DNA of 64,000 nt from Synechococcus sp. PROS-9-1 (GTDB lineage Bacteria > Cyanobacteriota > Cyanobacteriia > PCC-6307 > Cyanobiaceae). The notes under the pieces are model-generated. The model saw nothing but the letters and a program-made list of their open reading frames with translations, was not told the origin of the DNA and made no database searches. Below, piece after piece: positions 1 through 64,000 of this stretch; positions within the stretch are counted from its first letter, which is position 1; the number at the start of each line of letters is the position of its first letter. The stretch spans positions 744,001-808,000 of the forward strand of contig NZ_CP047961.1 in the NCBI RefSeq assembly GCF_014279775.1, written 5' to 3'. Position numbers and translations under genes: made by a program.

Positions 1-267
1 CACGTCAGCATCGGCTTCGAGCAGCTGAGTGCCCCAGCGCTCCGCCTGCGCCTTCATGAGATCCATTAGATCGGGGCCAAGGACCCCATCTGGAAAGCCG
101 GGGAAATTTTCAACATGGGTGGTGGTCATCAGTTGACCACCAGGGATCCCGCCGCGCTGAAAACCCGTGATCAAGAGTGGGTTGAGGTTGGCTCTGGCCG
201 CATAAATGGCTGCCGTATACCCAGCCGGGCCAGATCCGACGATCACTAGGTTCTCGCTTGCGCCCAT
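1..267 (-). CDS. trxB: Thioredoxin reductase, N-terminal part (cut by window edge)
   Basis: Flavoprotein that passes NADPH electrons to thioredoxin in the cytoplasm. Only the first 89 codons lie in the window. After ATG at 267 the protein reads [20 protein letters not shown], with the FAD-binding GxGPAG motif at about residues 11-16. It continues through the [12 protein letters not shown] and ENFPGFPDG segments typical of the family. The redox CxxC lies beyond the edge. It is transcribed toward position 1, away from the other genes of the window. The first 90 residues match the family well, so the product is secure. Whether a C-terminal thioredoxin domain is fused, as in some reductases, cannot be seen. 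Confidence 0.93.
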
Positions 268-395
268 GGCTTATGCGTATTGACTATGATTTGAATCTAA
301 ACGGATCCTGTTAGCGATCGCTTTGTTTTTAATGCTCAGCGTTTGTGAGATTTGGACAGAAAGATGTGTCGCAAAAGCAAGATTTAATAATTTGT

Positions 396-644
396 TCAGA
401 TTCCGACCGAATCTTCCGCCCCTTCTTCGAGATCAAGGCCTTGTCGGTTTTCTGAAATTTGGCCCACGCTCATCACAGATTCAGCAAAAAGTTCCGGACT
501 TTCGCCGATACATGTGATCCATTCCCTGAATTCTTGGGTCAATGCGTAGCTGTCTTCATAGCGCTCAGCGCTGTCCAGGGCTTTGATTCTGGTTGTTGCC
601 CAGCAGGTGGCAACACTGACTCGGCGTTCAAGTGCTGCGTCCAT
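396..644 (-). CDS. Hypothetical protein, acidic C-terminus
   Basis: Not recognised. From ATG at 644 the product is about 82 residues, starting MDAALERRVSVATCWATT and ending in a run rich in Asp and Glu (DLEEGAEDSVGI). The frame stays open upstream to a TTG at 710 and a GTG at 668. The ATG at 644 is preferred because GGGAG lies six bases upstream of it. It sits between trxB and the helicase, all on the reverse strand. No signal peptide or membrane segment is visible. The composition looks like coding sequence rather than a shadow, but no family is evident. Confidence 0.5.
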   Translation of the reverse strand: MDAALERRVSVATCWATTRIKALDSAERYEDSYALTQEFREWITCIGESPELFAESVMSVGQISENRQGLDLEEGAEDSVGI

Positions 645-740
645 GACTGACTCCCAGATTGAGACCACACTGCCTGTTGGAGTGCCAACTTCGTGTGTGA
701 TTTCGCACAACGTCGCATTTTTATTTCTACAGAGAAGTTT

Positions 741-2069
741 CTAATGATGCAAAAACTTGGGTAATTCGGGAGTTTTGAGTCGAATGACGGCACCGGCTCC
801 ATCGTTGACGGCTTCCAAGGGCAGGCTTGGACCCCTCCATGAGCTGGACTGCAGTGGGTCATCAGAATCCGCCTCCTGCGGTTGGGCTTGAATCCGATAG
901 GGCTCTGAAAGCGACCAACTGCGCGCGTAGCTCATCAGCAACGGGTCCGCTGGAGCAAACACATAGGACGGGTCTCTTGGCACTGTTTCAGTTGCTGCCC
1001 TCGTGCTGCACATCCGCACGGCGCGGGTGATGCCTTGCACGAAGCGACTGCGGGTCACGACAGTGGTGAGGTAGGCGACAACACGCAACCTTGGGGCGTC
1101 GAAGCCTTCGGCGCACATGTCGATGCTCACAAGCCAGTCGGCACCCCCCTCTTGAAAGCTGCTGAGTCGTTCAGCAGCCTCTGGATCTTGCGAGTGGACG
1201 AGGTCCACCCGATCGCCCTGTTCTCTCAGCAGGGAGCTGATCGATCGGGCGTGAGCAATGTCTTTGGCGATCACAAGACCGCCAGCACTCGGGTGTTGTT
1301 CACGCACCTGATCCAGCTTGCGTCTGGCCCTAATCAAGAGTTGCTGCGCAATGCTGCTGCTATCGGAAAGACGGATTGCCCGACGCAAATTGCGTGCTCT
1401 CCAACTTTCACGCACCTCTTCAGAGAGTGGCGACACATCGCGATCAGGCTTCCCTGGATGGCTGTGCTCCACCCAACCGTCTTGGAAGCGAAATTCCAGT
1501 GGTCGCACATCGCCCGCCGCAATCAGCTCTCGGGGTTCAACGCAGAGGTCAGGGCTGATCTGTTCCACCAGCTGACCACCCTCCTGGATACGGATCCGTC
1601 TCGCAGCACAAAAGGCGAGATTGTCGGCCCTAAAGGGTGTCCCTGTGAGTCCCAGCCTCAGTCGAGCCTGGCTGCTGAGTTCTAAAAACGTGCGTCCCCA
1701 GACGGGACCATCTGGCTCGTCCGGGTCCACACCGAGGTGATGCGCTTCGTCCGCAATCGCTAAGAGTTGATCACCAGCCCATGACTCGAGCGCCTGTTTG
1801 AGCCCCTCGATCTGGCTCGCTGCCCCTTGGTAGGTGATCAGCCAACCATCGGCGTTCTGGATGGTTTGGCTCTGGATGTTGGGGGTCGATTCATTCCAGT
1901 GCTCGAGGCGTAGCCCCAGCCGTTCGGCTGATGTGCGCCATTGGCTGAGGATCGATGTGCGGTGACACATCACCAAAAAGCACTTCAGCTTGCCCTCTTG
2001 CTGCATGGCCTGGAATCCGAGCAGGGCCCCCAGGGTCTTGCCCGCACCAGGTCCTGCATGGATCAGCAC
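741..2069 (-). CDS. DEAD/DEAH-box superfamily 2 helicase
   Basis: Predicted ATP-dependent nucleic acid helicase of the type III restriction-subunit (ResIII-like) group; the substrate is unknown. Near the N-terminus is Walker A GPGAGKT (about residues 6-12). Walker B follows as ADEAHHLG (DEAH), then motif III-like GLTGTPFRAD. The second RecA lobe has SIDMCAEGFDAP and motif VI-like QGITRAVRM. The GTG at 2069 lies just before Walker A, which is unusually close. The same frame continues upstream to about 2201 and encodes a helicase-like lead-in including QPRQWQQQLVQLLRRRLEPE, yet holds no standard start codon before the stop at 2202-2204. The true start may be a rare codon in that extension. No restriction or methylase genes are adjacent. 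Confidence 0.82.
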   Translation of the reverse strand: MLIHAGPGAGKTLGALLGFQAMQQEGKLKCFLVMCHRTSILSQWRTSAERLGLRLEHWNESTPNIQSQTIQNADGWLITYQGAASQIEGLKQALESWAGDQLLAIADEAHHLGVDPDEPDGPVWGRTFLELSSQARLRLGLTGTPFRADNLAFCAARRIRIQEGGQLVEQISPDLCVEPRELIAAGDVRPLEFRFQDGWVEHSHPGKPDRDVSPLSEEVRESWRARNLRRAIRLSDSSSIAQQLLIRARRKLDQVREQHPSAGGLVIAKDIAHARSISSLLREQGDRVDLVHSQDPEAAERLSSFQEGGADWLVSIDMCAEGFDAPRLRVVAYLTTVVTRSRFVQGITRAVRMCSTRAATETVPRDPSYVFAPADPLLMSYARSWSLSEPYRIQAQPQEADSDDPLQSSSWRGPSLPLEAVNDGAGAVIRLKTPELPKFLHH

Positions 2070-2298
2070 ATCGCGCCCGTGGTTTGCTTCTGGCTCCAGT
2101 CGTCTGCGCAGCAGCTGGACGAGTTGCTGTTGCCACTGACGGGGTTGGATCTTGCCTCGCGGGCCGTCTCCTGGGAGCTGAAACGAGGGAAGTGCGATCG
2201 GTCAGCCGCGAAAGTTAGGTCTTTCTAACCATTCCATCCGTTGATGCCACCCTTAGCTTCCAGCCAACAGCTCTTGGGGTTTCCGGCCCCCTGCCGCC

Positions 2299-2475
2299 AT
2301 GGCCAAAAGCCGTCCTCGTTACCGATCCAATCCTGATCAGCGCCAACAGCTCGAGCATTGCTGGCCCCTGGAATGCGACATCGATCCTTTGATCTTGAGG
2401 CTGCGTTGGTTGCAGCACCAGAGGCAATGGCCCCTGGTGCAGGCGGTTGAGCAGGAGCTCCTTCCGCTGGTTTAG
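2299..2475 (+). CDS. Small basic hypothetical protein (58 aa)
   Basis: A 58-codon frame starting ATG at 2299 and stopping TAG at 2473-2475. It begins MAKSRPRYRSNPDQRQQLEH and continues with a Trp- and Leu-rich helix containing LRLRWLQHQRQWPLVQA. The N-terminus is strongly basic. It lies between the divergent helicase and the convergent gene at 2495. The composition and length suit a real small soluble protein; the function is not recognised. There is no competing reading frame of quality in this interval. Confidence 0.6.
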   Translation: MAKSRPRYRSNPDQRQQLEHCWPLECDIDPLILRLRWLQHQRQWPLVQAVEQELLPLV

Positions 2476-2494
2476 CCGGGGTTGAGGCCCTGCT

Positions 2495-3085
2495 TTAAAG
2501 CGATTCGCTGTGGTTGCAGAGCAAGCGCTCTACTTCCATTAATCCTTCTTCTGCAGCGGTTTGAGCCCGTTGCTGATTGCCGCCAGCCGCACTGGTGAGC
2601 TGGGCGACCACTCGCTCCAACATGGCGGTTTTCTTATCTTGGAGCATGGTCAGGATTTCGTCTTCGATCAGCTGACGCACGGCGTTGCTGCGCAGGTGAT
2701 CATCTGAGGCTTCGTCAAAGGTTCCCTGAACGAGTTCTTGAATGAACAGACGGTGCACTTCGCTGCTGCGCAGGAAGCTTTCGGTGGCGTTGATCATTCC
2801 ATCCACCAGCGTCCGATCCGGCTCGGCCTCTGTCTCGGACTGTTTGTTTTGCAATTTGAATTCCCAATCCAGGTGGCGTCGTTGCCAGCCCGCTGAGTGC
2901 AGGCTGGGCATCACCGATTGAGAAAAGGTGTCCACGGACATTTCGTAGATCCGTTCCGCAAGTCGCTCGCACCATTCCCGGCCATGTTCGGCGAGAAGTT
3001 CTTCCATGGTGTGGCGATTGACAGCATGCCCGCCGTGATGGCTATGGCAAACGCCATCGGGACATTCGATTGCGGAGAGACCCAT
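2495..3085 (-). CDS. Conserved-looking hypothetical protein with Cys/His-rich N-terminus
   Basis: Function not recognised. The 196-residue product starts MGLSAIECPDGVCHSHHGGH, placing C8, C13, H14, H16, H17, H20 and H25 close together, a plausible metal-binding patch. The rest looks all-helical, with many charged residues and no membrane segments: an early region around RIYEMSVDTFSQSVMPSL and a C-terminal region around LIEDEILTMLQDKKTAML. It is transcribed away from the transhydrogenase operon, so 3086-3205 is a divergent promoter region. The well-formed start and strong codon structure support a real gene. The metal-binding idea is an inference from residue spacing only. Confidence 0.7.
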   Translation of the reverse strand: MGLSAIECPDGVCHSHHGGHAVNRHTMEELLAEHGREWCERLAERIYEMSVDTFSQSVMPSLHSAGWQRRHLDWEFKLQNKQSETEAEPDRTLVDGMINATESFLRSSEVHRLFIQELVQGTFDEASDDHLRSNAVRQLIEDEILTMLQDKKTAMLERVVAQLTSAAGGNQQRAQTAAEEGLMEVERLLCNHSESL

Positions 3086-3205
3086 GCGCTTATAGACAGA
3101 ATCCTCTGATTAGCCACAGCTGCTTCACTAAGTCAGCTATTACAGAAAAGATGCGGTTTGGGAGCGACGACCCCGTAATCTCAGCTGGGTGGCGGCACAA
3201 CGAAC

Positions 3206-4345
3206 TTGCCCAGACTCCTTATCCCGATTGAAAGCGCAGCGGCTGAAACCCGTGTAGCTGCTTCACCCGAGACCCTTAAAAAATTCATTGCCCTCGGCTG
3301 CTCCGTAGCCGTTGAGCGTGGTGCCGGAGTGTCCTCCGGTTTTCTTGACGAGACTTACGCCAGTGCTGGAGCCGATTTGGTTGCTCCAGGAGAGGCTCAA
3401 GCCTGGGGTCAGGCCGACGTTTTGCTTTGTGTGCAAACCCCTAGTCCGGCAGCGCTCACTCGCTTGCGACGGGGTGCCCTGGTGGTGGGGATGTTGGCCC
3501 CCTATGGCAATCACGAGCTATCAGAAGCGTTGAAGGCTTGTGGCCTGTCGGCCATGGCCCTTGAACTTCTGCCTCGTATCAGTCGTGCCCAGTCTGCAGA
3601 TGTTCTCTCGTCCCAGGCCAACATCGCTGGCTACAAGGCCGTGCTGCTTGGCGCTGCGGCTTTGGATCGCTATTTCCCGATGCTGATGACGGCAGCAGGC
3701 ACCGTCCAACCCGCAAGGGTTGTGGTGCTGGGGGCTGGTGTTGCAGGTCTCCAGGCAGTTGCAACCGCTCGCCGTTTGGGTGCAGTGGTCTATGTGAGCG
3801 ACATTCGCCCTGCCGTGAAAGAGCAGGTGGAGTCGCTTGGAGCCCGTTTCATCGATCCTCCGGAGATGGATGACAAGCCAGCCGAGTCGGGCGGTTACGC
3901 CAAGCAAGCGTCGGATGCGTTTCTGGCCGCGCAGCGACAACAGCTGTCCGACCAGCTCGCTCAGGCTGACGTGGCGATTTGTACGGCCCAAGTGCCCGGC
4001 AGGCGAGCCCCACGCTTGATCAGTGAGGACATGCTTGATCGCATGCGCCCCGGATCGGTGGTGGTGGACTTGGCCGTGGCTCAAGGCGGAAACTGTGCCG
4101 ATACCGTGCCGTCCCAAACCGTGAACCGCAAAGGAGTGAAGCTGATTGGTGCGAACGAACTTCCCTGCAGCGTCCCGAATCACGCCAGCTCGTTGTACGC
4201 CCGAAATCTTTTGGCCTTGCTGCAACCCACTCTTCAAGACGGCCAGCTCACTCTCGACATCGAAGACGAGCTGATTGCTGGTTGTTTGATCGCTCATGAC
4301 GGCAGCATTCGCCGTGGCGATGTTCTTACTCCTGGAGCTAACTAA
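3206..4345 (+). CDS. pntA1: NAD(P) transhydrogenase subunit alpha, part 1 (NAD-binding)
   Basis: The hydrophilic domain I of the membrane-bound proton-translocating transhydrogenase, which transfers hydride between NADH and NADP+. The 379-residue length matches PntAA of three-subunit enzymes. It starts TTG at 3206 with MPRLLIPIESAAAETRVAAS, the usual family N-terminus. The nucleotide-binding Rossmann motif VVVLGAGVAGLQAVATA is near residue 173, and the mobile-loop region follows DKPAESGGYAKQAS. The stop overlaps the next start (TAATG at 4343-4347), so the three pnt genes are translationally coupled. No membrane segment is present, as expected for this part. Confidence 0.95.
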   Translation: MPRLLIPIESAAAETRVAASPETLKKFIALGCSVAVERGAGVSSGFLDETYASAGADLVAPGEAQAWGQADVLLCVQTPSPAALTRLRRGALVVGMLAPYGNHELSEALKACGLSAMALELLPRISRAQSADVLSSQANIAGYKAVLLGAAALDRYFPMLMTAAGTVQPARVVVLGAGVAGLQAVATARRLGAVVYVSDIRPAVKEQVESLGARFIDPPEMDDKPAESGGYAKQASDAFLAAQRQQLSDQLAQADVAICTAQVPGRRAPRLISEDMLDRMRPGSVVVDLAVAQGGNCADTVPSQTVNRKGVKLIGANELPCSVPNHASSLYARNLLALLQPTLQDGQLTLDIEDELIAGCLIAHDGSIRRGDVLTPGAN

Positions 4346-4650
4346 TGGATGCGAATTTCGTTGAATTCCTCTGGGTGCTGCTGCTAGGCAGCCTCTTAGG
4401 GCTTGAACTGATCGGCAAAGTGCCCCCCACGCTGCACACGCCGCTGATGAGCGGTGCGAATGCGATTTCGGGCATCACGGTGCTGGCCGCACTCACGGCA
4501 ATTATCAAGGCGGATGGCAATCAGGCACTGCTCGTGCTCGGTTCGATCTCCCTTGGTTTTGCTCTGTTCAATGTGATTGGCGGATTCCTCGTCACCGATC
4601 GAATGCTGGCCATGTTTAGCCGCAAGCCTGCCCGTAAGGAGAACCGCTGA
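4345..4650 (+). CDS. pntA2: NAD(P) transhydrogenase subunit alpha, part 2 (membrane)
   Basis: Small membrane part of the transhydrogenase, homologous to the C-terminal membrane section of one-piece PntA. It has 101 residues with about three hydrophobic helices: LWVLLLGSLLGLELI, AISGITVLAALTAII, and LLVLGSISLGFALFNVIGGF. The motif KVPPTLHTPLMSGANAISG is characteristic of the family. It forms part of the proton channel with PntB in the membrane. Start and stop each overlap the neighbouring pnt gene by one base, consistent with tightly coupled expression. Confidence 0.95.
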   Translation: MDANFVEFLWVLLLGSLLGLELIGKVPPTLHTPLMSGANAISGITVLAALTAIIKADGNQALLVLGSISLGFALFNVIGGFLVTDRMLAMFSRKPARKENR

Positions 4651-6065
4651 TGTCTGATTTCTTGAAATACGCGATCGATCTGGTTGCGGTTCTGCTGCTG
4701 GCCCTCGGCATCAAGGGGCTGTCCAAGGTGCGTTCTGCGCGTGGAGCCAATCAATTGGCTGCGGTGGCGATGGGTCTGGCAGTGATCGGACTGCTCGGCA
4801 ACTATCTCGGAACACCCAGCCTTAATGCCCAGGCTTGGGTCTGGATTATTGCCGGTACGGCCGTTGGTGGTGTGCTCGGTGCGATCACCGCTCAGCGCGT
4901 ACCGATGACCTCCATGCCGGAGGTGGTGGCCTTGTTCAACGGTTGTGGCGGCATGTCGTCGTTGCTTGTGGCCCTGGCTGCGGCTCTTTATCCAGCGGCG
5001 CTAGATGCCACCGGGATCGTGGCATTGGTCTCGATTGTGATCTCTGTGTTTGTCGGTTCGATCACCTTTACCGGTTCGATCGTGGCGATGGCCAAGCTCC
5101 AGGGCTGGTTGTCCACACCGCCATGGATGCAGAGCAAGGCACGACATGTCGTGAACATTGCTTTGGCAGTGGTGGCGTTGATCGCTGCGGTGGAGATGAT
5201 CCGCACCGGTGGAAGCGGTCTTTGGCTGCTGGTTGTGGCCTCTGCGCTACTGGGAATCGGCGTCACCCTGCCGATCGGTGGAGCCGATATGCCCGTGGTG
5301 ATTTCGCTTCTGAACAGCTATTCCGGTGTGGCTGCTGCTGCTGCTGGCTTCGTTGTGGGAAGTCAGCTGCTGATCGTGGCTGGCGCCATGGTGGGCGCTG
5401 CCGGTTTGATCCTCACCCAGGTGATGTGCAACGGCATGAATCGCTCGCTGGTGTCGGTGCTGTTTGGTGGAGCGCTTGGTGCTTCGGCGGCAGCCTCCGG
5501 TGGTGGTGGCGAATACACCAACATCACCAGTTGCAGTGTTGAAGAGTGCGCCCTCACCCTTGAAGCGGCAGAACGGGTGATCATCGTTCCCGGTTATGGC
5601 CTCGCGGTGGCCCAAGCCCAGCACACCCTGCGCGAGGTGACCCGCTCCCTCGAAGCTGCTGGGATTGAAGTGGCCTATGCCATTCACCCTGTTGCGGGAC
5701 GGATGCCCGGTCATATGAATGTGCTTCTTGCTGAAGCCGATGTGCCTTATGAGCAGCTCAAAGAGATGGATGTGATCAATCCTGAATTCCCTGCCACCGA
5801 TGTGGTGCTGGTGCTGGGTGCCAACGATGTGGTCAACCCTCAGGCCAAGACCGATCCCAATTCACCGCTCTACGGCATGCCAGTGCTGGATGTGCAGCAG
5901 GCGCGCACCGTGTTTGTGGTGAAGCGCGGCATGAGTGCTGGATATTCCGGCATTAAAAATGACCTGTTTGAACTCTCCAACACCTCCATGGTGTTTGGCG
6001 ATGCCAAGAAGGTGCTTGGAGATCTGCTGGGAGAGCTCAAGGAGCTCGGTGTTGGTAAGAAATAG
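4650..6065 (+). CDS. pntB: NAD(P) transhydrogenase subunit beta
   Basis: Membrane domain plus the NADP(H)-binding domain III of transhydrogenase, 471 residues, the usual length. The first ~280 residues contain about eight or nine hydrophobic helices, with the conserved MTSMPEVVALFNGCGG stretch and GGGGEYTNITSCSVEE at the end of the membrane part. Domain III carries VIIVPGYGLAVAQAQH and VVKRGMSAGYSGIKND, which bind NADP(H). Together with the two alpha parts it uses the proton gradient to poise NADPH/NADH pools. It overlaps pntA2 by one base (TGATG), and the next gene starts only 8 bases after its stop. Confidence 0.96.
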   Translation: MSDFLKYAIDLVAVLLLALGIKGLSKVRSARGANQLAAVAMGLAVIGLLGNYLGTPSLNAQAWVWIIAGTAVGGVLGAITAQRVPMTSMPEVVALFNGCGGMSSLLVALAAALYPAALDATGIVALVSIVISVFVGSITFTGSIVAMAKLQGWLSTPPWMQSKARHVVNIALAVVALIAAVEMIRTGGSGLWLLVVASALLGIGVTLPIGGADMPVVISLLNSYSGVAAAAAGFVVGSQLLIVAGAMVGAAGLILTQVMCNGMNRSLVSVLFGGALGASAAASGGGGEYTNITSCSVEECALTLEAAERVIIVPGYGLAVAQAQHTLREVTRSLEAAGIEVAYAIHPVAGRMPGHMNVLLAEADVPYEQLKEMDVINPEFPATDVVLVLGANDVVNPQAKTDPNSPLYGMPVLDVQQARTVFVVKRGMSAGYSGIKNDLFELSNTSMVFGDAKKVLGDLLGELKELGVGKK

Positions 6066-6073
6066 ATTCGCCT

Positions 6074-7162
6074 GTGAGCTGGCCTGATCCAAACCCAGAC
6101 CCCCAGCTGCTGAAGCAACTGGGGGTTGCTCCATTTCAACAGCGTCTTCCCTGGTGGGGTGGCGACCTCCAGACGTTGAGGGACACGCTCCGTCCCGTGG
6201 ATTTGCCGATCGATCAGGGGCAACCCCTAGAGATCCAAGTGCCTGCCCTGAGCAGTGGTGCAGCAGGATCTGGTGCGTTGCTCGCTTTCCTTGATTGCCC
6301 GCCAGAGCCAAAGGCAGTGGTGGTCATACTCCATGGTCTTGGTGGATCCAGTCGTCGCGAAGGCGTGCGCAGGCTTGGTGTAGCCCTTGGTAGAGAGGGT
6401 TATGCGGTGTTGCGCCTCAACATGCGCGGAGCTGATCCCGGCCGACATCTGGCGGGTGGCACCTATGCAGCTCAGTGCAACAGCGACCTTCTTCCTGTGT
6501 TGCATCGGGCGCGACAGCTCTGCCGCACCCTGACCCCAGAAGGGGCACCACTGCCCTTGTTTGGAGCTGGGCTTTCCCTGGGCGGAACCATGCTTCTCAA
6601 TGCTTGCCTCTCAACGCAAGTTGAACGCGTTGCCGCCGGACTCGACCCAGCACGTCAGCCCCTGGATGGATTGTTCTGTGCCAGCAGCCCCTTGGATCTG
6701 GCGGCCTGCAGTGCCTCGATTGAACGCCCTCGAAATCGTGTGTACCAACGCTGGTTGCTGCAGCGCTTGGTGCGTCAGACGCTGGCTGATCCGTTTGGCG
6801 TGAGCGATCTGGACCTTGGACGATTGAGTGGTGCTGAGCAACCACGCACGATTCGTGCTTTCGATAGCAGCGTGACTGCTCCGCGTTGGGGATTTGTTGA
6901 TGTGGATGCTTACTACCGGGAGGCTTCACCGCTCCAGCATTTGATCCAATCACCCCAGAATTTGCCTCCCACCCTGATGCTTCAGGCTCTGGATGATCCA
7001 TGGGTGCCCGCGCGGTCGGCCCTCGATCTACGAGAGGCTGTCTCCACTCATCAGACCATTCAATTGATCTTCACGCGCGAAGGCGGTCACAACGGTTTTC
7101 ATGGACGGGCTGGCTGTTGGGCCGATGCTCTGGCTGCGTCTTGGTTGCAAACGCTCATCTGA
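6074..7162 (+). CDS. Alpha/beta hydrolase of the YheT family
   Basis: Probable carboxylester hydrolase; the substrate is unknown. The 362-residue product has the family order: VVILHGLGGSSRREG (oxyanion region), LRLNMRGADPG, nucleophile elbow FGAGLSLGGTML with Ser in SLG, a late Asp in LQALDDPWVPA, and His in REGGHNGFHG. No signal peptide is visible, so it is probably cytoplasmic. The GTG at 6074 starts 8 bases downstream of pntB, so it probably shares the pnt transcript. Its last 8 bases overlap the convergent ferredoxin-like gene ending at 7155. Confidence 0.85.
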   Translation: MSWPDPNPDPQLLKQLGVAPFQQRLPWWGGDLQTLRDTLRPVDLPIDQGQPLEIQVPALSSGAAGSGALLAFLDCPPEPKAVVVILHGLGGSSRREGVRRLGVALGREGYAVLRLNMRGADPGRHLAGGTYAAQCNSDLLPVLHRARQLCRTLTPEGAPLPLFGAGLSLGGTMLLNACLSTQVERVAAGLDPARQPLDGLFCASSPLDLAACSASIERPRNRVYQRWLLQRLVRQTLADPFGVSDLDLGRLSGAEQPRTIRAFDSSVTAPRWGFVDVDAYYREASPLQHLIQSPQNLPPTLMLQALDDPWVPARSALDLREAVSTHQTIQLIFTREGGHNGFHGRAGCWADALAASWLQTLI

Positions 7163-7502
7163 AGGTGCTGGTTTTCAGGACCCACTCTTCAATCGGTTGT
7201 CCTTGGATGATGTGTTGCTGAAGAATGCTGCTGATCCGGTCCGGCGTGACACCTCCGTACCAGGTGCCATCGGGCCAGACCAACAAGATGGGGCCTCGTT
7301 CGCAGATGCGTAAGCAATCGGCTTTGCTGCGCAGCACAATTCCTTGAGCGCGGCTTGGATTCTCAAGGTCCAACTCACGCACCTGTCGCTTGAGAGCCTC
7401 CCAACTGGCGGCACCGATCTCTGGATCACAGCACTTGGCTTTCGTTGGTGTGGCGCAGAGCAACAAGTGATGGCTTATCCGCTGGCTCATCCCCTGGCTC
7501 AT
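7155..7502 (-). CDS. Thioredoxin-fold (2Fe-2S) ferredoxin-like protein
   Basis: Small iron-sulfur protein of the thioredoxin-like [2Fe-2S] family. Four cysteines fit the pattern: [13 protein letters not shown], and later [11 protein letters not shown], followed by the typical [15 protein letters not shown]. The open frame extends to 7574, but the ATG at 7502 is chosen because it overlaps the dxr stop as ATGA (7499-7502), the usual layout of a coupled gene; another ATG is at 7490. That gives 115 residues. It is expressed with dxr, so a role linked to the isoprenoid pathway or to redox supply is possible, but this is inference from position. Confidence 0.8.
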
Positions 7503-8752
7503 GCGGCCAGCGATGCGCTCGCCATGCGTTTCGTGCCCCGGTTCACCTGCTCGCGCACGGCCTGGCGTGCCCATTGATCCACCGCCAACACATCATCAAG
7601 GCAAGGGTTGGCGGCGAGATCGGGTTTGTGTTGCTCACAGGCTCCCTCGATCATCTTGGGGATGTCGAGAAAGTGAATCTTCTCCTCGAGGAATTGGGCA
7701 ACGGCCTCTTCATTGGCTGCATTGAGTACAGCGGGCATGGTGCCGCCGGCACGCCCTGCGGCGTAGGCCAGGTCCATGCAGGGATATTTGGCTGGATCCG
7801 GTGCGCGGAAACTCAATTGCCCCACTTCGGTGAGATCGAGACGTCGCCACGGGGTCTCAAGCCTTGAAGGCCAACTCATGCAGTAGAGGATCGGCAGCTT
7901 CATATCGGGCCAGCCGAGCTGGGCTAACACCGACGAATCGGCAAGCTCCACCATCGAATGGATGATGCTTTGAGGATGAATCACGATCTCGATGTGGTCG
8001 TAATCCAGCCCGAATAGATAGTGAGCCTCAATCACCTCCAACCCTTTGTTCATCAACGAGGCTGAATCCACGGTGATTTTTTTCCCCATGCTCCAGTTGG
8101 GATGGGAGGTGGCATCGGCTACCGTTGCTTTTTCAAGATCAGCGGCTGACCAATCGCGAAAGGCGCCGCCGGAGGCGGTGAGTTGAATGCGGCGCAGGCC
8201 AGGCGTTGGAACCCCAGTGGAGAGACGGGCGGTGTCGCTCCAAGGTGTTCCTTGCAGGCATTGGAAGATGGCGGAGTGTTCCGAGTCGGCAGGAAGCAGG
8301 CGACTGCCGCTTTTCTTCAGCTCAGGAAGGACCACTGGACCAGCGGCAATCAGCGTTTCCTTGTTGGCAACGGCGAGGTCTTTGCCCGCTCGAATCGCCG
8401 CCAGGGTGGGCAACAGTCCGGCGCAGCCCACGATTCCGGTGACGACGAGATCAGCCGAATCCCAGGACGCCACCACATCAAGGCCTTCAGGCCCACCCAC
8501 CAAGTGCGGCAAGGGTTCCGGGCGTGTGTCTGCCGGCAGGGCCATCAGCCTGTCTTTGAGCTCAGCAAGCAGCGCTGGATCCGCTAGGGCCACAACATCA
8601 GGGCGATGCCTCTGGATTTGAGACACAAGCAGGCTGAGATTGCGCCCAGCGCTGAGCGCCACCACCCGAAATTGATCGGGGAAATCCTCAACGATCTCCA
8701 GCGTCTGCGTGCCAATGGAGCCAGTGGAGCCCAGAACGCTGATGGCTTTCAC
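7499..8752 (-). CDS. dxr: 1-deoxy-D-xylulose 5-phosphate reductoisomerase
   Basis: Second enzyme of the MEP isoprenoid pathway: converts DXP to MEP with NADPH in the cytoplasm. The 417-residue protein begins [20 protein letters not shown] with the NADPH-binding GSTGSIG at residues 8-14. [15 protein letters not shown] and [13 protein letters not shown] follow, and the metal and substrate region has [13 protein letters not shown] and [16 protein letters not shown]. Length and all motifs are normal. It supplies precursors for the GGPP synthase and carotenoid genes elsewhere in this window. The stop overlaps the start of the following 2Fe-2S gene, so the pair is probably co-translated. Confidence 0.97.
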
Positions 8753-8788
8753 AGGGATCCAGGCAATTGATCACAGTTTCCCACCTCA

Positions 8789-10174
8789 ATGCCTGCGCCT
8801 GGCAAACTTCGCAGCATTACGGATGAACTCAGGCTGATGGCGCTGAAGGAGCACTGGCGGTCCGGATTTGGATTTGTGTTGGCCGCGGCTGGTAGCGCCG
8901 TGGGGTTGGGCAACCTCTGGGGTTTTGCCTATCGCGCCTCCCAGGGAGGTGGAGGCGCCTTCCTGCTGCTCTACGTGCTGATCGTGTTGTTGGTCTGCTT
9001 GCCGGTGTTGGTGGCGGAGATGGTGCTGGGTCGGAGTACGGCCCAAAGCCCGTTGTTGGCTCCTGTGGCGGCGGCGGGAGAGGCTTGGCGGCCGCTGGGA
9101 TGGCTGTTTGTAATGGCTTCCTGCGGGATTTTGGCGTTCTATGCGGTGCTGATGGGGTGGACGGCTCACACCCTCGTTCATGCCCTATGGGTGGGGTTGC
9201 CAGAAGATATGGACACCGCTAAATCGCTGTTTGCATCGGTGAGTACGGGCAATAGCGCCCTGCTTGGCCAAGGGGGAAGTCTTGCCTTAACCGCTGCGGT
9301 GGTGGCTGCTGGCGTGCAGGGAGGAATCGAGCGTCTGTCGCGTTGGGCGCTGCCTCTGTTGTTTGTGTTGTTGGTTGGCTTGGCCCTTTGGGCCGCCACG
9401 TTGTCTGGAGCTGTGGGCGGATACCAAACCTTTTTGGTGCGTTGGGATTCAACGCAGCTGCTCAACCCCACCACCATTCGCAATGCCTTTACCCAGGCCT
9501 TTTTCTCGATCGGCACTGGAATCGGGTGCATCCTTGCCTATTCGGCCTATCTGAAAAGCAGTGCGCGTCTGCCCAGAGAAGCGATCGCGGTGGTGGGTTT
9601 GGATACGGCCGTGGGGCTGTTGGCTGGCCTGATCACATTTCCGGTGGTGATCAGCTTTGGTCTGCAGGAAACAGTGAGTGAGTCCACTGTTGGGGCCTTG
9701 TTTTTAGCGATACCCACCGGACTTGCTTCCCTTGGCCCCGCAGGGCGCTTGGTGGCCGTGCTCTTCTTTTCACTGGCCTATCTAGCAGCGATTACCTCAT
9801 CGGTGTCGCTGCTAGAAGTCCCCGTGGCTTCCTTGATGGATCGCTTGGGCTGGTCCCGCAGGCGATCGGCATGGCTGATGGCGGTGCTGATTTTTATTGC
9901 AGGCCTTCCGGCTGCAATGTCGATTCCGGTGTTGGAGGTGATGGATTCGATCTTTGGCGGTGTGCTGCTGATTTTGGGAGGACTGTTAATCGCCCTGCTT
10001 GTGGGCTGGGTGGTTCCGAAACGGTTCCAGAAGGATCTCCAGGGCTCCCAGACGTCTGCGGGTTTAATCCGCTTGATGCTGTTTTTTCTGCGCTGGGTGT
10101 CTCCTGCGGTGATCACTGCTGGGTTATTAATCAGTGTTGTTGATTTATGGCGTCAATGGTTCCCGGCGGCTTGA
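8789..10174 (+). CDS. Sodium-dependent transporter, SNF/NSS family
   Basis: Predicted Na+-coupled amino-acid or small-solute importer of the neurotransmitter:sodium symporter family (LeuT fold). The 461-residue protein has about twelve hydrophobic helices. The hallmark first helix reads AAAGSAVGLGNLWGFAYRAS, with the unwound GLGNLW sodium-binding segment, and is followed by GGGGAFLLLY. FFSIGTGIGCILAYSAYL matches the conserved sixth helix. ATG at 8789 is used; an internal ATG (MALKEHWRSG) is an alternative. It diverges from dxr across a 36-base gap. The substrate cannot be deduced. Confidence 0.88.
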   Translation: MPAPGKLRSITDELRLMALKEHWRSGFGFVLAAAGSAVGLGNLWGFAYRASQGGGGAFLLLYVLIVLLVCLPVLVAEMVLGRSTAQSPLLAPVAAAGEAWRPLGWLFVMASCGILAFYAVLMGWTAHTLVHALWVGLPEDMDTAKSLFASVSTGNSALLGQGGSLALTAAVVAAGVQGGIERLSRWALPLLFVLLVGLALWAATLSGAVGGYQTFLVRWDSTQLLNPTTIRNAFTQAFFSIGTGIGCILAYSAYLKSSARLPREAIAVVGLDTAVGLLAGLITFPVVISFGLQETVSESTVGALFLAIPTGLASLGPAGRLVAVLFFSLAYLAAITSSVSLLEVPVASLMDRLGWSRRRSAWLMAVLIFIAGLPAAMSIPVLEVMDSIFGGVLLILGGLLIALLVGWVVPKRFQKDLQGSQTSAGLIRLMLFFLRWVSPAVITAGLLISVVDLWRQWFPAA

Positions 10175-10199
10175 TTGCTCACAGCATGCGACGGAGTTT

Positions 10200-10619
10200 T
10201 TAAAACTTTCTCTGTACAAATTCAGTGGCAAGGCGAACCTCTAGGAGGAAGGAGATCGAGGCCAGCGTTAACATTCCCATGGTGGTGATGAATAGAGGCG
10301 CAACAATTGCGGTTAAGTCAACTTGAGCGATAACGCCCATAAATATTGCTGAAACAACAATCGAAAGTAAAAGGGTTGCGCAGGTGAGGAGCGAGATCGC
10401 CCGCAGAATGTGTTGCATGCGCCGCTTGCAATACCTGCGGTCAAAGTCATCTCCTCGGGCATCCGATTCGCTGAGTCGGCGAGCTTGATCAGCAACGCGG
10501 GCGAGCCTGGCGGAAAGAACGTTGAGAAGGGCCCCGATCCCGGCGAGCAAAAACACCGGTGAAACCGAAAGCTGAATCGCCTTGGACAGGCTTTCAGGTT
10601 GCAAGGTTGTGAATTCCAA
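10200..10619 (-). CDS. DUF2721 family membrane protein
   Basis: Small integral membrane protein of unknown function, 139 residues. Helices are at about 15-36 (IQLSVSPVFLLAGIGALLNV), 77-100 and 103-127. A charged cytoplasmic loop between helices one and two carries ARLARVADQARRLSE and DFDRRYCKRRMQHILRAI, the arrangement typical of DUF2721. The gene converges with the SNF transporter (26-base gap). It has no obvious partner gene. Confidence 0.8.
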   Translation of the reverse strand: MEFTTLQPESLSKAIQLSVSPVFLLAGIGALLNVLSARLARVADQARRLSESDARGDDFDRRYCKRRMQHILRAISLLTCATLLLSIVVSAIFMGVIAQVDLTAIVAPLFITTMGMLTLASISFLLEVRLATEFVQRKF

Positions 10620-10685
10620 GAAATGGAGCGTAAGTCAAATGGTGTCAGCAATCCGGTAGACAGGAGCCTCTGTGGACGCGGTTCA

Positions 10686-10925
10686 ATGTTGTGGCTCAAG
10701 CGTTGGAATTTTATTGAGCGGGCCCGATTGGAACGGGAGCTTTGGGATGCATTCGAGGCCAAGGACGATATTGAAGCCATGGTGAATGGGCTCAAGGCTC
10801 GTATCGAAGCGATGGATCCGACTGACCCTGAGCTCGGCGATCAAAACTTCCGTCTGGAGGTCTGGATGACCACCATGGAACGCATTCGCAAGATTGAAGC
10901 GTTGATGGCTGGTAAGCAGCGTTAG
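10686..10925 (+). CDS. Small helical hypothetical protein
   Basis: Function not recognised. From ATG at 10686 it encodes about 79 residues, beginning [19 protein letters not shown] and dominated by charged helix with a heptad-like pattern ([25 protein letters not shown]). The frame is open further upstream to an ATG at 10623 and a TTG at 10599, but those extra residues look unstructured, so the shorter form is preferred. It diverges from the DUF2721 gene, and its stop overlaps the cysS stop by four bases on the other strand. Confidence 0.6.
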
Positions 10926-12427
10926 AGCATTCTCCAATCGGTGAGTCCACCTGGCTTATCGATGAGCTCAATGCCTTGGTCACTGAGGGTCTTGCGGATG
11001 CGATCCGCTTCTAGATAATTTTTCGCTTGTTTCGCTGCTTTGCGATCGGCAATCGCCTGTTCAATCGCTTGCGCATCGACGGAATCATTGTCTGATGGTT
11101 TGGAGTCGTTGGTTTCGCTGCGTAAACCAAGAACGGCAGCCAGTTCGCGCAACACCATCCAGCGTGTGTGCTGTTCGCTCAGTTCGTTGGCTGGCTGGTC
11201 AGGCTGGTCGCCTCGATCCAGGCGATTGGCTAATCCGCGGAGTGGACGGGCGAGATCAAACAGCACGGCTAGGGCACCAGAGCTGTTGAGGTCATCATCC
11301 ATGGCGGCGATGAACCGTTGCTCAAGCTCTTCAAAGGGGCCGTTGGCGCTCAGTCCAGCGCTGACTGCTTCCACGCTGAGGGCCGTTTGATCGCCCCATC
11401 CCAAAGCGGCGGCGTGGTTTTCCCCCAATTTGAGCGCTGCATTCAATCCTTTCCAGCCTGTGGTGGCTGCTTCCAGTGCTTCGGGAGTGAAGTCCAGGGG
11501 CTTGCGGTAGTGGGCTTGCAGCACAAACAGGCGCAGGGCCATTGCGGAGAGTCCGCTTTGTAGGAGTGCGCGGATTGTGGTGAAGTTGCCGAGTGATTTG
11601 CTCATCTTTTCTCCACCCACATTCACCATGCCGTTGTGCAGCCAAACCCGCGCTAGTTCGGATCCTGTGGCTGCTTCCGACTGGGCGATTTCATTTTCAT
11701 GATGGGGAAAGACCAAATCAGCTCCGCCGAGATGGATGTCGATGGTGTCGCCGAGTTCTTCACGAACCATCGCCGAACATTCGATGTGCCATCCGGGGCG
11801 TCCGTCGCCCCAGGGAGATGGAAAGCTTGGCTCATCGACTTTTGCGCGTTTCCAAAGGGCGAAATCAAAGGGGTGCCGCTTGCGTGCTTCTTCCGCATCG
11901 GCGACGCGACCCGCAGCATTCTCCTGTTGCTCATTGAGGTCTCGACCGCTGAGCTTTCCGTAGCCCGCGTGCTTCATCACGGCGAAATAGACATCGCCAT
12001 CTGCGGAGTAGGCCGCACCTTTGGCTTCAAGCTCTGCGATTAAGCCACGGATGCTGTCGAGACAACGGGTGGCGCGGGGCATGCGGTCAGGGCGCAAGAT
12101 CCCAAGAGCATCCATGTCCTGATGAAAGGCATCGATGTTTCGCTCGCTCACCTCATCCATGGATGAGGATTCTTCAGCAGCACGTTTGAGGATCTTGTCG
12201 TCAATGTCGGTGAAATTTTGAACGAACGTCACCGCGTAGCCGCACCAGATCAAGTAGCGACGCAACACATCCCAGTTGATGTAGCTGCGGGCATGACCGA
12301 GATGGCAGAGGTCATAGACCGTGACCCCACAGCAATAAATGCTCACCTCTCCTGGTTTAAGTGGGAGAAAGGGTTCCGTGCGGCGGGTGATGGTGTTGGT
12401 AAACCGCAGGGAAGACATCAGGCTCAA
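10922..12427 (-). CDS. cysS: Cysteinyl-tRNA synthetase
   Basis: Charges tRNA-Cys with cysteine in the cytoplasm. The 501-residue product has the class I signatures: [20 protein letters not shown] (zinc Cys plus the HIGH-type HLGH), WHIECSAM with another zinc Cys, [11 protein letters not shown], and [10 protein letters not shown] (KMSKS). The C-terminal helical tail includes [20 protein letters not shown]. The length is slightly above the usual ~465-490, with a low-complexity linker near [12 protein letters not shown]. It follows polA on the same strand after a 303-base gap. Confidence 0.96.
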
Positions 12428-12730
12428 AAAGGGGAATCAAATCACGGTTGATGCCTGGCAGCGCAGACCAAAAACCTTTGATGGATGTTAGATCCGAGCA
12501 AGTGTTTGAGCTCAGGCGATCGAATCGCAAGATTCAGACTGTTGGGTCTGAAGTGGATGCGTAGCTTGCAAGCATGCTCGCTTCCTGCTTTGATCTATTT
12601 TAGGCCTTGCTAAATTTGATCAAAAAAGAATTTAAATCCTGGCTCTAATTCAAACAGATTGATCTATTGCATTTTGAAAATATATTATCTCTTGGTTTAG
12701 GTAGAAGTGTCCAGATTCCTTTTTGTCCGA
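12428..12730. other. Intergenic region polA to cysS, with one hairpin
   Basis: About 300 AT-rich bases separate the polA stop from the cysS start. It holds a perfect 7-bp hairpin (12533-12552), a 10-base direct repeat TTGATCTATT (near 12591 and 12659), and a 37-codon forward frame at 12451-12564 that I do not call as a gene. A cysS promoter is expected here; I cannot place it with confidence. Confidence 0.5.
12533..12552 (-). repeat. Hairpin upstream of cysS
   Basis: TTCAGAC (12533-12539) pairs perfectly with GTCTGAA (12546-12552) around a six-base loop. It lies about 105 bases upstream of the cysS start, in the presumed leader or promoter. No T-run follows on either strand, so it is not a standard terminator. 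Confidence 0.45.
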
Positions 12731-15724
12731 TTATTTGCATTCCATCCAATTGGCTCCACGTCCTGTTTCTACCTCTAAGGGAACAGAAAGATGGATGGCA
12801 TTTTTCATGGTTTGCACCACGAGTTCCTGAATAACGTCAAGCGCCTCGGGTTCTGTTTCGAGCACGAGTTCATCATGCACTTGTAGAAGAAGTCTTGCTG
12901 GCAAATTTTTGCTTTCAAGTTCTGCTTGAAGCTGCACCATCGCCAGCTTGATGATGTCGGCACTGGAACCCTGGATGGGAGCATTGGCCGCGGCGCGAAG
13001 TTGCTGCGCCTCCATTCCGCCGCGTCGCGCCACGTCCAAATTGATCTCGAGTGGATCCATGCCGCTGAGGCGGCCCAGACCATTGCGATCGAAGTGGAAA
13101 GGACGCCTGCGCCCCAAAATGGTTTCCACATAGCCTTGGCTGAGGGCGAGACGTTCTTGAAGTTCAAGAAAAGCGAAGACCTTGGGATAGCGCTGTTTGT
13201 ATTTGCTTAAAAAGTCTTTTGCTTCGCTTTGGCTGACACCTGTTTCGCGCGCGAATCGCTGGGCACCCATGCCATAAATCACGCCGAAATTGATCGTTTT
13301 GCCTAAGCGTCGTTCGTCGGCCGACACCTCGTCTTTGTCGAGAAGCAAGCGAGCGGTGAGGGCATGCACATCGTCTCCATCGCGATAAGCCTGTTGCAGG
13401 ACTTCTTCTCCGGATAGATGCGTGAGGATGCGTAGTTCGATTTGGGAATAATCGGCGCTGAGCAATTGCCAGCCCTGTTGGGGCAGAAACGCCTTGCGAA
13501 TTCTTCTGGAAAATTGGGTCCGAATAGGAATGTTCTGCAGGTTGGGGTTGCTGCTGCTTAGCCGGCCTGTGGCGGTCACAGCCTGATTGAAGTCGGTGTG
13601 GACCCGTCCGGTTTCAGCTTCCACCAGTTGCGGCAAGGCATCCACATAGGTGCTCTTCAATTTGCTCAGCACCCGATGTTCAAGCACCAGGGGCACAACG
13701 GGGTGATCGTGTTCCAGCTTCTCGAGCACGGTGGCATCAGTGCTGTATCCGGTTTTGGTGCGACGTGATTTTTTGCGGTCCAGTCCGAGGGTGTTGAACA
13801 GCAATTCACCGAGTTGCTTCGGGGACGCGAGGTTGAAATCCACCTCTGCAACTTGTTTTGCTTTCGATTCCAGTTGTTCGAGAGTGGCTCCGATTTCTGA
13901 GGAGAGCCCCGCTAGGTAGGGCACATCGATGCGAATACCGGTGGCCTCCATCACGGCCAGCACGGGCTCAAGGGGCAGCTCCACTTTGCTGAGCAAGTCC
14001 GGAAGCTGGGGGCCTAATTCCTCCAGTTGCTTGTTGAGGTCGATCGCGAGTTTGCGGGTGAGATACACATCCATGCCGCAGTACTGAGCGGCTTGTTCCA
14101 GGGGCACCTCGGAGAAATTGCTGGCCTTGCCGTCTTTGGCTTTGCCCACCAGATCACTAAACAGGGTGGGACGAATGCCGTAATCCCGCTCGGCCATCAC
14201 ATCCAGGCCATGTTTCGCTGCCGCATCCCTGAGGTAATCAGCCAGCAGGGTGTCCATGACGACGCCGGCAAGGGGGAGGCCGTGTCTCAACAAAATCAGG
14301 CGATCGTATTTGGCGTTCTGGAGCGCCTTGGGGTGCTCGTTACTGGCCAACCAAGGAGCAAAGGCTTGCAGCACCGTTTCCAGTGGCAATTGCTCTGGAT
14401 CAGGGTCTCCGCGATGACTCACTGGGATGTAAGCCAAATCGCTAGCTGCTGCTCCCCAGCAGACGCCAATCCCTACGAGTTGAGCTCGGAATGGATTGAG
14501 GTCGGTGGTTTCCGTGTCGAGGGCAACGGGGGCCAGGGGATCACGGCAGCTCATTAACTGCTTCAGCAGCGTCTTGAGTTGATCAAGGTTTTGAACGAGT
14601 CCAGGTTGTAAGAGCGGTTGGGTTTGGCTGGAAGCGGCGGCGGATGTCGCTTCGGCTGGCGCATCGAGTCCTGATGGTTCAGCTGATTTTGTGGCCTCAG
14701 CCTTGATGGTTCGTGGCTCCTCCGCTGTGGCAAGGAGATGGGCATTGGCCGCTAATCCACCACTGGAAAAGGTGGCCACAAAGTTGGGGACCTGACGGAT
14801 CAGGCTGTTCAGCTCGAGCTCCTGCAGACGCTGACTCAGGCCCTCACCGTCAACACTGCCCAGGTCGAGTTTGGGCTCCTCTGGCAAGGGAATGTCCACC
14901 AGGATTTCAGCCAGGTGCCGTGACAGGTAGGCATTGTCTTTGTCGTTGGCAAGTTTGGCTTTCAGTGCCCCTTTAATGGCGCCTCGACTCGCGTTTGGCC
15001 CCTCCTCTTCCACTTCGGCCAGGGCCCGATACACCCCATCGAGATCGTCGTTGTCTTTCAGCAGGCTGATCGCTGTTTTTGGACCCACTCCCTTCACGCC
15101 AGGAATGTTGTCGGAGCTATCTCCAGTAAGAGCCTTGAGTTCAACCACCTTGGTGGGAGCCACGCCGAGCTTGGCTTGTACGCCAGCTTCATCGATCAAG
15201 GTGGGACCGCTGCTTTTGGCATAGGGCCCGCCGCCCATGTAAAGGACAGCGATGTTGCGACTGTCGTCCACCAGTTGGAAGAGGTCGCGATCGCCGCTCA
15301 GAATGCGCACGCTCCAGCCATCGGCCGCGGCGCGGTTGGCCAGGGTGCCGAGCACATCGTCGGCTTCAAAGCCCGGGGCCAGGCAGAGCGGCAGTTGCAG
15401 CTGGGTCTTCAGAATCTCTTGGAGCTGCTCAAGGTCTTGGAAGAAGTGAGCGGGTGCGACGTCGCGATGAGCTTTGTAGTTGGGATCTGCCTTATGGCGA
15501 AAGGTGGGTTCAGCCGTATCGAAGGCGATCGTCACACTGTTGGGCTTCAGCCCTTTGCAGTTATCGAGCAGAGCCTTGAGAAATCCATAGGTCACGCTCG
15601 TTGGAATTCCATCTTTGGTGGCCAGTCCACCCTCACCGCCTTTGCTGAAGGCATAAAAACTGCGGAACGCCAGTGAGTGTCCGTCCACCAGCAGAAGCAG
15701 GGGTTGATCGGAGGTGGGGCTCAT
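12731..15724 (-). CDS. polA: DNA polymerase I
   Basis: Replication and repair polymerase, 997 residues. The N-terminal 5'-nuclease domain starts LLLLVDGHSLAFRSFYAF and includes ILSGDRDLFQLV and the helix-hairpin-helix region PGVKGVGPKTA. The middle 3'-5' exonuclease-like domain keeps the acidic pair in VALDTETTDLNPF, so proofreading may be active. The C-terminal polymerase has motif A LLSADYSQIELRIL, the O-helix region RRLGKTINFGVIYGMG, and motif C LLQVHDELVLE. A linker around residues 330-375 is low-complexity and rich in Ala, Ser and Glu. It follows the membrane fusion protein gene by 24 bases and probably shares its transcript. Confidence 0.97.
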   Translation of the reverse strand: MSPTSDQPLLLLVDGHSLAFRSFYAFSKGGEGGLATKDGIPTSVTYGFLKALLDNCKGLKPNSVTIAFDTAEPTFRHKADPNYKAHRDVAPAHFFQDLEQLQEILKTQLQLPLCLAPGFEADDVLGTLANRAAADGWSVRILSGDRDLFQLVDDSRNIAVLYMGGGPYAKSSGPTLIDEAGVQAKLGVAPTKVVELKALTGDSSDNIPGVKGVGPKTAISLLKDNDDLDGVYRALAEVEEEGPNASRGAIKGALKAKLANDKDNAYLSRHLAEILVDIPLPEEPKLDLGSVDGEGLSQRLQELELNSLIRQVPNFVATFSSGGLAANAHLLATAEEPRTIKAEATKSAEPSGLDAPAEATSAAASSQTQPLLQPGLVQNLDQLKTLLKQLMSCRDPLAPVALDTETTDLNPFRAQLVGIGVCWGAAASDLAYIPVSHRGDPDPEQLPLETVLQAFAPWLASNEHPKALQNAKYDRLILLRHGLPLAGVVMDTLLADYLRDAAAKHGLDVMAERDYGIRPTLFSDLVGKAKDGKASNFSEVPLEQAAQYCGMDVYLTRKLAIDLNKQLEELGPQLPDLLSKVELPLEPVLAVMEATGIRIDVPYLAGLSSEIGATLEQLESKAKQVAEVDFNLASPKQLGELLFNTLGLDRKKSRRTKTGYSTDATVLEKLEHDHPVVPLVLEHRVLSKLKSTYVDALPQLVEAETGRVHTDFNQAVTATGRLSSSNPNLQNIPIRTQFSRRIRKAFLPQQGWQLLSADYSQIELRILTHLSGEEVLQQAYRDGDDVHALTARLLLDKDEVSADERRLGKTINFGVIYGMGAQRFARETGVSQSEAKDFLSKYKQRYPKVFAFLELQERLALSQGYVETILGRRRPFHFDRNGLGRLSGMDPLEINLDVARRGGMEAQQLRAAANAPIQGSSADIIKLAMVQLQAELESKNLPARLLLQVHDELVLETEPEALDVIQELVVQTMKNAIHLSVPLEVETGRGANWMECK

Positions 15725-15748
15725 GGGTTTCGGCAGGGGTGGGCTGAA

Positions 15749-16924
15749 TTAGTCGCGTTGTTTCGCCCAGGGCGGCAAATCGATGAACACCAGGGTTCCA
15801 GGTTTCACTCCGGAGAGAATCGCACTCTGGCTGCCGCCGCTAGAGCCAAGTTCGATGGCCTGGAATGTGGGTTGATCGTTCTTGCCCACCAACAACACGC
15901 CTGGTTTGCCATCCTCCGTCACGATCGCCACGGTTGGCACCAAGGTGCTTGCTGCGGTGCGTCCGGTTTGAAAGTTCACGTCTGCCGTCATGCCGATGCG
16001 CAGGATCGGAGGTGGATTCAGAAGGGTGAGTTCCACTTCAAACGAGATCACATTGTTGGTTTTCTCGGCGCGCGGTGCGATGTCGCGAACTTCAGCGGCA
16101 AAACTTTGATCAGGGAACGCATCAACGCGGACGTTTGCAACCTGGCCGATTTTGATACGACCGATATCACTTTCTGGAACTTTTGCTGTGACTTCAAGGC
16201 CCTGGGAGAGCTCAACAATCGAGGAGCTAGTGGCGCCTGCTGATGAGGATGCTGCGGTGGTGGGTGTCACAAAGGAGCCGGGTTCGGCATAGCGCTCTGT
16301 AATCACCCCGCTGAATGGGGCCCTGATTAAGAGTTCACCACCCTCCACATCTCGCTGCTGAATCCTTTCTTGTGTCGCTTCAAAATTGGCTTTGCTACTG
16401 AGGTAGCGGGCTCGATAATCATCTCTATCTGCTGCGCTAATCGCACCACTAGCAAATAACGTCTGACGGCGTTTGTAGTCAGAGGCTTTGGCTTCATAGT
16501 CGGCTTTGGCTTGACGCGCCAAAGCCAGGAATTCATCCATACGGTCTTGAAAGTCTCCCCGATCCATGCGAGCAAGCACCTGCCCTTTCTCAACGCGGAC
16601 TCCTTCATCAACGAGCAAGGCATCGAGTAATCCCTGCCGTTTTGGGCTCACGTTGACGCGGCGAATCGCCTCTAGCTCGCCGCTAGCGGTGACCACACCA
16701 GGAAGGGAGCCACGGGTGGCTTCAACGGTGTAGTCGGATAGGTCGCGACTTCCGCTGCGGTTGCTGGTCAGCATCCAAACCAAACTGCCACCGCCCACAA
16801 CTGCTGCAGCTACGCCAGCCATGACCAGGCGTTTGCGTCGTCTTCGATTTCCGCTGAGGCGAGTAAGAGAGGTCAAGTCATGGTCCTTGGCGAGTAATGG
16901 GGTTTGCCGTTGTTGGCTGACCAT
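15749..16924 (-). CDS. HlyD-type periplasmic adaptor (membrane fusion protein)
   Basis: Predicted adaptor of an ABC or RND efflux system, anchored in the inner membrane and reaching through the periplasm. The 391-residue protein has a basic N-terminus (SGNRRRRKRLVM) followed by one membrane segment (about residues 34-51). A barrel and lipoyl half-motif (NVSPKRQGLLDALLVDEGV) comes next, then a coiled-coil hairpin (residues ~120-195), and the second lipoyl half (LLIRAPFSGVITERYAEPG). Beta-barrel and membrane-proximal domains finish the protein. No transporter or outer-membrane channel gene is adjacent; its partner must lie elsewhere. Confidence 0.88.
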   Translation of the reverse strand: MVSQQRQTPLLAKDHDLTSLTRLSGNRRRRKRLVMAGVAAAVVGGGSLVWMLTSNRSGSRDLSDYTVEATRGSLPGVVTASGELEAIRRVNVSPKRQGLLDALLVDEGVRVEKGQVLARMDRGDFQDRMDEFLALARQAKADYEAKASDYKRRQTLFASGAISAADRDDYRARYLSSKANFEATQERIQQRDVEGGELLIRAPFSGVITERYAEPGSFVTPTTAASSSAGATSSSIVELSQGLEVTAKVPESDIGRIKIGQVANVRVDAFPDQSFAAEVRDIAPRAEKTNNVISFEVELTLLNPPPILRIGMTADVNFQTGRTAASTLVPTVAIVTEDGKPGVLLVGKNDQPTFQAIELGSSGGSQSAILSGVKPGTLVFIDLPPWAKQRD

Positions 16925-17092
16925 GACTGCGCCTGTATCAGAACTTCACACATAGTCTCGCTTGTGTCCTGATGAATTGACACGTCAGTTTGAAATTTGC
17001 ACGCTCTAGTTACGTTTTCGTGCTTGTGACGTGTCTTTACTGCGGTTTGTGCGCGCAAAAGCTGCTGAGGGCAGGTGGATAGATTTGACCAC

Positions 17093-18184
17093 ATGCTTAA
17101 AGCTGGAATCGTCGGATTGCCCAACGTTGGCAAATCCACCTTGTTCAATGCCCTGGTGGCTAATGCGCAGGCTCAGGCTGCCAATTTTCCGTTCTGCACG
17201 ATTGAGCCGAATGTGGGCACAGTGGCGGTTCCCGATGACCGCCTCCAAAAGCTCTCCGACCTCAGCAAGAGCAAAGAGCTGATCCCCACGCGGATGGAGT
17301 TTGTGGATATCGCCGGTTTGGTGAAGGGTGCCAGTCAAGGCGAAGGCTTGGGCAATAAGTTCCTGTCCAATATTCGTGAGGTCGACGCGATTGTTCATGT
17401 GGTGCGTTGCTTTGAAGACGACGATGTGATTCACGTGTCTGGATCGGTGGGACCTGCTCGCGATGCAGAGGTGATCAATCTTGAGCTTGGCTTGGCCGAT
17501 CTCTCTCAGATCGAAAAGCGGCGGGAGCGGCTGAAGAAGCAAATGCGCACGAGTAAAGAAGCGCAGGTGGAAGATGAGGCGCTTGCACGCATCCAAGAGG
17601 TGCTCGAAGCCGGTGGCGCCGCACGCAGCATTGAGCTGAGCGATGAAGAAGCTCTGATGATCAAGCCGCTCGGACTGCTCACCGCCAAGCCAATTATTTA
17701 CGCCACCAATGTGAGCGAAGACGACTTGGCTGCGGGCAATAGCTACTGCGAAGAAGTTGCGGCCCTTGCCGAGAAAGAAGGTGCTGAGTCCGTCCGCATT
17801 TCAGCTCAGGTGGAAGCCGAGTTGGTTGAGTTGGGTGCTGAAGAATGCGCTGATTATTTGCAAGGGCTGGGCGTAAGTGAAGGAGGGTTGCGCAGTCTCA
17901 TTCGTGCCACCTATCGCTTGTTGGGTTTACGCACCTATTTCACAACTGGTGAAAAGGAAACACGGGCTTGGACCTTCCGTGCCGGGATGACCGCACCGCA
18001 AACAGCAGGGGTGATTCACACTGATTTTGAACGTGGATTCATCCGTGCTCAAACCATCGGTTGGGAGAAGTTGCTGGAGGCTGGCTCACTTTCTGAAGCT
18101 CGAAATAAGGGCTGGTTGCGCAGTGAAGGGAAGGACTATCTCGTGGCCGAGGGTGATGTGATGGAATTTTTGTTTAATGTTTAA
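17093..18184 (+). CDS. ychF: Redox-regulated ATPase/GTPase YchF
   Basis: Obg-related P-loop protein of the YchF/OLA1 family, associated with ribosomes and stress responses in other organisms. From ATG at 17093 it is 363 residues: G1 motif GLPNVGKST at 8-16, G3 region DIAGLVKGASQGEGLGN, the NKxD-equivalent region around IYATNVSED (a changed G4, as in the family), and a C-terminal TGS domain from about residue 280 (GLRTYFTTGEKETRAWTF). The ATG six codons earlier (17075) is less likely because the family starts directly with LKAGIVGLPN. It diverges from the membrane fusion protein. Confidence 0.95.
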   Translation: MLKAGIVGLPNVGKSTLFNALVANAQAQAANFPFCTIEPNVGTVAVPDDRLQKLSDLSKSKELIPTRMEFVDIAGLVKGASQGEGLGNKFLSNIREVDAIVHVVRCFEDDDVIHVSGSVGPARDAEVINLELGLADLSQIEKRRERLKKQMRTSKEAQVEDEALARIQEVLEAGGAARSIELSDEEALMIKPLGLLTAKPIIYATNVSEDDLAAGNSYCEEVAALAEKEGAESVRISAQVEAELVELGAEECADYLQGLGVSEGGLRSLIRATYRLLGLRTYFTTGEKETRAWTFRAGMTAPQTAGVIHTDFERGFIRAQTIGWEKLLEAGSLSEARNKGWLRSEGKDYLVAEGDVMEFLFNV

Positions 18185-18396
18185 TCGGCTCTCTGGTTTC
18201 TTCAATAGAATTGCTAATCCCATAAGGCCTGAAACAAAGTAATTCGCTTGCCTTGTTGCATCAACTTGTCTATAGGGCTGCGGTAGGAATGGGCCGCAAG
18301 CAAGAGTCGTCTTATCGCTACTAGTTACTGTGACTTGCTAAACAATAACTGTTAGGAGTAGTAGCCATCCGAACTTATTCTTCATTGCTTAGTTAG

Positions 18397-18684
18397 TCAG
18401 TTGAATTCAGAGAAACCATCTTCTAAATCCCACATCCAGAGGAGTTCCAAGCTGCCTTCGATTTCTTCCTGCGCCTCATCATCATTGACAAGATTGCAGG
18501 AGTAGAGTTTTGCGTAGTTGAATTTCTCAGGATTATCTTTGTAGGCTTCCTTTATTTGTTTGACCATCAGTTTGAGAGCAACTAATGCTTTCTTTTTGTT
18601 GGTGAATGTTTCCCAAGCACTTTCAGCGACAGTTGTAATGCAGACAATCCTGTAGAACTTAATTGGTTTGGTCATCAGCGTCAT
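18397..18684 (-). CDS. Hypothetical protein (95 aa)
   Basis: Not recognised. The 95-residue product starts MTLMTKPIKFYRIVCITTVA, with an alternative ATG three codons in. It is charged and helical, with Lys-rich middle and acidic end (LEDGFSEFN); a Trp pair occurs at LLWMWDLED. No signal or membrane segment is visible. Its base composition is more AT-rich than ychF. It begins the AT-rich pocket that includes the StrG-like gene. The 212 bases between ychF and this gene hold nothing I can identify. Confidence 0.55.
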   Translation of the reverse strand: MTLMTKPIKFYRIVCITTVAESAWETFTNKKKALVALKLMVKQIKEAYKDNPEKFNYAKLYSCNLVNDDEAQEEIEGSLELLWMWDLEDGFSEFN

Positions 18685-18785
18685 TGGCTCGTAGTTCGAT
18701 CAGCAGCTCCTGAAGCCGAGCCAGCGTTATCTGAATGTCGAATGTCAACGGTTGACGGTAACTGCTTAAAGCATTGCCCGTGGCA

Positions 18786-18812
18786 ATAAAAACCCCCTAC
18801 TCATGGAGGGGC
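18786..18812 (-). terminator. Rho-independent terminator-like hairpin, reverse strand
   Basis: On the reverse strand CCCCT (18811-18807) pairs with AGGGG (18798-18794) around an eight-base loop and runs into GTTTTTAT. It has no annotated reverse-strand gene immediately upstream, which suggests an unannotated short transcript from about 18950. Confidence 0.5.
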
Positions 18813-18940
18813 GGACAGGAAGACAAGTTAGGCGTCTCATTTGCCGCCAATATGAAAGACGTCTGGAACATGATTGCAAATGCATAACTCTGCTGATGTG
18901 CACTGGCGTTCTAGCAGATATTGCTTCTAAAAGATTCTGA

Positions 18941-18965
18941 ATTCTTAAAAACATTATTTAAGAAT
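18941..18965. promoter_or_regulatory. 9-bp inverted repeat upstream of the oxygenase gene
   Basis: ATTCTTAAA (18941-18949) and TTTAAGAAT (18957-18965) form a perfect inverted repeat with a seven-base spacer, centred about 63 bases before the ATG at 19016. The size and spacing suit an operator for a dimeric regulator; a weak RNA hairpin is also possible. Confidence 0.4.
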
Positions 18966-19015
18966 CACCGAAATCGATTGTTAATGGTAAATGGCTCGCA
19001 CTTAAAGTTGCGTGT

Positions 19016-19573
19016 ATGAAGCCAATAATCCTAGAATATGATCCCAGCAAATATCGATTTCAGGAATGGGCTTGCCAAGTTCTTGGGGTTGCAAGCCTCG
19101 AGACGGCTCACGCATCAGATCAAGTCAAGATATTAAACAGAAGTCCAACCCAAAACCAGCTAGCAGATTCTTTTGATGAAATTTTTGAGAATTATTGTTC
19201 ATTTATATCCGATATCATTGTAGATAAAATTGGAAAGATTGCCTCTTACCAGAGTCCACCATCTTTTCGCTTTCATTACTGTGGACTAGGGAGTAGTGTT
19301 TTTCACAAGGATCGAGACTTTGGTGTTGAACAAGGAAGATTGAATATTTGGGTCCCTCTTACCAAGGTATGGGGGGATAATAGTCTTTGGGTTGAAAGTA
19401 AGATTGGGGCCAAAGATTTTAAGCCAATTACAATGCATCCAGGGCAGGTTTTGGTTTTTGATGGTGTTAATCTCGGGCATGGATCAAAAATAAATACAAC
19501 GATTTCGAGCCGTGTAAGTTTCGACTTTCGTGTTATGCCAGGCCCCGGTCCTGCCATGCCAGCTTCCTATTGA
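19016..19573 (+). CDS. 2-oxoglutarate/Fe(II) oxygenase-like protein, StrG type
   Basis: Predicted non-haem iron dioxygenase related to the phytanoyl-CoA hydroxylase fold and resembling StrG of aminoglycoside clusters; its substrate is unknown. The 185-residue product keeps the iron triad as H97 and D99 (FHKDRDFG) and H155 (LGHGSKIN), with R166 (SSRVSFDF) placed to bind 2-oxoglutarate. The signature LNIWVPLTKVWGDNSLWVES sits between them. No signal peptide. It is AT-richer than the surrounding core genes, stands alone, and is followed by a reverse-strand terminator. A short core and isolation suggest an acquired modification enzyme, possibly acting on a small molecule or sugar. Confidence 0.75.
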   Translation: MKPIILEYDPSKYRFQEWACQVLGVASLETAHASDQVKILNRSPTQNQLADSFDEIFENYCSFISDIIVDKIGKIASYQSPPSFRFHYCGLGSSVFHKDRDFGVEQGRLNIWVPLTKVWGDNSLWVESKIGAKDFKPITMHPGQVLVFDGVNLGHGSKINTTISSRVSFDFRVMPGPGPAMPASY

Positions 19574-19605
19574 CTTCTAATAAGGTTATAGAATGATCAA
19601 TAAGA

Positions 19606-19629
19606 TAAAAACCCCGCTTTTGGCGGGGC
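19606..19629 (-). terminator. Rho-independent terminator, reverse strand
   Basis: GCGGGG/CCCCGC stem (19612-19617 with 19623-19628), loop of five, followed on the reverse strand by GTTTTTATC. It ends reverse transcription coming from the gene at 19789-20169, about 160 bases after that stop. It is not oriented to terminate the oxygenase gene. Confidence 0.7.
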
Positions 19630-19788
19630 TGGTAAATATTGAGTTGGGAGTTTGATGCGATGCCTATCTACCTTGCGGTTTTAGCTAGGGAAGTGACCAA
19701 GACTTTGCAAGGAAAGCTAGGAAGTGTATTCCTCAGGATTAACTCATCAGATAAGTTTTCTGGCAAATAAAGTTATTGTATTTGTTTG

Positions 19789-20169
19789 TCAAAGAGCTTC
19801 AATGGCTTCCATTGCTGGAACAAATTGTGTGCTGTTTTGATTGAAATCTGTGCACTCTTGATTCATGGCCTCACTGACCAGCTGGATGGTTTGGGTGGCT
19901 TGGGAAGACTTTAGCCACTTCTTTTGCGATTCCCAGTTGTTGTTTTTAATTGCTGCTTCCACGATTAGATCAGCGCGCTTTTGGCTGTAGTCAGCGTGCA
20001 GCACTTTGCAGGCTGCATAAGCCGATTGACCTACGAGTGCTCGGCGCATGTCTTGCTCGGACGTCTGGTTGGTCTGGGCTTGTGCGCCACTCCAAACGAT
20101 CGCCTGACTCAGCATCAAACCAAGGCTGATCCAGAGCAAATGTTTGCGGGGCATCATCGGCTTACTCAT
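19789..20169 (-). CDS. Secreted hypothetical protein
   Basis: Not recognised. The 126-residue protein has a clear signal peptide: basic start (MSKPMMPRKH), hydrophobic core (LLWISLGLMLSQAIVW) and a likely cleavage after SGAQA (about residue 31). The mature part is helical with two cysteines (YAACKVLHADYSQ and MNQECTDFNQ) that could form a disulfide in the periplasm. Its start overlaps the end of the Coq4-like gene by eight bases, so it is the third gene of the MFS-coq4 run. Confidence 0.7.
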   Translation of the reverse strand: MSKPMMPRKHLLWISLGLMLSQAIVWSGAQAQTNQTSEQDMRRALVGQSAYAACKVLHADYSQKRADLIVEAAIKNNNWESQKKWLKSSQATQTIQLVSEAMNQECTDFNQNSTQFVPAMEAIEAL

Positions 20170-20842
20170 AGGGCGCGCTGAAAGTCTCGCCTGTGGCCAT
20201 CGGGATGGTGAGTTCCTCTCTCCATTGGCTCAGCGGTTTCTCCCAGCCTTCCTCCCAGCGCTGCAAAACCAGCGGCTTGGCCTGCAGGCCGACGCGCTGA
20301 CCGTGAGCAATGGCGCGACTGATCGCTTCGTGGTCAGTGGGTTGAAAGCGGAAGGCCTTAAAGCTGGCCAGAAGATTGAGCAGCACGTAAGCGGGGAAGC
20401 CAATCTGGGTGGCGGTGATCGCCAACACGGCCGACTCCCCCTGCGCTTGGGTGTTGAGCCCAGCGATCACGTGATGAATGTCGTGGGTGGTAGCGATGCG
20501 TTGGGTGAGCCAGAGGGCTTCCGTGCTCGTGTCTCGAGGACGGAAAAAGTCGGCGTCGTAATTCAAGCGGCGAATCATTCCCGCATAGGCCCGGCCCAGT
20601 GTTCCTTCCGGAAGCAACTCCAGCGTTTCAATGTTTGGTTGAAAGGCTGGGAAGCGCTGTTCCATCATCTCGGCACCGCCAGGTAAGGCCTTAAAGCGCG
20701 CGATCGAAACGTCCATGGCCTCACTGTCGAGGAAGTTGTCAATCAGGTCACCCACCCCTTTGAGTGAACCTTCCGTGACTGCAATCTCGCGCAGGATGCG
20801 CAGATTTTTAATGGAGCGCAGCAGCTCGCGGGTTCGTGGCAT
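20162..20842 (-). CDS. Coq4 family protein
   Basis: Member of the Coq4 family, whose eukaryotic members act in ubiquinone biosynthesis as a zinc-binding scaffold and C1-decarboxylating hydroxylase. The 226-residue protein keeps the metal motif HDxxHx(11)E as H120, D121, H124 and E136 (TTHDIHHVIAGLN then QGE). Most of the rest is helical, with an amphipathic segment near LNLLASFKAFRF. Cyanobacteria make plastoquinone and not ubiquinone, so the substrate here must differ. It overlaps the MFS gene by 35 bases and the next secreted gene by eight. Confidence 0.82.
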   Translation of the reverse strand: MPRTRELLRSIKNLRILREIAVTEGSLKGVGDLIDNFLDSEAMDVSIARFKALPGGAEMMEQRFPAFQPNIETLELLPEGTLGRAYAGMIRRLNYDADFFRPRDTSTEALWLTQRIATTHDIHHVIAGLNTQAQGESAVLAITATQIGFPAYVLLNLLASFKAFRFQPTDHEAISRAIAHGQRVGLQAKPLVLQRWEEGWEKPLSQWREELTIPMATGETFSAPYE

Positions 20843-22226
20843 CTAGGGGTTCCTCGATCGGGCTCGCACTCAAATTAGGTTTGTAGCGTGGACGAACGGC
20901 CTTCAGCAGGGGAACCACCGCTAAACAGGTGCAAGCCATCAACAACCAAAGCACCAAGCCGTGGCCCTGTTGGTCTAAGAGGGCACCTGCTAGTAGAGGT
21001 GCTGCGATGGCACTGATCGCAAAGCACTGCGAGAACAAGGCCATCGCTAAACCGCGATGTTGCAGTGGCGTTTCTTCCACCATGGCTTCTGCCGCCGTTG
21101 GTAAAAAAGCAGCCTCTCCAAAGGCGATTGGAACCATCGCAAGCGCAATCAGGCTGCTGCCTCCCGACCAGAGCGCGGACCCAGCCAATAAGAGGCAGCC
21201 TGTGATGAATCCGAGCAGACCCATGCCTAAGCCAAAACGCAGACTTCGCTTTGCAACCCAATTGCCGATCGGCCACTGAAGCACCATCAACAGAAGGAGC
21301 TGCCAAGCAATCAAGCCGCCGCTGGAGGCTTCGCTGAGCGGTGCGCGGGCAATCCCTCCTCGTACCATGTCCAGCGGAAGGGCGCTTTGCATTAAAGACA
21401 CAATTCCAGTGGCGACTACGCTCACAACCAGCACTGGAATGAGGGGAAGAAGCCAGTGCCAGCCTGCCTCTGAGTTGGCTATAGCCTTCGTCTTGGCGTC
21501 GCTGTTCGACGCTGTTTCAGCCTTGAGTTTGTGATTGTTGGTTGTCGTGGCGCTGGCATGCAAAAGCGCTGCCCGTCCGTCTGGCAGGGGCGTGAGCAAC
21601 AACACCACCAGCATGCTCAACACGGCCGCGGCCTCCACCGCATAGACCATCCGGATCATCTCCATGGCGGTTAAAACCGCACCGAGTAAGGCGCCAGTGG
21701 CGACTCCTAAGGCGTCGGCGCTGCGAGCGAGAGCGTATCCACGGCTGGAATTAAAACCGCTGCAGCTCAAGGGAACGGCCAATTCAATGGCAGGGAAATA
21801 AAGGCCAGCCGCTACACCGATCAGCAACTGTCCAACGAGGTATCCGTTAAAGCCTGTGGCCTGAAACAGGACCAAATCCGCCATTAAGGCGAGCAGGGCA
21901 GCGGCTCGAACTGGCCATGAGCAGGTCAGCCCGCGGTCCAGCAAGACGCCACTCAACAGCCTTGCCACCGTGCCGATCAAGGCAGAGGCCGCCAAGCCTT
22001 GACTCACTTGCACTGCCGTGAAGCTGGCCTGGTGAAACACGATCGGTGTCAGATAAATGACACCACCCGCTCCAAAAGATGCGAGCAGGCGAATAAACGC
22101 CACTTCTTGCAAAGGTGCGGGAAACTGGTTCCACCAGTGGACTGGTCTTGGCCTTGCGAAGACGCTCAACAGGACTGCGAATAGCTGCAGGATGCGTGTG
22201 CAGTCTGCTGTTTTTAGGCGTCTCAC
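20808..22226 (-). CDS. Major facilitator superfamily transporter
   Basis: Predicted 12-helix secondary transporter, 472 residues in the longest form. Two six-helix halves are separated by a polar linker (TTTNNHKLKAETASNSDAKT). The first half has ARLLSGVLLDRG between helices two and three, a variant of the MFS loop motif, and the second half ends with EETPLQHRGLAMALFSQC. The substrate is unknown; the pattern resembles drug or metabolite exporters. The GTG at 22226 makes it overlap the divergent hydrolase gene by over 100 bases, so the true start is probably later, such as TTG at 22169 or nearer the FPAPLQEVAFIRLL segment. Leads the run with coq4 and a secreted protein. Confidence 0.8.
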   Translation of the reverse strand: MRRLKTADCTRILQLFAVLLSVFARPRPVHWWNQFPAPLQEVAFIRLLASFGAGGVIYLTPIVFHQASFTAVQVSQGLAASALIGTVARLLSGVLLDRGLTCSWPVRAAALLALMADLVLFQATGFNGYLVGQLLIGVAAGLYFPAIELAVPLSCSGFNSSRGYALARSADALGVATGALLGAVLTAMEMIRMVYAVEAAAVLSMLVVLLLTPLPDGRAALLHASATTTNNHKLKAETASNSDAKTKAIANSEAGWHWLLPLIPVLVVSVVATGIVSLMQSALPLDMVRGGIARAPLSEASSGGLIAWQLLLLMVLQWPIGNWVAKRSLRFGLGMGLLGFITGCLLLAGSALWSGGSSLIALAMVPIAFGEAAFLPTAAEAMVEETPLQHRGLAMALFSQCFAISAIAAPLLAGALLDQQGHGLVLWLLMACTCLAVVPLLKAVRPRYKPNLSASPIEEPLDATNPRAAALH

Positions 22227-23761
22227 CGCGTCCGTTGTGGGCTGCTTCTCAGCTGGAAGTGCAGATCGATGGCACGGTTATTCCATTTTCGATTGGTGAT
22301 TTGGCGCTATGGGCGCGGTCTGATGGACGTCACCGCTCCGAGCTCAGTACTTGGTTCTCGTTGTTAGCGCCAGATAGTCGTGCAGGGGTTTTGGAGCTGC
22401 TTCAGGCTCCAGTGGTCCTTGATCGCAGCATGGCGCGCCAGCTGATGAATAGCTGGGCTGGCCGGCAATTGTTTGATCAATTTGCCGATTTAGTTCGGGT
22501 CGACAATGACAAGGAGGGGGTCATCGTTCGTCAAACGATTAACGACCTTCTAAGCCGACAGCAGCAGGTCTCGAGCTTGGATTTGCTTGAGGCTTTACCT
22601 GCGGACAGCGTTCGTCTTGATCTCGATCTCTTGCTCGAGCTGGCATCCAGTTGGCGGATGCAACTGGAGCGCCAACAAAATTTGGTGCGCAGTTTGGATC
22701 GTTTCCCCGTGACGGCCTCAGCTGCTGATCGTGCCGCTGTCTCCCCTCAAGACTCGGGCTCATTGTTGGAACCGCACTTGATCTCCTTAGCGGTCAGCCA
22801 TCGCGAGGAGCCATTGGGGTTTCAGCTCTGGTTGCCTGGGGAGGGGTCCCCAAAACGAGAGCAATGGATGGTGCTGATGCCTGGATTAGGCGGTAGCCCA
22901 GATCATTTTCGCTGGCTTGGCCGCGGCCTGAGTCGTCGCGGTTGGGCCGTCTTGGTTCTAGAGCACCCGGGCAGCGATGACGTAGCGGTCCAAGCGCTAT
23001 TGGAGGGGCGTCTCCCCCCTCCCGGTGTGGAAGTGCTTCCCGCTCGGCTGAAGGATCTTGATGCCCTGCTTAAGGCCCGTGATCAGGAAGTGTTTCAAGT
23101 GCCGGGTCAACGCTTGGTCCTGGCTGGCCACTCCCTGGGTGCCTTCAGTGCGTTGCTATCCACAGGTGCACGGCCGGCTCCAGGTCTTGCGCGGCGTTGC
23201 TCTTCGGTTTTGGGTGATTTACCGCTCAGCAATTTGTCGCGCTTGTTGCAGTGTCAGTTGGTCGATGTTTCGTTGCCAAAGCAAGTCGCACCCAAGGGTT
23301 TGTCGGCTGTGATTGGCTTCAACAGTTTTGGCAGCCTGCTCTGGCCTGCTGGCTCTCTTTCAAAGACCGTCAAAGTTCCTGTGTTGTTCACTGGCGGCAC
23401 CCTTGATCTGATCACGCCGCCGCTCAGCGAACAGTTGGGTTTGTTGTTGGCAATGCCTGCCGATCCTTCTAGCCGCGTGGTGCTTGTTGAGGGGGCGAGT
23501 CATTTTTCCCCCGTGCGCGTTGAGGGGCAGAGGCAAGGTGGACGCGGTGAGGATCTCTTCCAGCTGGGTGAAGAGCTCGTGGGTGTTCAGCCGCTCCAGG
23601 TGCAAGCGCTCTTAGAGCAGGAGGTGGTGCAGTTTTTAGTGGAACAAGAACAGAGCAAAGCTGAGCATCAAACTCCTGCCAAGACGCTGCATTTGAAGCT
23701 TGGAGAGCTTCACCTTCATCGGCTCGATCGAGACGCGGCGCAAGCCCTCGTGGCTCAATAA
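22115..23761 (+). CDS. Secreted alpha/beta hydrolase with DUF1400 domain
   Basis: Predicted periplasmic or lumenal lipase/esterase. A signal peptide core (LRIAAGCVCSLLFLGVS) ends near LWAASQ. The DUF1400 domain then occupies about residues 50-190, and a hydrolase domain follows: MVLMPGLGGSPDHFRW (oxyanion), nucleophile LVLAGHSLGAFSALL (GHSLG), FTGGTLDLITPPL (acid), and GASHFSPV (His). DUF1400 hydrolases are typical of cyanobacteria. GTG at 22115 opens the frame; TTG at 22148 or 22154 would give a more usual signal peptide and reduce the overlap with the MFS gene. Its end overlaps the ABC permease by seven bases. Confidence 0.85.
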   Translation: MRETGSTSGLVLALRRRSTGLRIAAGCVCSLLFLGVSPRPLWAASQLEVQIDGTVIPFSIGDLALWARSDGRHRSELSTWFSLLAPDSRAGVLELLQAPVVLDRSMARQLMNSWAGRQLFDQFADLVRVDNDKEGVIVRQTINDLLSRQQQVSSLDLLEALPADSVRLDLDLLLELASSWRMQLERQQNLVRSLDRFPVTASAADRAAVSPQDSGSLLEPHLISLAVSHREEPLGFQLWLPGEGSPKREQWMVLMPGLGGSPDHFRWLGRGLSRRGWAVLVLEHPGSDDVAVQALLEGRLPPPGVEVLPARLKDLDALLKARDQEVFQVPGQRLVLAGHSLGAFSALLSTGARPAPGLARRCSSVLGDLPLSNLSRLLQCQLVDVSLPKQVAPKGLSAVIGFNSFGSLLWPAGSLSKTVKVPVLFTGGTLDLITPPLSEQLGLLLAMPADPSSRVVLVEGASHFSPVRVEGQRQGGRGEDLFQLGEELVGVQPLQVQALLEQEVVQFLVEQEQSKAEHQTPAKTLHLKLGELHLHRLDRDAAQALVAQ

Positions 23762-24774
23762 CGGATGCGCGGATCGAGCACGGCGACCAAGAGATCAACC
23801 GCCACGCTCACCATCACAACAAGGGCGGCAATGGCCACAACGATGCCTTGGACAACCGGATAGTCGCGTTGGTTGATGCTTTCTTGAAGGCGCATGGCAA
23901 TGCCTGGCCAGGAGAAGGTCACTTCAATGAGCAGTGCTCCACCGATCAGTGATGCCACCGTGATCCCTGCAATCGTGAGCACGGGCAGCAGAGCATTGGG
24001 CAGGGCATGGCGCAGTACAACTTGGGTTTCACTCAGTCCACGGCTTCTCGCCGATTCCACATAATCCGACTTCAGGGTGCGGTTCAGATTGAGACGGAGC
24101 GCGTTGGTGAACACTCCACTTAGGAGGAGCCCCAAGGTGCCTGCCGGCAGCACGAGGTGTCGAATGGTTCCTTGAAGGGCAGACCAATTGCCGCTGATCA
24201 TGCTGTCAAAGATCAGGAAGCCGCTGCCCTCTGGGGGAATCAAGCTGGGAGGGAATCTGCCGCCAACGGGCAGCCAGCCAAGCATGACCGCAAACACGAG
24301 TTGGATCAGCATGGCCGCCCAAAAGGGGGGTAATGCATAGGTTCCAATTCCATAGAAGCGGCCGGCGAGATCAAACTTTCCCTCGGGTCGGGCAATCCCG
24401 CTAAATCCCACGGCCAAGCCCAGAACGGCCGAGATAATTAAGGCGGTGATCCCTAGCTCCAGGCTTGCCGGGAGCGTTTTACTGATGATCGAACGGACCG
24501 GCTCGTTATTAATCAGGGCAACGCCTAAATCTCCGTGAACCAGTCCGCTGAGAAAATCTAAATATTGATTCCAGAGCGATTGATCGAGACCCAGGCTGCT
24601 CCTTAGAGCGGCTTTAGCTGCCTCTGGGGCCCTGCTGCCAAGAACGGCATCCACCGGGTCCCCTGGAGCGACACGGAGAAGCAGAAACACCAGGCTGGCG
24701 ATCAGCCAAAGCATGAGCGGAGCTAGCGCGAGGCGCGTTGCGCAGTAGCGAAACAGCTCCCTTCCTCTTGCCAT
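23755..24774 (-). CDS. Peptide/nickel-type ABC transporter permease (DppB family)
   Basis: Inner-membrane permease of an oligopeptide-type importer, 339 residues, about six helices. The N-terminal segment LLRVAPGDPVDAVLG and the EAA loop ESARSRGLSETQVVLRHALP, followed by NALLPVLTIAG, are typical of DppB/OppB. It overlaps the upstream binding-protein gene by one base and is cotranscribed with it. The DppC-type permease and the ATPases are not next to it, so they must be encoded elsewhere or be shared. Confidence 0.9.
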   Translation of the reverse strand: MARGRELFRYCATRLALAPLMLWLIASLVFLLLRVAPGDPVDAVLGSRAPEAAKAALRSSLGLDQSLWNQYLDFLSGLVHGDLGVALINNEPVRSIISKTLPASLELGITALIISAVLGLAVGFSGIARPEGKFDLAGRFYGIGTYALPPFWAAMLIQLVFAVMLGWLPVGGRFPPSLIPPEGSGFLIFDSMISGNWSALQGTIRHLVLPAGTLGLLLSGVFTNALRLNLNRTLKSDYVESARSRGLSETQVVLRHALPNALLPVLTIAGITVASLIGGALLIEVTFSWPGIAMRLQESINQRDYPVVQGIVVAIAALVVMVSVAVDLLVAVLDPRIRY

Positions 24775-26384
24775 CAGCGTCGCTCACCGAGTTGGGCCAG
24801 ATTCACCAGTCCGCTGCCGTTAAAGGTGGGAGGGTTCAAACGAAGCTGGGCCCAGGCTTTTGGAGCCACAAACCAGACCGGGATGTAAGGAACTCCTTGT
24901 GCTGCCATTGCATCCACGCTTGCTAGCTCTTGTAGACGTGCCTTGCCCTGAAGACTGTCGCTACGGCGCAAGGCGTCTTGGAGCCCTGGTTCGGTCCAGA
25001 ACGTACCGCCATCCACGGCTTCACCCGCCTCACAAACATTCCCTTCTGAGCGCTTGCAACTGAGCAAGGGGGAGATGTAGGCCTCAGGATCTGGGTAGGA
25101 GCCACTCCAATCAAGAATCACCGCTTCGAATGATCCTTCGCTGAGCTGTTTGTAGACCGTGGTCGACTCCACTCCGTTGAGGGTCATTTGGACGCAGTTG
25201 GGCAGATCTCGCTTCAGCTGAGCTTGCCAGGTGAGGGCCATCAAACGATCGGAGGGAACGTTGGTGCGAAATGTGAATGGCACTTGCAGCCGACGGCCTG
25301 AGCAGTAGCCAGCTTGTTCAAACAACTTGCGGGCTGTTGCAAGGTTGTAGGTCGGCCAGGGCTCGGTTTTGCCTCCCCGCAAACTTGGGGGAATGAGGGA
25401 GCGCAATGGCTCTCTTTGGGTGTAGCTAACGCGGGCGCTGATCAACCGGCGATCCAGGCTGTGGGCGAGGGCCCGTCGCACGGTGTGACGTTGCATCGGC
25501 GGGCTGTTGGTGCGCAGGGTCACAAACGTGATGTTCATGGCCGGACCTTTGCTCTCGTGGAGCAGGGTCTTGTTAGCCCGTTCGCTCAAGGCCCGTTTCT
25601 GATCTTCATCGATGGAGTTCGACAGCAACACATCCACCTCGCCGCTGACGAGGGCTCCAAACAGTGCTGTGGAATTGCTGAGATTGATGAGGTCGAGCCC
25701 AACATTGTTTGGAGCTGCTCCCCAGTAGTTGCGGAAGGGGAGAAGCCTTTGCTGGGTATTGCGAAAGCTGTTGAGGGTGTAGGGCCCCGTTCCTACAAAT
25801 CGATCATTCAGGAAACGATCGGCATAGTCGGCGTAGGCCTTTGGGGATACGGGGGTGAGATAAGGGGAGGTCAACAGGCTCTCGATCGAGCTGGAGGGCT
25901 GCTTGAGGCGCAGGCGCAGTTCAAAGCGCGTGGGCGTTTCAATTGCCGCAATCCGATCGTTCAGCAAATAGCGCTGGGAGCCGATGCGTAGGAAGCGCTT
26001 CAAGCTGAAGGCCATTGCTTTTGCGTCGAAGCGAGTGCCGTCGTGGAACAGCACATCGCGGCGCAAAGGGATGGTCAAGCTGAGACCGTCATCACTGAGC
26101 TCAGGCTTGGATGCGGCCAATTGGGGCTGAAGCTTTCCGTTGGTGCCTCGGATGTAGAGCGTGTCGCCGAGGGCACTCAAGACTTGCAAGACCCCTGTCG
26201 TGCTTGCCAGTGCTGGATCAAGGGAGGAGATGCGACCGGCGCTGGCCACCGTGAGTCGCTCGCTCTGGCGTTTGGGTTGGCAGGCGCTTTGGCTGAACGC
26301 AAGGGCCAATCCGATCAACACGCTGGCCTGAAGGCGAGAGCGACGGCGATCAGTCACGCAGCGATTGTTGATATCAACTGCCAT
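24774..26384 (-). CDS. Peptide-type ABC transporter substrate-binding lipoprotein
   Basis: Periplasmic solute receptor (SBP family 5) of an oligopeptide-type importer, 536 residues. After a basic start, hydrophobic core VLIGLALAFSQSAC fits a lipoprotein signal with Cys at about residue 34. Family features include SSLDPALASTTGVLQ, the FHDGTRFDAKAMAFSLKRF core signature and FVGTGPYTLNSF. The C-terminal part resembles dipeptide-binding proteins; the ligand is unknown. First gene of a two-gene unit with the DppB-type permease. Confidence 0.9.
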   Translation of the reverse strand: MAVDINNRCVTDRRRSRLQASVLIGLALAFSQSACQPKRQSERLTVASAGRISSLDPALASTTGVLQVLSALGDTLYIRGTNGKLQPQLAASKPELSDDGLSLTIPLRRDVLFHDGTRFDAKAMAFSLKRFLRIGSQRYLLNDRIAAIETPTRFELRLRLKQPSSSIESLLTSPYLTPVSPKAYADYADRFLNDRFVGTGPYTLNSFRNTQQRLLPFRNYWGAAPNNVGLDLINLSNSTALFGALVSGEVDVLLSNSIDEDQKRALSERANKTLLHESKGPAMNITFVTLRTNSPPMQRHTVRRALAHSLDRRLISARVSYTQREPLRSLIPPSLRGGKTEPWPTYNLATARKLFEQAGYCSGRRLQVPFTFRTNVPSDRLMALTWQAQLKRDLPNCVQMTLNGVESTTVYKQLSEGSFEAVILDWSGSYPDPEAYISPLLSCKRSEGNVCEAGEAVDGGTFWTEPGLQDALRRSDSLQGKARLQELASVDAMAAQGVPYIPVWFVAPKAWAQLRLNPPTFNGSGLVNLAQLGERR

Positions 26385-26410
26385 TCAACGTCCTAAGGGC
26401 CCTGTCGTCC

Positions 26411-26593
26411 TTAGTCGATCTCTCCTTTAGGGCTGGAGATCTGTTCAAGCGCGACTTCAAACACAGGGCAACCATGGGAATCCAGGGGCCATTGGCGAAT
26501 CCAACAACGGTCATGGTCGTCATCAATCCCGATGACTTGAAACGGACCTTCTCCTGAGCGGAGCTTGATGCAATCACCTTGATGAAGCGTCAT
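26411..26593 (-). CDS. Small hypothetical protein
   Basis: Not recognised. From ATG at 26593 it encodes 60 residues starting MTLHQGDCIKLRSGEGPFQV, a short beta-rich fold that looks like a small barrel, with conserved-looking GxGPFQVIGIDDDHDRCWI and a Trp pair. The frame is open to 26656 but the extra N-terminus looks unstructured. It lies just upstream of the binding-protein gene (26-base gap) on the same strand, so it could be cotranscribed with it. Confidence 0.6.
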   Translation of the reverse strand: MTLHQGDCIKLRSGEGPFQVIGIDDDHDRCWIRQWPLDSHGCPVFEVALEQISSPKGEID

Positions 26594-26670
26594 GACAGAC
26601 CGGGAACTCTGCTGATCGCAGTGTGATCCGAAGGCCAGTGTTCGTTCGTTCGACATGAACGGTTGAGAGC

Positions 26671-26699
26671 ACAGATCTGCAAATGCAAATTTGCTCTGT
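26671..26699. repeat. Stem-loop between hom and the small gene
   Basis: GCAAAT (26679-26684) pairs with ATTTGC (26689-26694) around GCAA, and outside it ACAGA (26671-26675) pairs with TCTGT (26695-26699), with a three-base bulge. It lies between the hom stop and the start of the 60-aa gene. No T-run follows on either strand, so it is more likely a leader or processing structure than a terminator. Confidence 0.45.
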
Positions 26700-26768
26700 A
26701 ATAGTTCTTACAACTCTGCCTCATCTTGGTGCTTGGCCGCCAGGGGAAGGTTGGTGATGTGAACCTGC

Positions 26769-28085
26769 TCAAAGACAGCCGAGATGGGCATCCAGGCTTA
26801 AAACTCCTGGAAGTGCATGAATGGCTTTGAGCGCTGCACTCATTTGCCCATTTCCAACAACGTGCGTGATCACAACGATTTCAGCTCCCGCATCACCGGC
26901 TTCAAGCTGAACGATCGATTGAATGGAGACGTTGTGGTCGCCGAAGCAGCTGCCAATGCGGCCGATCACGCCTGGTGCATTCTCTGTTTTGAAACGCAAG
27001 TAGTTTCGTTGGCTGGTTTGCTCCTTGTTGGCCAGGTGGCAGGCGCGCCAGCTGGAGGCTGCGAGCAGGGGGTCGAGGTTTCCGTCTGCTGGTTTGAGTT
27101 GGCGAATGCCAGCAATGTTGAGGATGTCGGCAACCACGGCCGAAGCAGTGGGTCCTGAGCCAGCGCCAGGTCCGTAAAACATCACCCTTCCGATCGGATC
27201 CCCCTCAACCAAAATTGCGTTGTTCACCCCATTCACTCCGGCGAGGGGATGGTCATTGGGGACCAGGGTGGGTTGAACGCTGACCGCCAGAGGTAGGGAG
27301 GTGGGATGGCTGGGGTCGGGCTCCATGCTTTCGGCTACGGCGAGCAGCTTCACGCCGTAGCCCAACTGGGTGGCGTAATCCACGTCTCTGCTTTGCAGCG
27401 TGCTGATGCCTGCCGTGTAGATGCCATTGCGATCAATGGGTCCCCCGAAGGCCAATCCGGACAGGATGGCGATTTTGTCGGCGGCATCAAATCCCTCAAC
27501 ATCTGCGGCTGGGTCCGCTTCCGCGTAACCCAGATCCTGGGCGTCGCGAAGGACAGCGTTGTAATCCGCACCCTCCTCGGCCATCCGACTCAAGATGTAA
27601 TTCGTGGTGCCATTGATGATTCCGCTCACGCGCTGAATGCGGTTGCTGCCGAGCGATTGCTTGAGCGGCTCAATGATTGGAATCCCGCCGCCAACGGCGG
27701 CTTCAATCAGCACGTAAACACCAGCGGCCGCAGCTGCTGAGGCAATCTCTTCGCCATGTCTGGCGATCACCGATTTGTTGGCGGTCACAACCGACTTGCC
27801 AGCAGAAATCGCGCGCATGATCAGGGTGCGAGCTGGTTCGATGCCTCCCATCACCTCCACCACAACGTCCACAGCTGGGTCGTCGACGACGGCTTCAGGG
27901 GATGTGGTGAGGATGCTTTCGTCTAGAGCAATGGGCCGTGAGCGGTTTCGATCTCTTACCGCCACACGTACCAGATCCAGATCAGCGATCAGAGGATGTC
28001 TCCCCTCTGGTGTCTGGAGAATGCTTGCCACTCCGGCACCCACTGTGCCGAGACCGAGAAGGCCGATTCCGATCCGGGTGGACAT
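26769..28085 (-). CDS. hom: Homoserine dehydrogenase
   Basis: Reduces aspartate semialdehyde to homoserine for threonine and methionine synthesis. The 438-residue protein opens with the NAD(P)-binding GLLGLGTVGAGVASIL, then VVTANKSVIARHGEE, GIINGTTNYILSRM, the catalytic-region EADPAADVEGFDAADKIAIL, and a C-terminal ACT domain (NAPGVIGRIGSCFGDHNVSI) that in this family senses threonine. Length and order are typical of the monofunctional enzyme. Confidence 0.96.
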   Translation of the reverse strand: MSTRIGIGLLGLGTVGAGVASILQTPEGRHPLIADLDLVRVAVRDRNRSRPIALDESILTTSPEAVVDDPAVDVVVEVMGGIEPARTLIMRAISAGKSVVTANKSVIARHGEEIASAAAAAGVYVLIEAAVGGGIPIIEPLKQSLGSNRIQRVSGIINGTTNYILSRMAEEGADYNAVLRDAQDLGYAEADPAADVEGFDAADKIAILSGLAFGGPIDRNGIYTAGISTLQSRDVDYATQLGYGVKLLAVAESMEPDPSHPTSLPLAVSVQPTLVPNDHPLAGVNGVNNAILVEGDPIGRVMFYGPGAGSGPTASAVVADILNIAGIRQLKPADGNLDPLLAASSWRACHLANKEQTSQRNYLRFKTENAPGVIGRIGSCFGDHNVSIQSIVQLEAGDAGAEIVVITHVVGNGQMSAALKAIHALPGVLSLDAHLGCL

Positions 28086-28121
28086 TGGTCAGGTTCCGTT
28101 TGCGTCGCTAATAAACAGACT

Positions 28122-28583
28122 CTATGGATCCACAGCCTCATTGGTGTTTTTAAGGGCAAGAGCCTGGGATTGCATCGCCCGCAAAATGTTCAAAAAGCCG
28201 TTGGCCCTCGAGGGAGTCAGGCTTGCTTGCAGGCCAGTCGCGGCAATGAAGGCAGGATTGACGGCTAGGACTTGATCAGGGGTGAGATCACTCATCCCTT
28301 TGATCAATAGGGCGAGCAGCCCTTTGGTGATCAAGGCATCGGACTCTCCTGTCCAGCACACGCGGTTGTCCTGGAGAGCGGCATGAATAAATACTTGAGA
28401 CACGCAACCTTGAACCTTGCGGTCTTCGGTTTGCAGCTCTGCCGGCATGGACGGGAGCTTTTTGGCCAGCCAGAGCACGTACTCGTAACGCTTGCGTGGG
28501 TCTGGCGTGCCGCTAAGTCGATCTGCCAGGCGGTCTAGCTCCTCGCTTCCGTATTGGCTTGAAGAGCAGCGGGGTTCTGCCAT
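28122..28583 (-). CDS. sufE: SufE-like sulfur acceptor protein
   Basis: Accepts sulfur from cysteine desulfurase SufS for iron-sulfur cluster assembly. The 153-residue protein has the active cysteine C60 in DRKVQGCVSQVFIH and the family segments KRYEYVLWLAKKLP and ALITKGLLALLIKGMSDLTP. Length is normal. It lies 36 bases upstream of hom and 8 bases after the secreted protein gene on the same strand; no suf genes are nearby. Confidence 0.92.
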   Translation of the reverse strand: MAEPRCSSSQYGSEELDRLADRLSGTPDPRKRYEYVLWLAKKLPSMPAELQTEDRKVQGCVSQVFIHAALQDNRVCWTGESDALITKGLLALLIKGMSDLTPDQVLAVNPAFIAATGLQASLTPSRANGFLNILRAMQSQALALKNTNEAVDP

Positions 28584-28591
28584 GGACGGAT

Positions 28592-29068
28592 TCAGCGATT
28601 CAGGCTGGGTTGGCGCACCTTACCCATCAGGCTGACAAGTCCGAGTAGGGCAGGGGCCCCCAGCCAGGCCAAATGCGGTAGCGCTGTGGATTGGTTTTGC
28701 GTTTGCACCACCTCGTCTAGCAAGACACTTCCCTGTCGAATCGGTAGTTCCAAATAGTCGCGATGTCCGGGGCCACCATCCACTTGCAAATCCAAGACGC
28801 CTTCAACCAGGTCCGGAAGTGTCAAGACCAGTTGTCCATTGGCTCCGATCTCACCGAGTTCATCTCCAGGGGTTCCATCGGCGTTGATCAGGCGCACAGC
28901 GGCACCTTCCACTGGCGCCCCTGTAGAGAAGCTGCTACTGAGCTCTAATTGGCCATCGAGATAACGCAGTGAGCTTTCGATTCCATGGGCCTGGGCCGGC
29001 TGGCCTGCCATGAATCCCACACCCAAAGCAGTGCAGGTGACCAGCAGGCGGCGTGAAAACACGGACAT
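28592..29068 (-). CDS. Exported membrane-anchored hypothetical protein
   Basis: Not recognised with confidence. The 158-residue protein has a signal peptide (RRLLVTCTALGVGFMAGQPA with likely cleavage before HGIESS). A beta-sandwich-like region follows, with GTPGDELGEIGANGQLVLTL resembling periplasmic Ig-like or carboxypeptidase-regulatory folds. A C-terminal hydrophobic helix (WLGAPALLGLVSLMG) precedes a basic tail. This layout suits a periplasmic domain held by a C-terminal anchor. It is cotranscribed with sufE and the folate gene; a role in metal transport is a guess from the fold only. Confidence 0.7.
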   Translation of the reverse strand: MSVFSRRLLVTCTALGVGFMAGQPAQAHGIESSLRYLDGQLELSSSFSTGAPVEGAAVRLINADGTPGDELGEIGANGQLVLTLPDLVEGVLDLQVDGGPGHRDYLELPIRQGSVLLDEVVQTQNQSTALPHLAWLGAPALLGLVSLMGKVRQPSLNR

Positions 29069-29110
29069 GGCAGCAGGCTTAGAAGATTTTCATCTTGCAG
29101 AATATCCGCC

Positions 29111-29686
29111 CTACTGGCTAGCCCTGCGCAAGCTGCAGCCTTGCTCGGTGATCCATCCATCCAAGGGCTGATCCCAGGGTTCTGCCGGTAGCAAGGTGGC
29201 ATGGACGCACGCCTCTGGTAGGACGGCAAACGTCGGCAGCGTTGACCATCCCGGTTGACTGAGCAAGCGGTCATAGCAGCCGCCTCCATAGCCCAGGCGC
29301 ATGCCGTTGCGATCGACCGCAAGGGCTGGGATGAGCAAGAGAGCTAGCTCGGTGGGCTTTAACGCTGGTGATGAGAGTGGGGCAGGTATGGAAAAGGCAT
29401 CACCGCGAAGCTCTGTTGGCGATGGGGCCTCTCGCCACGAGTGATAGGTCACGCTGTAATCCGCTGCCGTTGCAGGCAGGGCCAGGGGTGCAGGCTGCAG
29501 TTCGGCCAGCAGGCGTAAATCGGGTTCCCCAGGAAGGGGCCAGGTGATTCCGATCGCTCCATGGCGGTGAGGAGGATCCTGGGCGTTCAGATGGGCGAGC
29601 ACGCTCTCAACCAGGGAAGCATTCAGCCTTGGCATCAGCGCTTGGCGCAGGCGGCGGTATTCAGACCTCAGAGCCTTTTTATTCAT
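29111..29686 (-). CDS. 5-formyltetrahydrofolate cyclo-ligase
   Basis: Converts 5-formyl-THF to 5,10-methenyl-THF using ATP. The 191-residue protein has the basic N-terminus NKKALRSEYRRLRQAL and the family signature LGYGGGCYDRLL near residue 137. LLLIPALAVDRNGMRLGYGG leads into it. The usual Tyr in GGGYYDR is replaced by Cys (GGGCYDR). FolD, a neighbouring step of one-carbon metabolism, is encoded at 61925. First of a reverse-strand run that continues toward hom. Confidence 0.9.
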   Translation of the reverse strand: MNKKALRSEYRRLRQALMPRLNASLVESVLAHLNAQDPPHRHGAIGITWPLPGEPDLRLLAELQPAPLALPATAADYSVTYHSWREAPSPTELRGDAFSIPAPLSSPALKPTELALLLIPALAVDRNGMRLGYGGGCYDRLLSQPGWSTLPTFAVLPEACVHATLLPAEPWDQPLDGWITEQGCSLRRASQ

Positions 29687-29692
29687 GCGCTT

Positions 29693-29875
29693 CTATTCAT
29701 CAGCTTGCTGCGCAGAGCGCGATGCAGTGGTCTGTTGCTGTGTTGAGTGGAGTATCGAGCCATTGCTGCAAATGGTTTGGGGTTGAGCTTTAAACCAATG
29801 ACCTTGGCCACCACTTTGCAAGCACGTTGTGAGAGCGATGAGGGTCTGGCTGTTTTCTGGGTTCGAGAGGGTCAC
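29693..29875 (-). CDS. Possible small protein upstream of the folate gene
   Basis: A 60-codon frame with GTG start at 29875, ending six bases before the cyclo-ligase start on the same strand. It is polar and Gln/Ser/Thr-rich with two cysteines (LTTCLQSGG and QTICSNGS), as in small exported proteins, but no signal peptide is included. No ATG is available before the upstream in-frame stop. It may be the remnant of a longer exported protein or chance. Confidence 0.3.
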   Translation of the reverse strand: MTLSNPENSQTLIALTTCLQSGGQGHWFKAQPQTICSNGSILHSTQQQTTASRSAQQADE

Positions 29876-29914
29876 GGCTGAGGTAACTTCGCGATATCAC
29901 AAAGATGAGGACTG

Positions 29915-30001
29915 ATGAACAAGCTGAAAACTTGGCTGAAGCAGCTCAATGCTTATGCAAACAAGCATCTTCAAACTTGGGAGATTGAAAGAAAGCGCTG
30001 A
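29915..30001 (+). CDS. Candidate 28-residue helical peptide
   Basis: ATG at 29915, TGA at 29999-30001. GAGG lies six bases upstream of the ATG. The peptide starts MNKLKTWLKQLNAYANKHLQ and is a basic, amphipathic helix with Trp and Leu on one face. It stands 98 bases before the secreted protein at 30100 on the same strand. No family recognised. Confidence 0.35.
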   Translation: MNKLKTWLKQLNAYANKHLQTWEIERKR

Positions 30002-30099
30002 AGAACTGCGGTCTTGAAGATTTGATCGTTGAGCTGCATGGTGATCTTTCCTGCTGTGCCTCCTTCTTGTCTAAAACCTGGATAACACGTTGCGTTGTA

Positions 30100-30324
30100 A
30101 TGATGAAAGCCGTTTCCTTTTGTGCATCTCTGCTGCTGGCCTTGCCTATGGCTGCAGCTGAGAAGGGCGCATCGACCGCCCAAGGTGCTAGTCAACAGAT
30201 GGCTACGGCTCAAGCGATGCGGAGTGTCCCCAAGGGGGCAACAGTTGTGGATACCACCTGCAAAGAAATTGGTGTTGGTGCATTCAACTATCGGTTCCAA
30301 TGCGCAGTCCATTGGGCTCAATAA
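30100..30324 (+). CDS. Small secreted protein with two cysteines
   Basis: Not recognised. From ATG at 30100 the product has 74 residues: a signal peptide (MMKAVSFCASLLLALPMAAA) followed by a ~54-residue mature part. This has a low-complexity start (Ala, Gln, Ser) and then a compact end with Cys in VDTTCKEIG and FQCAVHWAQ, likely disulfide-bonded. The frame is open to 30022, but only the 30100 start gives a proper signal peptide. It would be periplasmic or secreted. It sits in the AT-richer accessory segment. Confidence 0.6.
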   Translation: MMKAVSFCASLLLALPMAAAEKGASTAQGASQQMATAQAMRSVPKGATVVDTTCKEIGVGAFNYRFQCAVHWAQ

Positions 30325-30658
30325 TTAGAGCAGCTTGCACGTCCATTCTTGATCCCAGCCTGGGTGGTTTGGCATTTCGATCAGATGTAAACCAGGTCAC
30401 CAAGTTGTTGCCTTGGTCTCTGTTCACGACGCCCTTGTGAGGATCGATTTACAGGTTCCAGCAAAGAGTTCTTTGCCAGTTAACAGATGACTTGACTGTC
30501 TCTCATCGGCCTTGCTTGTTCCCCCTAAAGTCAGTCTATTCCTTTGATTTGGAGGGGTGAATCAACGTTCCTACCGACTTCATGGGTTTGCTCATGGAAT
30601 TGAATGAAGAGGATGCTCTGAAAGAGCTGATGCACCAGAAGTCATCGCAAACGCAAAC
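30325..30658. other. Intergenic region before carbonic anhydrase 3' end
   Basis: 334 bases with no supported gene. It has a small hairpin ACCAAG/CTTGGT (30399-30417). A 43-codon forward frame (30582-30713) runs into the 3' end of the reverse-strand carbonic anhydrase and lacks a ribosome binding site. Confidence 0.5.
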
Positions 30659-31399
30659 TCAGACGATGGAGACCTTGCCTGAGGCAACGTCGAAATACCC
30701 GACCACGATTTGAAGATCTCCAGATTGAACTGCGTTGGCCAATACATCGCTGCGTGTTGTGAGCTGTTGAGCCGTTGCATTGGCATTGTTCTTGATGGCG
30801 TTCTCCAAGCTGTCTCCTGGTACCAAGTTGGCTCGAATCGGCTTGATCAACTGATCGAATAGTGGCGTGAGTGTTTTACTCGCTCGAGCGGCTTGAACAG
30901 CGCCACAATTGCTGTGGCCCAATACCAAGATCAAGGGCGTTTTTAAGACCGCAACGCCAAACTCGAGAGAGGCAATTCCCTCGTCAAAAGGAGTGTTGCC
31001 TGCGCTGCGAACGACAAACAAATCACCGGCAGCAGCATCAAAGATCCATTCCGGAGCAACTCTGGAGTCAGCACAGCTGATGATGGAAGCCCAAGGAGAT
31101 TGAGACGCTTCCAGAACGCTTGCAGGAAGGAAGCAATTGTCTAACCAAAGGTTCGACATCACTTGTGCCCGTTCGTTCAAACTCGTTGCCTTGTTCTTCG
31201 CTTGCCAAGCTGCCGCAAACCGCGCATTTCCAGCGATCAGGGCCGTGAGTGAATCGTCTGGCCGGCAGGATCGAGCGGATTCCTTCGGCTCTAGAAACGC
31301 TGCTTCGGCCCTAGCCGGCTTGATCAACTGCATCGCAGCCGCGAGACCAAAAGCATTGAGCCCACCACGAAACAGAAAAGAGCGTCGATTGAGGGTCAC
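30659..31399 (-). CDS. Tat-exported beta-type carbonic anhydrase
   Basis: Interconverts CO2 and bicarbonate; predicted to act outside the cytoplasm. The 246-residue protein starts MTLNRRSFLFRGGLNAFGLA, a twin-arginine signal (RRSFLF) followed by a hydrophobic stretch and ARAEA cleavage region near residue 32. The zinc ligands of beta-class enzymes are present as C109 (IISCADSR, with D111 and R113), H162 and C165 (VLGHSNCGAVQA). The catalytic domain is complete. It is distinct from carboxysomal enzymes, which lack export signals. It stands alone in an accessory segment; the divergent region to 31400 likely carries its promoter. Confidence 0.9.
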   Translation of the reverse strand: MTLNRRSFLFRGGLNAFGLAAAMQLIKPARAEAAFLEPKESARSCRPDDSLTALIAGNARFAAAWQAKNKATSLNERAQVMSNLWLDNCFLPASVLEASQSPWASIISCADSRVAPEWIFDAAAGDLFVVRSAGNTPFDEGIASLEFGVAVLKTPLILVLGHSNCGAVQAARASKTLTPLFDQLIKPIRANLVPGDSLENAIKNNANATAQQLTTRSDVLANAVQSGDLQIVVGYFDVASGKVSIV

Positions 31400-31757
31400 G
31401 AAACCTGCTTGTTGTGATACTCAATTCCCAGGGTGCGGATCAAGACCCAGTGAGGATGATTTGCAAAGTTTAGACAGGGCTTTCCAGCCAATCACAGGTT
31501 TTGAAGTGCTGTGAACACACTAATTCCAAGCTGTTAGCGGCATTGATTTCAGTCAGGTTGGCTTGCATGGTGATGTTTACAGCCCATTTGTGAGCCTTAG
31601 GACCTTCTCTAGATCGACCGATGCCACCTATCAGCGTGAGCGATCCCTTTTTCAATCTCTTCATAATGAGAACCGATTTGGATCTTTACTCCTTCTGTTC
31701 ACTGGTTTTTATCTCATCGATTCCGCGCGCTGGCGCGCTCATAGATGTAGGGGGCTT
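31400..31757. other. Intergenic region without convincing gene
   Basis: 358 bases between the carbonic anhydrase start and the stop of the gene at 31758. It includes a GC-rich palindrome GCGCGC-TG-GCGCGC (31725-31738) and a 64-codon reverse frame (31470-31664) I do not support. Confidence 0.45.
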
Positions 31758-31982
31758 TTAGATCGATTCTGCGGCGAGATACAGCGAACCAGCAAATCCA
31801 TCGCGTCGTTTTCGATCACCCCATAAACATTGCAGATCCCCATGTGTTTCCTTGTGATAGAGATCTTCTGCGAGCCGCACGAGATTTCCGCCGGTCTGCA
31901 AATAGTCATCGGCGCTCTCGTATCCATTGTTTTGGAGCCACTGCACGGTGAGGTTGATCGCAGTTTCTTCGACCCTGGTCAT
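31758..31982 (-). CDS. Hypothetical protein (74 aa)
   Basis: Not recognised. Soluble 74-residue protein starting MTRVEETAINLTVQWLQNNG, with helix-like pattern, an acidic N-terminal half and a basic loop GDRKRRDG. No signal or membrane segment. It is followed by a gap and preceded by the cyAbrB gene's terminator on the same strand, so it must have its own promoter around 31985-32035. Confidence 0.55.
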   Translation of the reverse strand: MTRVEETAINLTVQWLQNNGYESADDYLQTGGNLVRLAEDLYHKETHGDLQCLWGDRKRRDGFAGSLYLAAESI

Positions 31983-32039
31983 TGCACCGTCACGTCATCT
32001 TGACGTTCTACTCGGCTGATCACTTCAGTGCTGGGCAAT

Positions 32040-32063
32040 AAAAAACCCCGCTGGTGGCGGGGC
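32040..32063 (-). terminator. Rho-independent terminator of the cyAbrB gene
   Basis: GCGGGG/CCCCGC stem (32046-32051 with 32057-32062), five-base loop, followed on the reverse strand by six T. It lies 26 bases beyond the stop of the gene at 32089. Confidence 0.85.
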
Positions 32064-32088
32064 TTAACTCAATCGTTAGGAGAAGGAC

Positions 32089-32457
32089 TCAATCGTCGCC
32101 TTCTTCCTCAGAACCCACAGGAATCAAGCGAATGGCTTTTTTGCCAAGCTTGATGGTGAATTCGTCACCAACTTGGAGATCGAGCATGGCGGTGTAAGCC
32201 TTGCCGATCAGAAGATTTCCGTTGCCTTGAACTGTTGCAACGTAAGAAAGCTTGCGTCCGCCTTTACCAACGCCAGCACTTCCGCCACCGAGGTCAATGC
32301 CTTTGGCATTGAGGAGAGCCTCATAAAAGGCGGTGAAATTGACCCGGTCACTGCCGTCTTTCTTTTTAGAGACGTAGCCACAAGCTGTGGCGAGATCAGT
32401 CTTGGATACATCGCCTAGGTCTTTTACCTTGGCGAGCAGGTCAGAACCGGTAAGCAT
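32089..32457 (-). CDS. Cyanobacterial AbrB-like transcription regulator
   Basis: DNA-binding regulator of the cyAbrB group, linked in other cyanobacteria to carbon and nitrogen balance. From ATG at 32457 the 122-residue protein starts MLTGSDLLAKVKDLGDVSKT. The cyanobacterial N-terminal domain includes DLATACGYVSKKKDGSDRVN. A Gly-rich linker (GGGSAGVGKGGRKLS) leads to the C-terminal AbrB-like domain (GNLLIGKAYTAMLDLQVGDE), where cyAbrBs differ from Bacillus AbrB. The frame extends ten codons upstream, but family proteins begin at MLTG. It is a single gene with its own terminator. Confidence 0.92.
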   Translation of the reverse strand: MLTGSDLLAKVKDLGDVSKTDLATACGYVSKKKDGSDRVNFTAFYEALLNAKGIDLGGGSAGVGKGGRKLSYVATVQGNGNLLIGKAYTAMLDLQVGDEFTIKLGKKAIRLIPVGSEEEGDD

Positions 32458-33225
32458 TTGAAAATTGCGTTTCACTATTACTAACAAACTCCATGCCTAC
32501 TAGTCAACTATTTGCCCATATCAGTTGTTTTTCCTCTTGCCTCTTTCTCTGGCCGAAAACGATTCCGATTCAATAGTTCTTCATCATGAGGGATGCTCCG
32601 ACCCACTTTTATAAGTTGCCGCAGTGCTTTTGCGGTTTTGGGGATAATGCTCTCTCCCCAGAGCAGGGTCAGATGAAGATCTTGATTTTGATACCGGGCT
32701 CATTTGCGGCTTGATCCAGCCCGGTGGCTTACATCCTCATGGTGTGGGGCTGATGTGGTCGTTCCTTGTGCCGAACATCAATGGGATAAACAAGCGCGAC
32801 GAATGGTTTCGGTTTGCCTTGACTACTAAGAAGGTTGTCAATTTGGTGGTTGCCTCGGTTGTGCTCAGTTGAGCGGCTGTTGTTACCAACCTCTCCGCAG
32901 CAGCTTGATCTCCGGAGATCAATTCAGCATCAGGATGCAGCTCACCAGGTCAGTTCAAGTCAATGGATTAGGCAGGCCTCGCGAATCCGTTGATCATTGC
33001 TTGCGTATCGCAACGGTAAAGACAGTGCAGCACTAAGTCAGGCTCTGCTCGCTCTGAAGTCAATATCGATGCGCTGAGGTTTGTGCTATCGCATGATGCA
33101 TTGACTAAAAAGCTTGATGAGATCGTGCTTCTTAGCTCTAACGCTGCACGACAGCAATCAATCGCTATCGATTTTTACTCAGTGAGTGGATTTCAAGATT
33201 GCAGCGCTTTCCTCTGCGTGCTGTT
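32458..33225. other. Gene-poor intergenic region (768 bases)
   Basis: Upstream of cyAbrB and before the small reverse gene at 33226. It should contain the cyAbrB promoter. Several short forward frames exist (such as 32586-32714 and a start-less stretch about 32653-32872), none with a ribosome binding site and family features. The longer one could be gene debris. No tRNA-like structure seen. Confidence 0.5.
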
Positions 33226-33444
33226 TCAGTATTCAAAATCTGAGTGAGCGGCCTGTGCAGCTTGATCACATCGCCTGCCATCAAGCTTGCACGGGGTTTT
33301 GACACATTTTTGGGCAATAACTCGCTTTTTACTGCCCTTTTTGTGATATAGATCGCAAATCACGTCAGTGCTGGATGGTGACCGCATGACGAGGTTGTTG
33401 GGGTAGGCCAGTTTTGCTTCAACAGGCGTCGCTTGATCGCTCAC
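33226..33444 (-). CDS. Hypothetical basic protein (72 aa)
   Basis: Not recognised. GTG start at 33444 gives a 72-residue product whose second half is basic and Cys-containing: ICDLYHKKGSKKRVIAQKC, then VKTPCKLDGRRCDQ. Four Cys and several Lys/Arg could suggest nucleic acid or metal binding, which is only a guess. The start lies inside a strong hairpin (33431-33456). It is isolated in a gene-poor region. Confidence 0.4.
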   Translation of the reverse strand: MSDQATPVEAKLAYPNNLVMRSPSSTDVICDLYHKKGSKKRVIAQKCVKTPCKLDGRRCDQAAQAAHSDFEY

Positions 33445-33456
33445 GGGTGATCAAGC
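33431..33456. repeat. 8-bp inverted repeat over a predicted start codon
   Basis: GCTTGATC (33431-33438) pairs with GATCAAGC (33449-33456) around a ten-base loop that contains the reverse-strand GTG at 33444. In the reverse transcript the stem would hide the start region of the 72-aa gene. Confidence 0.45.
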
Positions 33457-33578
33457 CCCTCAACCCAGCCTTAGTTTGATATCTAGCCCTGTCTTTGCAG
33501 TGGTTTCTCAGGTCAAAGTCTTGGCTGCAAGGCTGTAAGGCTGTGAATCAATGTTGAGCTCGCTCCTGGGGGAGAGCG

Positions 33579-33719
33579 ATGCGTGATTCTCGGAATTTAA
33601 TCGAGCAGCCATTCGGCCGAGTGGGTCGCTGGGCCCTCCGATTGTTTGCAATTGCAGTCAGGGGCGCAGGCTCTCCCCTGTTGTTTCAGGTCATCGATGG
33701 TTTCTGTCTCGAGATTTGA
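33579..33719 (+). CDS. Candidate 46-residue small protein
   Basis: ATG at 33579 preceded by GGGGGAGAG ending four bases upstream, a strong ribosome binding site. The product begins MRDSRNLIEQPFGRVGRWAL, basic at first and then mildly hydrophobic (LRLFAIAVRGAG). The stop is at 33717-33719, 28 bases before the next forward gene, so it may be cotranscribed. No family recognised. Confidence 0.4.
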   Translation: MRDSRNLIEQPFGRVGRWALRLFAIAVRGAGSPLLFQVIDGFCLEI

Positions 33720-33747
33720 TTAGAACCTGAGTTCCGCTGGTCAGTGA

Positions 33748-34014
33748 ATGCCTGCACCAAAATCCACGACACAACCCAATGCCCGTTGCTGGGTTTGGTT
33801 CAAGGGCGATCCTCTCAAGACGGAGGGATGTTGGAAGGGGGGCTGGTACGGAGCTCCTTCCGTGATTGGAGGTGTGAGGATTGAGCATCACGATTATGTG
33901 CCGTGCAGGGTCCCGGAGTGGAGGGTGGTTTTCGCGGAGCCTGCTGATCTGCTATCACCTCCCTCTGTTCCAGATGATGCGGAGTGGAAGCTGTATCCCA
34001 CTGAGCCTCAATGA
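33748..34014 (+). CDS. Hypothetical Trp-rich protein (88 aa)
   Basis: Not recognised. The 88-residue soluble protein has many Trp and Pro residues: ARCWVWFKGDPLKTEGCWKG, GWYGAPSVIGGV, VPCRVPEWRVVFAEP. It looks beta-rich and compact, with a late acidic stretch (VPDDAEWKLYP). The composition is strongly protein-like, which supports a real gene. The ATG at 33748 is the only good start. No neighbours suggest its function. Confidence 0.6.
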   Translation: MPAPKSTTQPNARCWVWFKGDPLKTEGCWKGGWYGAPSVIGGVRIEHHDYVPCRVPEWRVVFAEPADLLSPPSVPDDAEWKLYPTEPQ

Positions 34015-34140
34015 TCATTTTTCAAATGTCCAGGTCGTTTGGATCTCCCGTTTACGGCTTGCCATCCATCCATGCCAACTGAATAAAACAAACTATTCCC
34101 GATCGAGGCGAGAATGGTGGTGGGTTTATTTACGATCAAA

Positions 34141-34443
34141 TCACTCTTTTATGGCTGATTGTCCTAGTAATTGCAGGCTTTCTAGGCTTTTGAGTGTTTG
34201 TTGTGCCTCCGCCAGCATTGGACGTCCCTGGGGGACACAATCTGCGATTAAGGATACTGCCAAGGATGCTTCTGTTTTGATCAAATTGATACAGTGATCA
34301 ATTCGCCCAATTGGATCTGCGGCCATAGATTCACTTTTCTTGCTCAAAGCCGGAGAAATCTCATTAAGAAGTTGATTGAGCGCGTGTTGTATTGACTCGA
34401 TTCTTGCTTCTGTTGGCACTAATCGTTGATCAGATGGGTTCAT
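34141..34443 (-). CDS. Hypothetical helical protein (100 aa)
   Basis: Not recognised. The 100-residue product starts MNPSDQRLVPTEARIESIQH and is nearly all helix, with leucines spaced to suggest a helical bundle (RIDHCINLIKTEASLAVSLI and AQQTLKSLESLQLLG). No signal or membrane segment. It lies 87 bases downstream of selO on the same strand, which makes shared transcription possible but not certain. Confidence 0.55.
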   Translation of the reverse strand: MNPSDQRLVPTEARIESIQHALNQLLNEISPALSKKSESMAADPIGRIDHCINLIKTEASLAVSLIADCVPQGRPMLAEAQQTLKSLESLQLLGQSAIKE

Positions 34444-34530
34444 TGCTGTTCAATTGATGTTTTAATTGGTCGCTTGCTAGCTAGATCGTTCGGCAGTGCG
34501 TACACCTATATCGATGAAGTGAGCTAAAAA

Positions 34531-36234
34531 CTATGATGAGCAGCTGTAATGGGATATACCTCCTGCATTGAAGTACTGATCAGGTTTTAGACGATAGTAT
34601 TTCTCTTCGATTGCTTTTGATTGCTCCTCGTAGGGATGGCTAAAGACCTCCTGCTGCTCTTTGATTAGCGCATAGTCGCCTTGCTTGGCTTGTTGGTACG
34701 CAGGAGCGATGAGCCACTCGCGCCAAGTGTATTTCGGATTAACTCGCTTCATCTTTTCCGCGATCTCGGCTGGATCCCCAATGCTCTGTATCAGCTCGTT
34801 CCAGTGTTGGATCCAGGTTTGCCATTTCTCTTCCACTTGTGGAGAGATCGATGAATAAAAGCTTATTTTTAAATTAGATAGATCATTTGGAATCTGGCAA
34901 AGCTCGCGGAAGAAAATTGTAAAATCAACTTTTGTCTGCACCATCAGTTGGAATAACTCCTGGACCACTTCATCGTTGTAGTCAGTTAGGCCAAGCTTCT
35001 CTGCCCACATCCGTTGAATGGTGGTGTTGATTTCTTTTTTAAAGTCAGCACAGGCTTGGTCTACTTGTTCTAATGCCAGAGCATCATCTGTGACAAGCAG
35101 TCTTATGGCTTTCCAAAACATATAAAAATTGGCTTCTGCTGCGACAGGCTGATTAAAGAATGAAAAGTGTTCGCCACCCCCAATCCAAGGCTGGTATTGG
35201 GGGTCAAAGACCTCACAAAAACCGAAGGGTCCATAGTCCAGCGTAAAACCACCAGCTGCACAGTTGTCACTATTAAAATTGCCTTGGCAGTAACCAATGC
35301 GTAGCCAATGCGCAATCAAGGAAGTGAGGCGTCCTCGATACAGTATTGCCAATTGAATTAATTGAGCGGAAAAATCTAAAGTCTGGTCTATTTCGGATTT
35401 GTATTCTCGATCAATTAAATGCAACACGATCATGCGTAACTCCTTTAACACGTCTGGATGGTCACTGTTTCGAGCACGTCGAGCAAATAATTCCAGTTGA
35501 CCAACGCGTATAAAGGAAGGTGCTACACGGGTTGAAATGGCAACCGGATCCTCCACTAAAATATCGGGATCAGAAGAGTTGGAGTTTTCTGAATACCAAG
35601 GCCGCCTAACTGTCTCTGTTTGTGATACATAGAGTGTCAAAGAACGCGACGTAGGGACTCCAAGGGCATGCATCAATTCTTGTGCCAGAAACTCTCTCAC
35701 GCTTGAGCGCAGAACTGCGCGGCCATCAGCACCCCGGCAGTAAGGAGTGGGGCCTCCACCTTTTAATTGCATCTCCCAACGCTGACCTTTAATGATCCCC
35801 TCAAACACTGAAATTGCTCGGCCATCCCCATAACCATTTCCATTTCCAAATGGACACTGTTGATTATATTCAGTCCCGTAAATAGATAATGCATAGCCTG
35901 TAGCCCAGCCAAAAGGGCGCATCGGATCTCGAGTTTCAGAGAGATCACCCGAGAAAAGTTTCTTAAATTCTTCGTTGAAGGCTAGATCTTGATCCAAGCC
36001 AAGTTCGGAGAAAAATGTTTCGCTATGGCTTACATAGATGGGCTGTCCCAGGGGCTTCGGAGTGACAGGAACAAAATGACCTGAGCGGACCTGGCGAGGG
36101 CGATGATCTTGCCCATCTTCTGTTGATTCAGGATCAGGATGGAGATTATCTAATAACGAATAATTTGCAAGTTGTATGAAATTGTTAAACGTGGCTAGAG
36201 ATTCTTCTGAACTGGACTTTGATGAATGTGACAT
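34531..36234 (-). CDS. selO: Protein adenylyltransferase SelO (YdiU/UPF0061)
   Basis: Pseudokinase-fold enzyme that transfers AMP to protein hydroxyls and is linked to redox stress in other bacteria. Start ATG at 36234 gives 567 residues; the frame is open to 36282, but the extra N-terminus lacks family similarity. Features: [15 protein letters not shown], the ATP-binding region [20 protein letters not shown] with PTPYCRG following, [20 protein letters not shown], and the metal-binding core [20 protein letters not shown]. The C-terminus ends SHYSCSS, the position where eukaryotic SelO has selenocysteine. It is AT-richer than the core genes around it. Confidence 0.9.
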
Positions 36235-36408
36235 TCTTGTTGCCAGTCCTTGTGCTCTCCACACCATCATACCTAGTTGCATTTCCTATCGTCATCTCGC
36301 CGCCCTAAAATTTTTCTTATCTATTGATTTAGATGTGATCGGTGAGTATAATTCAAAAGATAAAAGGCCTGCTTCTTCTTTTGGGCTTTTTAGTACTTTC
36401 CATTGACG

Positions 36409-36744
36409 ATGGACCTAATCCAATCCAATGCTATTACCACTCTTCATCGACTCGCATCGGTTGAAGATGTTGTGCAATTTGTACGCCTGTGCGTGGACAA
36501 GAGTCTCGTTATAGATTTTATTCTGAAGGAGGAGCTTGATGCTTTTATCAAGCCAAGCAATAACTCTGGCTCTTGGGTTCGACAGCAAATTGATGGTGTC
36601 AGGGTTAAGGCGGTTGATCAAAATGGTTTTACGATTTATGCGATTTGGATGAGAGAGTCTTTGATGAAGGATTATGTGACGTATTTAGAATCGATTACGA
36701 AAACGCTTTCTGATGCTTCTGTCTTCTCGTTTCCAGTGATTTAG
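36409..36744 (+). CDS. Hypothetical protein (111 aa)
   Basis: Not recognised. Start ATG at 36409 (TTG at 36403 is possible) gives MDLIQSNAITTLHRLASVED, a soluble alpha/beta-looking protein with a middle segment NNSGSWVRQQIDGVRVKAVD and a late FTIYAIWMRESLMKDYVTYL. No signal peptide. It diverges from selO across about 175 bases that are AT-rich and should carry both promoters. Confidence 0.55.
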   Translation: MDLIQSNAITTLHRLASVEDVVQFVRLCVDKSLVIDFILKEELDAFIKPSNNSGSWVRQQIDGVRVKAVDQNGFTIYAIWMRESLMKDYVTYLESITKTLSDASVFSFPVI

Positions 36745-36766
36745 GAGTTGCCCAAAGATTATTTGC

Positions 36767-37117
36767 CTAACAGATTGAGAATTCTCCGACATGTTCTCTT
36801 CTTACGCCAATATAGTCTTCTAAAACGGCATCCTCGTTGAATTCCCCAGTGAGGCATTCGATAACCTGTGTGTGGATAAAGGCAGATTCTTCGGCTTTGC
36901 CTTCTTGGTACGCAAACCTATCTGGGTAGAGGGTTCGGTATGCATTCGGGATTGTGATAAACCAGCTGCTGTCGTTACCTGCGTAATAAATTTCACCGGC
37001 AATGCGGTAGAACTCGCCAAATTCTTTTGCAGGTTCGGGAACCTTCTTGTATATCTTTGCCTGTTCGTCTGCGGTGAGCCCAAGCCAGTTCAGGCTCTGT
37101 TCCATCTTCTCGTTCAT
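36767..37117 (-). CDS. Hypothetical protein (116 aa)
   Basis: Not recognised. Start ATG at 37117 (MNEKMEQSLNWLGLTADEQA) gives about 116 residues; the frame is open to 37135. It has a helical N-terminus, then a mixed region with several aromatic residues (EFGEFYRIAGEIYYAGNDSS, FITIPNAYRTLYPDRFAY), and ends in a short Cys tail. It is convergent with the previous forward gene, 22 bases apart. No neighbours give context. Confidence 0.6.
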   Translation of the reverse strand: MNEKMEQSLNWLGLTADEQAKIYKKVPEPAKEFGEFYRIAGEIYYAGNDSSWFITIPNAYRTLYPDRFAYQEGKAEESAFIHTQVIECLTGEFNEDAVLEDYIGVRREHVGEFSIC

Positions 37118-37870
37118 TAGAAGCAGGACAACCAATGTCCTATTGATAGCAGCTTTCCTTCGTGGTTACTGATCAAAAGCACACCTATTGCTGGGAGCTT
37201 GAGAAGGTTTGCTTCAACAAGCTGCAGGCTTTCTAGCCGCAGGCACCTATGCACTACAGGCTTCCAGTGCTGGAGGCTGCCATCTCCATGAAGAGGATCA
37301 CAACCGTTGCCGCCACGATTACCACTGGCCAAATTTCCGTATCAGATCCCATGTGGCAATCCCATCGCTGCTTCTAACCATCCAAGCTCATAATCACTAG
37401 CTCGTCACGATTGATCCAGTTGGCCTGGGGCGCTAAGTGCAGCTGAGTTTTGGCTTCGCTGCCTGCGATTTTCGGTTTTGCTGCAGATTTCGTCTCGCAG
37501 TGTGGCGTTTGTATTTGTCAAAATATGACAATGATTACTCTTTCGGTCGCTGGGCTGCTGCTTGCCCTCAACGTCGCTCTCATCTCTTCAATCCTCTCCG
37601 TCGATCAATTAATCGGTTGAAAATTGGCAGCAGCTGCATCAGTGGCTTGTTTCTTTTTCCACTTTTTTGATTTTCAATATCAGTCCTATTAGATTTTTGT
37701 TCGGATTTTCCAAATACTGAATTCGGTTTCACATATGACTAACCCTTTCAAGTATTAAAATTGGGTTCATTTTTCTAACATAGTCTTACATCAGTCTTTA
37801 ATGTAAATGGTTTTTTAAATACTTCTAGATGCCTTAGTTTAGTTTTTTGTTGCTCAGCCTTTCCCTCTAT
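37118..37870. other. Gene-poor region upstream of ruvC (about 750 bases)
   Basis: Low-GC in its second half (37680-37870 is very AT-rich). No gene is supported except a possible 31-residue membrane peptide at 37525-37620. Longer forward frames at 37209 and 37437 have unnatural composition. It marks the boundary between the accessory region and the ruvC-chlI run. Confidence 0.5.
37525..37620 (+). CDS. Candidate 31-residue single-helix membrane peptide
   Basis: ATG at 37525, TGA at 37618-37620. The product starts MTMITLSVAGLLLALNVALI and ends SSILSVDQLIG: one clean membrane helix of about 20 residues with a short polar tail, similar in form to small photosynthetic complex subunits, but I cannot match it to one. 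No ribosome binding site is evident, so it is a weak call. Confidence 0.3.
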   Translation: MTMITLSVAGLLLALNVALISSILSVDQLIG

Positions 37871-38353
37871 TTAACGTTGAAACCAACCAGTAAGTGCTAT
37901 TGCTAAAGCATCGGCAGCATCATCGGGTCGCGGTGGGGTTTCGAGATTAAGTTCCCGCATCACGGCCTCAAGCACTTCGTCTTTGTCTGCGTGGCCATGT
38001 CCTGTTAACGCCTGCTTAATTTGCATCGGCGGGAATTCCACGATCGGAAGCCCAAAGCGTGTGAGCGTCATGATCAATACCCCGCGGGCCTGCACAACGG
38101 CGATGGTGTTGCTTGAGCGGTAGAAGAAAAACTTCTCCACGCTGGCCAGTTCGGGTTGATGGATGCGAATGATTTGGCGCAGGTCACGCGCAATTTCCAC
38201 CATTCGCTCTCCCTCGCTTCGGCCTGGATCGGTGCGAATGATTCCGCAGTCGACCATCCGTTGTGAGCCTTCCTGTGTCCCCTTGCGCGGCTCAACATCG
38301 ATCACCCCGTAGCCGACCCGAGCCAGGCCTGGATCAATGCCAAGGATGCGCAA
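37871..38353 (-). CDS. ruvC: Holliday junction resolvase RuvC
   Basis: Endonuclease that cuts Holliday junctions with RuvAB. The 160-residue protein starts MRILGIDPGLARVGYGVIDV with catalytic D7. Family segments follow: ASVEKFFFYRSSNTIAVVQA with the second acidic residue, PPMQIKQALTGHGHADKDEV, and RPDDAADALAIAL carrying the last acidic pair. Length is normal. It is the final gene of a reverse-strand run, six bases after chlI. Confidence 0.95.
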   Translation of the reverse strand: MRILGIDPGLARVGYGVIDVEPRKGTQEGSQRMVDCGIIRTDPGRSEGERMVEIARDLRQIIRIHQPELASVEKFFFYRSSNTIAVVQARGVLIMTLTRFGLPIVEFPPMQIKQALTGHGHADKDEVLEAVMRELNLETPPRPDDAADALAIALTGWFQR

Positions 38354-38359
38354 CGGTAA

Positions 38360-39448
38360 TTAGCTGGCCAAGGCCAGTTCGAATTCAGAGCGATCGTCTG
38401 ATTCGTTGCGCTCAAACACCTTGCAGAACACCTTCACGACCCGATCACCGGAGTCAATTTGTTCTAAGGGATCTTTGCGCAGTCGATGGCGCAGGCTGCA
38501 GGACACCACGCGAGCGACGTCGTCTTCGCTGACCTCTGTGCGCCCTTCAAAGGCGGCTAGGGCACGGGCTGCTCGGTTGGTCACGATGTCGCCACGCAAT
38601 CCATCCACGTCCAATTCTCCGCAGACCGATGAAATGCTCAGACGCAAGTCATCGTCAATCGTGACCTGCTCTAGGCGCTGCTGAGCTTCCATCACCCTGG
38701 CTTGCAGAGCTTCTTGGGCTGCCGTCACGCTCATGCTGAAGGCGTCAGGGTCGCTGTCGAAGGCCGTGCGTTGGTCCACGACTTTCACTCTTAATTGTGG
38801 ATCGCGAACGGTGCGCACCTCCACACTCATCCCAAATCGATCGAGCAGCTGGGGGCGCAGCTCCCCTTCTTCCGGGTTGCCCGATCCAATCAACACGAAG
38901 CGGGCGGGGTGACGCACGGAGACCCCCTCGCGTTCCACGGTGTTCCAGCCAGAGGCGGCCGAGTCGAGCAAAACATCAACCAGGTGATCGTCGAGCAGGT
39001 TGACTTCGTCGACGTAGAGAAGGCCGCGGTTGGCTTTGGCGAGTAGGCCTGGTTCAAAGGCGCGGACGCCTTCACTCAATGCTTTTTCGATGTCGATCGT
39101 GCCGCAGAGGCGATCTTCTGTGGCCCCCAGGGGAAGGTCCACCATGGGCACCTGGCGTTGCTCCGTACCCAAAGCTTCACCGTGTTCCAAGCGCTGCCTC
39201 ACATCACTGCTCTGCAGGTCAGGGTCGGTTGGTGAGCTGTTGTAGGGATCGCCCGCAACCACCTCAATGCCGGGCAGCAGGTCTGCAAGCGCTCGGATCG
39301 TGGTGGATTTGCCCGTGCCGCGGTCTCCCATGATCATCACGCCGCCGATGCGCGGGTCGATCACGTTGAGCAGCAGCGCCAATTTCATCTCTTCCTGGCC
39401 GATGACGGCGGTGAAGGGAAAGACTCTGCGCTTGCGCGGTGAACTCAC
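38360..39448 (-). CDS. chlI: Magnesium chelatase subunit ChlI
   Basis: AAA+ ATPase subunit of the chelatase that inserts Mg into protoporphyrin IX, the first step committed to chlorophyll. The 362-residue protein has Walker A GDRGTGKSTTIRAL, Walker B LLYVDEVNLLDDHLVD, sensor-like FVLIGSGNPEEGELRPQLLD, and LRGDIVTNRAARALAAFEGR near the C-terminus. It starts with the typical FPFTAVIGQEEMKLALLLN. Its ATG overlaps the DUF3370 stop by four bases, and ruvC follows after six bases; ChlD and ChlH are not in the window. Confidence 0.96.
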   Translation of the reverse strand: MSSPRKRRVFPFTAVIGQEEMKLALLLNVIDPRIGGVMIMGDRGTGKSTTIRALADLLPGIEVVAGDPYNSSPTDPDLQSSDVRQRLEHGEALGTEQRQVPMVDLPLGATEDRLCGTIDIEKALSEGVRAFEPGLLAKANRGLLYVDEVNLLDDHLVDVLLDSAASGWNTVEREGVSVRHPARFVLIGSGNPEEGELRPQLLDRFGMSVEVRTVRDPQLRVKVVDQRTAFDSDPDAFSMSVTAAQEALQARVMEAQQRLEQVTIDDDLRLSISSVCGELDVDGLRGDIVTNRAARALAAFEGRTEVSEDDVARVVSCSLRHRLRKDPLEQIDSGDRVVKVFCKVFERNESDDRSEFELALAS

Positions 39449-40833
39449 GGGTGAACGTCGGTTGTTGAATTGGATTGTTTCACAGGCAGCACGCTGAGCA
39501 CCTGCGGTGGTGTGGCATCGGCGGGATAGACCAGTCGCACGCGCACTCGCCGGCTCTCTCCTGGCGCTAGAGACACAGTCCCCAGTTTTGGTCCTTCCTG
39601 ACCACGTCGCAACACGAGGTGAAAGCGCCGCCGTCCCATCCCCCTGCCGTTGGCTCCATCAAGGCCCGTCACCTCAATGGGGCCGCGAAACATGACAGGG
39701 CCACTGTTGCCAGGTTGGAACTGCAATTTGCCGTTGCTGCTGCCCCGTTTGTCGGGGGATTCCAGGGCGATCGCCACCGTTCGTTGGCTGTGCTCGGGGT
39801 TATGCAGAGGAAGGCTGAGGTCGTATTCCACGCCGTAATTGCCGTGGGCGGCCCAGGCCGTTCCTTTGTCAAATCTTTGGAGTTCAGCTGTTTGCACTTG
39901 AGCGGTGCCGAGATCGCCGCGCTCCAGGCTGCTGATCGGCCACGAGATCGGCGCTTCGTTGATGTTCAGGGTGTTGGAGCCTGGATCAGTCAAGCTTCCC
40001 GTCCAGGTGCTGCCGATTTGAACGCCACTCACCCGCGAGTAGATCATCCGACCCTTGCTGCCTCGTGGCGTGGGCTGATGTTCTTTTGGGCTGAGTGTTC
40101 CTGAGCTGAGCAGTGCTCTCCAGCGTTGATCGCTGGGTGGAGAGTCGTTGTTGCCGTAGGCCGCCACGGTGGCGACATACACCGGTGCGGAGCTGTTCAG
40201 CCGCAGCTGCAGGTTTCGGCCATTGAGCAAGGGGTCAAGTCCTGCCACGGGAATGGGAAGAACCAGCAACGCACTGGCATGCCCAGGGCCAATCTTGATT
40301 TGCTTGGGAAGCTCGGGCGCCTGATCGCCTCGAAGCAAGTCCCCAGCCACCCTGCTTCCTGGTCCAGAGGCGATCGGGGTGGTGGTTTCCGCCATCAGGG
40401 AGGGCAGAGGGAGGAACGGGGCTGCTGTTTGCCCTGGCTTGGTGCCCTGGGACAGCGAGGTGCTGCCGCTGATCACATCGAGCGTGACCGGTTCCGTTCC
40501 AACTGGTTGTGCAAGCACGGCAAGCCAGAGGGTGGAGGCCAGCTCCTCTGGCTTGCCGGCGTACACGTGGTGGCTAAACAGGTCAAAACGTCCGTCTAAG
40601 GCAACATTGAGCCCCTGGTTGGCGGGAAAGGTAGACAGCAGCACCCCTTCAGCAGTGATCAGCTCGGGGTTGTTGTCATTGAGCAGCAGCAGCTCATCCA
40701 ATTGGCCGGGAAGTGGACGCAGCTGCTGCTCGCGTAGGAACGGACCTTGCGCCTGGGGGGCCGCACGGGATGGCACGCCAGGGATGGTGATGAGGCAGAA
40801 AGCGGCGAGGGCCAGCAGCGAAGAATGACGCAT
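39445..40833 (-). CDS. DUF3370 family exported protein
   Basis: Cyanobacterial protein of unknown function, 462 residues. A signal peptide (LLALAAFCLITIPGVPSRAA) is followed by a large beta-rich domain characteristic of DUF3370: repeated segments such as GLNVALDGRFDLFSHHVYAG, QLRLNSSAPVYVATVAAYG, GNYGVEYDLSLPLHN and TVAIALESPDKRGSSNGKLQ. It would act in the periplasm or envelope. It lies between the serine hydrolase gene (14-base gap) and chlI (four-base overlap) in one reverse-strand run. No catalytic motif is visible. Confidence 0.85.
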   Translation of the reverse strand: MRHSSLLALAAFCLITIPGVPSRAAPQAQGPFLREQQLRPLPGQLDELLLLNDNNPELITAEGVLLSTFPANQGLNVALDGRFDLFSHHVYAGKPEELASTLWLAVLAQPVGTEPVTLDVISGSTSLSQGTKPGQTAAPFLPLPSLMAETTTPIASGPGSRVAGDLLRGDQAPELPKQIKIGPGHASALLVLPIPVAGLDPLLNGRNLQLRLNSSAPVYVATVAAYGNNDSPPSDQRWRALLSSGTLSPKEHQPTPRGSKGRMIYSRVSGVQIGSTWTGSLTDPGSNTLNINEAPISWPISSLERGDLGTAQVQTAELQRFDKGTAWAAHGNYGVEYDLSLPLHNPEHSQRTVAIALESPDKRGSSNGKLQFQPGNSGPVMFRGPIEVTGLDGANGRGMGRRRFHLVLRRGQEGPKLGTVSLAPGESRRVRVRLVYPADATPPQVLSVLPVKQSNSTTDVHP

Positions 40834-40847
40834 GGTGAAAACAGGAA

Positions 40848-41978
40848 TCAGCGTTGACGTGGAGGCGCTGGCTTGGGTTTGAGCATTGGTGCCATGGCGG
40901 CAGCCATGTTGCGGATTAGTTCCGTGGAGCGGGGATCATTGAATGGACCTTTCACCACGAAGGCCGCAACGGCACGGCGACCATCGGGGAGTTCGATCAG
41001 CCCGGCATCGGCATAAGCGATGCCGATGTCGCCGGTTTTGTTGAACACGCGATAGCCCTTGATCATCAGGCTGTCATCGGGTTTGCCCTGGGAGCCACCC
41101 AGGCCTTTGAGCAGTCCACCGGGGAGCAAGCGGTTGGTCACGGAGGTGCCCATCACTTCTCGGAATAAATCGCGGCCGCGAATCGAGAGCGCTTCTCCGG
41201 TATCCACAAGGGCGATCGCTCTGGCTAGATCACGGGCGCTGGTGGTGTTGGTGCCCTTTAGGTCCGGAAGCCAGTTGTTCACCTTGGTGGCGCTGAGCCC
41301 CAGGCTGGTGAAGCGGGCGTTGAGATCCTCTTGACCCCCTACCCGTTCAATCAGCAGATTCGTTGCGGTGTTGTCGCTGATGCGAATCATCTCTGTGGCC
41401 ACTTCATGGGTGGGGAAGCGGGTCCCCAGTGGCTTGCTGGCCATCCAGCCGGCGCCGCCTCCCACCACCGTTTTGCTGAGGGTGAGCGGTTCATTCCAGC
41501 TCAACCTGCCGGCATCGATTTCCTCGAGGGCGACCAGCAAGATCGGAGTTTTAATGGCGCTTGCGGCCGGCAATGCCGTGTCTGGATTGAGCTGGGCGTA
41601 GCGGCCATCATCGAGCGCAAGCATGAAGGCACTCACCTGGAGGTCTGGATCCTGGGCTGCTAGCACCTCCCAGCGTTTGCTCAATGCGCTGAGCTCTTGT
41701 TTGGTCTCAAAGTGCCCAAGCGTGTCGGTGCTGCTCGTTGAAGTGATCACAGCGGCCGCTGGATCTGGTTGTTCTTGTTTGGCTGGTGTGATTGTTGGCG
41801 TGAGCCAGCCGGGAAGGGTGAGATCTCCGCGTTGGACAGCAGGACCTGCCAGCTTCAGGGCCGATCCTGTGATGACGCCCAGGCCCACACCCATCAGCAC
41901 CAGGCGCAGCAGCAACCTCAGTGGACGCCCCCAACCTGGGGACTGTTGACTGGAACGACTGGAACGACTGGAGCCCAA
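40848..41978 (-). CDS. Class A beta-lactamase-like serine hydrolase
   Basis: Predicted penicillin-recognising serine hydrolase, membrane-anchored. The three class A landmarks are present: SxxK as SAIK (PAASAIKTPILLVA), SDN as ISDNTATNLL, and KTG as NKTGDIGIAYADAG. A hydrophobic segment (LLLRLVLMGVGLGVITGSAL) near the N-terminus anchors it toward the periplasm. The frame is open to 42071, but that would overlap trmJ by 68 bases, so a TTG at 41978 is preferred; the start is uncertain. It may act in peptidoglycan metabolism rather than resistance; the sequence does not decide this. Confidence 0.85.
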   Translation of the reverse strand: MGSSRSSRSSQQSPGWGRPLRLLLRLVLMGVGLGVITGSALKLAGPAVQRGDLTLPGWLTPTITPAKQEQPDPAAAVITSTSSTDTLGHFETKQELSALSKRWEVLAAQDPDLQVSAFMLALDDGRYAQLNPDTALPAASAIKTPILLVALEEIDAGRLSWNEPLTLSKTVVGGGAGWMASKPLGTRFPTHEVATEMIRISDNTATNLLIERVGGQEDLNARFTSLGLSATKVNNWLPDLKGTNTTSARDLARAIALVDTGEALSIRGRDLFREVMGTSVTNRLLPGGLLKGLGGSQGKPDDSLMIKGYRVFNKTGDIGIAYADAGLIELPDGRRAVAAFVVKGPFNDPRSTELIRNMAAAMAPMLKPKPAPPRQR

Positions 41979-42003
41979 GGGGGTGGAGCAGGAGAGCCTG
42001 AGG

Positions 42004-42732
42004 TTACGAGCGGTTGCGCCTCGCTGCCCAACGCAATTGACGCACCATGCCGCGCAACAGAGCCACTTCATCGCTGCGAATCAGGCCCCGTTGCACGAGG
42101 CCTTTCACCTTGGCCATTCTCGCCCTTGCTGTGTGCTCCAGCAGGAAGCCCACCTCGAGCAGAAGCTCTTCAGCATCGCGCAGGCAACCATCGAGCTCAG
42201 GAGCACTGGCAGGGATCTCGCTCACTGGTGCAGCTGGTTTGGCCTGCAAGCGCCGTTCTCGCTCCAACTCATGCAGCACCACAGCGACGGCATGGGAGAG
42301 GTTGAGAGACGGGTATGTGTCTCCGGTGTGCAACTTGAAAACCCGATGGCTGATCAGGAGTTCTTCGTTGGAGAGCCCTCGATCCTCCCGCCCAAACACC
42401 AGGGCCGAGCGCAGACCTTGCGTCCTACCCGTTTGAATCCAGGGCGCGATCTCCTCGGGGGATTGCAGGGGGATCTCGCCGTGATCGATGCGCCCGCAAC
42501 TGGCCACCACCTGTTGACAATCCGCGACAGCCTCGAGCAACGAGGGAAAAATGGCGGCGTGTTGGAGAACGGCATCACCGTGGACGGCCATGCGCACAGC
42601 CTCTGGATCGCTGGGGTCACAGCGGGGGGCCACGAGCCTGAGATCTTCAATGTTGTAATTGGCACACAATCGAGCCACGCTGCCGACGTTGAGAGGTCCC
42701 GCCGGCTCGACCAGCACCACGGTCAATGTCAA
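42004..42732 (-). CDS. trmJ: tRNA 2'-O-methyltransferase, TrmJ family
   Basis: SPOUT-class RNA methyltransferase that probably modifies position 32 of tRNAs with S-adenosylmethionine. The 242-residue protein opens LTVVLVEPAGPLNVGSVARL. The trefoil-knot cofactor segments are SALVFGREDRGLSNEELLIS and YPSLNLSHAVAVVLHELE. A C-terminal helical extension (EELLLEVGFLLEHTARARMA) matches TrmJ. Start overlaps the cytochrome stop as ATGA, so it is coupled to it. Confidence 0.92.
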   Translation of the reverse strand: MTLTVVLVEPAGPLNVGSVARLCANYNIEDLRLVAPRCDPSDPEAVRMAVHGDAVLQHAAIFPSLLEAVADCQQVVASCGRIDHGEIPLQSPEEIAPWIQTGRTQGLRSALVFGREDRGLSNEELLISHRVFKLHTGDTYPSLNLSHAVAVVLHELERERRLQAKPAAPVSEIPASAPELDGCLRDAEELLLEVGFLLEHTARARMAKVKGLVQRGLIRSDEVALLRGMVRQLRWAARRNRS

Positions 42733-43142
42733 GACAGTGTTTTGAGATAGGCGAGCAGATCAGCCATGTTTTGTGGCTCGATTTCAAAGCGGGGCATCGG
42801 CGGTGTTTCACCACTCACCACCTGGTGAATGATCTGCATGTCCCTGCGCCGATCGCTCACCCCTTTCAGGCTCGGCCCAACCAGGCCCTGGCCTGCGATG
42901 CCATGGCAGCCGGCGCAATTGATGCGGAACATCTGACCACCGTGTTGCTCTGATCCTTCGAGGGCAAGCGTTGCTTTGGTGTATGGATCTTGTCGTGTGT
43001 TGCCCAGCATCCACACCAACAAGACGATGCAAGCCATCGCCGCGAGAACGGTGAGGGCCGCGATCAGCCCTCGACTCCGCTCTGGGATTGCTGCAGCAGT
43101 TGATGACGGTGCCGTCACAGAAGAGACCAGGCCATGGAACAA
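42729..43142 (-). CDS. cytM: Membrane-anchored cytochrome c, CytM type
   Basis: Class I c-type cytochrome held in the membrane by an N-terminal helix (about residues 25-46, [20 protein letters not shown]). The haem motif CxxCH is C76-C79-H80 ([13 protein letters not shown]). The sixth ligand is the Met in [10 protein letters not shown], and the C-terminal LLAYLKTLS is typical. This layout fits cytochrome cM, which acts at low abundance in cyanobacterial electron transport and stress adaptation. The divergent petG starts 32 bases away on the other strand. First gene of the run cytM-trmJ-hydrolase-DUF3370-chlI-ruvC. Confidence 0.88.
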
Positions 43143-43174
43143 TTGTGCTCAATCTTTTCATTGGGCGCGACGAC

Positions 43175-43288
43175 ATGATCGAACCCCTTCTTTGCGGCAT
43201 TGTTTTGGGGTTGATCCCGATCACCCTGATGGGGTTGTTTGTTGCCGCTTGGAATCAGTACCGCCGGGGTAGTGCTCTGGGGGGCTGA
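43175..43288 (+). CDS. petG: Cytochrome b6f complex subunit PetG
   Basis: Essential 37-residue subunit of the cytochrome b6f complex. From ATG at 43175: [20 protein letters not shown], one membrane helix, ending in the conserved basic tail [12 protein letters not shown]. An upstream extension of the frame to 43088 is not part of the protein. Its 3' 68 bases overlap the 3' end of rsmD on the opposite strand, and its 5' end faces cytM across 32 bases, so this small gene is squeezed between two opposite-strand genes. Confidence 0.95.
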
Positions 43289-43838
43289 GCAGCAAGAGGG
43301 CGCTCGTTCCATATCGTCGTTGATCCACCACCGTCCAGGGCGATGCTGCGGTCAATTTTTTATGGCGGGCGTGTTCACAGATCACTAATCCCTGGCTGGT
43401 GAGCCAGTTGCCCTCCAGCAATGCAAGCAAGGTGGGCTCATACAGCTCAGATCCATAGGGAGGATCGAAATAGGCGACATCGAACGCGGGTAGGGAGCTT
43501 GGACGGCCTGTTTGCAGCCAACTCACCAGATCACGACGGATCACTTCAACGGTTGGAGAAGGCGAACGGCCTCCAGCAATCAGCATCAGATTGTCTCGGC
43601 AGACGGAGGCTGTTTTGGGATCCTTTTCCACGGCCCAGACCCTGCTCACGCCGCGTTCGATGGCTTCGCATCCCATCACGCCGCTACCGCTGCAAAGGTC
43701 GAGCCAGGAGGCGTCCTGCAGCTCTGAGGCGAGCATGTTCATGACCGCTTCGCGCACACGGGCTGTGGTGGGCCTGGTGCTGGTCCCAACAGGACTGCGT
43801 AGGCGACGACCCCCGCTGAGACGTAGCAGGCCGCTCAC
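43221..43838 (-). CDS. rsmD: 16S rRNA (guanine-N2)-methyltransferase RsmD
   Basis: Methylates G966 of 16S rRNA during 30S assembly. The 205-residue protein starts with [20 protein letters not shown], followed by SAM-binding [20 protein letters not shown] and the catalytic-type motif [14 protein letters not shown]. Length is normal. The 3' end extends antisense across the petG coding region. It follows hisH by seven bases on the same strand. Confidence 0.94.
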
Positions 43839-43845
43839 GGCATCC

Positions 43846-44496
43846 TCACGGCATTAACGGCGCGCCCTGGTGCAGCCATTCCAGCCATCGCGACAGCAAA
43901 CGCTGCCCCGTGAGGGCGGATTTTTCAGGGTGAAATTGGCAGGCCCCCAGCCGATTGCGCCAAACCGCTGCCGTGGCATGCCCTGAACCGAATTCAACGC
44001 TTGCCGCTCGATCCTGCGCTTCGTGGGGCTCAGCGGCGAATGAATGCACGAAATACATCCATTCCGTGCTGGAAGGATCAGGAAGTAGGGGGGAAGGGCG
44101 ATCGATCTGCAGCCTGCCCCAGCCCATGTGTGGGATGCGCTCTCCCTGGCCCTTCGGAAGTGCTTTCACCCGTCCAGGGAGCAAGCCAAGTCCCTTGCGT
44201 TGGCCTTCTTCGCTGGACTCAAACAACAGCTGCAAACCCAGGCAAATCCCTAGGAGTGGACGATCGGCTTTGTTCCAAGCGAGTAATGCAGGGATCAGCC
44301 CTGTAGCTTCCAAGCGATCCATGGCTGGGTCAAAGGCTCCAACACCAGGAAGAATCAAGGCCTGGCAGCCTTCTAAATCGTCTGGATGTTGCACAGCCTT
44401 GAGGGAACTCCCCAAGCGCTTAAAGCAAGTTTGAACAGAAAAAAGATTCCCCATGCCGTAATCGATCAGTCCAATGGTCTGAACTGAACGAGACAT
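43846..44496 (-). CDS. hisH: Imidazole glycerol phosphate synthase, glutaminase subunit
   Basis: Glutamine amidotransferase half of the histidine-pathway enzyme; it supplies ammonia to HisF. From ATG at 44496 it has 216 residues: TIGLIDYGMGNLFSVQTCF, LILPGVGAFDPAMDRL, nucleophile Cys in LLGICLGLQLLFE, PHMGWGRL, and the His-Glu pair in CQFHPEKSALTG. The frame opens at a TTG (44511), but the ATG fits the family better. HisF is not adjacent. Between trxA and rsmD on the reverse strand. Confidence 0.94.
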   Translation of the reverse strand: MSRSVQTIGLIDYGMGNLFSVQTCFKRLGSSLKAVQHPDDLEGCQALILPGVGAFDPAMDRLEATGLIPALLAWNKADRPLLGICLGLQLLFESSEEGQRKGLGLLPGRVKALPKGQGERIPHMGWGRLQIDRPSPLLPDPSSTEWMYFVHSFAAEPHEAQDRAASVEFGSGHATAAVWRNRLGACQFHPEKSALTGQRLLSRWLEWLHQGAPLMP

Positions 44497-44537
44497 GGGG
44501 ATGAGTAGCAAGGCGAATAGCGAAGACCCGTTTGGAG

Positions 44538-44861
44538 TCAGAGATGCTTCGAAATCGTGCCGGAGAGGGTGGCTTTAGGAACGGCACCAACAACGGTGTC
44601 AACTTTTTGCCCACCTTTGAACACCATCAGAGTGGGGATGCTGCGGATCCCGTACTGGCTGGCGACGTTGGGGTTCTCGTCGGTGTTGAGCTTGAAGACT
44701 TTGATCTTGCCTTCGAATTCCTTGGAGATCTCGTCAACAATCGGAGCCACCATGCGACAGGGGCCACACCAGGGAGCCCAGAAGTCAACTAAGACAGGAA
44801 CGTCACTTTGAAGGACATCCTTTTCAAAGGATGCGTCGGTTACAGCGGTAGCGCTGGACAT
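44538..44861 (-). CDS. trxA: Thioredoxin
   Basis: 107-residue disulfide reductase of the cytoplasm with the active site [18 protein letters not shown] (C32 and C35). It also has the conserved cis-Pro region [13 protein letters not shown] near residue 75. The length is that of classical m-type thioredoxin. In photosynthetic cells it passes ferredoxin- or NADPH-derived electrons to Calvin-cycle and other targets; trxB is at the start of the window. The Yfr1 small RNA gene lies about 120 bases upstream on the same strand. Confidence 0.97.
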
Positions 44862-44984
44862 TCCATTTGTCGTCGTTATTCAAGTGAATTTAGCAACGAC
44901 TTCCGAAGATTTCTCGGATTCTTAGTGGGCTCTACAGAACTGTGACGGTTTCGAGTTCTGAGTTGAACGACGTTGGGCGAAGAC

Positions 44985-45044
44985 AAAAAGCCCGAACGCG
45001 TCGGGCCGGGGGGTGTGAGGAGTGTGTGGGCCGAAGCCCGCACG
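44985..45044 (-). ncRNA. yfr1: Yfr1 small regulatory RNA
   Basis: Cyanobacterial sRNA that binds target mRNAs through an unpaired conserved core. On the reverse strand, the ACTCCTCACAC core occupies 45023-45013. A 5' hairpin with a TTCG loop (GGGC-TTCG-GCCC) lies just before it. A strong 3' hairpin (TCGGGC at 45001-45006 pairs with GCCCGA at 44990-44995) is followed by TTTTT (44989-44985), which acts as terminator. The order hairpin - single-stranded core - terminator hairpin, and the place between guaB3 and trxA, match the known Yfr1 gene. The 5' end is estimated; it begins about 15 bases after the guaB3 stop, so its promoter is probably inside guaB3. Confidence 0.92.
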
Positions 45045-45059
45045 CCCTGAGATTAAGGC

Positions 45060-46223
45060 TTATTTGCCCATCCCTAGCTGCTGGGCTTTCTGATACACCT
45101 TTCCTTCTGTAAGCAGCGATGGCGCCACTACAACTTCAACCTGTTGCATCTCCTTGATGGTGCGTGCGCCGAGGGTTCCCATCGAGGTCTTCAGGCAACC
45201 AAGCAAGTTGTGGGTTCCATCGTCGAGTTTGGCTGGACCTCGCAGGATGCGTTCGAGGCTGCCGGTGCTGCCAACATTGATTCGAGTGCCACGCGGGAGC
45301 ACTGGGCTTGGGGTGGCCATTCCCCAGTGGAATCCACGGCCTGGTGCCTCTTCTGAGCGGGCAATGGGGGATCCAATCATCACGGCATCAGCACCACAGG
45401 CGATGCACTTGCAGATATCACCACCGGTGACGATTCCGCCATCAGCAACGATCGGGACGTAGCGACCGCTCTCTTTTTCGTAGTCAACACGTGCAGCGGC
45501 GCAATCGGCAACCGCGGTGGCTTGGGGAATGCCGACGCCCAGGACGCCACGGGAGGTGCAGGCAGCACCAGGACCAATACCCACCATCACGCCTGCAGCA
45601 CCAGCGCGCATCAGTTGGAGAGCCACCTCATAGGTGACGCAGTTGCCGATCACCACGGGAACACCCATGTCGCGGCAAAGCATTTCCAAATTGAGGGTCT
45701 CTTGTCCTTCAGGGCCGATGTGGTTTGTGGAGACCACGGTGGCTTGCACAAAAAACAGATCGGCTCCCGCCTCTGCAATCGCCTTGCCAAAGCGCAATGC
45801 CGCAACGGGGGTGCCGCTCACAGCTGCAATTCCGCCCTGGGATTTGATCGCTTCAATGCGCTTGCGAATCAGGCTTTCCTGAACCGGTTTGCTGTAGATC
45901 TCTTGCATCAACGGCACAAAGTCGTCCTTGCCGACGGCTGTGATGCGATCCAAAGCCTCGGTGGGATCCTCGTAGCGGGTCTGAATTCCTTCCAGATTTA
46001 AGACGCCAAGCGCTCCGAGTTGGGAGAGCCGCACCGCCATTTCTACGTCCACCACTCCGTCCATCGCACTGGCAATGATCGGGATTTCACGTTCGATTCC
46101 GCCCAGGGACCAGCTGGTGTTGGTGACCTCCGGATCAACCGTGCGACCCCCTGGCACCAGGGCGATCTCATCGATGCCATAGGCCCGGCGAACAACTTTG
46201 GAGCGTCCGAGCTGAATGTCCAC
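45060..46223 (-). CDS. guaB3: GuaB3 family IMP dehydrogenase-related protein
   Basis: Purine-nucleotide oxidoreductase of the GuaB3 family, related to IMP dehydrogenase and GMP reductase. The 387-residue (beta/alpha)8 protein starts [20 protein letters not shown]. It keeps the catalytic loop [20 protein letters not shown] with the Cys, the phosphate-binding [20 protein letters not shown] and [15 protein letters not shown]. It lacks the CBS pair of ordinary IMP dehydrogenase, as expected for this family. Whether it works as IMP dehydrogenase or GMP reductase cannot be settled from sequence. Yfr1 follows directly after its stop. Confidence 0.9.
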
Positions 46224-46283
46224 CGGGAGTCGTACTAAAGATCAGCACAAACTACCAACCTGTCATGCAGTCCGTGACAGTGA

Positions 46284-46943
46284 TCAGGGACGGACGGAGC
46301 CCCTGAAGGCGGACCAAATCCCGCCCACGTTTGCAATGAGAGCTTTTCGCTCTTCGCTACGAATCAGCCTCGTGGTTGAGAACCAGATCACCCACCCAAT
46401 GCCTACCAGTTCAAACAATCTTGGAGCGAGAGGGATGCTGCCAATCGCCGCCAGGATTCCGCTGTAAATCCTGATCAGCAGGGTCAAGCCAATCAGGCCA
46501 ACAACCAGAAACACTGGCCTGCGGGAACGTTGCCAGAGCTCAACAAGGTTGTTGTCATTCCACCACTGGCGCACTTTGGAGCTCAGGAGATCCCACTCCC
46601 CGCCATCGCTGGAGGTGTCTTCCGTACTAGCGGTGGCTGCTACTTGGATGCGCTCAGCGATCGCTTCAGAGGCTGCGGGCGTTGGAATGGATGCCACAGC
46701 AGGTTCCTTGGCAGTCTCTGGTTCCTGAGCAATCACAGGGACTGGCGCGATCGGGGCCACTGGACTGACGGGTTCTGGTGTCTGTGGCTCCGCTTGAATT
46801 GGTTCTGAAGGCTCTGGCGCAGCTGCTGAATCTGCTGCTGCAGGCTCAGGTGCTGGCGAACCTGATGCGATCGGATCGGTGCTGTTGATCTCCATCGATG
46901 GGGTGGAGTCAGAGGGCGACGGATTGATCGGATCGGTTTCCAT
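46284..46943 (-). CDS. CAAD-domain membrane protein
   Basis: Thylakoid-type membrane protein with the CAAD domain (also found appended to cyanobacterial aminoacyl-tRNA synthetases). From ATG at 46943 (METDPINPSPSDSTPS) it has 219 residues. The N-terminal ~110 residues are disordered and rich in Pro, Ala and Glu. The CAAD domain follows: an amphipathic segment (VELWQRSRRPVFLVVGLIGL), a second helix (IPLAPRLFELVGIGWVIWFS) and the conserved RLIRSEERKALIANVGG. The frame is open 69 codons further upstream, but that part crosses toward gyrA and is not protein-like. It diverges from gyrA across about 130 bases. Confidence 0.88.
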   Translation of the reverse strand: METDPINPSPSDSTPSMEINSTDPIASGSPAPEPAAADSAAAPEPSEPIQAEPQTPEPVSPVAPIAPVPVIAQEPETAKEPAVASIPTPAASEAIAERIQVAATASTEDTSSDGGEWDLLSSKVRQWWNDNNLVELWQRSRRPVFLVVGLIGLTLLIRIYSGILAAIGSIPLAPRLFELVGIGWVIWFSTTRLIRSEERKALIANVGGIWSAFRGSVRP

Positions 46944-47073
46944 GGCCTTGGTAGCACTGCGCGGATGCGCAACTTTAAGGGCGTTTTCTCGTGCCGTTTT
47001 GAAGACGCAGCAAACCCTGACGTATTTCAGCGTCCTTCCCGCGATAAGATGAGGGAAGGCAGTTAGGTCTTGT

Positions 47074-49695
47074 ATGGCGGATCCAGTGGGACCCGGCAAC
47101 GGCGGTCCCGGCGAATCCGACGAACGGATCATCCAGACAGATTTGCGCAAGGAAATGTCGCGCTCCTATCTGGAGTACGCGATGAGCGTGATCGTTGGGC
47201 GTGCGCTGCCCGACGCTCGAGATGGGCTCAAGCCTGTGCACCGGCGAATCTTGTACGCCATGTACGAGCTCGGGCTCACCAGTGATCGGCCCTACCGGAA
47301 GTGCGCCCGTGTGGTGGGCGAGGTGCTTGGTAAGTACCACCCTCACGGTGATACGGCGGTCTACGACGCCCTGGTGCGCATGGCCCAGGATTTCTCGATG
47401 TCCATGCCCCTGATTGATGGGCATGGCAATTTCGGCTCGGTCGACAACGACCCACCGGCCGCCATGCGTTACACCGAATCGCGGTTGCAGGCGCTCACCA
47501 CCGACAGCCTCCTTGAAGATATCGAGGCCGAAACGGTTGACTTCGCCGACAACTTTGATGGCTCGCAGCAAGAACCCACCGTTCTGCCATCACGGATCCC
47601 CCAGCTCCTCCTGAATGGATCAGCTGGGATTGCGGTGGGCATGGCCACCAATATTCCTCCGCACAACCTTGGAGAACTGATCACTGGTCTGCTGGCCTTA
47701 ATCAGCAACCCGGAGATCACAGAACAGGAGCTGATGACCCTGATCCCAGGGCCTGACTTCCCCACCGGCGGTCAAATCCTGGGTCGCAGCGGAATTCGTG
47801 AGACCTATCTCACCGGGCGCGGCTCGGTGACGATGCGAGGGGTTGCTGGGATCGAAACGATCGAGGCGACCGGTCGCCCGGATCGTGATGCGGTGATCAT
47901 CACGGCCCTGCCTTACCAGACCAATAAGGCGGCGATGATTGAACGCATCGCCGAGATGGTGAACGACAAGAAGCTGGAAGGCATTTCCGATATTCGCGAT
48001 GAAAGCGATCGCGATGGCATGCGCGTTGTGGTGGAGCTGCGCCGCGATGCTTATCCGCAGGTGGTGCTCAACAACCTCTACAAACTCACCCCGCTCCAGA
48101 GCAATTTCAGCGCCCACATGCTGGCGTTGGTGAACAGCGAGCCGATCCTGCTCACCTTGCGCAAGATGCTCGAGGTGTTCCTCGAGTTCAGAGTTGAGAC
48201 GATTGAACGGCGCACGCGCTATCTGCTGCGCAAGGCGGAAGAGCGCGATCACATCCTCTTGGGCTTGTTGCTGGCCCTGGATCAACTCGACCCGATCATT
48301 GCCCTGATTCGTGCTGCGCCCGATGCAGCAACAGCGCGCACCCAGTTGCAGGAGCGCCATGGTTTGTCTGCTGTGCAAGCAGACGCCATCTTGCAGATGC
48401 AGCTCCGGCGTCTCACGGCTTTAGAAGCGGACAAGATCCGCTTGGAGCACGAGGATCTTGTCACGAAGATCGCCGACTACAAGGACATCCTTGGCCGTAG
48501 GGAGCGGGTGTTCGGGATCATCGAAGACGAGCTGGGGCAGCTGCGCGATCGCCATGCCGTACCTCGCCGCACCGAGATTCTTGATCTTGCCGGTGGTCTG
48601 GAGGACATCGATCTGATCGCCAATGAGCGCTCCGTGGTGTTGCTCACCGAAACGGGGTATCTCAAGCGGATGCCGGTGAGTGAATTTGAAGCCACCAGCC
48701 GTGGCACGCGCGGCAAAGCCGGGACCCGCAGCCAAGGTGAAGAAGCGGTCAAGCTTTTCATTGGCTGCAACGACCACGACACCTTGCTGCTGTTCAGCGA
48801 TCGCGGTGTGTCGTATGCCGTTCCTGCGTACCGGGTGCCTCAGTGCAGCCGTACTGCCAAGGGCACACCGATTGTGCAGCTGTTGCCGATCCCTCGGGAA
48901 GAAGCGATTACCTCGCTGCTTGCAGTGTCGGAATTCAACGATGACACCGATCTGTTGATGCTCACCACGGGCGGATACATCAAACGCACGCGTCTTTCAG
49001 CCTTTAGCAACATCCGCTCCAACGGCTTGATTGCCATCGGCCTGGAAGAGGGTGATGCGCTCACTTGGGTGCGGCTTGCTGTACCGGGAGACAGCGTGCT
49101 GATTGGGTCACGGGCGGGAATGACGATCCACTTCCGGCTCAATGACAACGAGCTGCGCCCGTTGGGCCGTACGGCTCGAGGTGTGCGCTCGATGAATCTG
49201 CGCGCAGGCGACAGCTTGGTGAGCATGGATGTGTTGCCGGTGGAGTTGGCGGATCAAATCGCTGCCAGTAGCGAGGAGGGCGATGAAGGCAGTGATGAGG
49301 GCGACACTGCTGCGGTGGCGGAAGGCCCTTGGGTGCTGGTGGCCTCGGCCTCAGGACTTGGCAAACGGGTGCCGGTTACGCAGTTCCGTTTGCAGAAGCG
49401 GGCTGGCATGGGCCTGCGCGCGATCAAGTTCCGCACCGATGCCGATGAGCTTGTGGGCTTGCGGGTGTTGGGTGCGGGTGAAGAGCTGCTGCTGGTGAGT
49501 GAAAAAGGTGTGATTGTGCGCACCAGTGCTGATGCCATCCCGCAGCAATCCCGTGCTGCCACGGGTGTGCGCTTGCAGCGGCTCGATAAGGGTGACCGTT
49601 TAGCCGATGTGGTGCTGGTTCCACCTGAAGCTGAAATGGACGACGACAACGAAGGCAGTGCAGAGGAGTCGTCTGAACCATCAGCTGAGGGCTGA
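47074..49695 (+). CDS. gyrA: DNA gyrase/topoisomerase IV subunit A
   Basis: DNA-cutting subunit of a type IIA topoisomerase, 873 residues. The catalytic Tyr is Y133 in [12 protein letters not shown]. Upstream are [20 protein letters not shown] and [20 protein letters not shown] (winged helix and quinolone-region). A coiled-coil gate (about 370-480) follows and a C-terminal beta-pinwheel domain begins near residue 510 ([16 protein letters not shown]). The GyrA-box position reads [12 protein letters not shown], a departure from the usual QRRGGKG. The family is certain; gyrase is more likely than topoisomerase IV but the altered box leaves some doubt. The end has an acidic tail. Confidence 0.93.
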
Positions 49696-49697
49696 CC

Positions 49698-50930
49698 TTG
49701 GCTGATTGCGCGGATGTGCTGGTGATGGGTGGCGGTCCTGCCGCCCTTTGCATCGCCTCCGAACTGCATCAACGCGGGGTGCGGGTTGAGGGAATTGCAC
49801 CGAATCGGGTGGATGCCCCTTGGCCGAACACCTATGGAATCTGGGCGAAGGAACTTGAGCTGTTGGGTCTTGAGGAATTGCTCGAGCACCGCTGGAGTCA
49901 CACGGTGAGTTTTTATGGCCCGGGTGGCTCTGATGCAGACGATCAACCCACGCAGCACGGGCTGGATTACGGGCTGTTTGATCGCCACAAGCTGCAGCAG
50001 TACTGGCTGGGCCATGGCCAGGGCATGACCTGGCATCAAGACAGCGTCGATCGCATCGAGCTGAAGGCTGATCGCACTAGGGTGGATTGCGCCTCGGGGA
50101 AGCGGCGCCTGGCCCGGGTGGTGATTGACGCTTCAGGTCACCGATCGCCGCACATCCGCCGGCCGGACCAAGGGCCTGTCGCTGGGCAAGCGGCCTATGG
50201 CGTGGTGGGTCGCTTTGAAAAAGCTCCGGTGGAGCCTGGCCAATTTGTGCTGATGGATTTTCGCTGCGATCACCTCAGCGAAGAGCAACGCCAGCAGCCC
50301 CCTACCTTTTTGTATGCGATGGATTTTGGTGATGGGGTGTATTTCCTGGAGGAAACATCGCTAGCCCTCGCACCGGCTTTTCCTGAAGCTGAGTTAAAGC
50401 AACGCCTAGAGAAACGCCTGGCTAATGCGGGGAACGCGATCACCGAGGTGATGGATGAGGAGCATTGCTTGTTCCCCATGAATTTGCCGTTGCCGGATTT
50501 CCATCAGCCGGTGTTGGCCTTTGGCGGCGCGGCGAGCATGGTGCATCCGGCTTCGGGCTACATGGTGGGAGCGCTGTTAAGACGCGGGCCAGGTTTGGCA
50601 GAAGCCTTGGCCGCGGCTTTAAAAGAGCAACCAGCAATGGGATCTGCAGCGCTGGCGCGCGTGGGTTGGCAGGCGCTGTGGCCGATGGAGTTGGTGCTAC
50701 GCCATCGCCTGTTTCAGTTTGGTTTAGGCCGTTTGATGCGCTTCGATGAACGGCTTTTGCGCCGCCATTTCACCAGCTTTTTTAAGCTGTCTCAAGAGGA
50801 TTGGAGTGGCTTCCTCACCAACACGTTGCCGTTGCCGCAACTGATGGCTGTGATGCTGCGCTTGTTTGCGATTTCACCTTGGGATGTGCGGCGCGGGTTG
50901 GTGCTTGGTGCACCTCGGAAGTCGTCGTGA
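49698..50930 (+). CDS. crtL: Lycopene cyclase (CrtL type)
   Basis: FAD-dependent enzyme that closes the rings of lycopene to give beta- (or epsilon-) carotene in the thylakoid membrane. The 410-residue protein has the dinucleotide motif VLVMGGGPAALCIASELHQR at the start. The plant/cyanobacterial segments follow: NTYGIWAKELELLGLEEL, VVIDASGHRSP, DGVYFLEETSLA, LPLPDFHQPVLAFGGAASMV with HPASGYMVGALLRR. The TTG at 49698 lies two bases after the gyrA stop. Beta- versus epsilon-ring specificity is not read from sequence here. Its precursor comes from GGPP synthase, also in the window. Confidence 0.92.
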   Translation: MADCADVLVMGGGPAALCIASELHQRGVRVEGIAPNRVDAPWPNTYGIWAKELELLGLEELLEHRWSHTVSFYGPGGSDADDQPTQHGLDYGLFDRHKLQQYWLGHGQGMTWHQDSVDRIELKADRTRVDCASGKRRLARVVIDASGHRSPHIRRPDQGPVAGQAAYGVVGRFEKAPVEPGQFVLMDFRCDHLSEEQRQQPPTFLYAMDFGDGVYFLEETSLALAPAFPEAELKQRLEKRLANAGNAITEVMDEEHCLFPMNLPLPDFHQPVLAFGGAASMVHPASGYMVGALLRRGPGLAEALAAALKEQPAMGSAALARVGWQALWPMELVLRHRLFQFGLGRLMRFDERLLRRHFTSFFKLSQEDWSGFLTNTLPLPQLMAVMLRLFAISPWDVRRGLVLGAPRKSS

Positions 50931-50939
50931 TCAATTTGG

Positions 50940-52514
50940 TCAGCTGTTGACAGCCACTTGTTTCCAATCAGCCGGTTGAATGAGCGGGAAGAGTGAATCT
51001 TCTGCTTCCACATCGTTCAGCCACGCTTCATTCATTCTGTCTCGGCCATCGATGCAGGCCATCAGCGTCCAAAAGCGTTCGAGGTGGCGTTCGATGCGTT
51101 CTTTGGCCAGTCCAGTGGTGGTGCCTGCGCGCAGGATGAAACTCCAGTCCGATGACTGAGACAGCAGCAATTCGCGGCCAGCTTGATGGAGCATGCGCAG
51201 GCCTTGTTCACTGCCAACCCCGCGGCTGCAGCGTTCTTTCATCGCTCTGCCGGCGCGGCTCCATTCCGGAATGATCCAGGCGTTGCTGTCGTTGAGCCAA
51301 TAATCATGAAAGCCCCCTTGCCCCCAGCTGGAGGGGGAGGGATCGCAGATTTGCAGATTGGGAGTTTTGCTGAGGACCCCGCGCAGGGTGGTGAACGTCA
51401 CCTGTTGCTCCGGTCCTTGCCGGAACAGCTCAGCTAAAAACGATGGGCCTTCATACCACCAGTGGCCAAACAGTTCGGCATCAAATGGCGCCACCAATAA
51501 GGGAGCCGTTTCCATGCGCTCTTCTAGGGCCTCGAGTTGGAGACGCCGGCCCTCGAGGTAATGCTTGGCATGCTCTTTGGTGCGTGCCTGCGCAAGTTCT
51601 GGTTCGTAGGGCTGCTTGGCATCCAGCGGAGCGCGTTGGTCGCTAACGCGATGCAACTTGAGGCCCAGCGGTCTTTGGGTGGGCAGTCCAAAGGCTTCGA
51701 TTTGCTCTTGAGGGAGATCCCAGCCCAGATCACGGTGGAATTCCCGGTAGGCAGGATCGCCGGGGTAGCCATCACGCGCGGACCAGACGGGCAGGGTGGC
51801 ATCGCTGTCGCGCCCGAAAAAGGCCACACCATTGCGGCTGCTAATCGGGGCATACACCCCATATCTGGGGCGTGGTTTGGCGTGGAGCAAGCCATGGCCA
51901 TCCAGTACCGCGTAGCGCAAACCGGCATCGCGCATCCATACATCAAGGCCTTCGTAATAGGCGCATTCCGGCAGCCAGATCCCCAGTGGTTGCTGGCCGA
52001 TCAGCCGGTGGTGTTCTCGAACAGCGGTGCGCAACTGGGCCCGAACCGCTTCCGGGTGTTCCCGCAGCAACGGCATGTAGCCGTGGGTGGCACCGCAGGT
52101 GAGCAGGTCGAGCACCCCTTGTTGTTGCAGGGCACTAAAGCGCCCGATTAGATCACCGTTGCTGTTGTGCCAGCTGAGCAGATAGCGCTCAAAGCAACTC
52201 TGTAGATGCAGGGCAGCGGCTTTGCGATCGCTGGGGGCTTGTTGCAGCAGCTGCAAGCGCGCTTGAACCCAGTTCGGGAAGCGTTCGTGGAGGGTGCTGT
52301 CTGCGAGCAGCGACAACAGGGTTGGTGAGATCCCCATCGTGAGCCGTGCTTTCTGATGTGGATCGCCCGCAGCTGCTTCCAGCATCTCCACTAAGGGGAG
52401 ATAGCACTCAATTAATGCTTGAAAAAACCAGTCTTCTTCCAGCGAATTCGCTTCGCTTGCCCGCACATAGGGAAGGTGTGCATGGAGAACAAGGGCTAGT
52501 GCTCCTTGGGCCAA
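50940..52514 (-). CDS. GH57 family glycoside hydrolase, branching-enzyme type
   Basis: Predicted 1,4-alpha-glucan branching enzyme or related alpha-glucan-acting enzyme of family GH57, 524 residues. The family N-terminus LALVLHAHLPYVRAS is followed by the catalytic nucleophile Glu in GIWLPECAYYEG and the acid Asp in LVAPFDAELFGHWWYEG. The C-terminal helical domain (residues ~420-520, RERIERHLERFWTLMACIDG-like) fits the branching subgroup with DUF1957. It acts on glycogen-like storage polymer. It diverges from leuA and converges with crtL. Confidence 0.88.
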   Translation of the reverse strand: MAQGALALVLHAHLPYVRASEANSLEEDWFFQALIECYLPLVEMLEAAAGDPHQKARLTMGISPTLLSLLADSTLHERFPNWVQARLQLLQQAPSDRKAAALHLQSCFERYLLSWHNSNGDLIGRFSALQQQGVLDLLTCGATHGYMPLLREHPEAVRAQLRTAVREHHRLIGQQPLGIWLPECAYYEGLDVWMRDAGLRYAVLDGHGLLHAKPRPRYGVYAPISSRNGVAFFGRDSDATLPVWSARDGYPGDPAYREFHRDLGWDLPQEQIEAFGLPTQRPLGLKLHRVSDQRAPLDAKQPYEPELAQARTKEHAKHYLEGRRLQLEALEERMETAPLLVAPFDAELFGHWWYEGPSFLAELFRQGPEQQVTFTTLRGVLSKTPNLQICDPSPSSWGQGGFHDYWLNDSNAWIIPEWSRAGRAMKERCSRGVGSEQGLRMLHQAGRELLLSQSSDWSFILRAGTTTGLAKERIERHLERFWTLMACIDGRDRMNEAWLNDVEAEDSLFPLIQPADWKQVAVNS

Positions 52515-52645
52515 CGCTCACCTACTTGATCACTGATGTGAATGTACCGGTATTTCTCCCTAAAGCCGCCTGCTCGTAACGCCTATCTCGCTTAGACTCG
52601 GCTAACTCATAGTCATTCCGACTAAAACCCTTCGAGGCTTTAGCC

Positions 52646-54268
52646 ATGGCCAAGGATCCAGGCCGCGTATTGATCTTCGACACCACTCTTAGAGATGGTG
52701 AACAATCTCCCGGAGCCAGCCTCAACCTCGAGGAGAAGTTGGCGATTGCGCAGCAACTGGCCCGTCTTGGCGTGGATGTGATCGAGGCCGGATTCCCCTT
52801 TGCGAGTCATGGTGATTTTGCTGCTGTGCAGCGTATTGCCCAGCAGGTTGGTGGCGAGAACGGCCCGATTATTTGTGGTTTAGCCCGCGCCTCCCGCGGC
52901 GACATCAAGGCCTGCGCTGAGGCCGTAGCACCGGCCCCAAAGCGACGCATCCATACCTTTATCGCCACCAGCGACATTCATCTCGAGCACAAATTGCGCA
53001 AGAGTCGTAAAGACGTGCTTGGCATCGTTCCCGAGATGGTGGCCTATGCCCGTTCCTTCGTGGACGACGTTGAGTTTTCCTGTGAAGACGCGGGTCGCAG
53101 TGATCCTGAGTTCCTTTATGAGGTGATCGAAGCGGCGATTGCTGCTGGTGCCAGCACCGTGAATATTCCAGACACGGTGGGATACACCACACCGTCTGAA
53201 TTTGGGAGCCTGATCGCGGGCATCAATCAGCATGTGCCGAATATCGATGACGCGGTGATTTCCGTGCATGGCCACAACGATCTCGGGCTGGCCGTCGCCA
53301 ATTTCCTTGAGGCCGTGAAATCGGGAGCGCGTCAGCTGGAGTGCACGGTGAATGGCATCGGTGAACGCGCTGGTAATGCCGCTCTGGAAGAGCTGGTGAT
53401 GGCCATGCATGTGCGCCGGCGCTACTTCAACCCCTTCTTTGGACGAGAAGAGGATTCACCAACGCCACTTACGGGAATTCGCACGGAAGAAATCACCAAG
53501 ACCTCGCGTTTGGTCTCCAATCTCACCGGCATGGTGGTGCAGCCCAACAAGGCGATTGTGGGTGCCAATGCCTTTGCCCATGAATCGGGCATTCATCAAG
53601 ACGGCGTGCTCAAAAACCGGCTCACCTATGAAATCGTTGATGCCCGCACCGTCGGGCTCTCCGACAACCGGATCTCCTTGGGCAAGCTCAGCGGCCGCAG
53701 CGCTGTTCGCGCCCGCTTGGAAGAGCTTGGCTACGACCTCAGCCGCGAGGATCTCGATGATGCCTTTGCCCGCTTTAAGGACCTTGCTGATCGAAAACGG
53801 GAGATCACAGACCGCGATCTGGAGTCGATTGTTAGCGTTCAGGTGCAACAGCCTGATGCCAAATATCAGCTCAAGCTCGTGCAGGTGAGCTGCGGCAGCA
53901 GTCTTCAGCCCACAGCCACGGTGACCCTCGCCGATGAAAATGGCCAGGAGCAAACTGCGGCGTCTGTGGGCACCGGACCGGTGGATGCGGTGTGCCGTTC
54001 CCTCAACCAACTCGCAGGGGAGCCCAATGAATTGGTGGAATTTTCCGTGAAGTCGGTCACCGAAGGGATTGATGCCATGGGTGATGTCACGATTCGTCTG
54101 CGCCGTGACGGCAAGCTCTATTCCGGTCATTCCGCTCACACGGATGTGGTGGTTGCCGCCGCTGAGGCCTTTGTGAATGCTCTGAATCGTCTTGTTTCCG
54201 GAACGGCAGGCCCCACCCTTCATCCGCAACGGGATATGGCTGAGCCGGATTCCAGCCCGGTCCATTAA
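52646..54268 (+). CDS. leuA: 2-isopropylmalate synthase
   Basis: First committed enzyme of leucine synthesis: condenses acetyl-CoA with 2-oxoisovalerate. The 540-residue protein starts with [20 protein letters not shown], where the Asp and Arg bind metal and acetyl-CoA. [20 protein letters not shown] provides the metal-binding HxH, and [20 protein letters not shown] is the second signature. The C-terminal regulatory domain (from about residue 400) has [17 protein letters not shown] and [17 protein letters not shown], which in the family senses leucine. Length is normal. The permease gene begins 8 bases downstream. Confidence 0.96.
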
Positions 54269-54276
54269 TAGGCCCG

Positions 54277-55113
54277 ATGTCGCTCAAATCCACCCTGCGT
54301 CCGGCTCCCCTGCTGCAGTTGCTGCTGCTGATCCTGCTGGCCATTGCCGTGCTGGTTCCTCTGCTGTGGCTGGTGAGCACCTCTTTAAAAGGCCCAGCGG
54401 AGGACATCTTCACGAGCCCTCCATCGCTCTTCCCAACCCAGCCCAGCCTCGATGCCTACGGGCGGCTGTTTCGTGATAATCCGCTCTGGACCTACATCTT
54501 CAACAGCTCCGTCGTCAGTTTCCTGGCGGTGGTGGCGAATCTTTTGTTCTGCTCCCTGGCGGCTTACCCCCTGGCGCGGATGCGCTTTTTTGGTCGGGGT
54601 CTTGTGTTGGCCCTCGTGGTGGCAACGATTCTCATCCCTTTCCAGGTGGTGATGATTCCGCTGTATCTGCTGATGGTTCAGCTTGGCCTGCGCAACACCC
54701 TGATGGCGCTGGTGATTCCTCAGGCCGCAACCGCCTTTGGCTTGTATCTTTTGCGGCAAAGCTTTCTTGGTGTGCCCGTTGAGCTTGAGGAGGCCGCACG
54801 CATCGATGGTTGCAGCAAGCTCGGGGAATGGTGGAACGTGATGATCCCTGCAGCGAAGGCTGATCTGATCACCCTGGCGATGTTCGTGTTCATCGGCACC
54901 TGGAGTGACTTCCTCTGGCCCTTGGTGATCCTTGATGATCCAGGTCTATTCACCTTGCCGCTCGGACTGCAGCAACTGGCCAGCAGCTTTTCCCTTGATT
55001 GGCGGATTGTGGCTGCCGGTTCGGTGGTGTCGATCCTGCCGGTACTGGTGATGTTTGTGCTGCTCCAGCGCTTCATCCTTCCCAATGCCAGTGGAGATGC
55101 GGTTAAGGGATAG
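54277..55113 (+). CDS. Carbohydrate ABC transporter permease (MalG type)
   Basis: Inner-membrane permease of a sugar-type ABC importer, 278 residues, six helices. The N-terminal segment LAVLVPLLWLVSTSLK-like region is followed by SLDAYGRLFRDNPLWTYIFN. The EAA loop EEAARIDGCSKLGEWWNVMI and FIGTWSDFLWPLVIL are typical of the MalG/UgpE/GgtD group. The substrate could be a sugar or a glycosyl osmolyte; the sequence does not tell. The other permease, binding protein and ATPase genes are not adjacent. Its end overlaps the convergent gene by 11 bases. Confidence 0.88.
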   Translation: MSLKSTLRPAPLLQLLLLILLAIAVLVPLLWLVSTSLKGPAEDIFTSPPSLFPTQPSLDAYGRLFRDNPLWTYIFNSSVVSFLAVVANLLFCSLAAYPLARMRFFGRGLVLALVVATILIPFQVVMIPLYLLMVQLGLRNTLMALVIPQAATAFGLYLLRQSFLGVPVELEEAARIDGCSKLGEWWNVMIPAAKADLITLAMFVFIGTWSDFLWPLVILDDPGLFTLPLGLQQLASSFSLDWRIVAAGSVVSILPVLVMFVLLQRFILPNASGDAVKG

Positions 55114-55474
55114 GGATGAAGTCCAGGCTGGTGTCTGGTTTGAACACGGAATCCATCTCTGGTTGTAGGGGCTTGGGTGCTGACTGATGGCTCTGGCGTC
55201 GTTGACGTTCCTGCCTGAGCCAGTACTGCTGGGATCGCCTCGATTGGCCGATCTGTTTCTCGAGATCCTGTTGACGGCGTTGCAGAAATTCCATCTGTTC
55301 CTTCATCAGGTTCGTGTTGGTCACCTCGGTTGGTTGTTGTTCGAGCTCGTGGAGTTGAAGTTGCAGCGCACGTATCGCATCGGTGTGATGACGGAATCCT
55401 TGCCAGAGCCCCAGGAACAACATGATGAGCATGGGTAGGGTCACCGCTTCGATGACACGCCATCGAGAAACCAT
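55103..55474 (-). CDS. Membrane-anchored coiled-coil hypothetical protein
   Basis: Not recognised. The 123-residue protein has an N-terminal membrane helix (VIEAVTLPMLIMLFLGLWQG). A long coiled coil of about 60 residues follows, rich in Gln, Glu and Leu (MEFLQRRQQDLEKQIGQ), then a basic Gln/Arg region and a proline-containing tail. It probably projects into the cytoplasm or periplasm from the inner membrane. It converges with the sugar permease and diverges from the Nif11-like gene. Confidence 0.65.
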   Translation of the reverse strand: MVSRWRVIEAVTLPMLIMLFLGLWQGFRHHTDAIRALQLQLHELEQQPTEVTNTNLMKEQMEFLQRRQQDLEKQIGQSRRSQQYWLRQERQRRQSHQSAPKPLQPEMDSVFKPDTSLDFIPIP

Positions 55475-55616
55475 GGTCGGCGAGAAGGCTTGTTTCTTGT
55501 CTGCCCATAATTGCCGACATCAGGTCTGCCCTGCCTTGAACGGTGTCAGCTTGTTGCGGGCTAAACGCTGAACGGGTGGGTTGCTGGTGTAGATCAATTT
55601 CAGTTGCCCCTGGGCC

Positions 55617-55862
55617 ATGTCGCTGCAAGATCTCGATCAATTGCTTGGTTTGCGTCATGACGATCCGGCTTTGGCCGAGCAACTCGCCCAGCCATTGCCC
55701 TTGGAAGAGTTGATCACCCTGGCCCAATCTCGTGGCCTCACGATCACGGAAAACGACGTGTTTCAGGCTCAACAGCGTGAGCAGACCAAGGCCAGCGCCG
55801 CTGATCTGCAGCAACAAATGGCCCCTGAGTCCAGACGGCTCAGGCACTTCATTCCAGGTTGA
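55617..55862 (+). CDS. Nif11-like peptide
   Basis: An 81-residue protein with the Nif11 pattern: MSLQDLDQLLGLRHDDPALA, EQLAQPLPLEELITLAQSRG, followed by LTITENDVFQAQQ. This domain is the leader of many lanthipeptide and other modified-peptide precursors in picocyanobacteria, but also occurs as a free-standing protein of unknown role. The C-terminus (RRLRHFIPG) lacks a double-Gly cleavage site and a Cys/Ser/Thr-rich core, so a modified-peptide precursor is not evident. No lanthipeptide synthetase is near. It lies 86 bases before the ferredoxin gene on the same strand. Confidence 0.75.
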   Translation: MSLQDLDQLLGLRHDDPALAEQLAQPLPLEELITLAQSRGLTITENDVFQAQQREQTKASAADLQQQMAPESRRLRHFIPG

Positions 55863-55948
55863 TTTGGGCGCTCAGCGTTTGGGATCTCTGACGATCCAAG
55901 ACCACGCTCTTCTCCCTCGTTAAAAAGAAGCTGATCTCTTCATGAGTC

Positions 55949-56230
55949 ATGGCTTCTTTCACAATCAACATCGAAGGTGGATCCAGCTTCAGCTGCGCCG
56001 ATGATCAATACATTCTCGATGCTGCTGAAGAGCAAGGCATTGATCTCGCCTATTCCTGCCGAGCAGGTGCGTGCAGCACATGCGCTGGAAAAATCCTTAA
56101 TGGAAGCGTTGATCAGGCTGACCAAAGCTTCCTGGATGACGACCAGATGTCGAAGGGCTTTTCCTTGCTCTGTGTGAGCTATCCGCTGAGCGATTGCTCG
56201 ATCAAGACCAACGTGGAAGACGAGCTCTAA
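55949..56230 (+). CDS. petF: Plant-type [2Fe-2S] ferredoxin
   Basis: Soluble one-electron carrier. The 93-residue protein has the four cluster cysteines at C37, C42, C45 and C75 ([17 protein letters not shown] and [13 protein letters not shown]). The acidic end NVEDEL matches plant-type ferredoxins. It is slightly shorter than the usual 97-99 residues. The N-terminal strand is [19 protein letters not shown], which differs from the typical main photosynthetic form, so this may be a specialised isoform. An extra Cys16 and Cys83 are present. It follows the Nif11-like gene; its end overlaps the next reverse gene by four bases. Confidence 0.92.
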
Positions 56231-56433
56231 GCGAGCTTGATCACTTCAGGGGTTTCACCATGGGTCTGGCCGATTAACAAGGCATGGCTCACAGCCCCTT
56301 CATGGCTGTGAAAACTCCAGGCGGCTTCAACGCTGGAGACCCCTTCAATCGACTGAGTTTGATGATTCAGGCTCAAGTAGCTCCCTGTGCAGTTTTGACG
56401 CAGCACATAGCGTTCAGCAACGGGGGCTCTCAT
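56227..56433 (-). CDS. Hypothetical protein (68 aa)
   Basis: Not recognised. A compact 68-residue protein starting [20 protein letters not shown], beta-looking, with one Cys, Gln/Ser-rich middle ([19 protein letters not shown]) and a hydrophobic late strand (ALLIGQTHG). No signal or membrane segment. It converges with the ferredoxin gene with a four-base overlap. Soluble cytoplasmic protein of unknown role. Confidence 0.6.
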
Positions 56434-56527
56434 GGCGTTCTCATCAAGGCTTAATTCAGGGTTAGCGGTGGCCGAAGCTCGATCTTTCGGCCTACAGGAT
56501 TTCCTTTGTTTTTAACCCTTGACATTG

Positions 56528-57004
56528 TTACTGAGCACCCAGAGTTTGCTGATTGAGCTCTGATGCATCGTTTTCGGCAGTGAACGCAGATCGGCGGGTC
56601 CAGATCAATCCATCAGGGGCTGGCGCTTGCTGTTGATGCCCCCCATTCCGGAACCAGGGATCATTTAACGCCTCGAAGCAGCTGGGATCGAGCCCCCAGG
56701 TGTTTTGGAGGTAGTCGGAGCACATCTGCTCTGATGCAGCTTCGTTCTGATGCCAGTGCACCAAGGCAAGACGCGTGGGCCGAATCGTTACGACCGCAAT
56801 CTTTCCTTGCGGTGCCCTCTCCGGGTCTGGTTCAACCGATTCTTCGACCTGTTCTTCTGCCACAAATAACCGCAACGCACTGCTGCAATCGCGCCCATCC
56901 AGGGGGTATTTGTCGAGGTAGAGGCGTCGTGCTCGCTTGAACAGTGCTGAGGGCGCGCGCACCATCAGCTGCTCAAGCGCGTCTTGGAGTTGTGGGTGGC
57001 TCAT
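56528..57004 (-). CDS. Hypothetical protein (158 aa)
   Basis: Not recognised. The 158-residue soluble protein starts MSHPQLQDALEQLMVRAPSA with a helical N-terminal part and basic LFKRARRLYLDKYPLDGRDC. A beta-rich middle contains GKIAVVTIRPTRLALVHWHQ, and a Gln-rich disordered tail ends in QTLGAQ. A small regulator-like fold is possible but not supported by any motif. It diverges from the gene at 57089; the two start regions are close, 85 bases apart. Confidence 0.6.
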   Translation of the reverse strand: MSHPQLQDALEQLMVRAPSALFKRARRLYLDKYPLDGRDCSSALRLFVAEEQVEESVEPDPERAPQGKIAVVTIRPTRLALVHWHQNEAASEQMCSDYLQNTWGLDPSCFEALNDPWFRNGGHQQQAPAPDGLIWTRRSAFTAENDASELNQQTLGAQ

Positions 57005-57088
57005 CGTGAGCTGATCGTGACGTTTCGGCTGTCTTCTAGCTTCCCTTCTGGCGTTGTTGCACAGAGGTGGAAGACTAGGGACAGCTGC

Positions 57089-57358
57089 GTGATTGGAACA
57101 TTGCCGAAACTTGTTCGTTCTTTATACCGATTGATCGCACTAGACGGCAGTCCTCATCCAGTGCTGGATGCTCCCTATGAATCGATGGATGCTGCTGAAG
57201 CGGCGGCCCAGAGCTGGTGTTCTGGTCAGGGGCGTGATCTCTCCCTTCAGCAGCGTGGAATCGGTTTAGAGGTGCAAACCAGTTGTGGTGCTTGGAGAAC
57301 GATTCGCTATCCGCAGGCTTGTCTTCGTGATGGCGAAGACCACTCCCCTATCCATTGA
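57089..57358 (+). CDS. Hypothetical protein (89 aa)
   Basis: Not recognised. GTG at 57089 gives VIGTLPKLVRSLYRLIALDG as the first 20 residues, about 89 in total. The product contains two Cys-containing loops (AAAQSWCSGQGRD and VQTSCGAWRTIRYP). The frame is open upstream to 56984, but that part overlaps the divergent gene and looks non-coding. A weak GGGA lies upstream of the GTG. It starts a forward run of small genes. Confidence 0.55.
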   Translation: MIGTLPKLVRSLYRLIALDGSPHPVLDAPYESMDAAEAAAQSWCSGQGRDLSLQQRGIGLEVQTSCGAWRTIRYPQACLRDGEDHSPIH

Positions 57359-57368
57359 GCTCTAACCG

Positions 57369-57671
57369 ATGAACGTGAGCGTGGATCTCTGTGTTGTGCC
57401 TGTGGGCCTTGAAGGTTCGCTGGCGCCGTGGGTGGCGATCTGTCACGAGCTGATCAAAGAGTCGGGGCTTGAGTACGAGCTCGGGCCCAATGGAACTGCG
57501 ATTGAGGGGGATTGGGATGCTGTGTTTGCCTGCGTGAAGCGCTGTCATGAGCGTCTGCATGGGGAGGGGGTGCCGAGGATTCACGCCACGCTTCGCGTGA
57601 ATACACGTGTGGACCGAGAGCAGTCGTTTCGCGACAAAGTTCCCAGCGTTGAGCGTTTGATCCAGCACTGA
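57369..57671 (+). CDS. MTH1187/YkoF-type thiamine-binding family protein
   Basis: Small ferredoxin-like-fold protein of the UPF0045/MTH1187 family; relatives bind thiamine-related ligands, but the function is not established here. The 100 residues show the family order: VSVDLCVVPVGLEGSLAPWV, a helix ICHELIKESGLEYELGPNG, TAIEGDWDAVFACVKRCHER, and IHATLRVNTRVDRE. Length is normal. It starts ten bases after the previous gene and is probably cotranscribed with it. Confidence 0.88.
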   Translation: MNVSVDLCVVPVGLEGSLAPWVAICHELIKESGLEYELGPNGTAIEGDWDAVFACVKRCHERLHGEGVPRIHATLRVNTRVDREQSFRDKVPSVERLIQH

Positions 57672-57746
57672 GTTTTTGCGACGTTGAGCCATTTTTCGGC
57701 GTTGAGCAGTTCTTTGCGTCTGGCGCAAATCTGTAGATCCAACATT

Positions 57747-57792
57747 GCGCGTTCTCATTTGTCTCTTCCGTGTCTTGAATGAGAACAAGCGC
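57747..57792 (+). promoter_or_regulatory. Stem-loop in leader of the HExxH gene
   Basis: GTTCTCATT (57751-57759) pairs perfectly with AATGAGAAC (57778-57786). Outside it, GCGC (57747-57750) pairs with GCGC (57789-57792) with a two-base bulge. The stem ends 14 bases before the ATG at 57807. It could act as an mRNA structure controlling translation, or as an operator. Confidence 0.5.
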
Positions 57793-57806
57793 CGGTTAGG
57801 CCGTTG

Positions 57807-58331
57807 ATGTGGCAATCCATTCTTCGTTCCTCATGGTTCGTCCTCGTGCTGATTGGAACTCCAGTGCGTGCCCAGTCATGGACTGATATCGGTAGCTATT
57901 CCTCCCTTCTGCGTCGAGCCGGTACCCAAACCTTGGTGGCAAAAGATTGCCCCTCTGGACTCTTCGGTGCCTTTCATGCAGGACGGAATGCCTTGCTCTT
58001 GTGCTCCAACAACCTTCAAGACGATCCTGCACAGGTGTGGACTGTGCTGGCTCATGAATCAGCGCACGTGATGCAGCATTGTCACCAGGGTTCTCTGTTG
58101 CCTGATCATCAGATTGGCAGCGCCCTTGCCCAGCTCGAGACGCAATCGTTGAGCTCGTTTCAGGAATTGCGCTTGTATCACCAGTCTCAGCGCCGCGATG
58201 AAATTGAGGCAAGGCTGGTGCAGGACTTGCCGATGGCTGAAGTGAAAGCGCTGTTTCGAGGCTTTTGTGGTGATCGCCTGAGGCGAGGTGCTCCCAAGAG
58301 CATTCCTTTGGCGGGGTTTGGCGATGGATGA
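57807..58331 (+). CDS. Exported HExxH-type metalloprotease-like protein
   Basis: Predicted periplasmic zinc peptidase or a protein with that fold. From ATG at 57807 (TTG three bases earlier also possible) the first ~23 residues form a signal peptide (SSWFVLVLIGTPVRAQ). The zinc motif HExxH is HESAH at residues 83-87 in TVLAHESAHVMQHCHQG. Several Cys follow (KDCPSGLFG and LLLCSNNL), and a glutamate-containing helix (DEIEARLVQDLP) could supply the third ligand. 174 residues total. The stop overlaps the next gene's start, linking them. Confidence 0.75.
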   Translation: MWQSILRSSWFVLVLIGTPVRAQSWTDIGSYSSLLRRAGTQTLVAKDCPSGLFGAFHAGRNALLLCSNNLQDDPAQVWTVLAHESAHVMQHCHQGSLLPDHQIGSALAQLETQSLSSFQELRLYHQSQRRDEIEARLVQDLPMAEVKALFRGFCGDRLRRGAPKSIPLAGFGDG

Positions 58332-58620
58332 GGACGCACCGATCACGCCGATTACCGGTCCCAACATTGATGCTGAGGGCCGCCTTACCTACATGGGGGA
58401 AGACGGCCAACGTTATGTGGTGGTGGATAGTGATGAGCGGGATGAAACGTCCTCAGCAGCTGTCATGGAGGCACTGCGTAGTGCTGGACCCTTGTTTGAG
58501 GAAATTGAAACGCTCTGCCAGGGCTGGGTGGATGAGGTGAGTGACGCCGCTTTAACCAGGGCAGAAGCGGTTGCCTTGCTGCTCGCCACCCTCGAGACCT
58601 TGCTGGATGAGGAGAACTGA
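58324..58620 (+). CDS. Small acidic hypothetical protein
   Basis: Not recognised. From ATG at 58324 it encodes 98 residues, starting MDEDAPITPITGPNIDAEGR with many acidic residues and ending in a helical region (LTRAEAVALLLATLETLLDE). It overlaps the stop of the HExxH gene by eight bases, which suggests coupled expression. No signal or membrane segment, so it should stay in the cytoplasm. Confidence 0.6.
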   Translation: MDEDAPITPITGPNIDAEGRLTYMGEDGQRYVVVDSDERDETSSAAVMEALRSAGPLFEEIETLCQGWVDEVSDAALTRAEAVALLLATLETLLDEEN

Positions 58621-58661
58621 CACTCCGGTGTTTACGGTGGCCATTCCTGGTTTGATCTTCG

Positions 58662-59069
58662 ATGGGTCCCAAGTTGCCCGGCTACTGGTTGATGACCTGG
58701 CTTGGACTCACAGGGAATTTACTGGCTTTGCCGGTGATTGGTCTTGTTGCTTTCCAGGCATCCAGCCTTCAGGCTGCAACGATCAGCGTGGCGTTTGCGC
58801 TCGCCTGGCCGGCGGCGATCGTAGGGATCGTGGCCTCTGCTGGTTTGCTCGGCGAGCGGCACTGGGGTGTGATTTTGGCCATCGTCTCGTTGTCGATGGC
58901 ATTGGCTGGATCCTTGCCCTACGGCATCGTGCGCCTCTCCTTGCTTGCGTTTGGGGGAGGTGAGCAAGCGATTGCCTTGGGTGTGGCCTCGATTGTGTTG
59001 GGGGTTCTCAACGTGATGGCCCTGCTGTATTGGTGTCGTCCCGGCCATCGCCGTGGTGGTCGCCTCTGA
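58662..59069 (+). CDS. Small polytopic membrane protein
   Basis: Not recognised. 135 residues, four hydrophobic helices (around WLGLTGNLLALPVIGLVAF, ISVAFALAWPAAIVGIVASA, GVILAIVSLSMALAGSLP, and LGVASIVLGVLNVMALLY). The C-terminus is basic (RPGHRRGGRL), which would face the cytoplasm. No transporter motif. It lies between a small acidic gene and the pseudouridine synthase gene, same strand, gap of eight bases to the latter. Confidence 0.65.
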   Translation: MGPKLPGYWLMTWLGLTGNLLALPVIGLVAFQASSLQAATISVAFALAWPAAIVGIVASAGLLGERHWGVILAIVSLSMALAGSLPYGIVRLSLLAFGGGEQAIALGVASIVLGVLNVMALLYWCRPGHRRGGRL

Positions 59070-59077
59070 GCTGAGCG

Positions 59078-59740
59078 ATGGCCGAGGCATCGGAATCGAT
59101 TGAAGGGCCATCCCTCGCCGGGCTTCTAGTTCGTTTCTGGCATCCTCATTTTTTGGTTGTGGACAAGCCTTCCGGGTTGCTCAGTCAGCCCGGTCTTGGC
59201 GACGCCCAGAGCGATTCCTTGATCACCCGGGTTCAAGCTGTTCGGCCGGAGCTCCGGCTCGTGCATCGTCTTGATCGCGACACCTCCGGTTTGCTGCTGC
59301 TGGCCAGGGATCAAGCGAGCTTGAAGGTTCTTGGAGGCTTGTTTGCCGATCGCAAAGTGCACAAGTTGTATGCGGCCGATGTGCATGGTCATCCCGAGGC
59401 CCTTTCAGGGTCGGTGCGCTTGCCATTGGCGCGTTTGTCTGCCCGCCCGCCCCGTTATGGGCCTCATCGGGAGGGTCGCACTTGTTTGACCTTGTGGCGT
59501 TGTGCCCAGCGGGGAACCAACCGCTCACGCCTTTGGCTCGCTCCTCGTACAGGCCGCTCCCATCAATTGCGGGCGCATTTGGCAGCGATTGGCTACCCCG
59601 TGATCGGCGATCCGATTTATGCAGCGCCTGCGCACGGCTCCTGCCTTGATCGTCTTTACTTGCATGCGCTCGGCTTGAGCTTTGCTGACCCATTCAGCGG
59701 GCAGCGCATTCGGGTGCGCTCTCCCCTGCCTTGGCCCTAA
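59078..59740 (+). CDS. RluA-type pseudouridine synthase
   Basis: Converts uridine to pseudouridine in rRNA or tRNA. The 220-residue protein has the family catalytic motif LVHRLDRDTSGLLLLARDQA, with Asp66 as nucleophile. FLVVDKPSGLLSQPG precedes it, and LAPRTGRSHQLRAHLAAIGY plus VIGDPIYA follow. There is no S4 domain. The target position is unknown. It ends seven bases before the convergent pgpH stop. Confidence 0.9.
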   Translation: MAEASESIEGPSLAGLLVRFWHPHFLVVDKPSGLLSQPGLGDAQSDSLITRVQAVRPELRLVHRLDRDTSGLLLLARDQASLKVLGGLFADRKVHKLYAADVHGHPEALSGSVRLPLARLSARPPRYGPHREGRTCLTLWRCAQRGTNRSRLWLAPRTGRSHQLRAHLAAIGYPVIGDPIYAAPAHGSCLDRLYLHALGLSFADPFSGQRIRVRSPLPWP

Positions 59741-59747
59741 GGATCGC

Positions 59748-61853
59748 TTAGGCGCTGAAGCTGCGTTTCGCCGGGATTGGATAGGGAATCCGGCGGTGCC
59801 GCATGCGCCTCCAGACGCGCACAAAGGCATGCATCACCAGGTCAACTTCGGCGCGACTCAGGCCGCTCTGACTCAGCTGTCCGTCGGCTAAGCGCGCTTC
59901 CAAGATGCGCTTCACGGTCGTTTGCGCTTCGCTGTCGCTGGTGTCGGGGGGAAGTGATCGCAAGGCGGCCTCACAGCCGTCTGCAAGCATCAAAATTCCG
60001 GTTTCTTTCGATCGAGGTGTGGGGCCTCGATAGCGAAATAAGTGTTCTGAAACCGTTGGATCCTTTTGCTGGGCTTGATGCAAGAAAAAGCCCATCCGCA
60101 AGGTGCCTTGATGCTCCGGAATGAAATCCGCGATCGGCCGCGGCAAGCGGTAGCGCCGAGCCAGTTTGAGGCCTTCGTCCACATGGGCCTGGAGCACTCC
60201 GGCACTGGCGACCGGGTCGTTCAATTTGGTGTGTGGATTCTCTTCTCCGGTGGTTTGATTTTCGATGAACCAGTTCGGAGCATGGAGTTTGCCCACATCG
60301 TGATAAAGGGATCCTGTTTTGATCAGATCCACATCGGCCCGAATCGCACGCGCTCCCTCCTCTGCCAATCCGCAGATCATCAACGTGTGTTCAAACGTTC
60401 CAGGTGCTTCTGACGACAACCGGCGCAGCAGCGGACGCTCTTGATCGGCCAGCTCCATCAAACGTGCCCTAGTGAGCAGGCCGAATGAGCTTTCTAAAAG
60501 CGGAATCAGCAGGATCGTGAGCATCATCAGCAGACCCATCAGTAGAGCCTCGGACGCGAGTTCTCCGGTATCGGGTGTGAGCCGTGTCCAGGACAGGTTC
60601 ACGGCTTCAAACGGTTCACGCAGCATCACCATTTCGGCGACTAACGCTCCCAATGGCAGCAACACAGCTAGTTGCAACAACTGAGCTCGGCTGCGTAATC
60701 GTCCGGCCTGAATAGCGGCGATCGCCGCAACGGCAGCCGTGATCAGCAGCCGGCCTTCGCCCAATCCGCTCACTGGAGTGGGCCAAAGCAAACAGCTCAC
60801 CGCCATCCAGGCCAGGCCACTGGTGGTTCCAAGGCCTTGGGCTAAAAGCAGCGTGGGTGGCACGATCACAGCCAGAGGGCTCACCGCTGCACCGAACCAA
60901 ATCTTGCTGAATTGGCTGATCAACAGCAGGCCGATCGCCAGAAACCCATGGGAGGCCTCAAGGCAGGGCCTTTCCCGTTTCATCACGAGCAACATCACTC
61001 CGCAACTCGCGAGTGCTTCGGTGAAACGCAACAACCAAATTCCTAGTTTCGGACTGCGATTGATCAGCCCAAAGAAATCGAGCACGTCATAGGCCTGGGA
61101 GCTAATCGGTTCGCCTTTGCGGGTGATCAGATCGCCAGCTTTGACTTCGATGGTTGGAATCCCTTGCTTGGTGATCAGCTCTTCAATCAGTCGTTGGCTG
61201 CGCAGCGGATCGGTCTGGAGGTTGCTGGCGCCTTGAAGTGTTGTCGTGGCGATCTTGCTGCCGAGGGTTCTTGCTGGAGCGTCCTCAGGTCCCAGCGCTT
61301 CGAGTTGCAGTGATGAAGCCTTTCTGAGCTGTTCAATCGCAACCGTGTTGACAAGACCTTGGCTGAGCATGCGATCCACAGCCTTGCGGATCGTCATGTC
61401 CCAGTTTTTGCGATCGTCTTGCGAACGTTTTTCCAGCCAAAATTGTTCGTCTGTAGTCAGATTGACGGGGCCAATTCGGTCGATGTTCTCGCTTCTGGCG
61501 ACGCGTTCTAATTCGGCGAGATGTCGCTCGAGCCTCAGCTTGAGGAGGCTTGATTGCTGCTCATCCACCACCTGCACAAAGGTGTTGGGCATCAAGCTCG
61601 ATCGCCTTTGATCGAGCGCTTCGCTGTCGACGACCCGCGCTGCCTTCGGGGCAATCGAATCGAACGGTGCTGGGATTCCTGGTCGTAAGTCGGGTTCCAC
61701 CAGCCAGGGCCAGCTGGAGACCAGGGCTACGGCAATGCAGACCAAAAGCAATCCAGCCTTTTGAAGGCGGTTCCAACGCAGCACAGGGCGTCGCGGTGAC
61801 TCACTCCGCAACCAGCTTCTCCAGAGCTGGGCTAGGGGATGAGATCGGAACAC
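59748..61853 (-). CDS. PgpH-type HD domain cyclic-di-AMP phosphodiesterase
   Basis: Membrane phosphodiesterase of the 7TMR-HD family that hydrolyses cyclic di-AMP in other bacteria. The 701-residue protein has an N-terminal membrane helix ([18 protein letters not shown]). A large extracytoplasmic HDED domain covers about residues 60-265. About seven hydrophobic helices follow (~275-460), and the C-terminal HD domain has [40 protein letters not shown], and [18 protein letters not shown]. The metal-binding H...HD signature is intact. It diverges from folD over a 71-base intergenic space made of a nested inverted repeat. Confidence 0.9.
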
Positions 61854-61855
61854 AG

Positions 61856-61918
61856 CTGTTGACCACTGATACAGACGCTAACCCCACTGAGGAAGCAAAG
61901 TGGGGGGAGTGTCAACAG
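61856..61918. promoter_or_regulatory. Nested inverted repeat filling the pgpH-folD intergenic space
   Basis: Outer arms CTGTTGAC (61856-61863) and GTCAACAG (61911-61918) are perfect complements. Inside them CCCCACT (61882-61888) and AGTGGGG (61899-61905) also pair perfectly. The 63-base element occupies nearly all of the 71 bases between the two divergent start codons. The outer arms each contain TTGAC, one on each strand, which resemble -35 elements for the two genes. Confidence 0.65.
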
Positions 61919-61924
61919 ACCTCG

Positions 61925-62806
61925 ATGGCTCTCAGGCTGGATGGCAAGCAGCTCGCCGCGCAGCTTGAAGTGCGTTTGCAGCAGCAAATTCAAAATGGCA
62001 TGGCCTCAGCAGGGCGTTCACCAGGCCTGGCTGTGCTTCGCATTGGCGACGATCCCGCCAGTGCGGTCTACGTGCGCAATAAAGAGAAGGCCTGTGCCCG
62101 CATCGGGGTGGAGAGCTTTGGTTCCCATCTCCCGGCCCATGCTTCACAGCAGGAGGTGTTGACAGCCATTCGCGAGCTCAATGCTGATGAGCGGGTGGAT
62201 GGAATCCTGCTCCAGCTGCCGCTGCCGAAAGGCTTGGACGAGACCCCGCTGCTGGCTGAAATCGATCCGAATAAAGATGCTGATGGACTGCATACCTTGA
62301 ATCTCGGTCGCCTGTTGAAGGGGGAACAGGGTCCAAGAAGTTGCACACCTGCAGGGGTGATGGTGATGCTCCGTGATCAGGGCATCGATCCCGCCGGCAA
62401 GCGTGCCGTCGTGGTGGGCCGCAGCATCCTGGTGGGTCAGCCGATGGCCCTCATGCTTCAGGCGGCGAACGCCACCGTCACGGTGGCCCATTCGCGCACG
62501 AAACATCTGGAATCGATCACCCGTCAGGCTGAAATTCTTGTAGTGGCTGCAGGTCGCCCCGAAATGATCGGTGCAGATCACATCACACCGGGTTGTGTGG
62601 TGGTGGATGTTGGTATTCATCGCCGCCCTGAAGGCGGACTTTGCGGTGATGTGCGTGCTGAGGAACTAGAACCCGTCGCTGCAGCGCTTTCTCCTGTCCC
62701 TGGAGGGGTTGGCCCCATGACGGTAACGATGTTGCTGGTCAACACTGTGGTGGCCTGGTGTCGACGCCATCAGGTTGCGATGGAATTGTCCGATTTGGTG
62801 GTTTGA
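61925..62806 (+). CDS. folD: Methylenetetrahydrofolate dehydrogenase/cyclohydrolase
   Basis: Bifunctional one-carbon enzyme: oxidises methylene-THF and hydrolyses methenyl-THF. From ATG at 61925 ([20 protein letters not shown]) it has 293 residues. Signatures are [20 protein letters not shown] (with the catalytic Lys), [59 protein letters not shown] and [20 protein letters not shown] longer frame upstream (from 61550) runs antisense inside pgpH and is not real. GGPP synthase follows 41 bases later. Confidence 0.96.
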
Positions 62807-62820
62807 ACCCCTCGGCCTGA

Positions 62821-63786
<966 letters not shown>

Positions 63787-63788
63787 CC

Positions 63789-64000
63789 ATGGCGATTTCA
63801 ATGATCTCGACGCTATCCATGCCTGTTCAGTTTTTGGATAATGCTGTGCTCGCCTGGGGATTGGCGGCCTGCGGGTTGGCACAGTTCTCCAAGCTGTTCC
63901 TGGAATTGGTGCTGAATCGGCGCTGGAGGCCGGCTGTGCTCTTTGAAACTGGAGGGATGCCCTCGAGTCACTCGGCATTGGTCACTGGCACAGCTGCTGG
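63789..64000 (+). CDS. DUF212/divergent PAP2-like membrane protein, 5' part
   Basis: N-terminal part of a membrane protein of the divergent PAP2 (DUF212) family; cut by the window end. After ATG at 63789 come a hydrophobic helix (LAWGLAACGLAQFSKLFLEL) and the family signature GGMPSSHSALVTGTAAG. The activity (phosphatase-like) is unproven for this family. It begins two bases after the GGPP synthase stop, so it shares that transcript. Length and C-terminus cannot be judged. Confidence 0.85.
   Translation, partial: MAISMISTLSMPVQFLDNAVLAWGLAACGLAQFSKLFLELVLNRRWRPAVLFETGGMPSSHSALVTGTAA

Follow-up and report, generated by a model that had tools for sequence, protein, structure and literature searches.

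Overlapping (back-to-back) divergent promoters are a general class in bacteria. In cyanobacteria, -10 boxes follow TANNNT and promoters are often without a clear -35 element. Among the gene products closest to those considered here, the cyanobacterial c-di-AMP phosphodiesterases Synpcc7942_0779 and slr0104 are called PgpH-related in passages of two papers (PMC5897029, PMC5986932); they share the 7TM-HD family with the PgpH protein of the locus described below, whereas the promoter is not treated in these passages. Papers on transcription start sites exist for Prochlorococcus and other cyanobacteria; for Synechococcus CC9605, 1005 gene start sites have been reported (PMC5069720). A passage of PMC5780444 deals with phage promoters. 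Narrow literature searches of main texts, in one of which "folD" also matched "fold", returned no paper on the pgpH-folD promoter.

Here, we analysed a window of 64,000 nucleotides (64 kb) from Synechococcus sp. PROS-9-1, in which pgpH (start codon GTG, minus strand) and folD (ATG) diverge from a short shared upstream region (Table 1). The locus resembles the overlapping divergent promoters of other bacteria in that about 70 bp separate two head-to-head genes and a stretch of 27 bp contains promoter-like boxes for both directions; it differs from them in that its start sites and promoter occlusion are predicted from sequence. On balance, an ordinary two-way promoter of compact build is the most likely reading of the region. 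By domain content, the pgpH product is predicted to be a PgpH-type c-di-AMP phosphodiesterase, with 7TMR-HDED, 7TM-7TMR_HD and HD domains all present (Pfam). The original prediction had described a divergent pair linking c-di-AMP degradation with one-carbon metabolism; the two genes are indeed divergent, with 71 bp between them. The gene crtE lies 3' of folD, from 62848.

Table 1. Features of the pgpH-folD locus (window coordinates).
Feature	Position	Strand	Remarks
pgpH	59748..61853	-	Pfam PF07697, PF07698 and PF01966 above cut-offs; NCBIfam HDIG
Divergent intergenic region	61854..61924		71 bp; pgpH (-) and folD (+) head to head
Outer repeat, left arm	61856..61863		CTGTTGAC; 8 bp; carries TTGAC
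Block A, putative pgpH -10	61875..61880	-	TAGCGT on minus (ACGCTA on plus); columns identical in 29/29 genus and 57-61/62 family rows
Inner repeat, left arm	61882..61888		CCCCACT; 7 bp
Block B, putative folD -10	61896..61901	+	CAAAGT here, CATGCT in most relatives; A 61897 and T 61901 in 29/29 genus rows
Inner repeat, right arm	61899..61905		AGTGGGG; 7 bp; overlaps block B
Putative folD transcription start (+1)	61908	+	A; A in 29/29 genus and 45/62 family rows
Outer repeat, right arm	61911..61918		GTCAACAG; 8 bp; carries TTGAC
folD, bifunctional methylene-THF dehydrogenase/cyclohydrolase	61925..62806	+	NCBIfam NF010783 (equivalog; 497.6 bits, cut-off 333); Pfam

The short upstream region is itself conserved. 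A genus search found it in 30 of 31 genomes, and all 30 retrieved loci have the head-to-head order with a gap of 69-72 bp. Other picocyanobacterial loci are arranged in the same way, with a gap mostly of 50-90 bp and extremes of about 33 and about 158 bp. Additional loci came from FolD searches that covered the best 80 matches and 400 genomes of a larger family. Among the 18 FolD loci without a pgpH match, pgpH was absent near folD in 17, all from non-picocyanobacteria (DNA searched up to 3 kb upstream), and the eighteenth, L057, is a fragment beginning inside folD.

Two conserved blocks in the intergenic region

Conservation was counted by column over the genus (29 distinct rows) and the family (62 rows); a further alignment took in, among genus loci, those with a 71-bp gap only. 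Blocks were counted in 78 distinct picocyanobacterial upstream regions, namely those whose pgpH lies no more than 100 bp away together with 17 extra regions, while 33 high-light Prochlorococcus regions were set apart. Block A in full reads ACGCTA(G/A)C at 61875-61882, and its first six bases are invariant in the genus. The form ACGCTAGC is present exactly in 62 of the 78 regions and with at most one mismatch in 73. Block B with its flanks (61895-61902) is GCATGCTG in most relatives and GCAAAGTG in the window; GCAWGCTG was found exactly in 58/78 and with at most one mismatch in 64/78. The window's own copies have drifted (GCTAAC in A, CAAAGT in B), and its block B fails the one-mismatch cut-off. 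The bipartite pattern ACGCTAGC-N8-20-GCATGCT occurs once per genome in 28 of the 31 genus genomes, always with a spacer of 12, while a reversed control occurs once in 2/31 and the pattern with the spacer fixed at 13 in none of the 31. No match is found in the three remaining genomes, that of the window and those of its two closest relatives, whose copies have drifted. The matches listed fall in the pgpH-folD loci of the genus except that of G016, from which no locus was retrieved and where the match lies at a contig end.

Each direction has one conserved box at a plausible distance from its gene, with some Prochlorococcus lacking one or the other: block B was not found in Prochlorococcus rows L053-L056, L061 and L082, block A was not found in Prochlorococcus rows L051 and L061, and ACGCTAGC is missing from four high-light Prochlorococcus sequences inspected. 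In four loci (L043, L044, L049, L166) the putative promoters would be rearranged: the distance between ACGCTAGC and the folD ATG is about 18-21 nt, and GCAWGCTG is missing even with one mismatch allowed. Among the 62 regions with both blocks (at most one mismatch), the A-B gap is 12 in 42, 9-46 in 17 and negative in 3, the negative values being chance or displaced matches. Block B lies 21-29 nt before the folD ATG in 58 of these 62 regions. Because the gap between the blocks varies and the distance from B to the ATG is steady, each block seems to be a -10 element in its own right, the two belonging to divergent promoters that overlap.

The candidate start sites are consistent with this assignment for folD. 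In 44 of the 62 picocyanobacterial regions with GCAWRCT, the base seven positions past block B is A, as would be expected for a -10 hexamer with +1 at this A. In high-light Prochlorococcus, GCATGCT is found upstream of folD in 30/33 regions and an A follows seven bases on in 30/30, which counts as one weak case, the regions being closely related and a run of A standing behind the block. On the pgpH side, the first in-frame start candidate lies 21 nt past TAGCGT in the window and 6-24 nt past it in 39 of 57 rows, the start codon often being uncertain, and the genus and family alignment rows have no conserved purine at the expected pgpH start. The hexamer CATGCT does not begin with T as a canonical -10 box does, and a consensus scan of the region found no TTGACA/TATAAT-type promoter, that is, no canonical -35/-10 pair for either direction.

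Sequences resembling the blocks were also sought elsewhere. CTAG is generally avoided, and AACGCTAGC is rare: the window genome has 3 copies of it and 66 of the reversed control. Of the GCTAGCGTT sites listed elsewhere in the genus, 66 distinct ones were sampled and 56 lie outside long ORFs; of these 56, 35 are followed by an ORF start no more than 45 nt away when read in the TAGCGT direction, and 19 when read the other way. After collapsing to 33 clusters of orthologues the figures are 15 and 11 and the contrast is nearly gone, although among the nine multi-member clusters seven have an ORF start mostly in the TAGCGT direction and two mostly in the other. Since the direction contrast came mostly from orthologous copies, confidence in the promoter reading is slightly lowered. 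These counts suggest that the block A box stands at a steady position ahead of some conserved genes; they do not support a general rule. GCTAGCGTT lies 16-25 nt upstream of the start codons of a few other genes (products starting MTQLH in 12 genomes; MSELQ; MSLSRS), for example at L141, L143, L177 and L208, a position that would suit a recurring promoter box, rare though the sequence is elsewhere in these genomes. Block B alone is unspecific: the ten-base GGCATGCTGG occurs 2-16 times per genus genome and is commoner than its reversed control in most of these 31 genomes, and two high-light Prochlorococcus genomes have 3 and 4 copies of GGCATGCTA.

The same conservation could reflect a shared regulator bound to the core (GCTAGC, spacer, GCATGC) and not to any repeat arms, a reading that we think unlikely but leave some chance. 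It would account for the palindromic hexamer in each block and for the retention of GCATGCT upstream of folD in high-light Prochlorococcus despite their AT-rich DNA, even if these regions form one closely related group. In addition, dyads in the 12-bp spacer are longer than in shuffled sequences, both over 25 distinct spacers (2.92 vs 2.38 bp, p = 0.0015) and over 9 dissimilar representatives (3.11 vs 2.28 bp, p = 0.001). However, the dyad test was post hoc and its effect amounts to roughly 0.5-1 bp, the stem in the spacer of the window itself is 2, the block spacing is variable outside the marine clades, and the block A sequence also stands upstream of some other genes, as for a promoter box. 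The dyad tendency in the spacer (61883-61894 in the window) is short, changes between clades (CTCT..AGAG, GCTC..GAGC) and is weak in the window.

Nested inverted repeats over the proposed promoter core

The two perfect nested pairs described in the original prediction, 8 bp outer and 7 bp inner, are present, as is TTGAC in both outer arms (Table 1). They were said to fill the whole promoter; they do not quite do so, since 2 bp next to pgpH and 6 bp next to folD lie outside them. The TTGAC elements were considered as -35 boxes and rejected: neither TTGACC (plus strand, 61859) nor TTGACA (minus strand, 61916) has TANNNT 16-18 bp downstream, as judged by eye.

For one preselected interval the arrangement is rare: a nest of at least 8/7 bp appeared in 9 of 100,000 dinucleotide shuffles of the 71-mer. 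The whole 64 kb was scanned, however, and not one chosen interval, so that the claim that simple chance is unlikely does not hold. Ten dinucleotide-shuffled 64-kb windows contained 1, 2, 3, 1, 3, 3, 0, 1, 0 and 1 such nests, i.e. 8/10 contained 1-3, and the real window contains 1. Someone reading 64 kb should expect about one nest of this size. That it landed in an intergenic gap would be somewhat less likely by chance and is mildly notable.

Conservation of the arms was compared in 43 distinct sequences, restricted to regions with the 12-base block spacer (7 from the close clade and 36 others). The first 7 bp of the outer pair, CTGTTGA/TCAACAG, are unbroken in all eight closest genomes, which represent 7 distinct sequences, and absent from all 36 others, the sister L009 included; overall they are kept in 7/43. 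The perfect 8-bp outer pair and the perfect 7-bp inner pair each occur in 1/43 sequences, that of the window genome only. The window genome gained its perfect inner pair through drift within block B and next to it. Among close relatives, where lack of conservation had been named in advance as counting against the repeats, the inner pair is not conserved, and the outer pair is not conserved beyond the eight closest genomes. Nor are the arms kept wherever the gene pair is kept, as a two-way operator would lead one to expect. A functional nested repeat is unlikely, and the nested repeats appear to be a lineage-specific coincidence over the promoter core.

A lineage-specific function of the outer arms keeps a small probability. 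A dimeric regulator might bind inverted outer half-sites (AGTG-N-TCAACAG) and loop or cover the promoter of both genes, which we consider rather improbable. The intact outer pair of the eight closest genomes fits such a site, the more so as an eighth pair forms in all 7 distinct close sequences if G-U is allowed. A one-base bulge further extends the outer pair (AGTG/CACT), and both putative leaders carry AGTG(N)TCAACAG before the start codon. The clade is shallow, though: 12 of 71 columns vary among the eight closest genomes, of which 1 falls among the 16 outer-arm columns (a deficit with P = 0.18) and 5 among the 14 inner-arm columns (an excess with P = 0.05), and the arms are absent from the other 36 sequences. 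CAGTG[N]TCAACAG is commoner in the genus than its reversed control, with 59 sites against 7 in the 31 genomes, but only 9 of the 59 are at the pgpH-folD locus, and two of the three other sites in the window genome lie inside long open frames; the excess may be coding bias. Of the shared two-way operator that had been put forward, the shared divergent promoter region is supported and the role of the arms is not, since these are unconserved beyond the nearest clade and their TTGAC is misplaced for a -35.

RNA folding and covariation

The original prediction had alternatively proposed a structured RNA. Such an RNA, whether a leader hairpin or a small RNA, is highly improbable on the following results. 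The plus strand of the window folds to -27.1 kcal/mol (z = -3.3) and the minus strand has z = -1.2. The mean z values of the 7 distinct close sequences are -2.05 (plus) and -1.95 (minus), but those of 53 other sequences are -0.11 and -0.09; this sample covered gaps of 51-89 bp and left out the extra set from which the 17 added regions came. The fold signal is confined to the close clade.

Pairing in the named structure was scored on 21 rows with 20 distinct sequences, among them 7 from the close clade. In this set 68.2% of cells are paired (shuffles 63.3, slid versions at most 46.8) and the covariation score is 0.258 (shuffles 0.182, slid versions at most 0.139), both favouring a structure. 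The counts of pairs and types are ordinary, however. Compensatory changes, proposed as a check, are no more frequent than by chance, the 4 pairs with a double change being equalled by 142/500 shuffles, and the further pair types are reached by 468/500 shuffles. We read the pairing and covariation excess on the 20 distinct rows as mainly a contrast between two clades. Despite the raised score on these rows, no structure is kept with compensatory changes over the relatives. In the 36 non-close sequences Watson-Crick pairing is near the slid levels, both for the inner arms (0.37 vs 0.18-0.34) and for the outer arms (0.27 vs 0.21-0.32). With G-U allowed, inner pairing rises to 0.63 against at most 0.50 for slid versions, an excess of which conserved block B and its flank may explain a part. 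A search of 61700-62100 against Rfam gave nothing at E <= 1. Moreover, a transcript with both arms must start outside the repeat, against the conserved boxes.

Proposed promoter geometry and possible consequences

We hold with reasonable confidence that two divergent sigma-70-type promoters overlap within the 71-bp gap in a compact arrangement, and that the nested repeats are incidental to them. For pgpH, a leftward RNA polymerase would use TAGCGT (61880 to 61875) as its -10 box; for folD, a rightward polymerase would use the -10 box at 61896-61901 and start at about A 61908. Transcription from the folD promoter would probably continue into crtE as a folD-crtE operon. The predicted -10 boxes are 15 bp apart, so that each -35 region would fall on or beside the -10 box of the other promoter. 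Because of this geometry, two polymerases could hardly sit on both promoters at once. The outer repeat shared by the eight close genomes and the inner pair found only in the window would overlie this promoter core by coincidence. The locus illustrates that a nested hairpin, however striking, can be incidental to the promoter in which it lies, and two conserved, easily testable boxes are put in its place.

If the promoters exclude each other, c-di-AMP breakdown would be coupled to the synthesis of folate and carotenoid precursors in abundant marine phototrophs. A stronger form of this idea, which we judge distinctly improbable, is a picocyanobacterial switch in which the interlocked promoters on a polymerase-sized core, perhaps with a regulator on the GCTAGC/GCATGC dyad, make expression of pgpH and of folD-crtE mutually exclusive; c-di-AMP breakdown and one-carbon/isoprenoid synthesis would then exclude each other.

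The length of PgpH varies among the loci. In four loci of Prochlorococcus and relatives (L096, L109, L074, L067), the PgpH frame upstream of folD has about 495 codons instead of the usual 700 or so. The homology of these short proteins to the window's PgpH begins near residue 273, most of the ectodomain (residues 58-265 in the window's protein, Pfam) being missing. In L047, L051 and L061, the PgpH open frames have about 700 codons.
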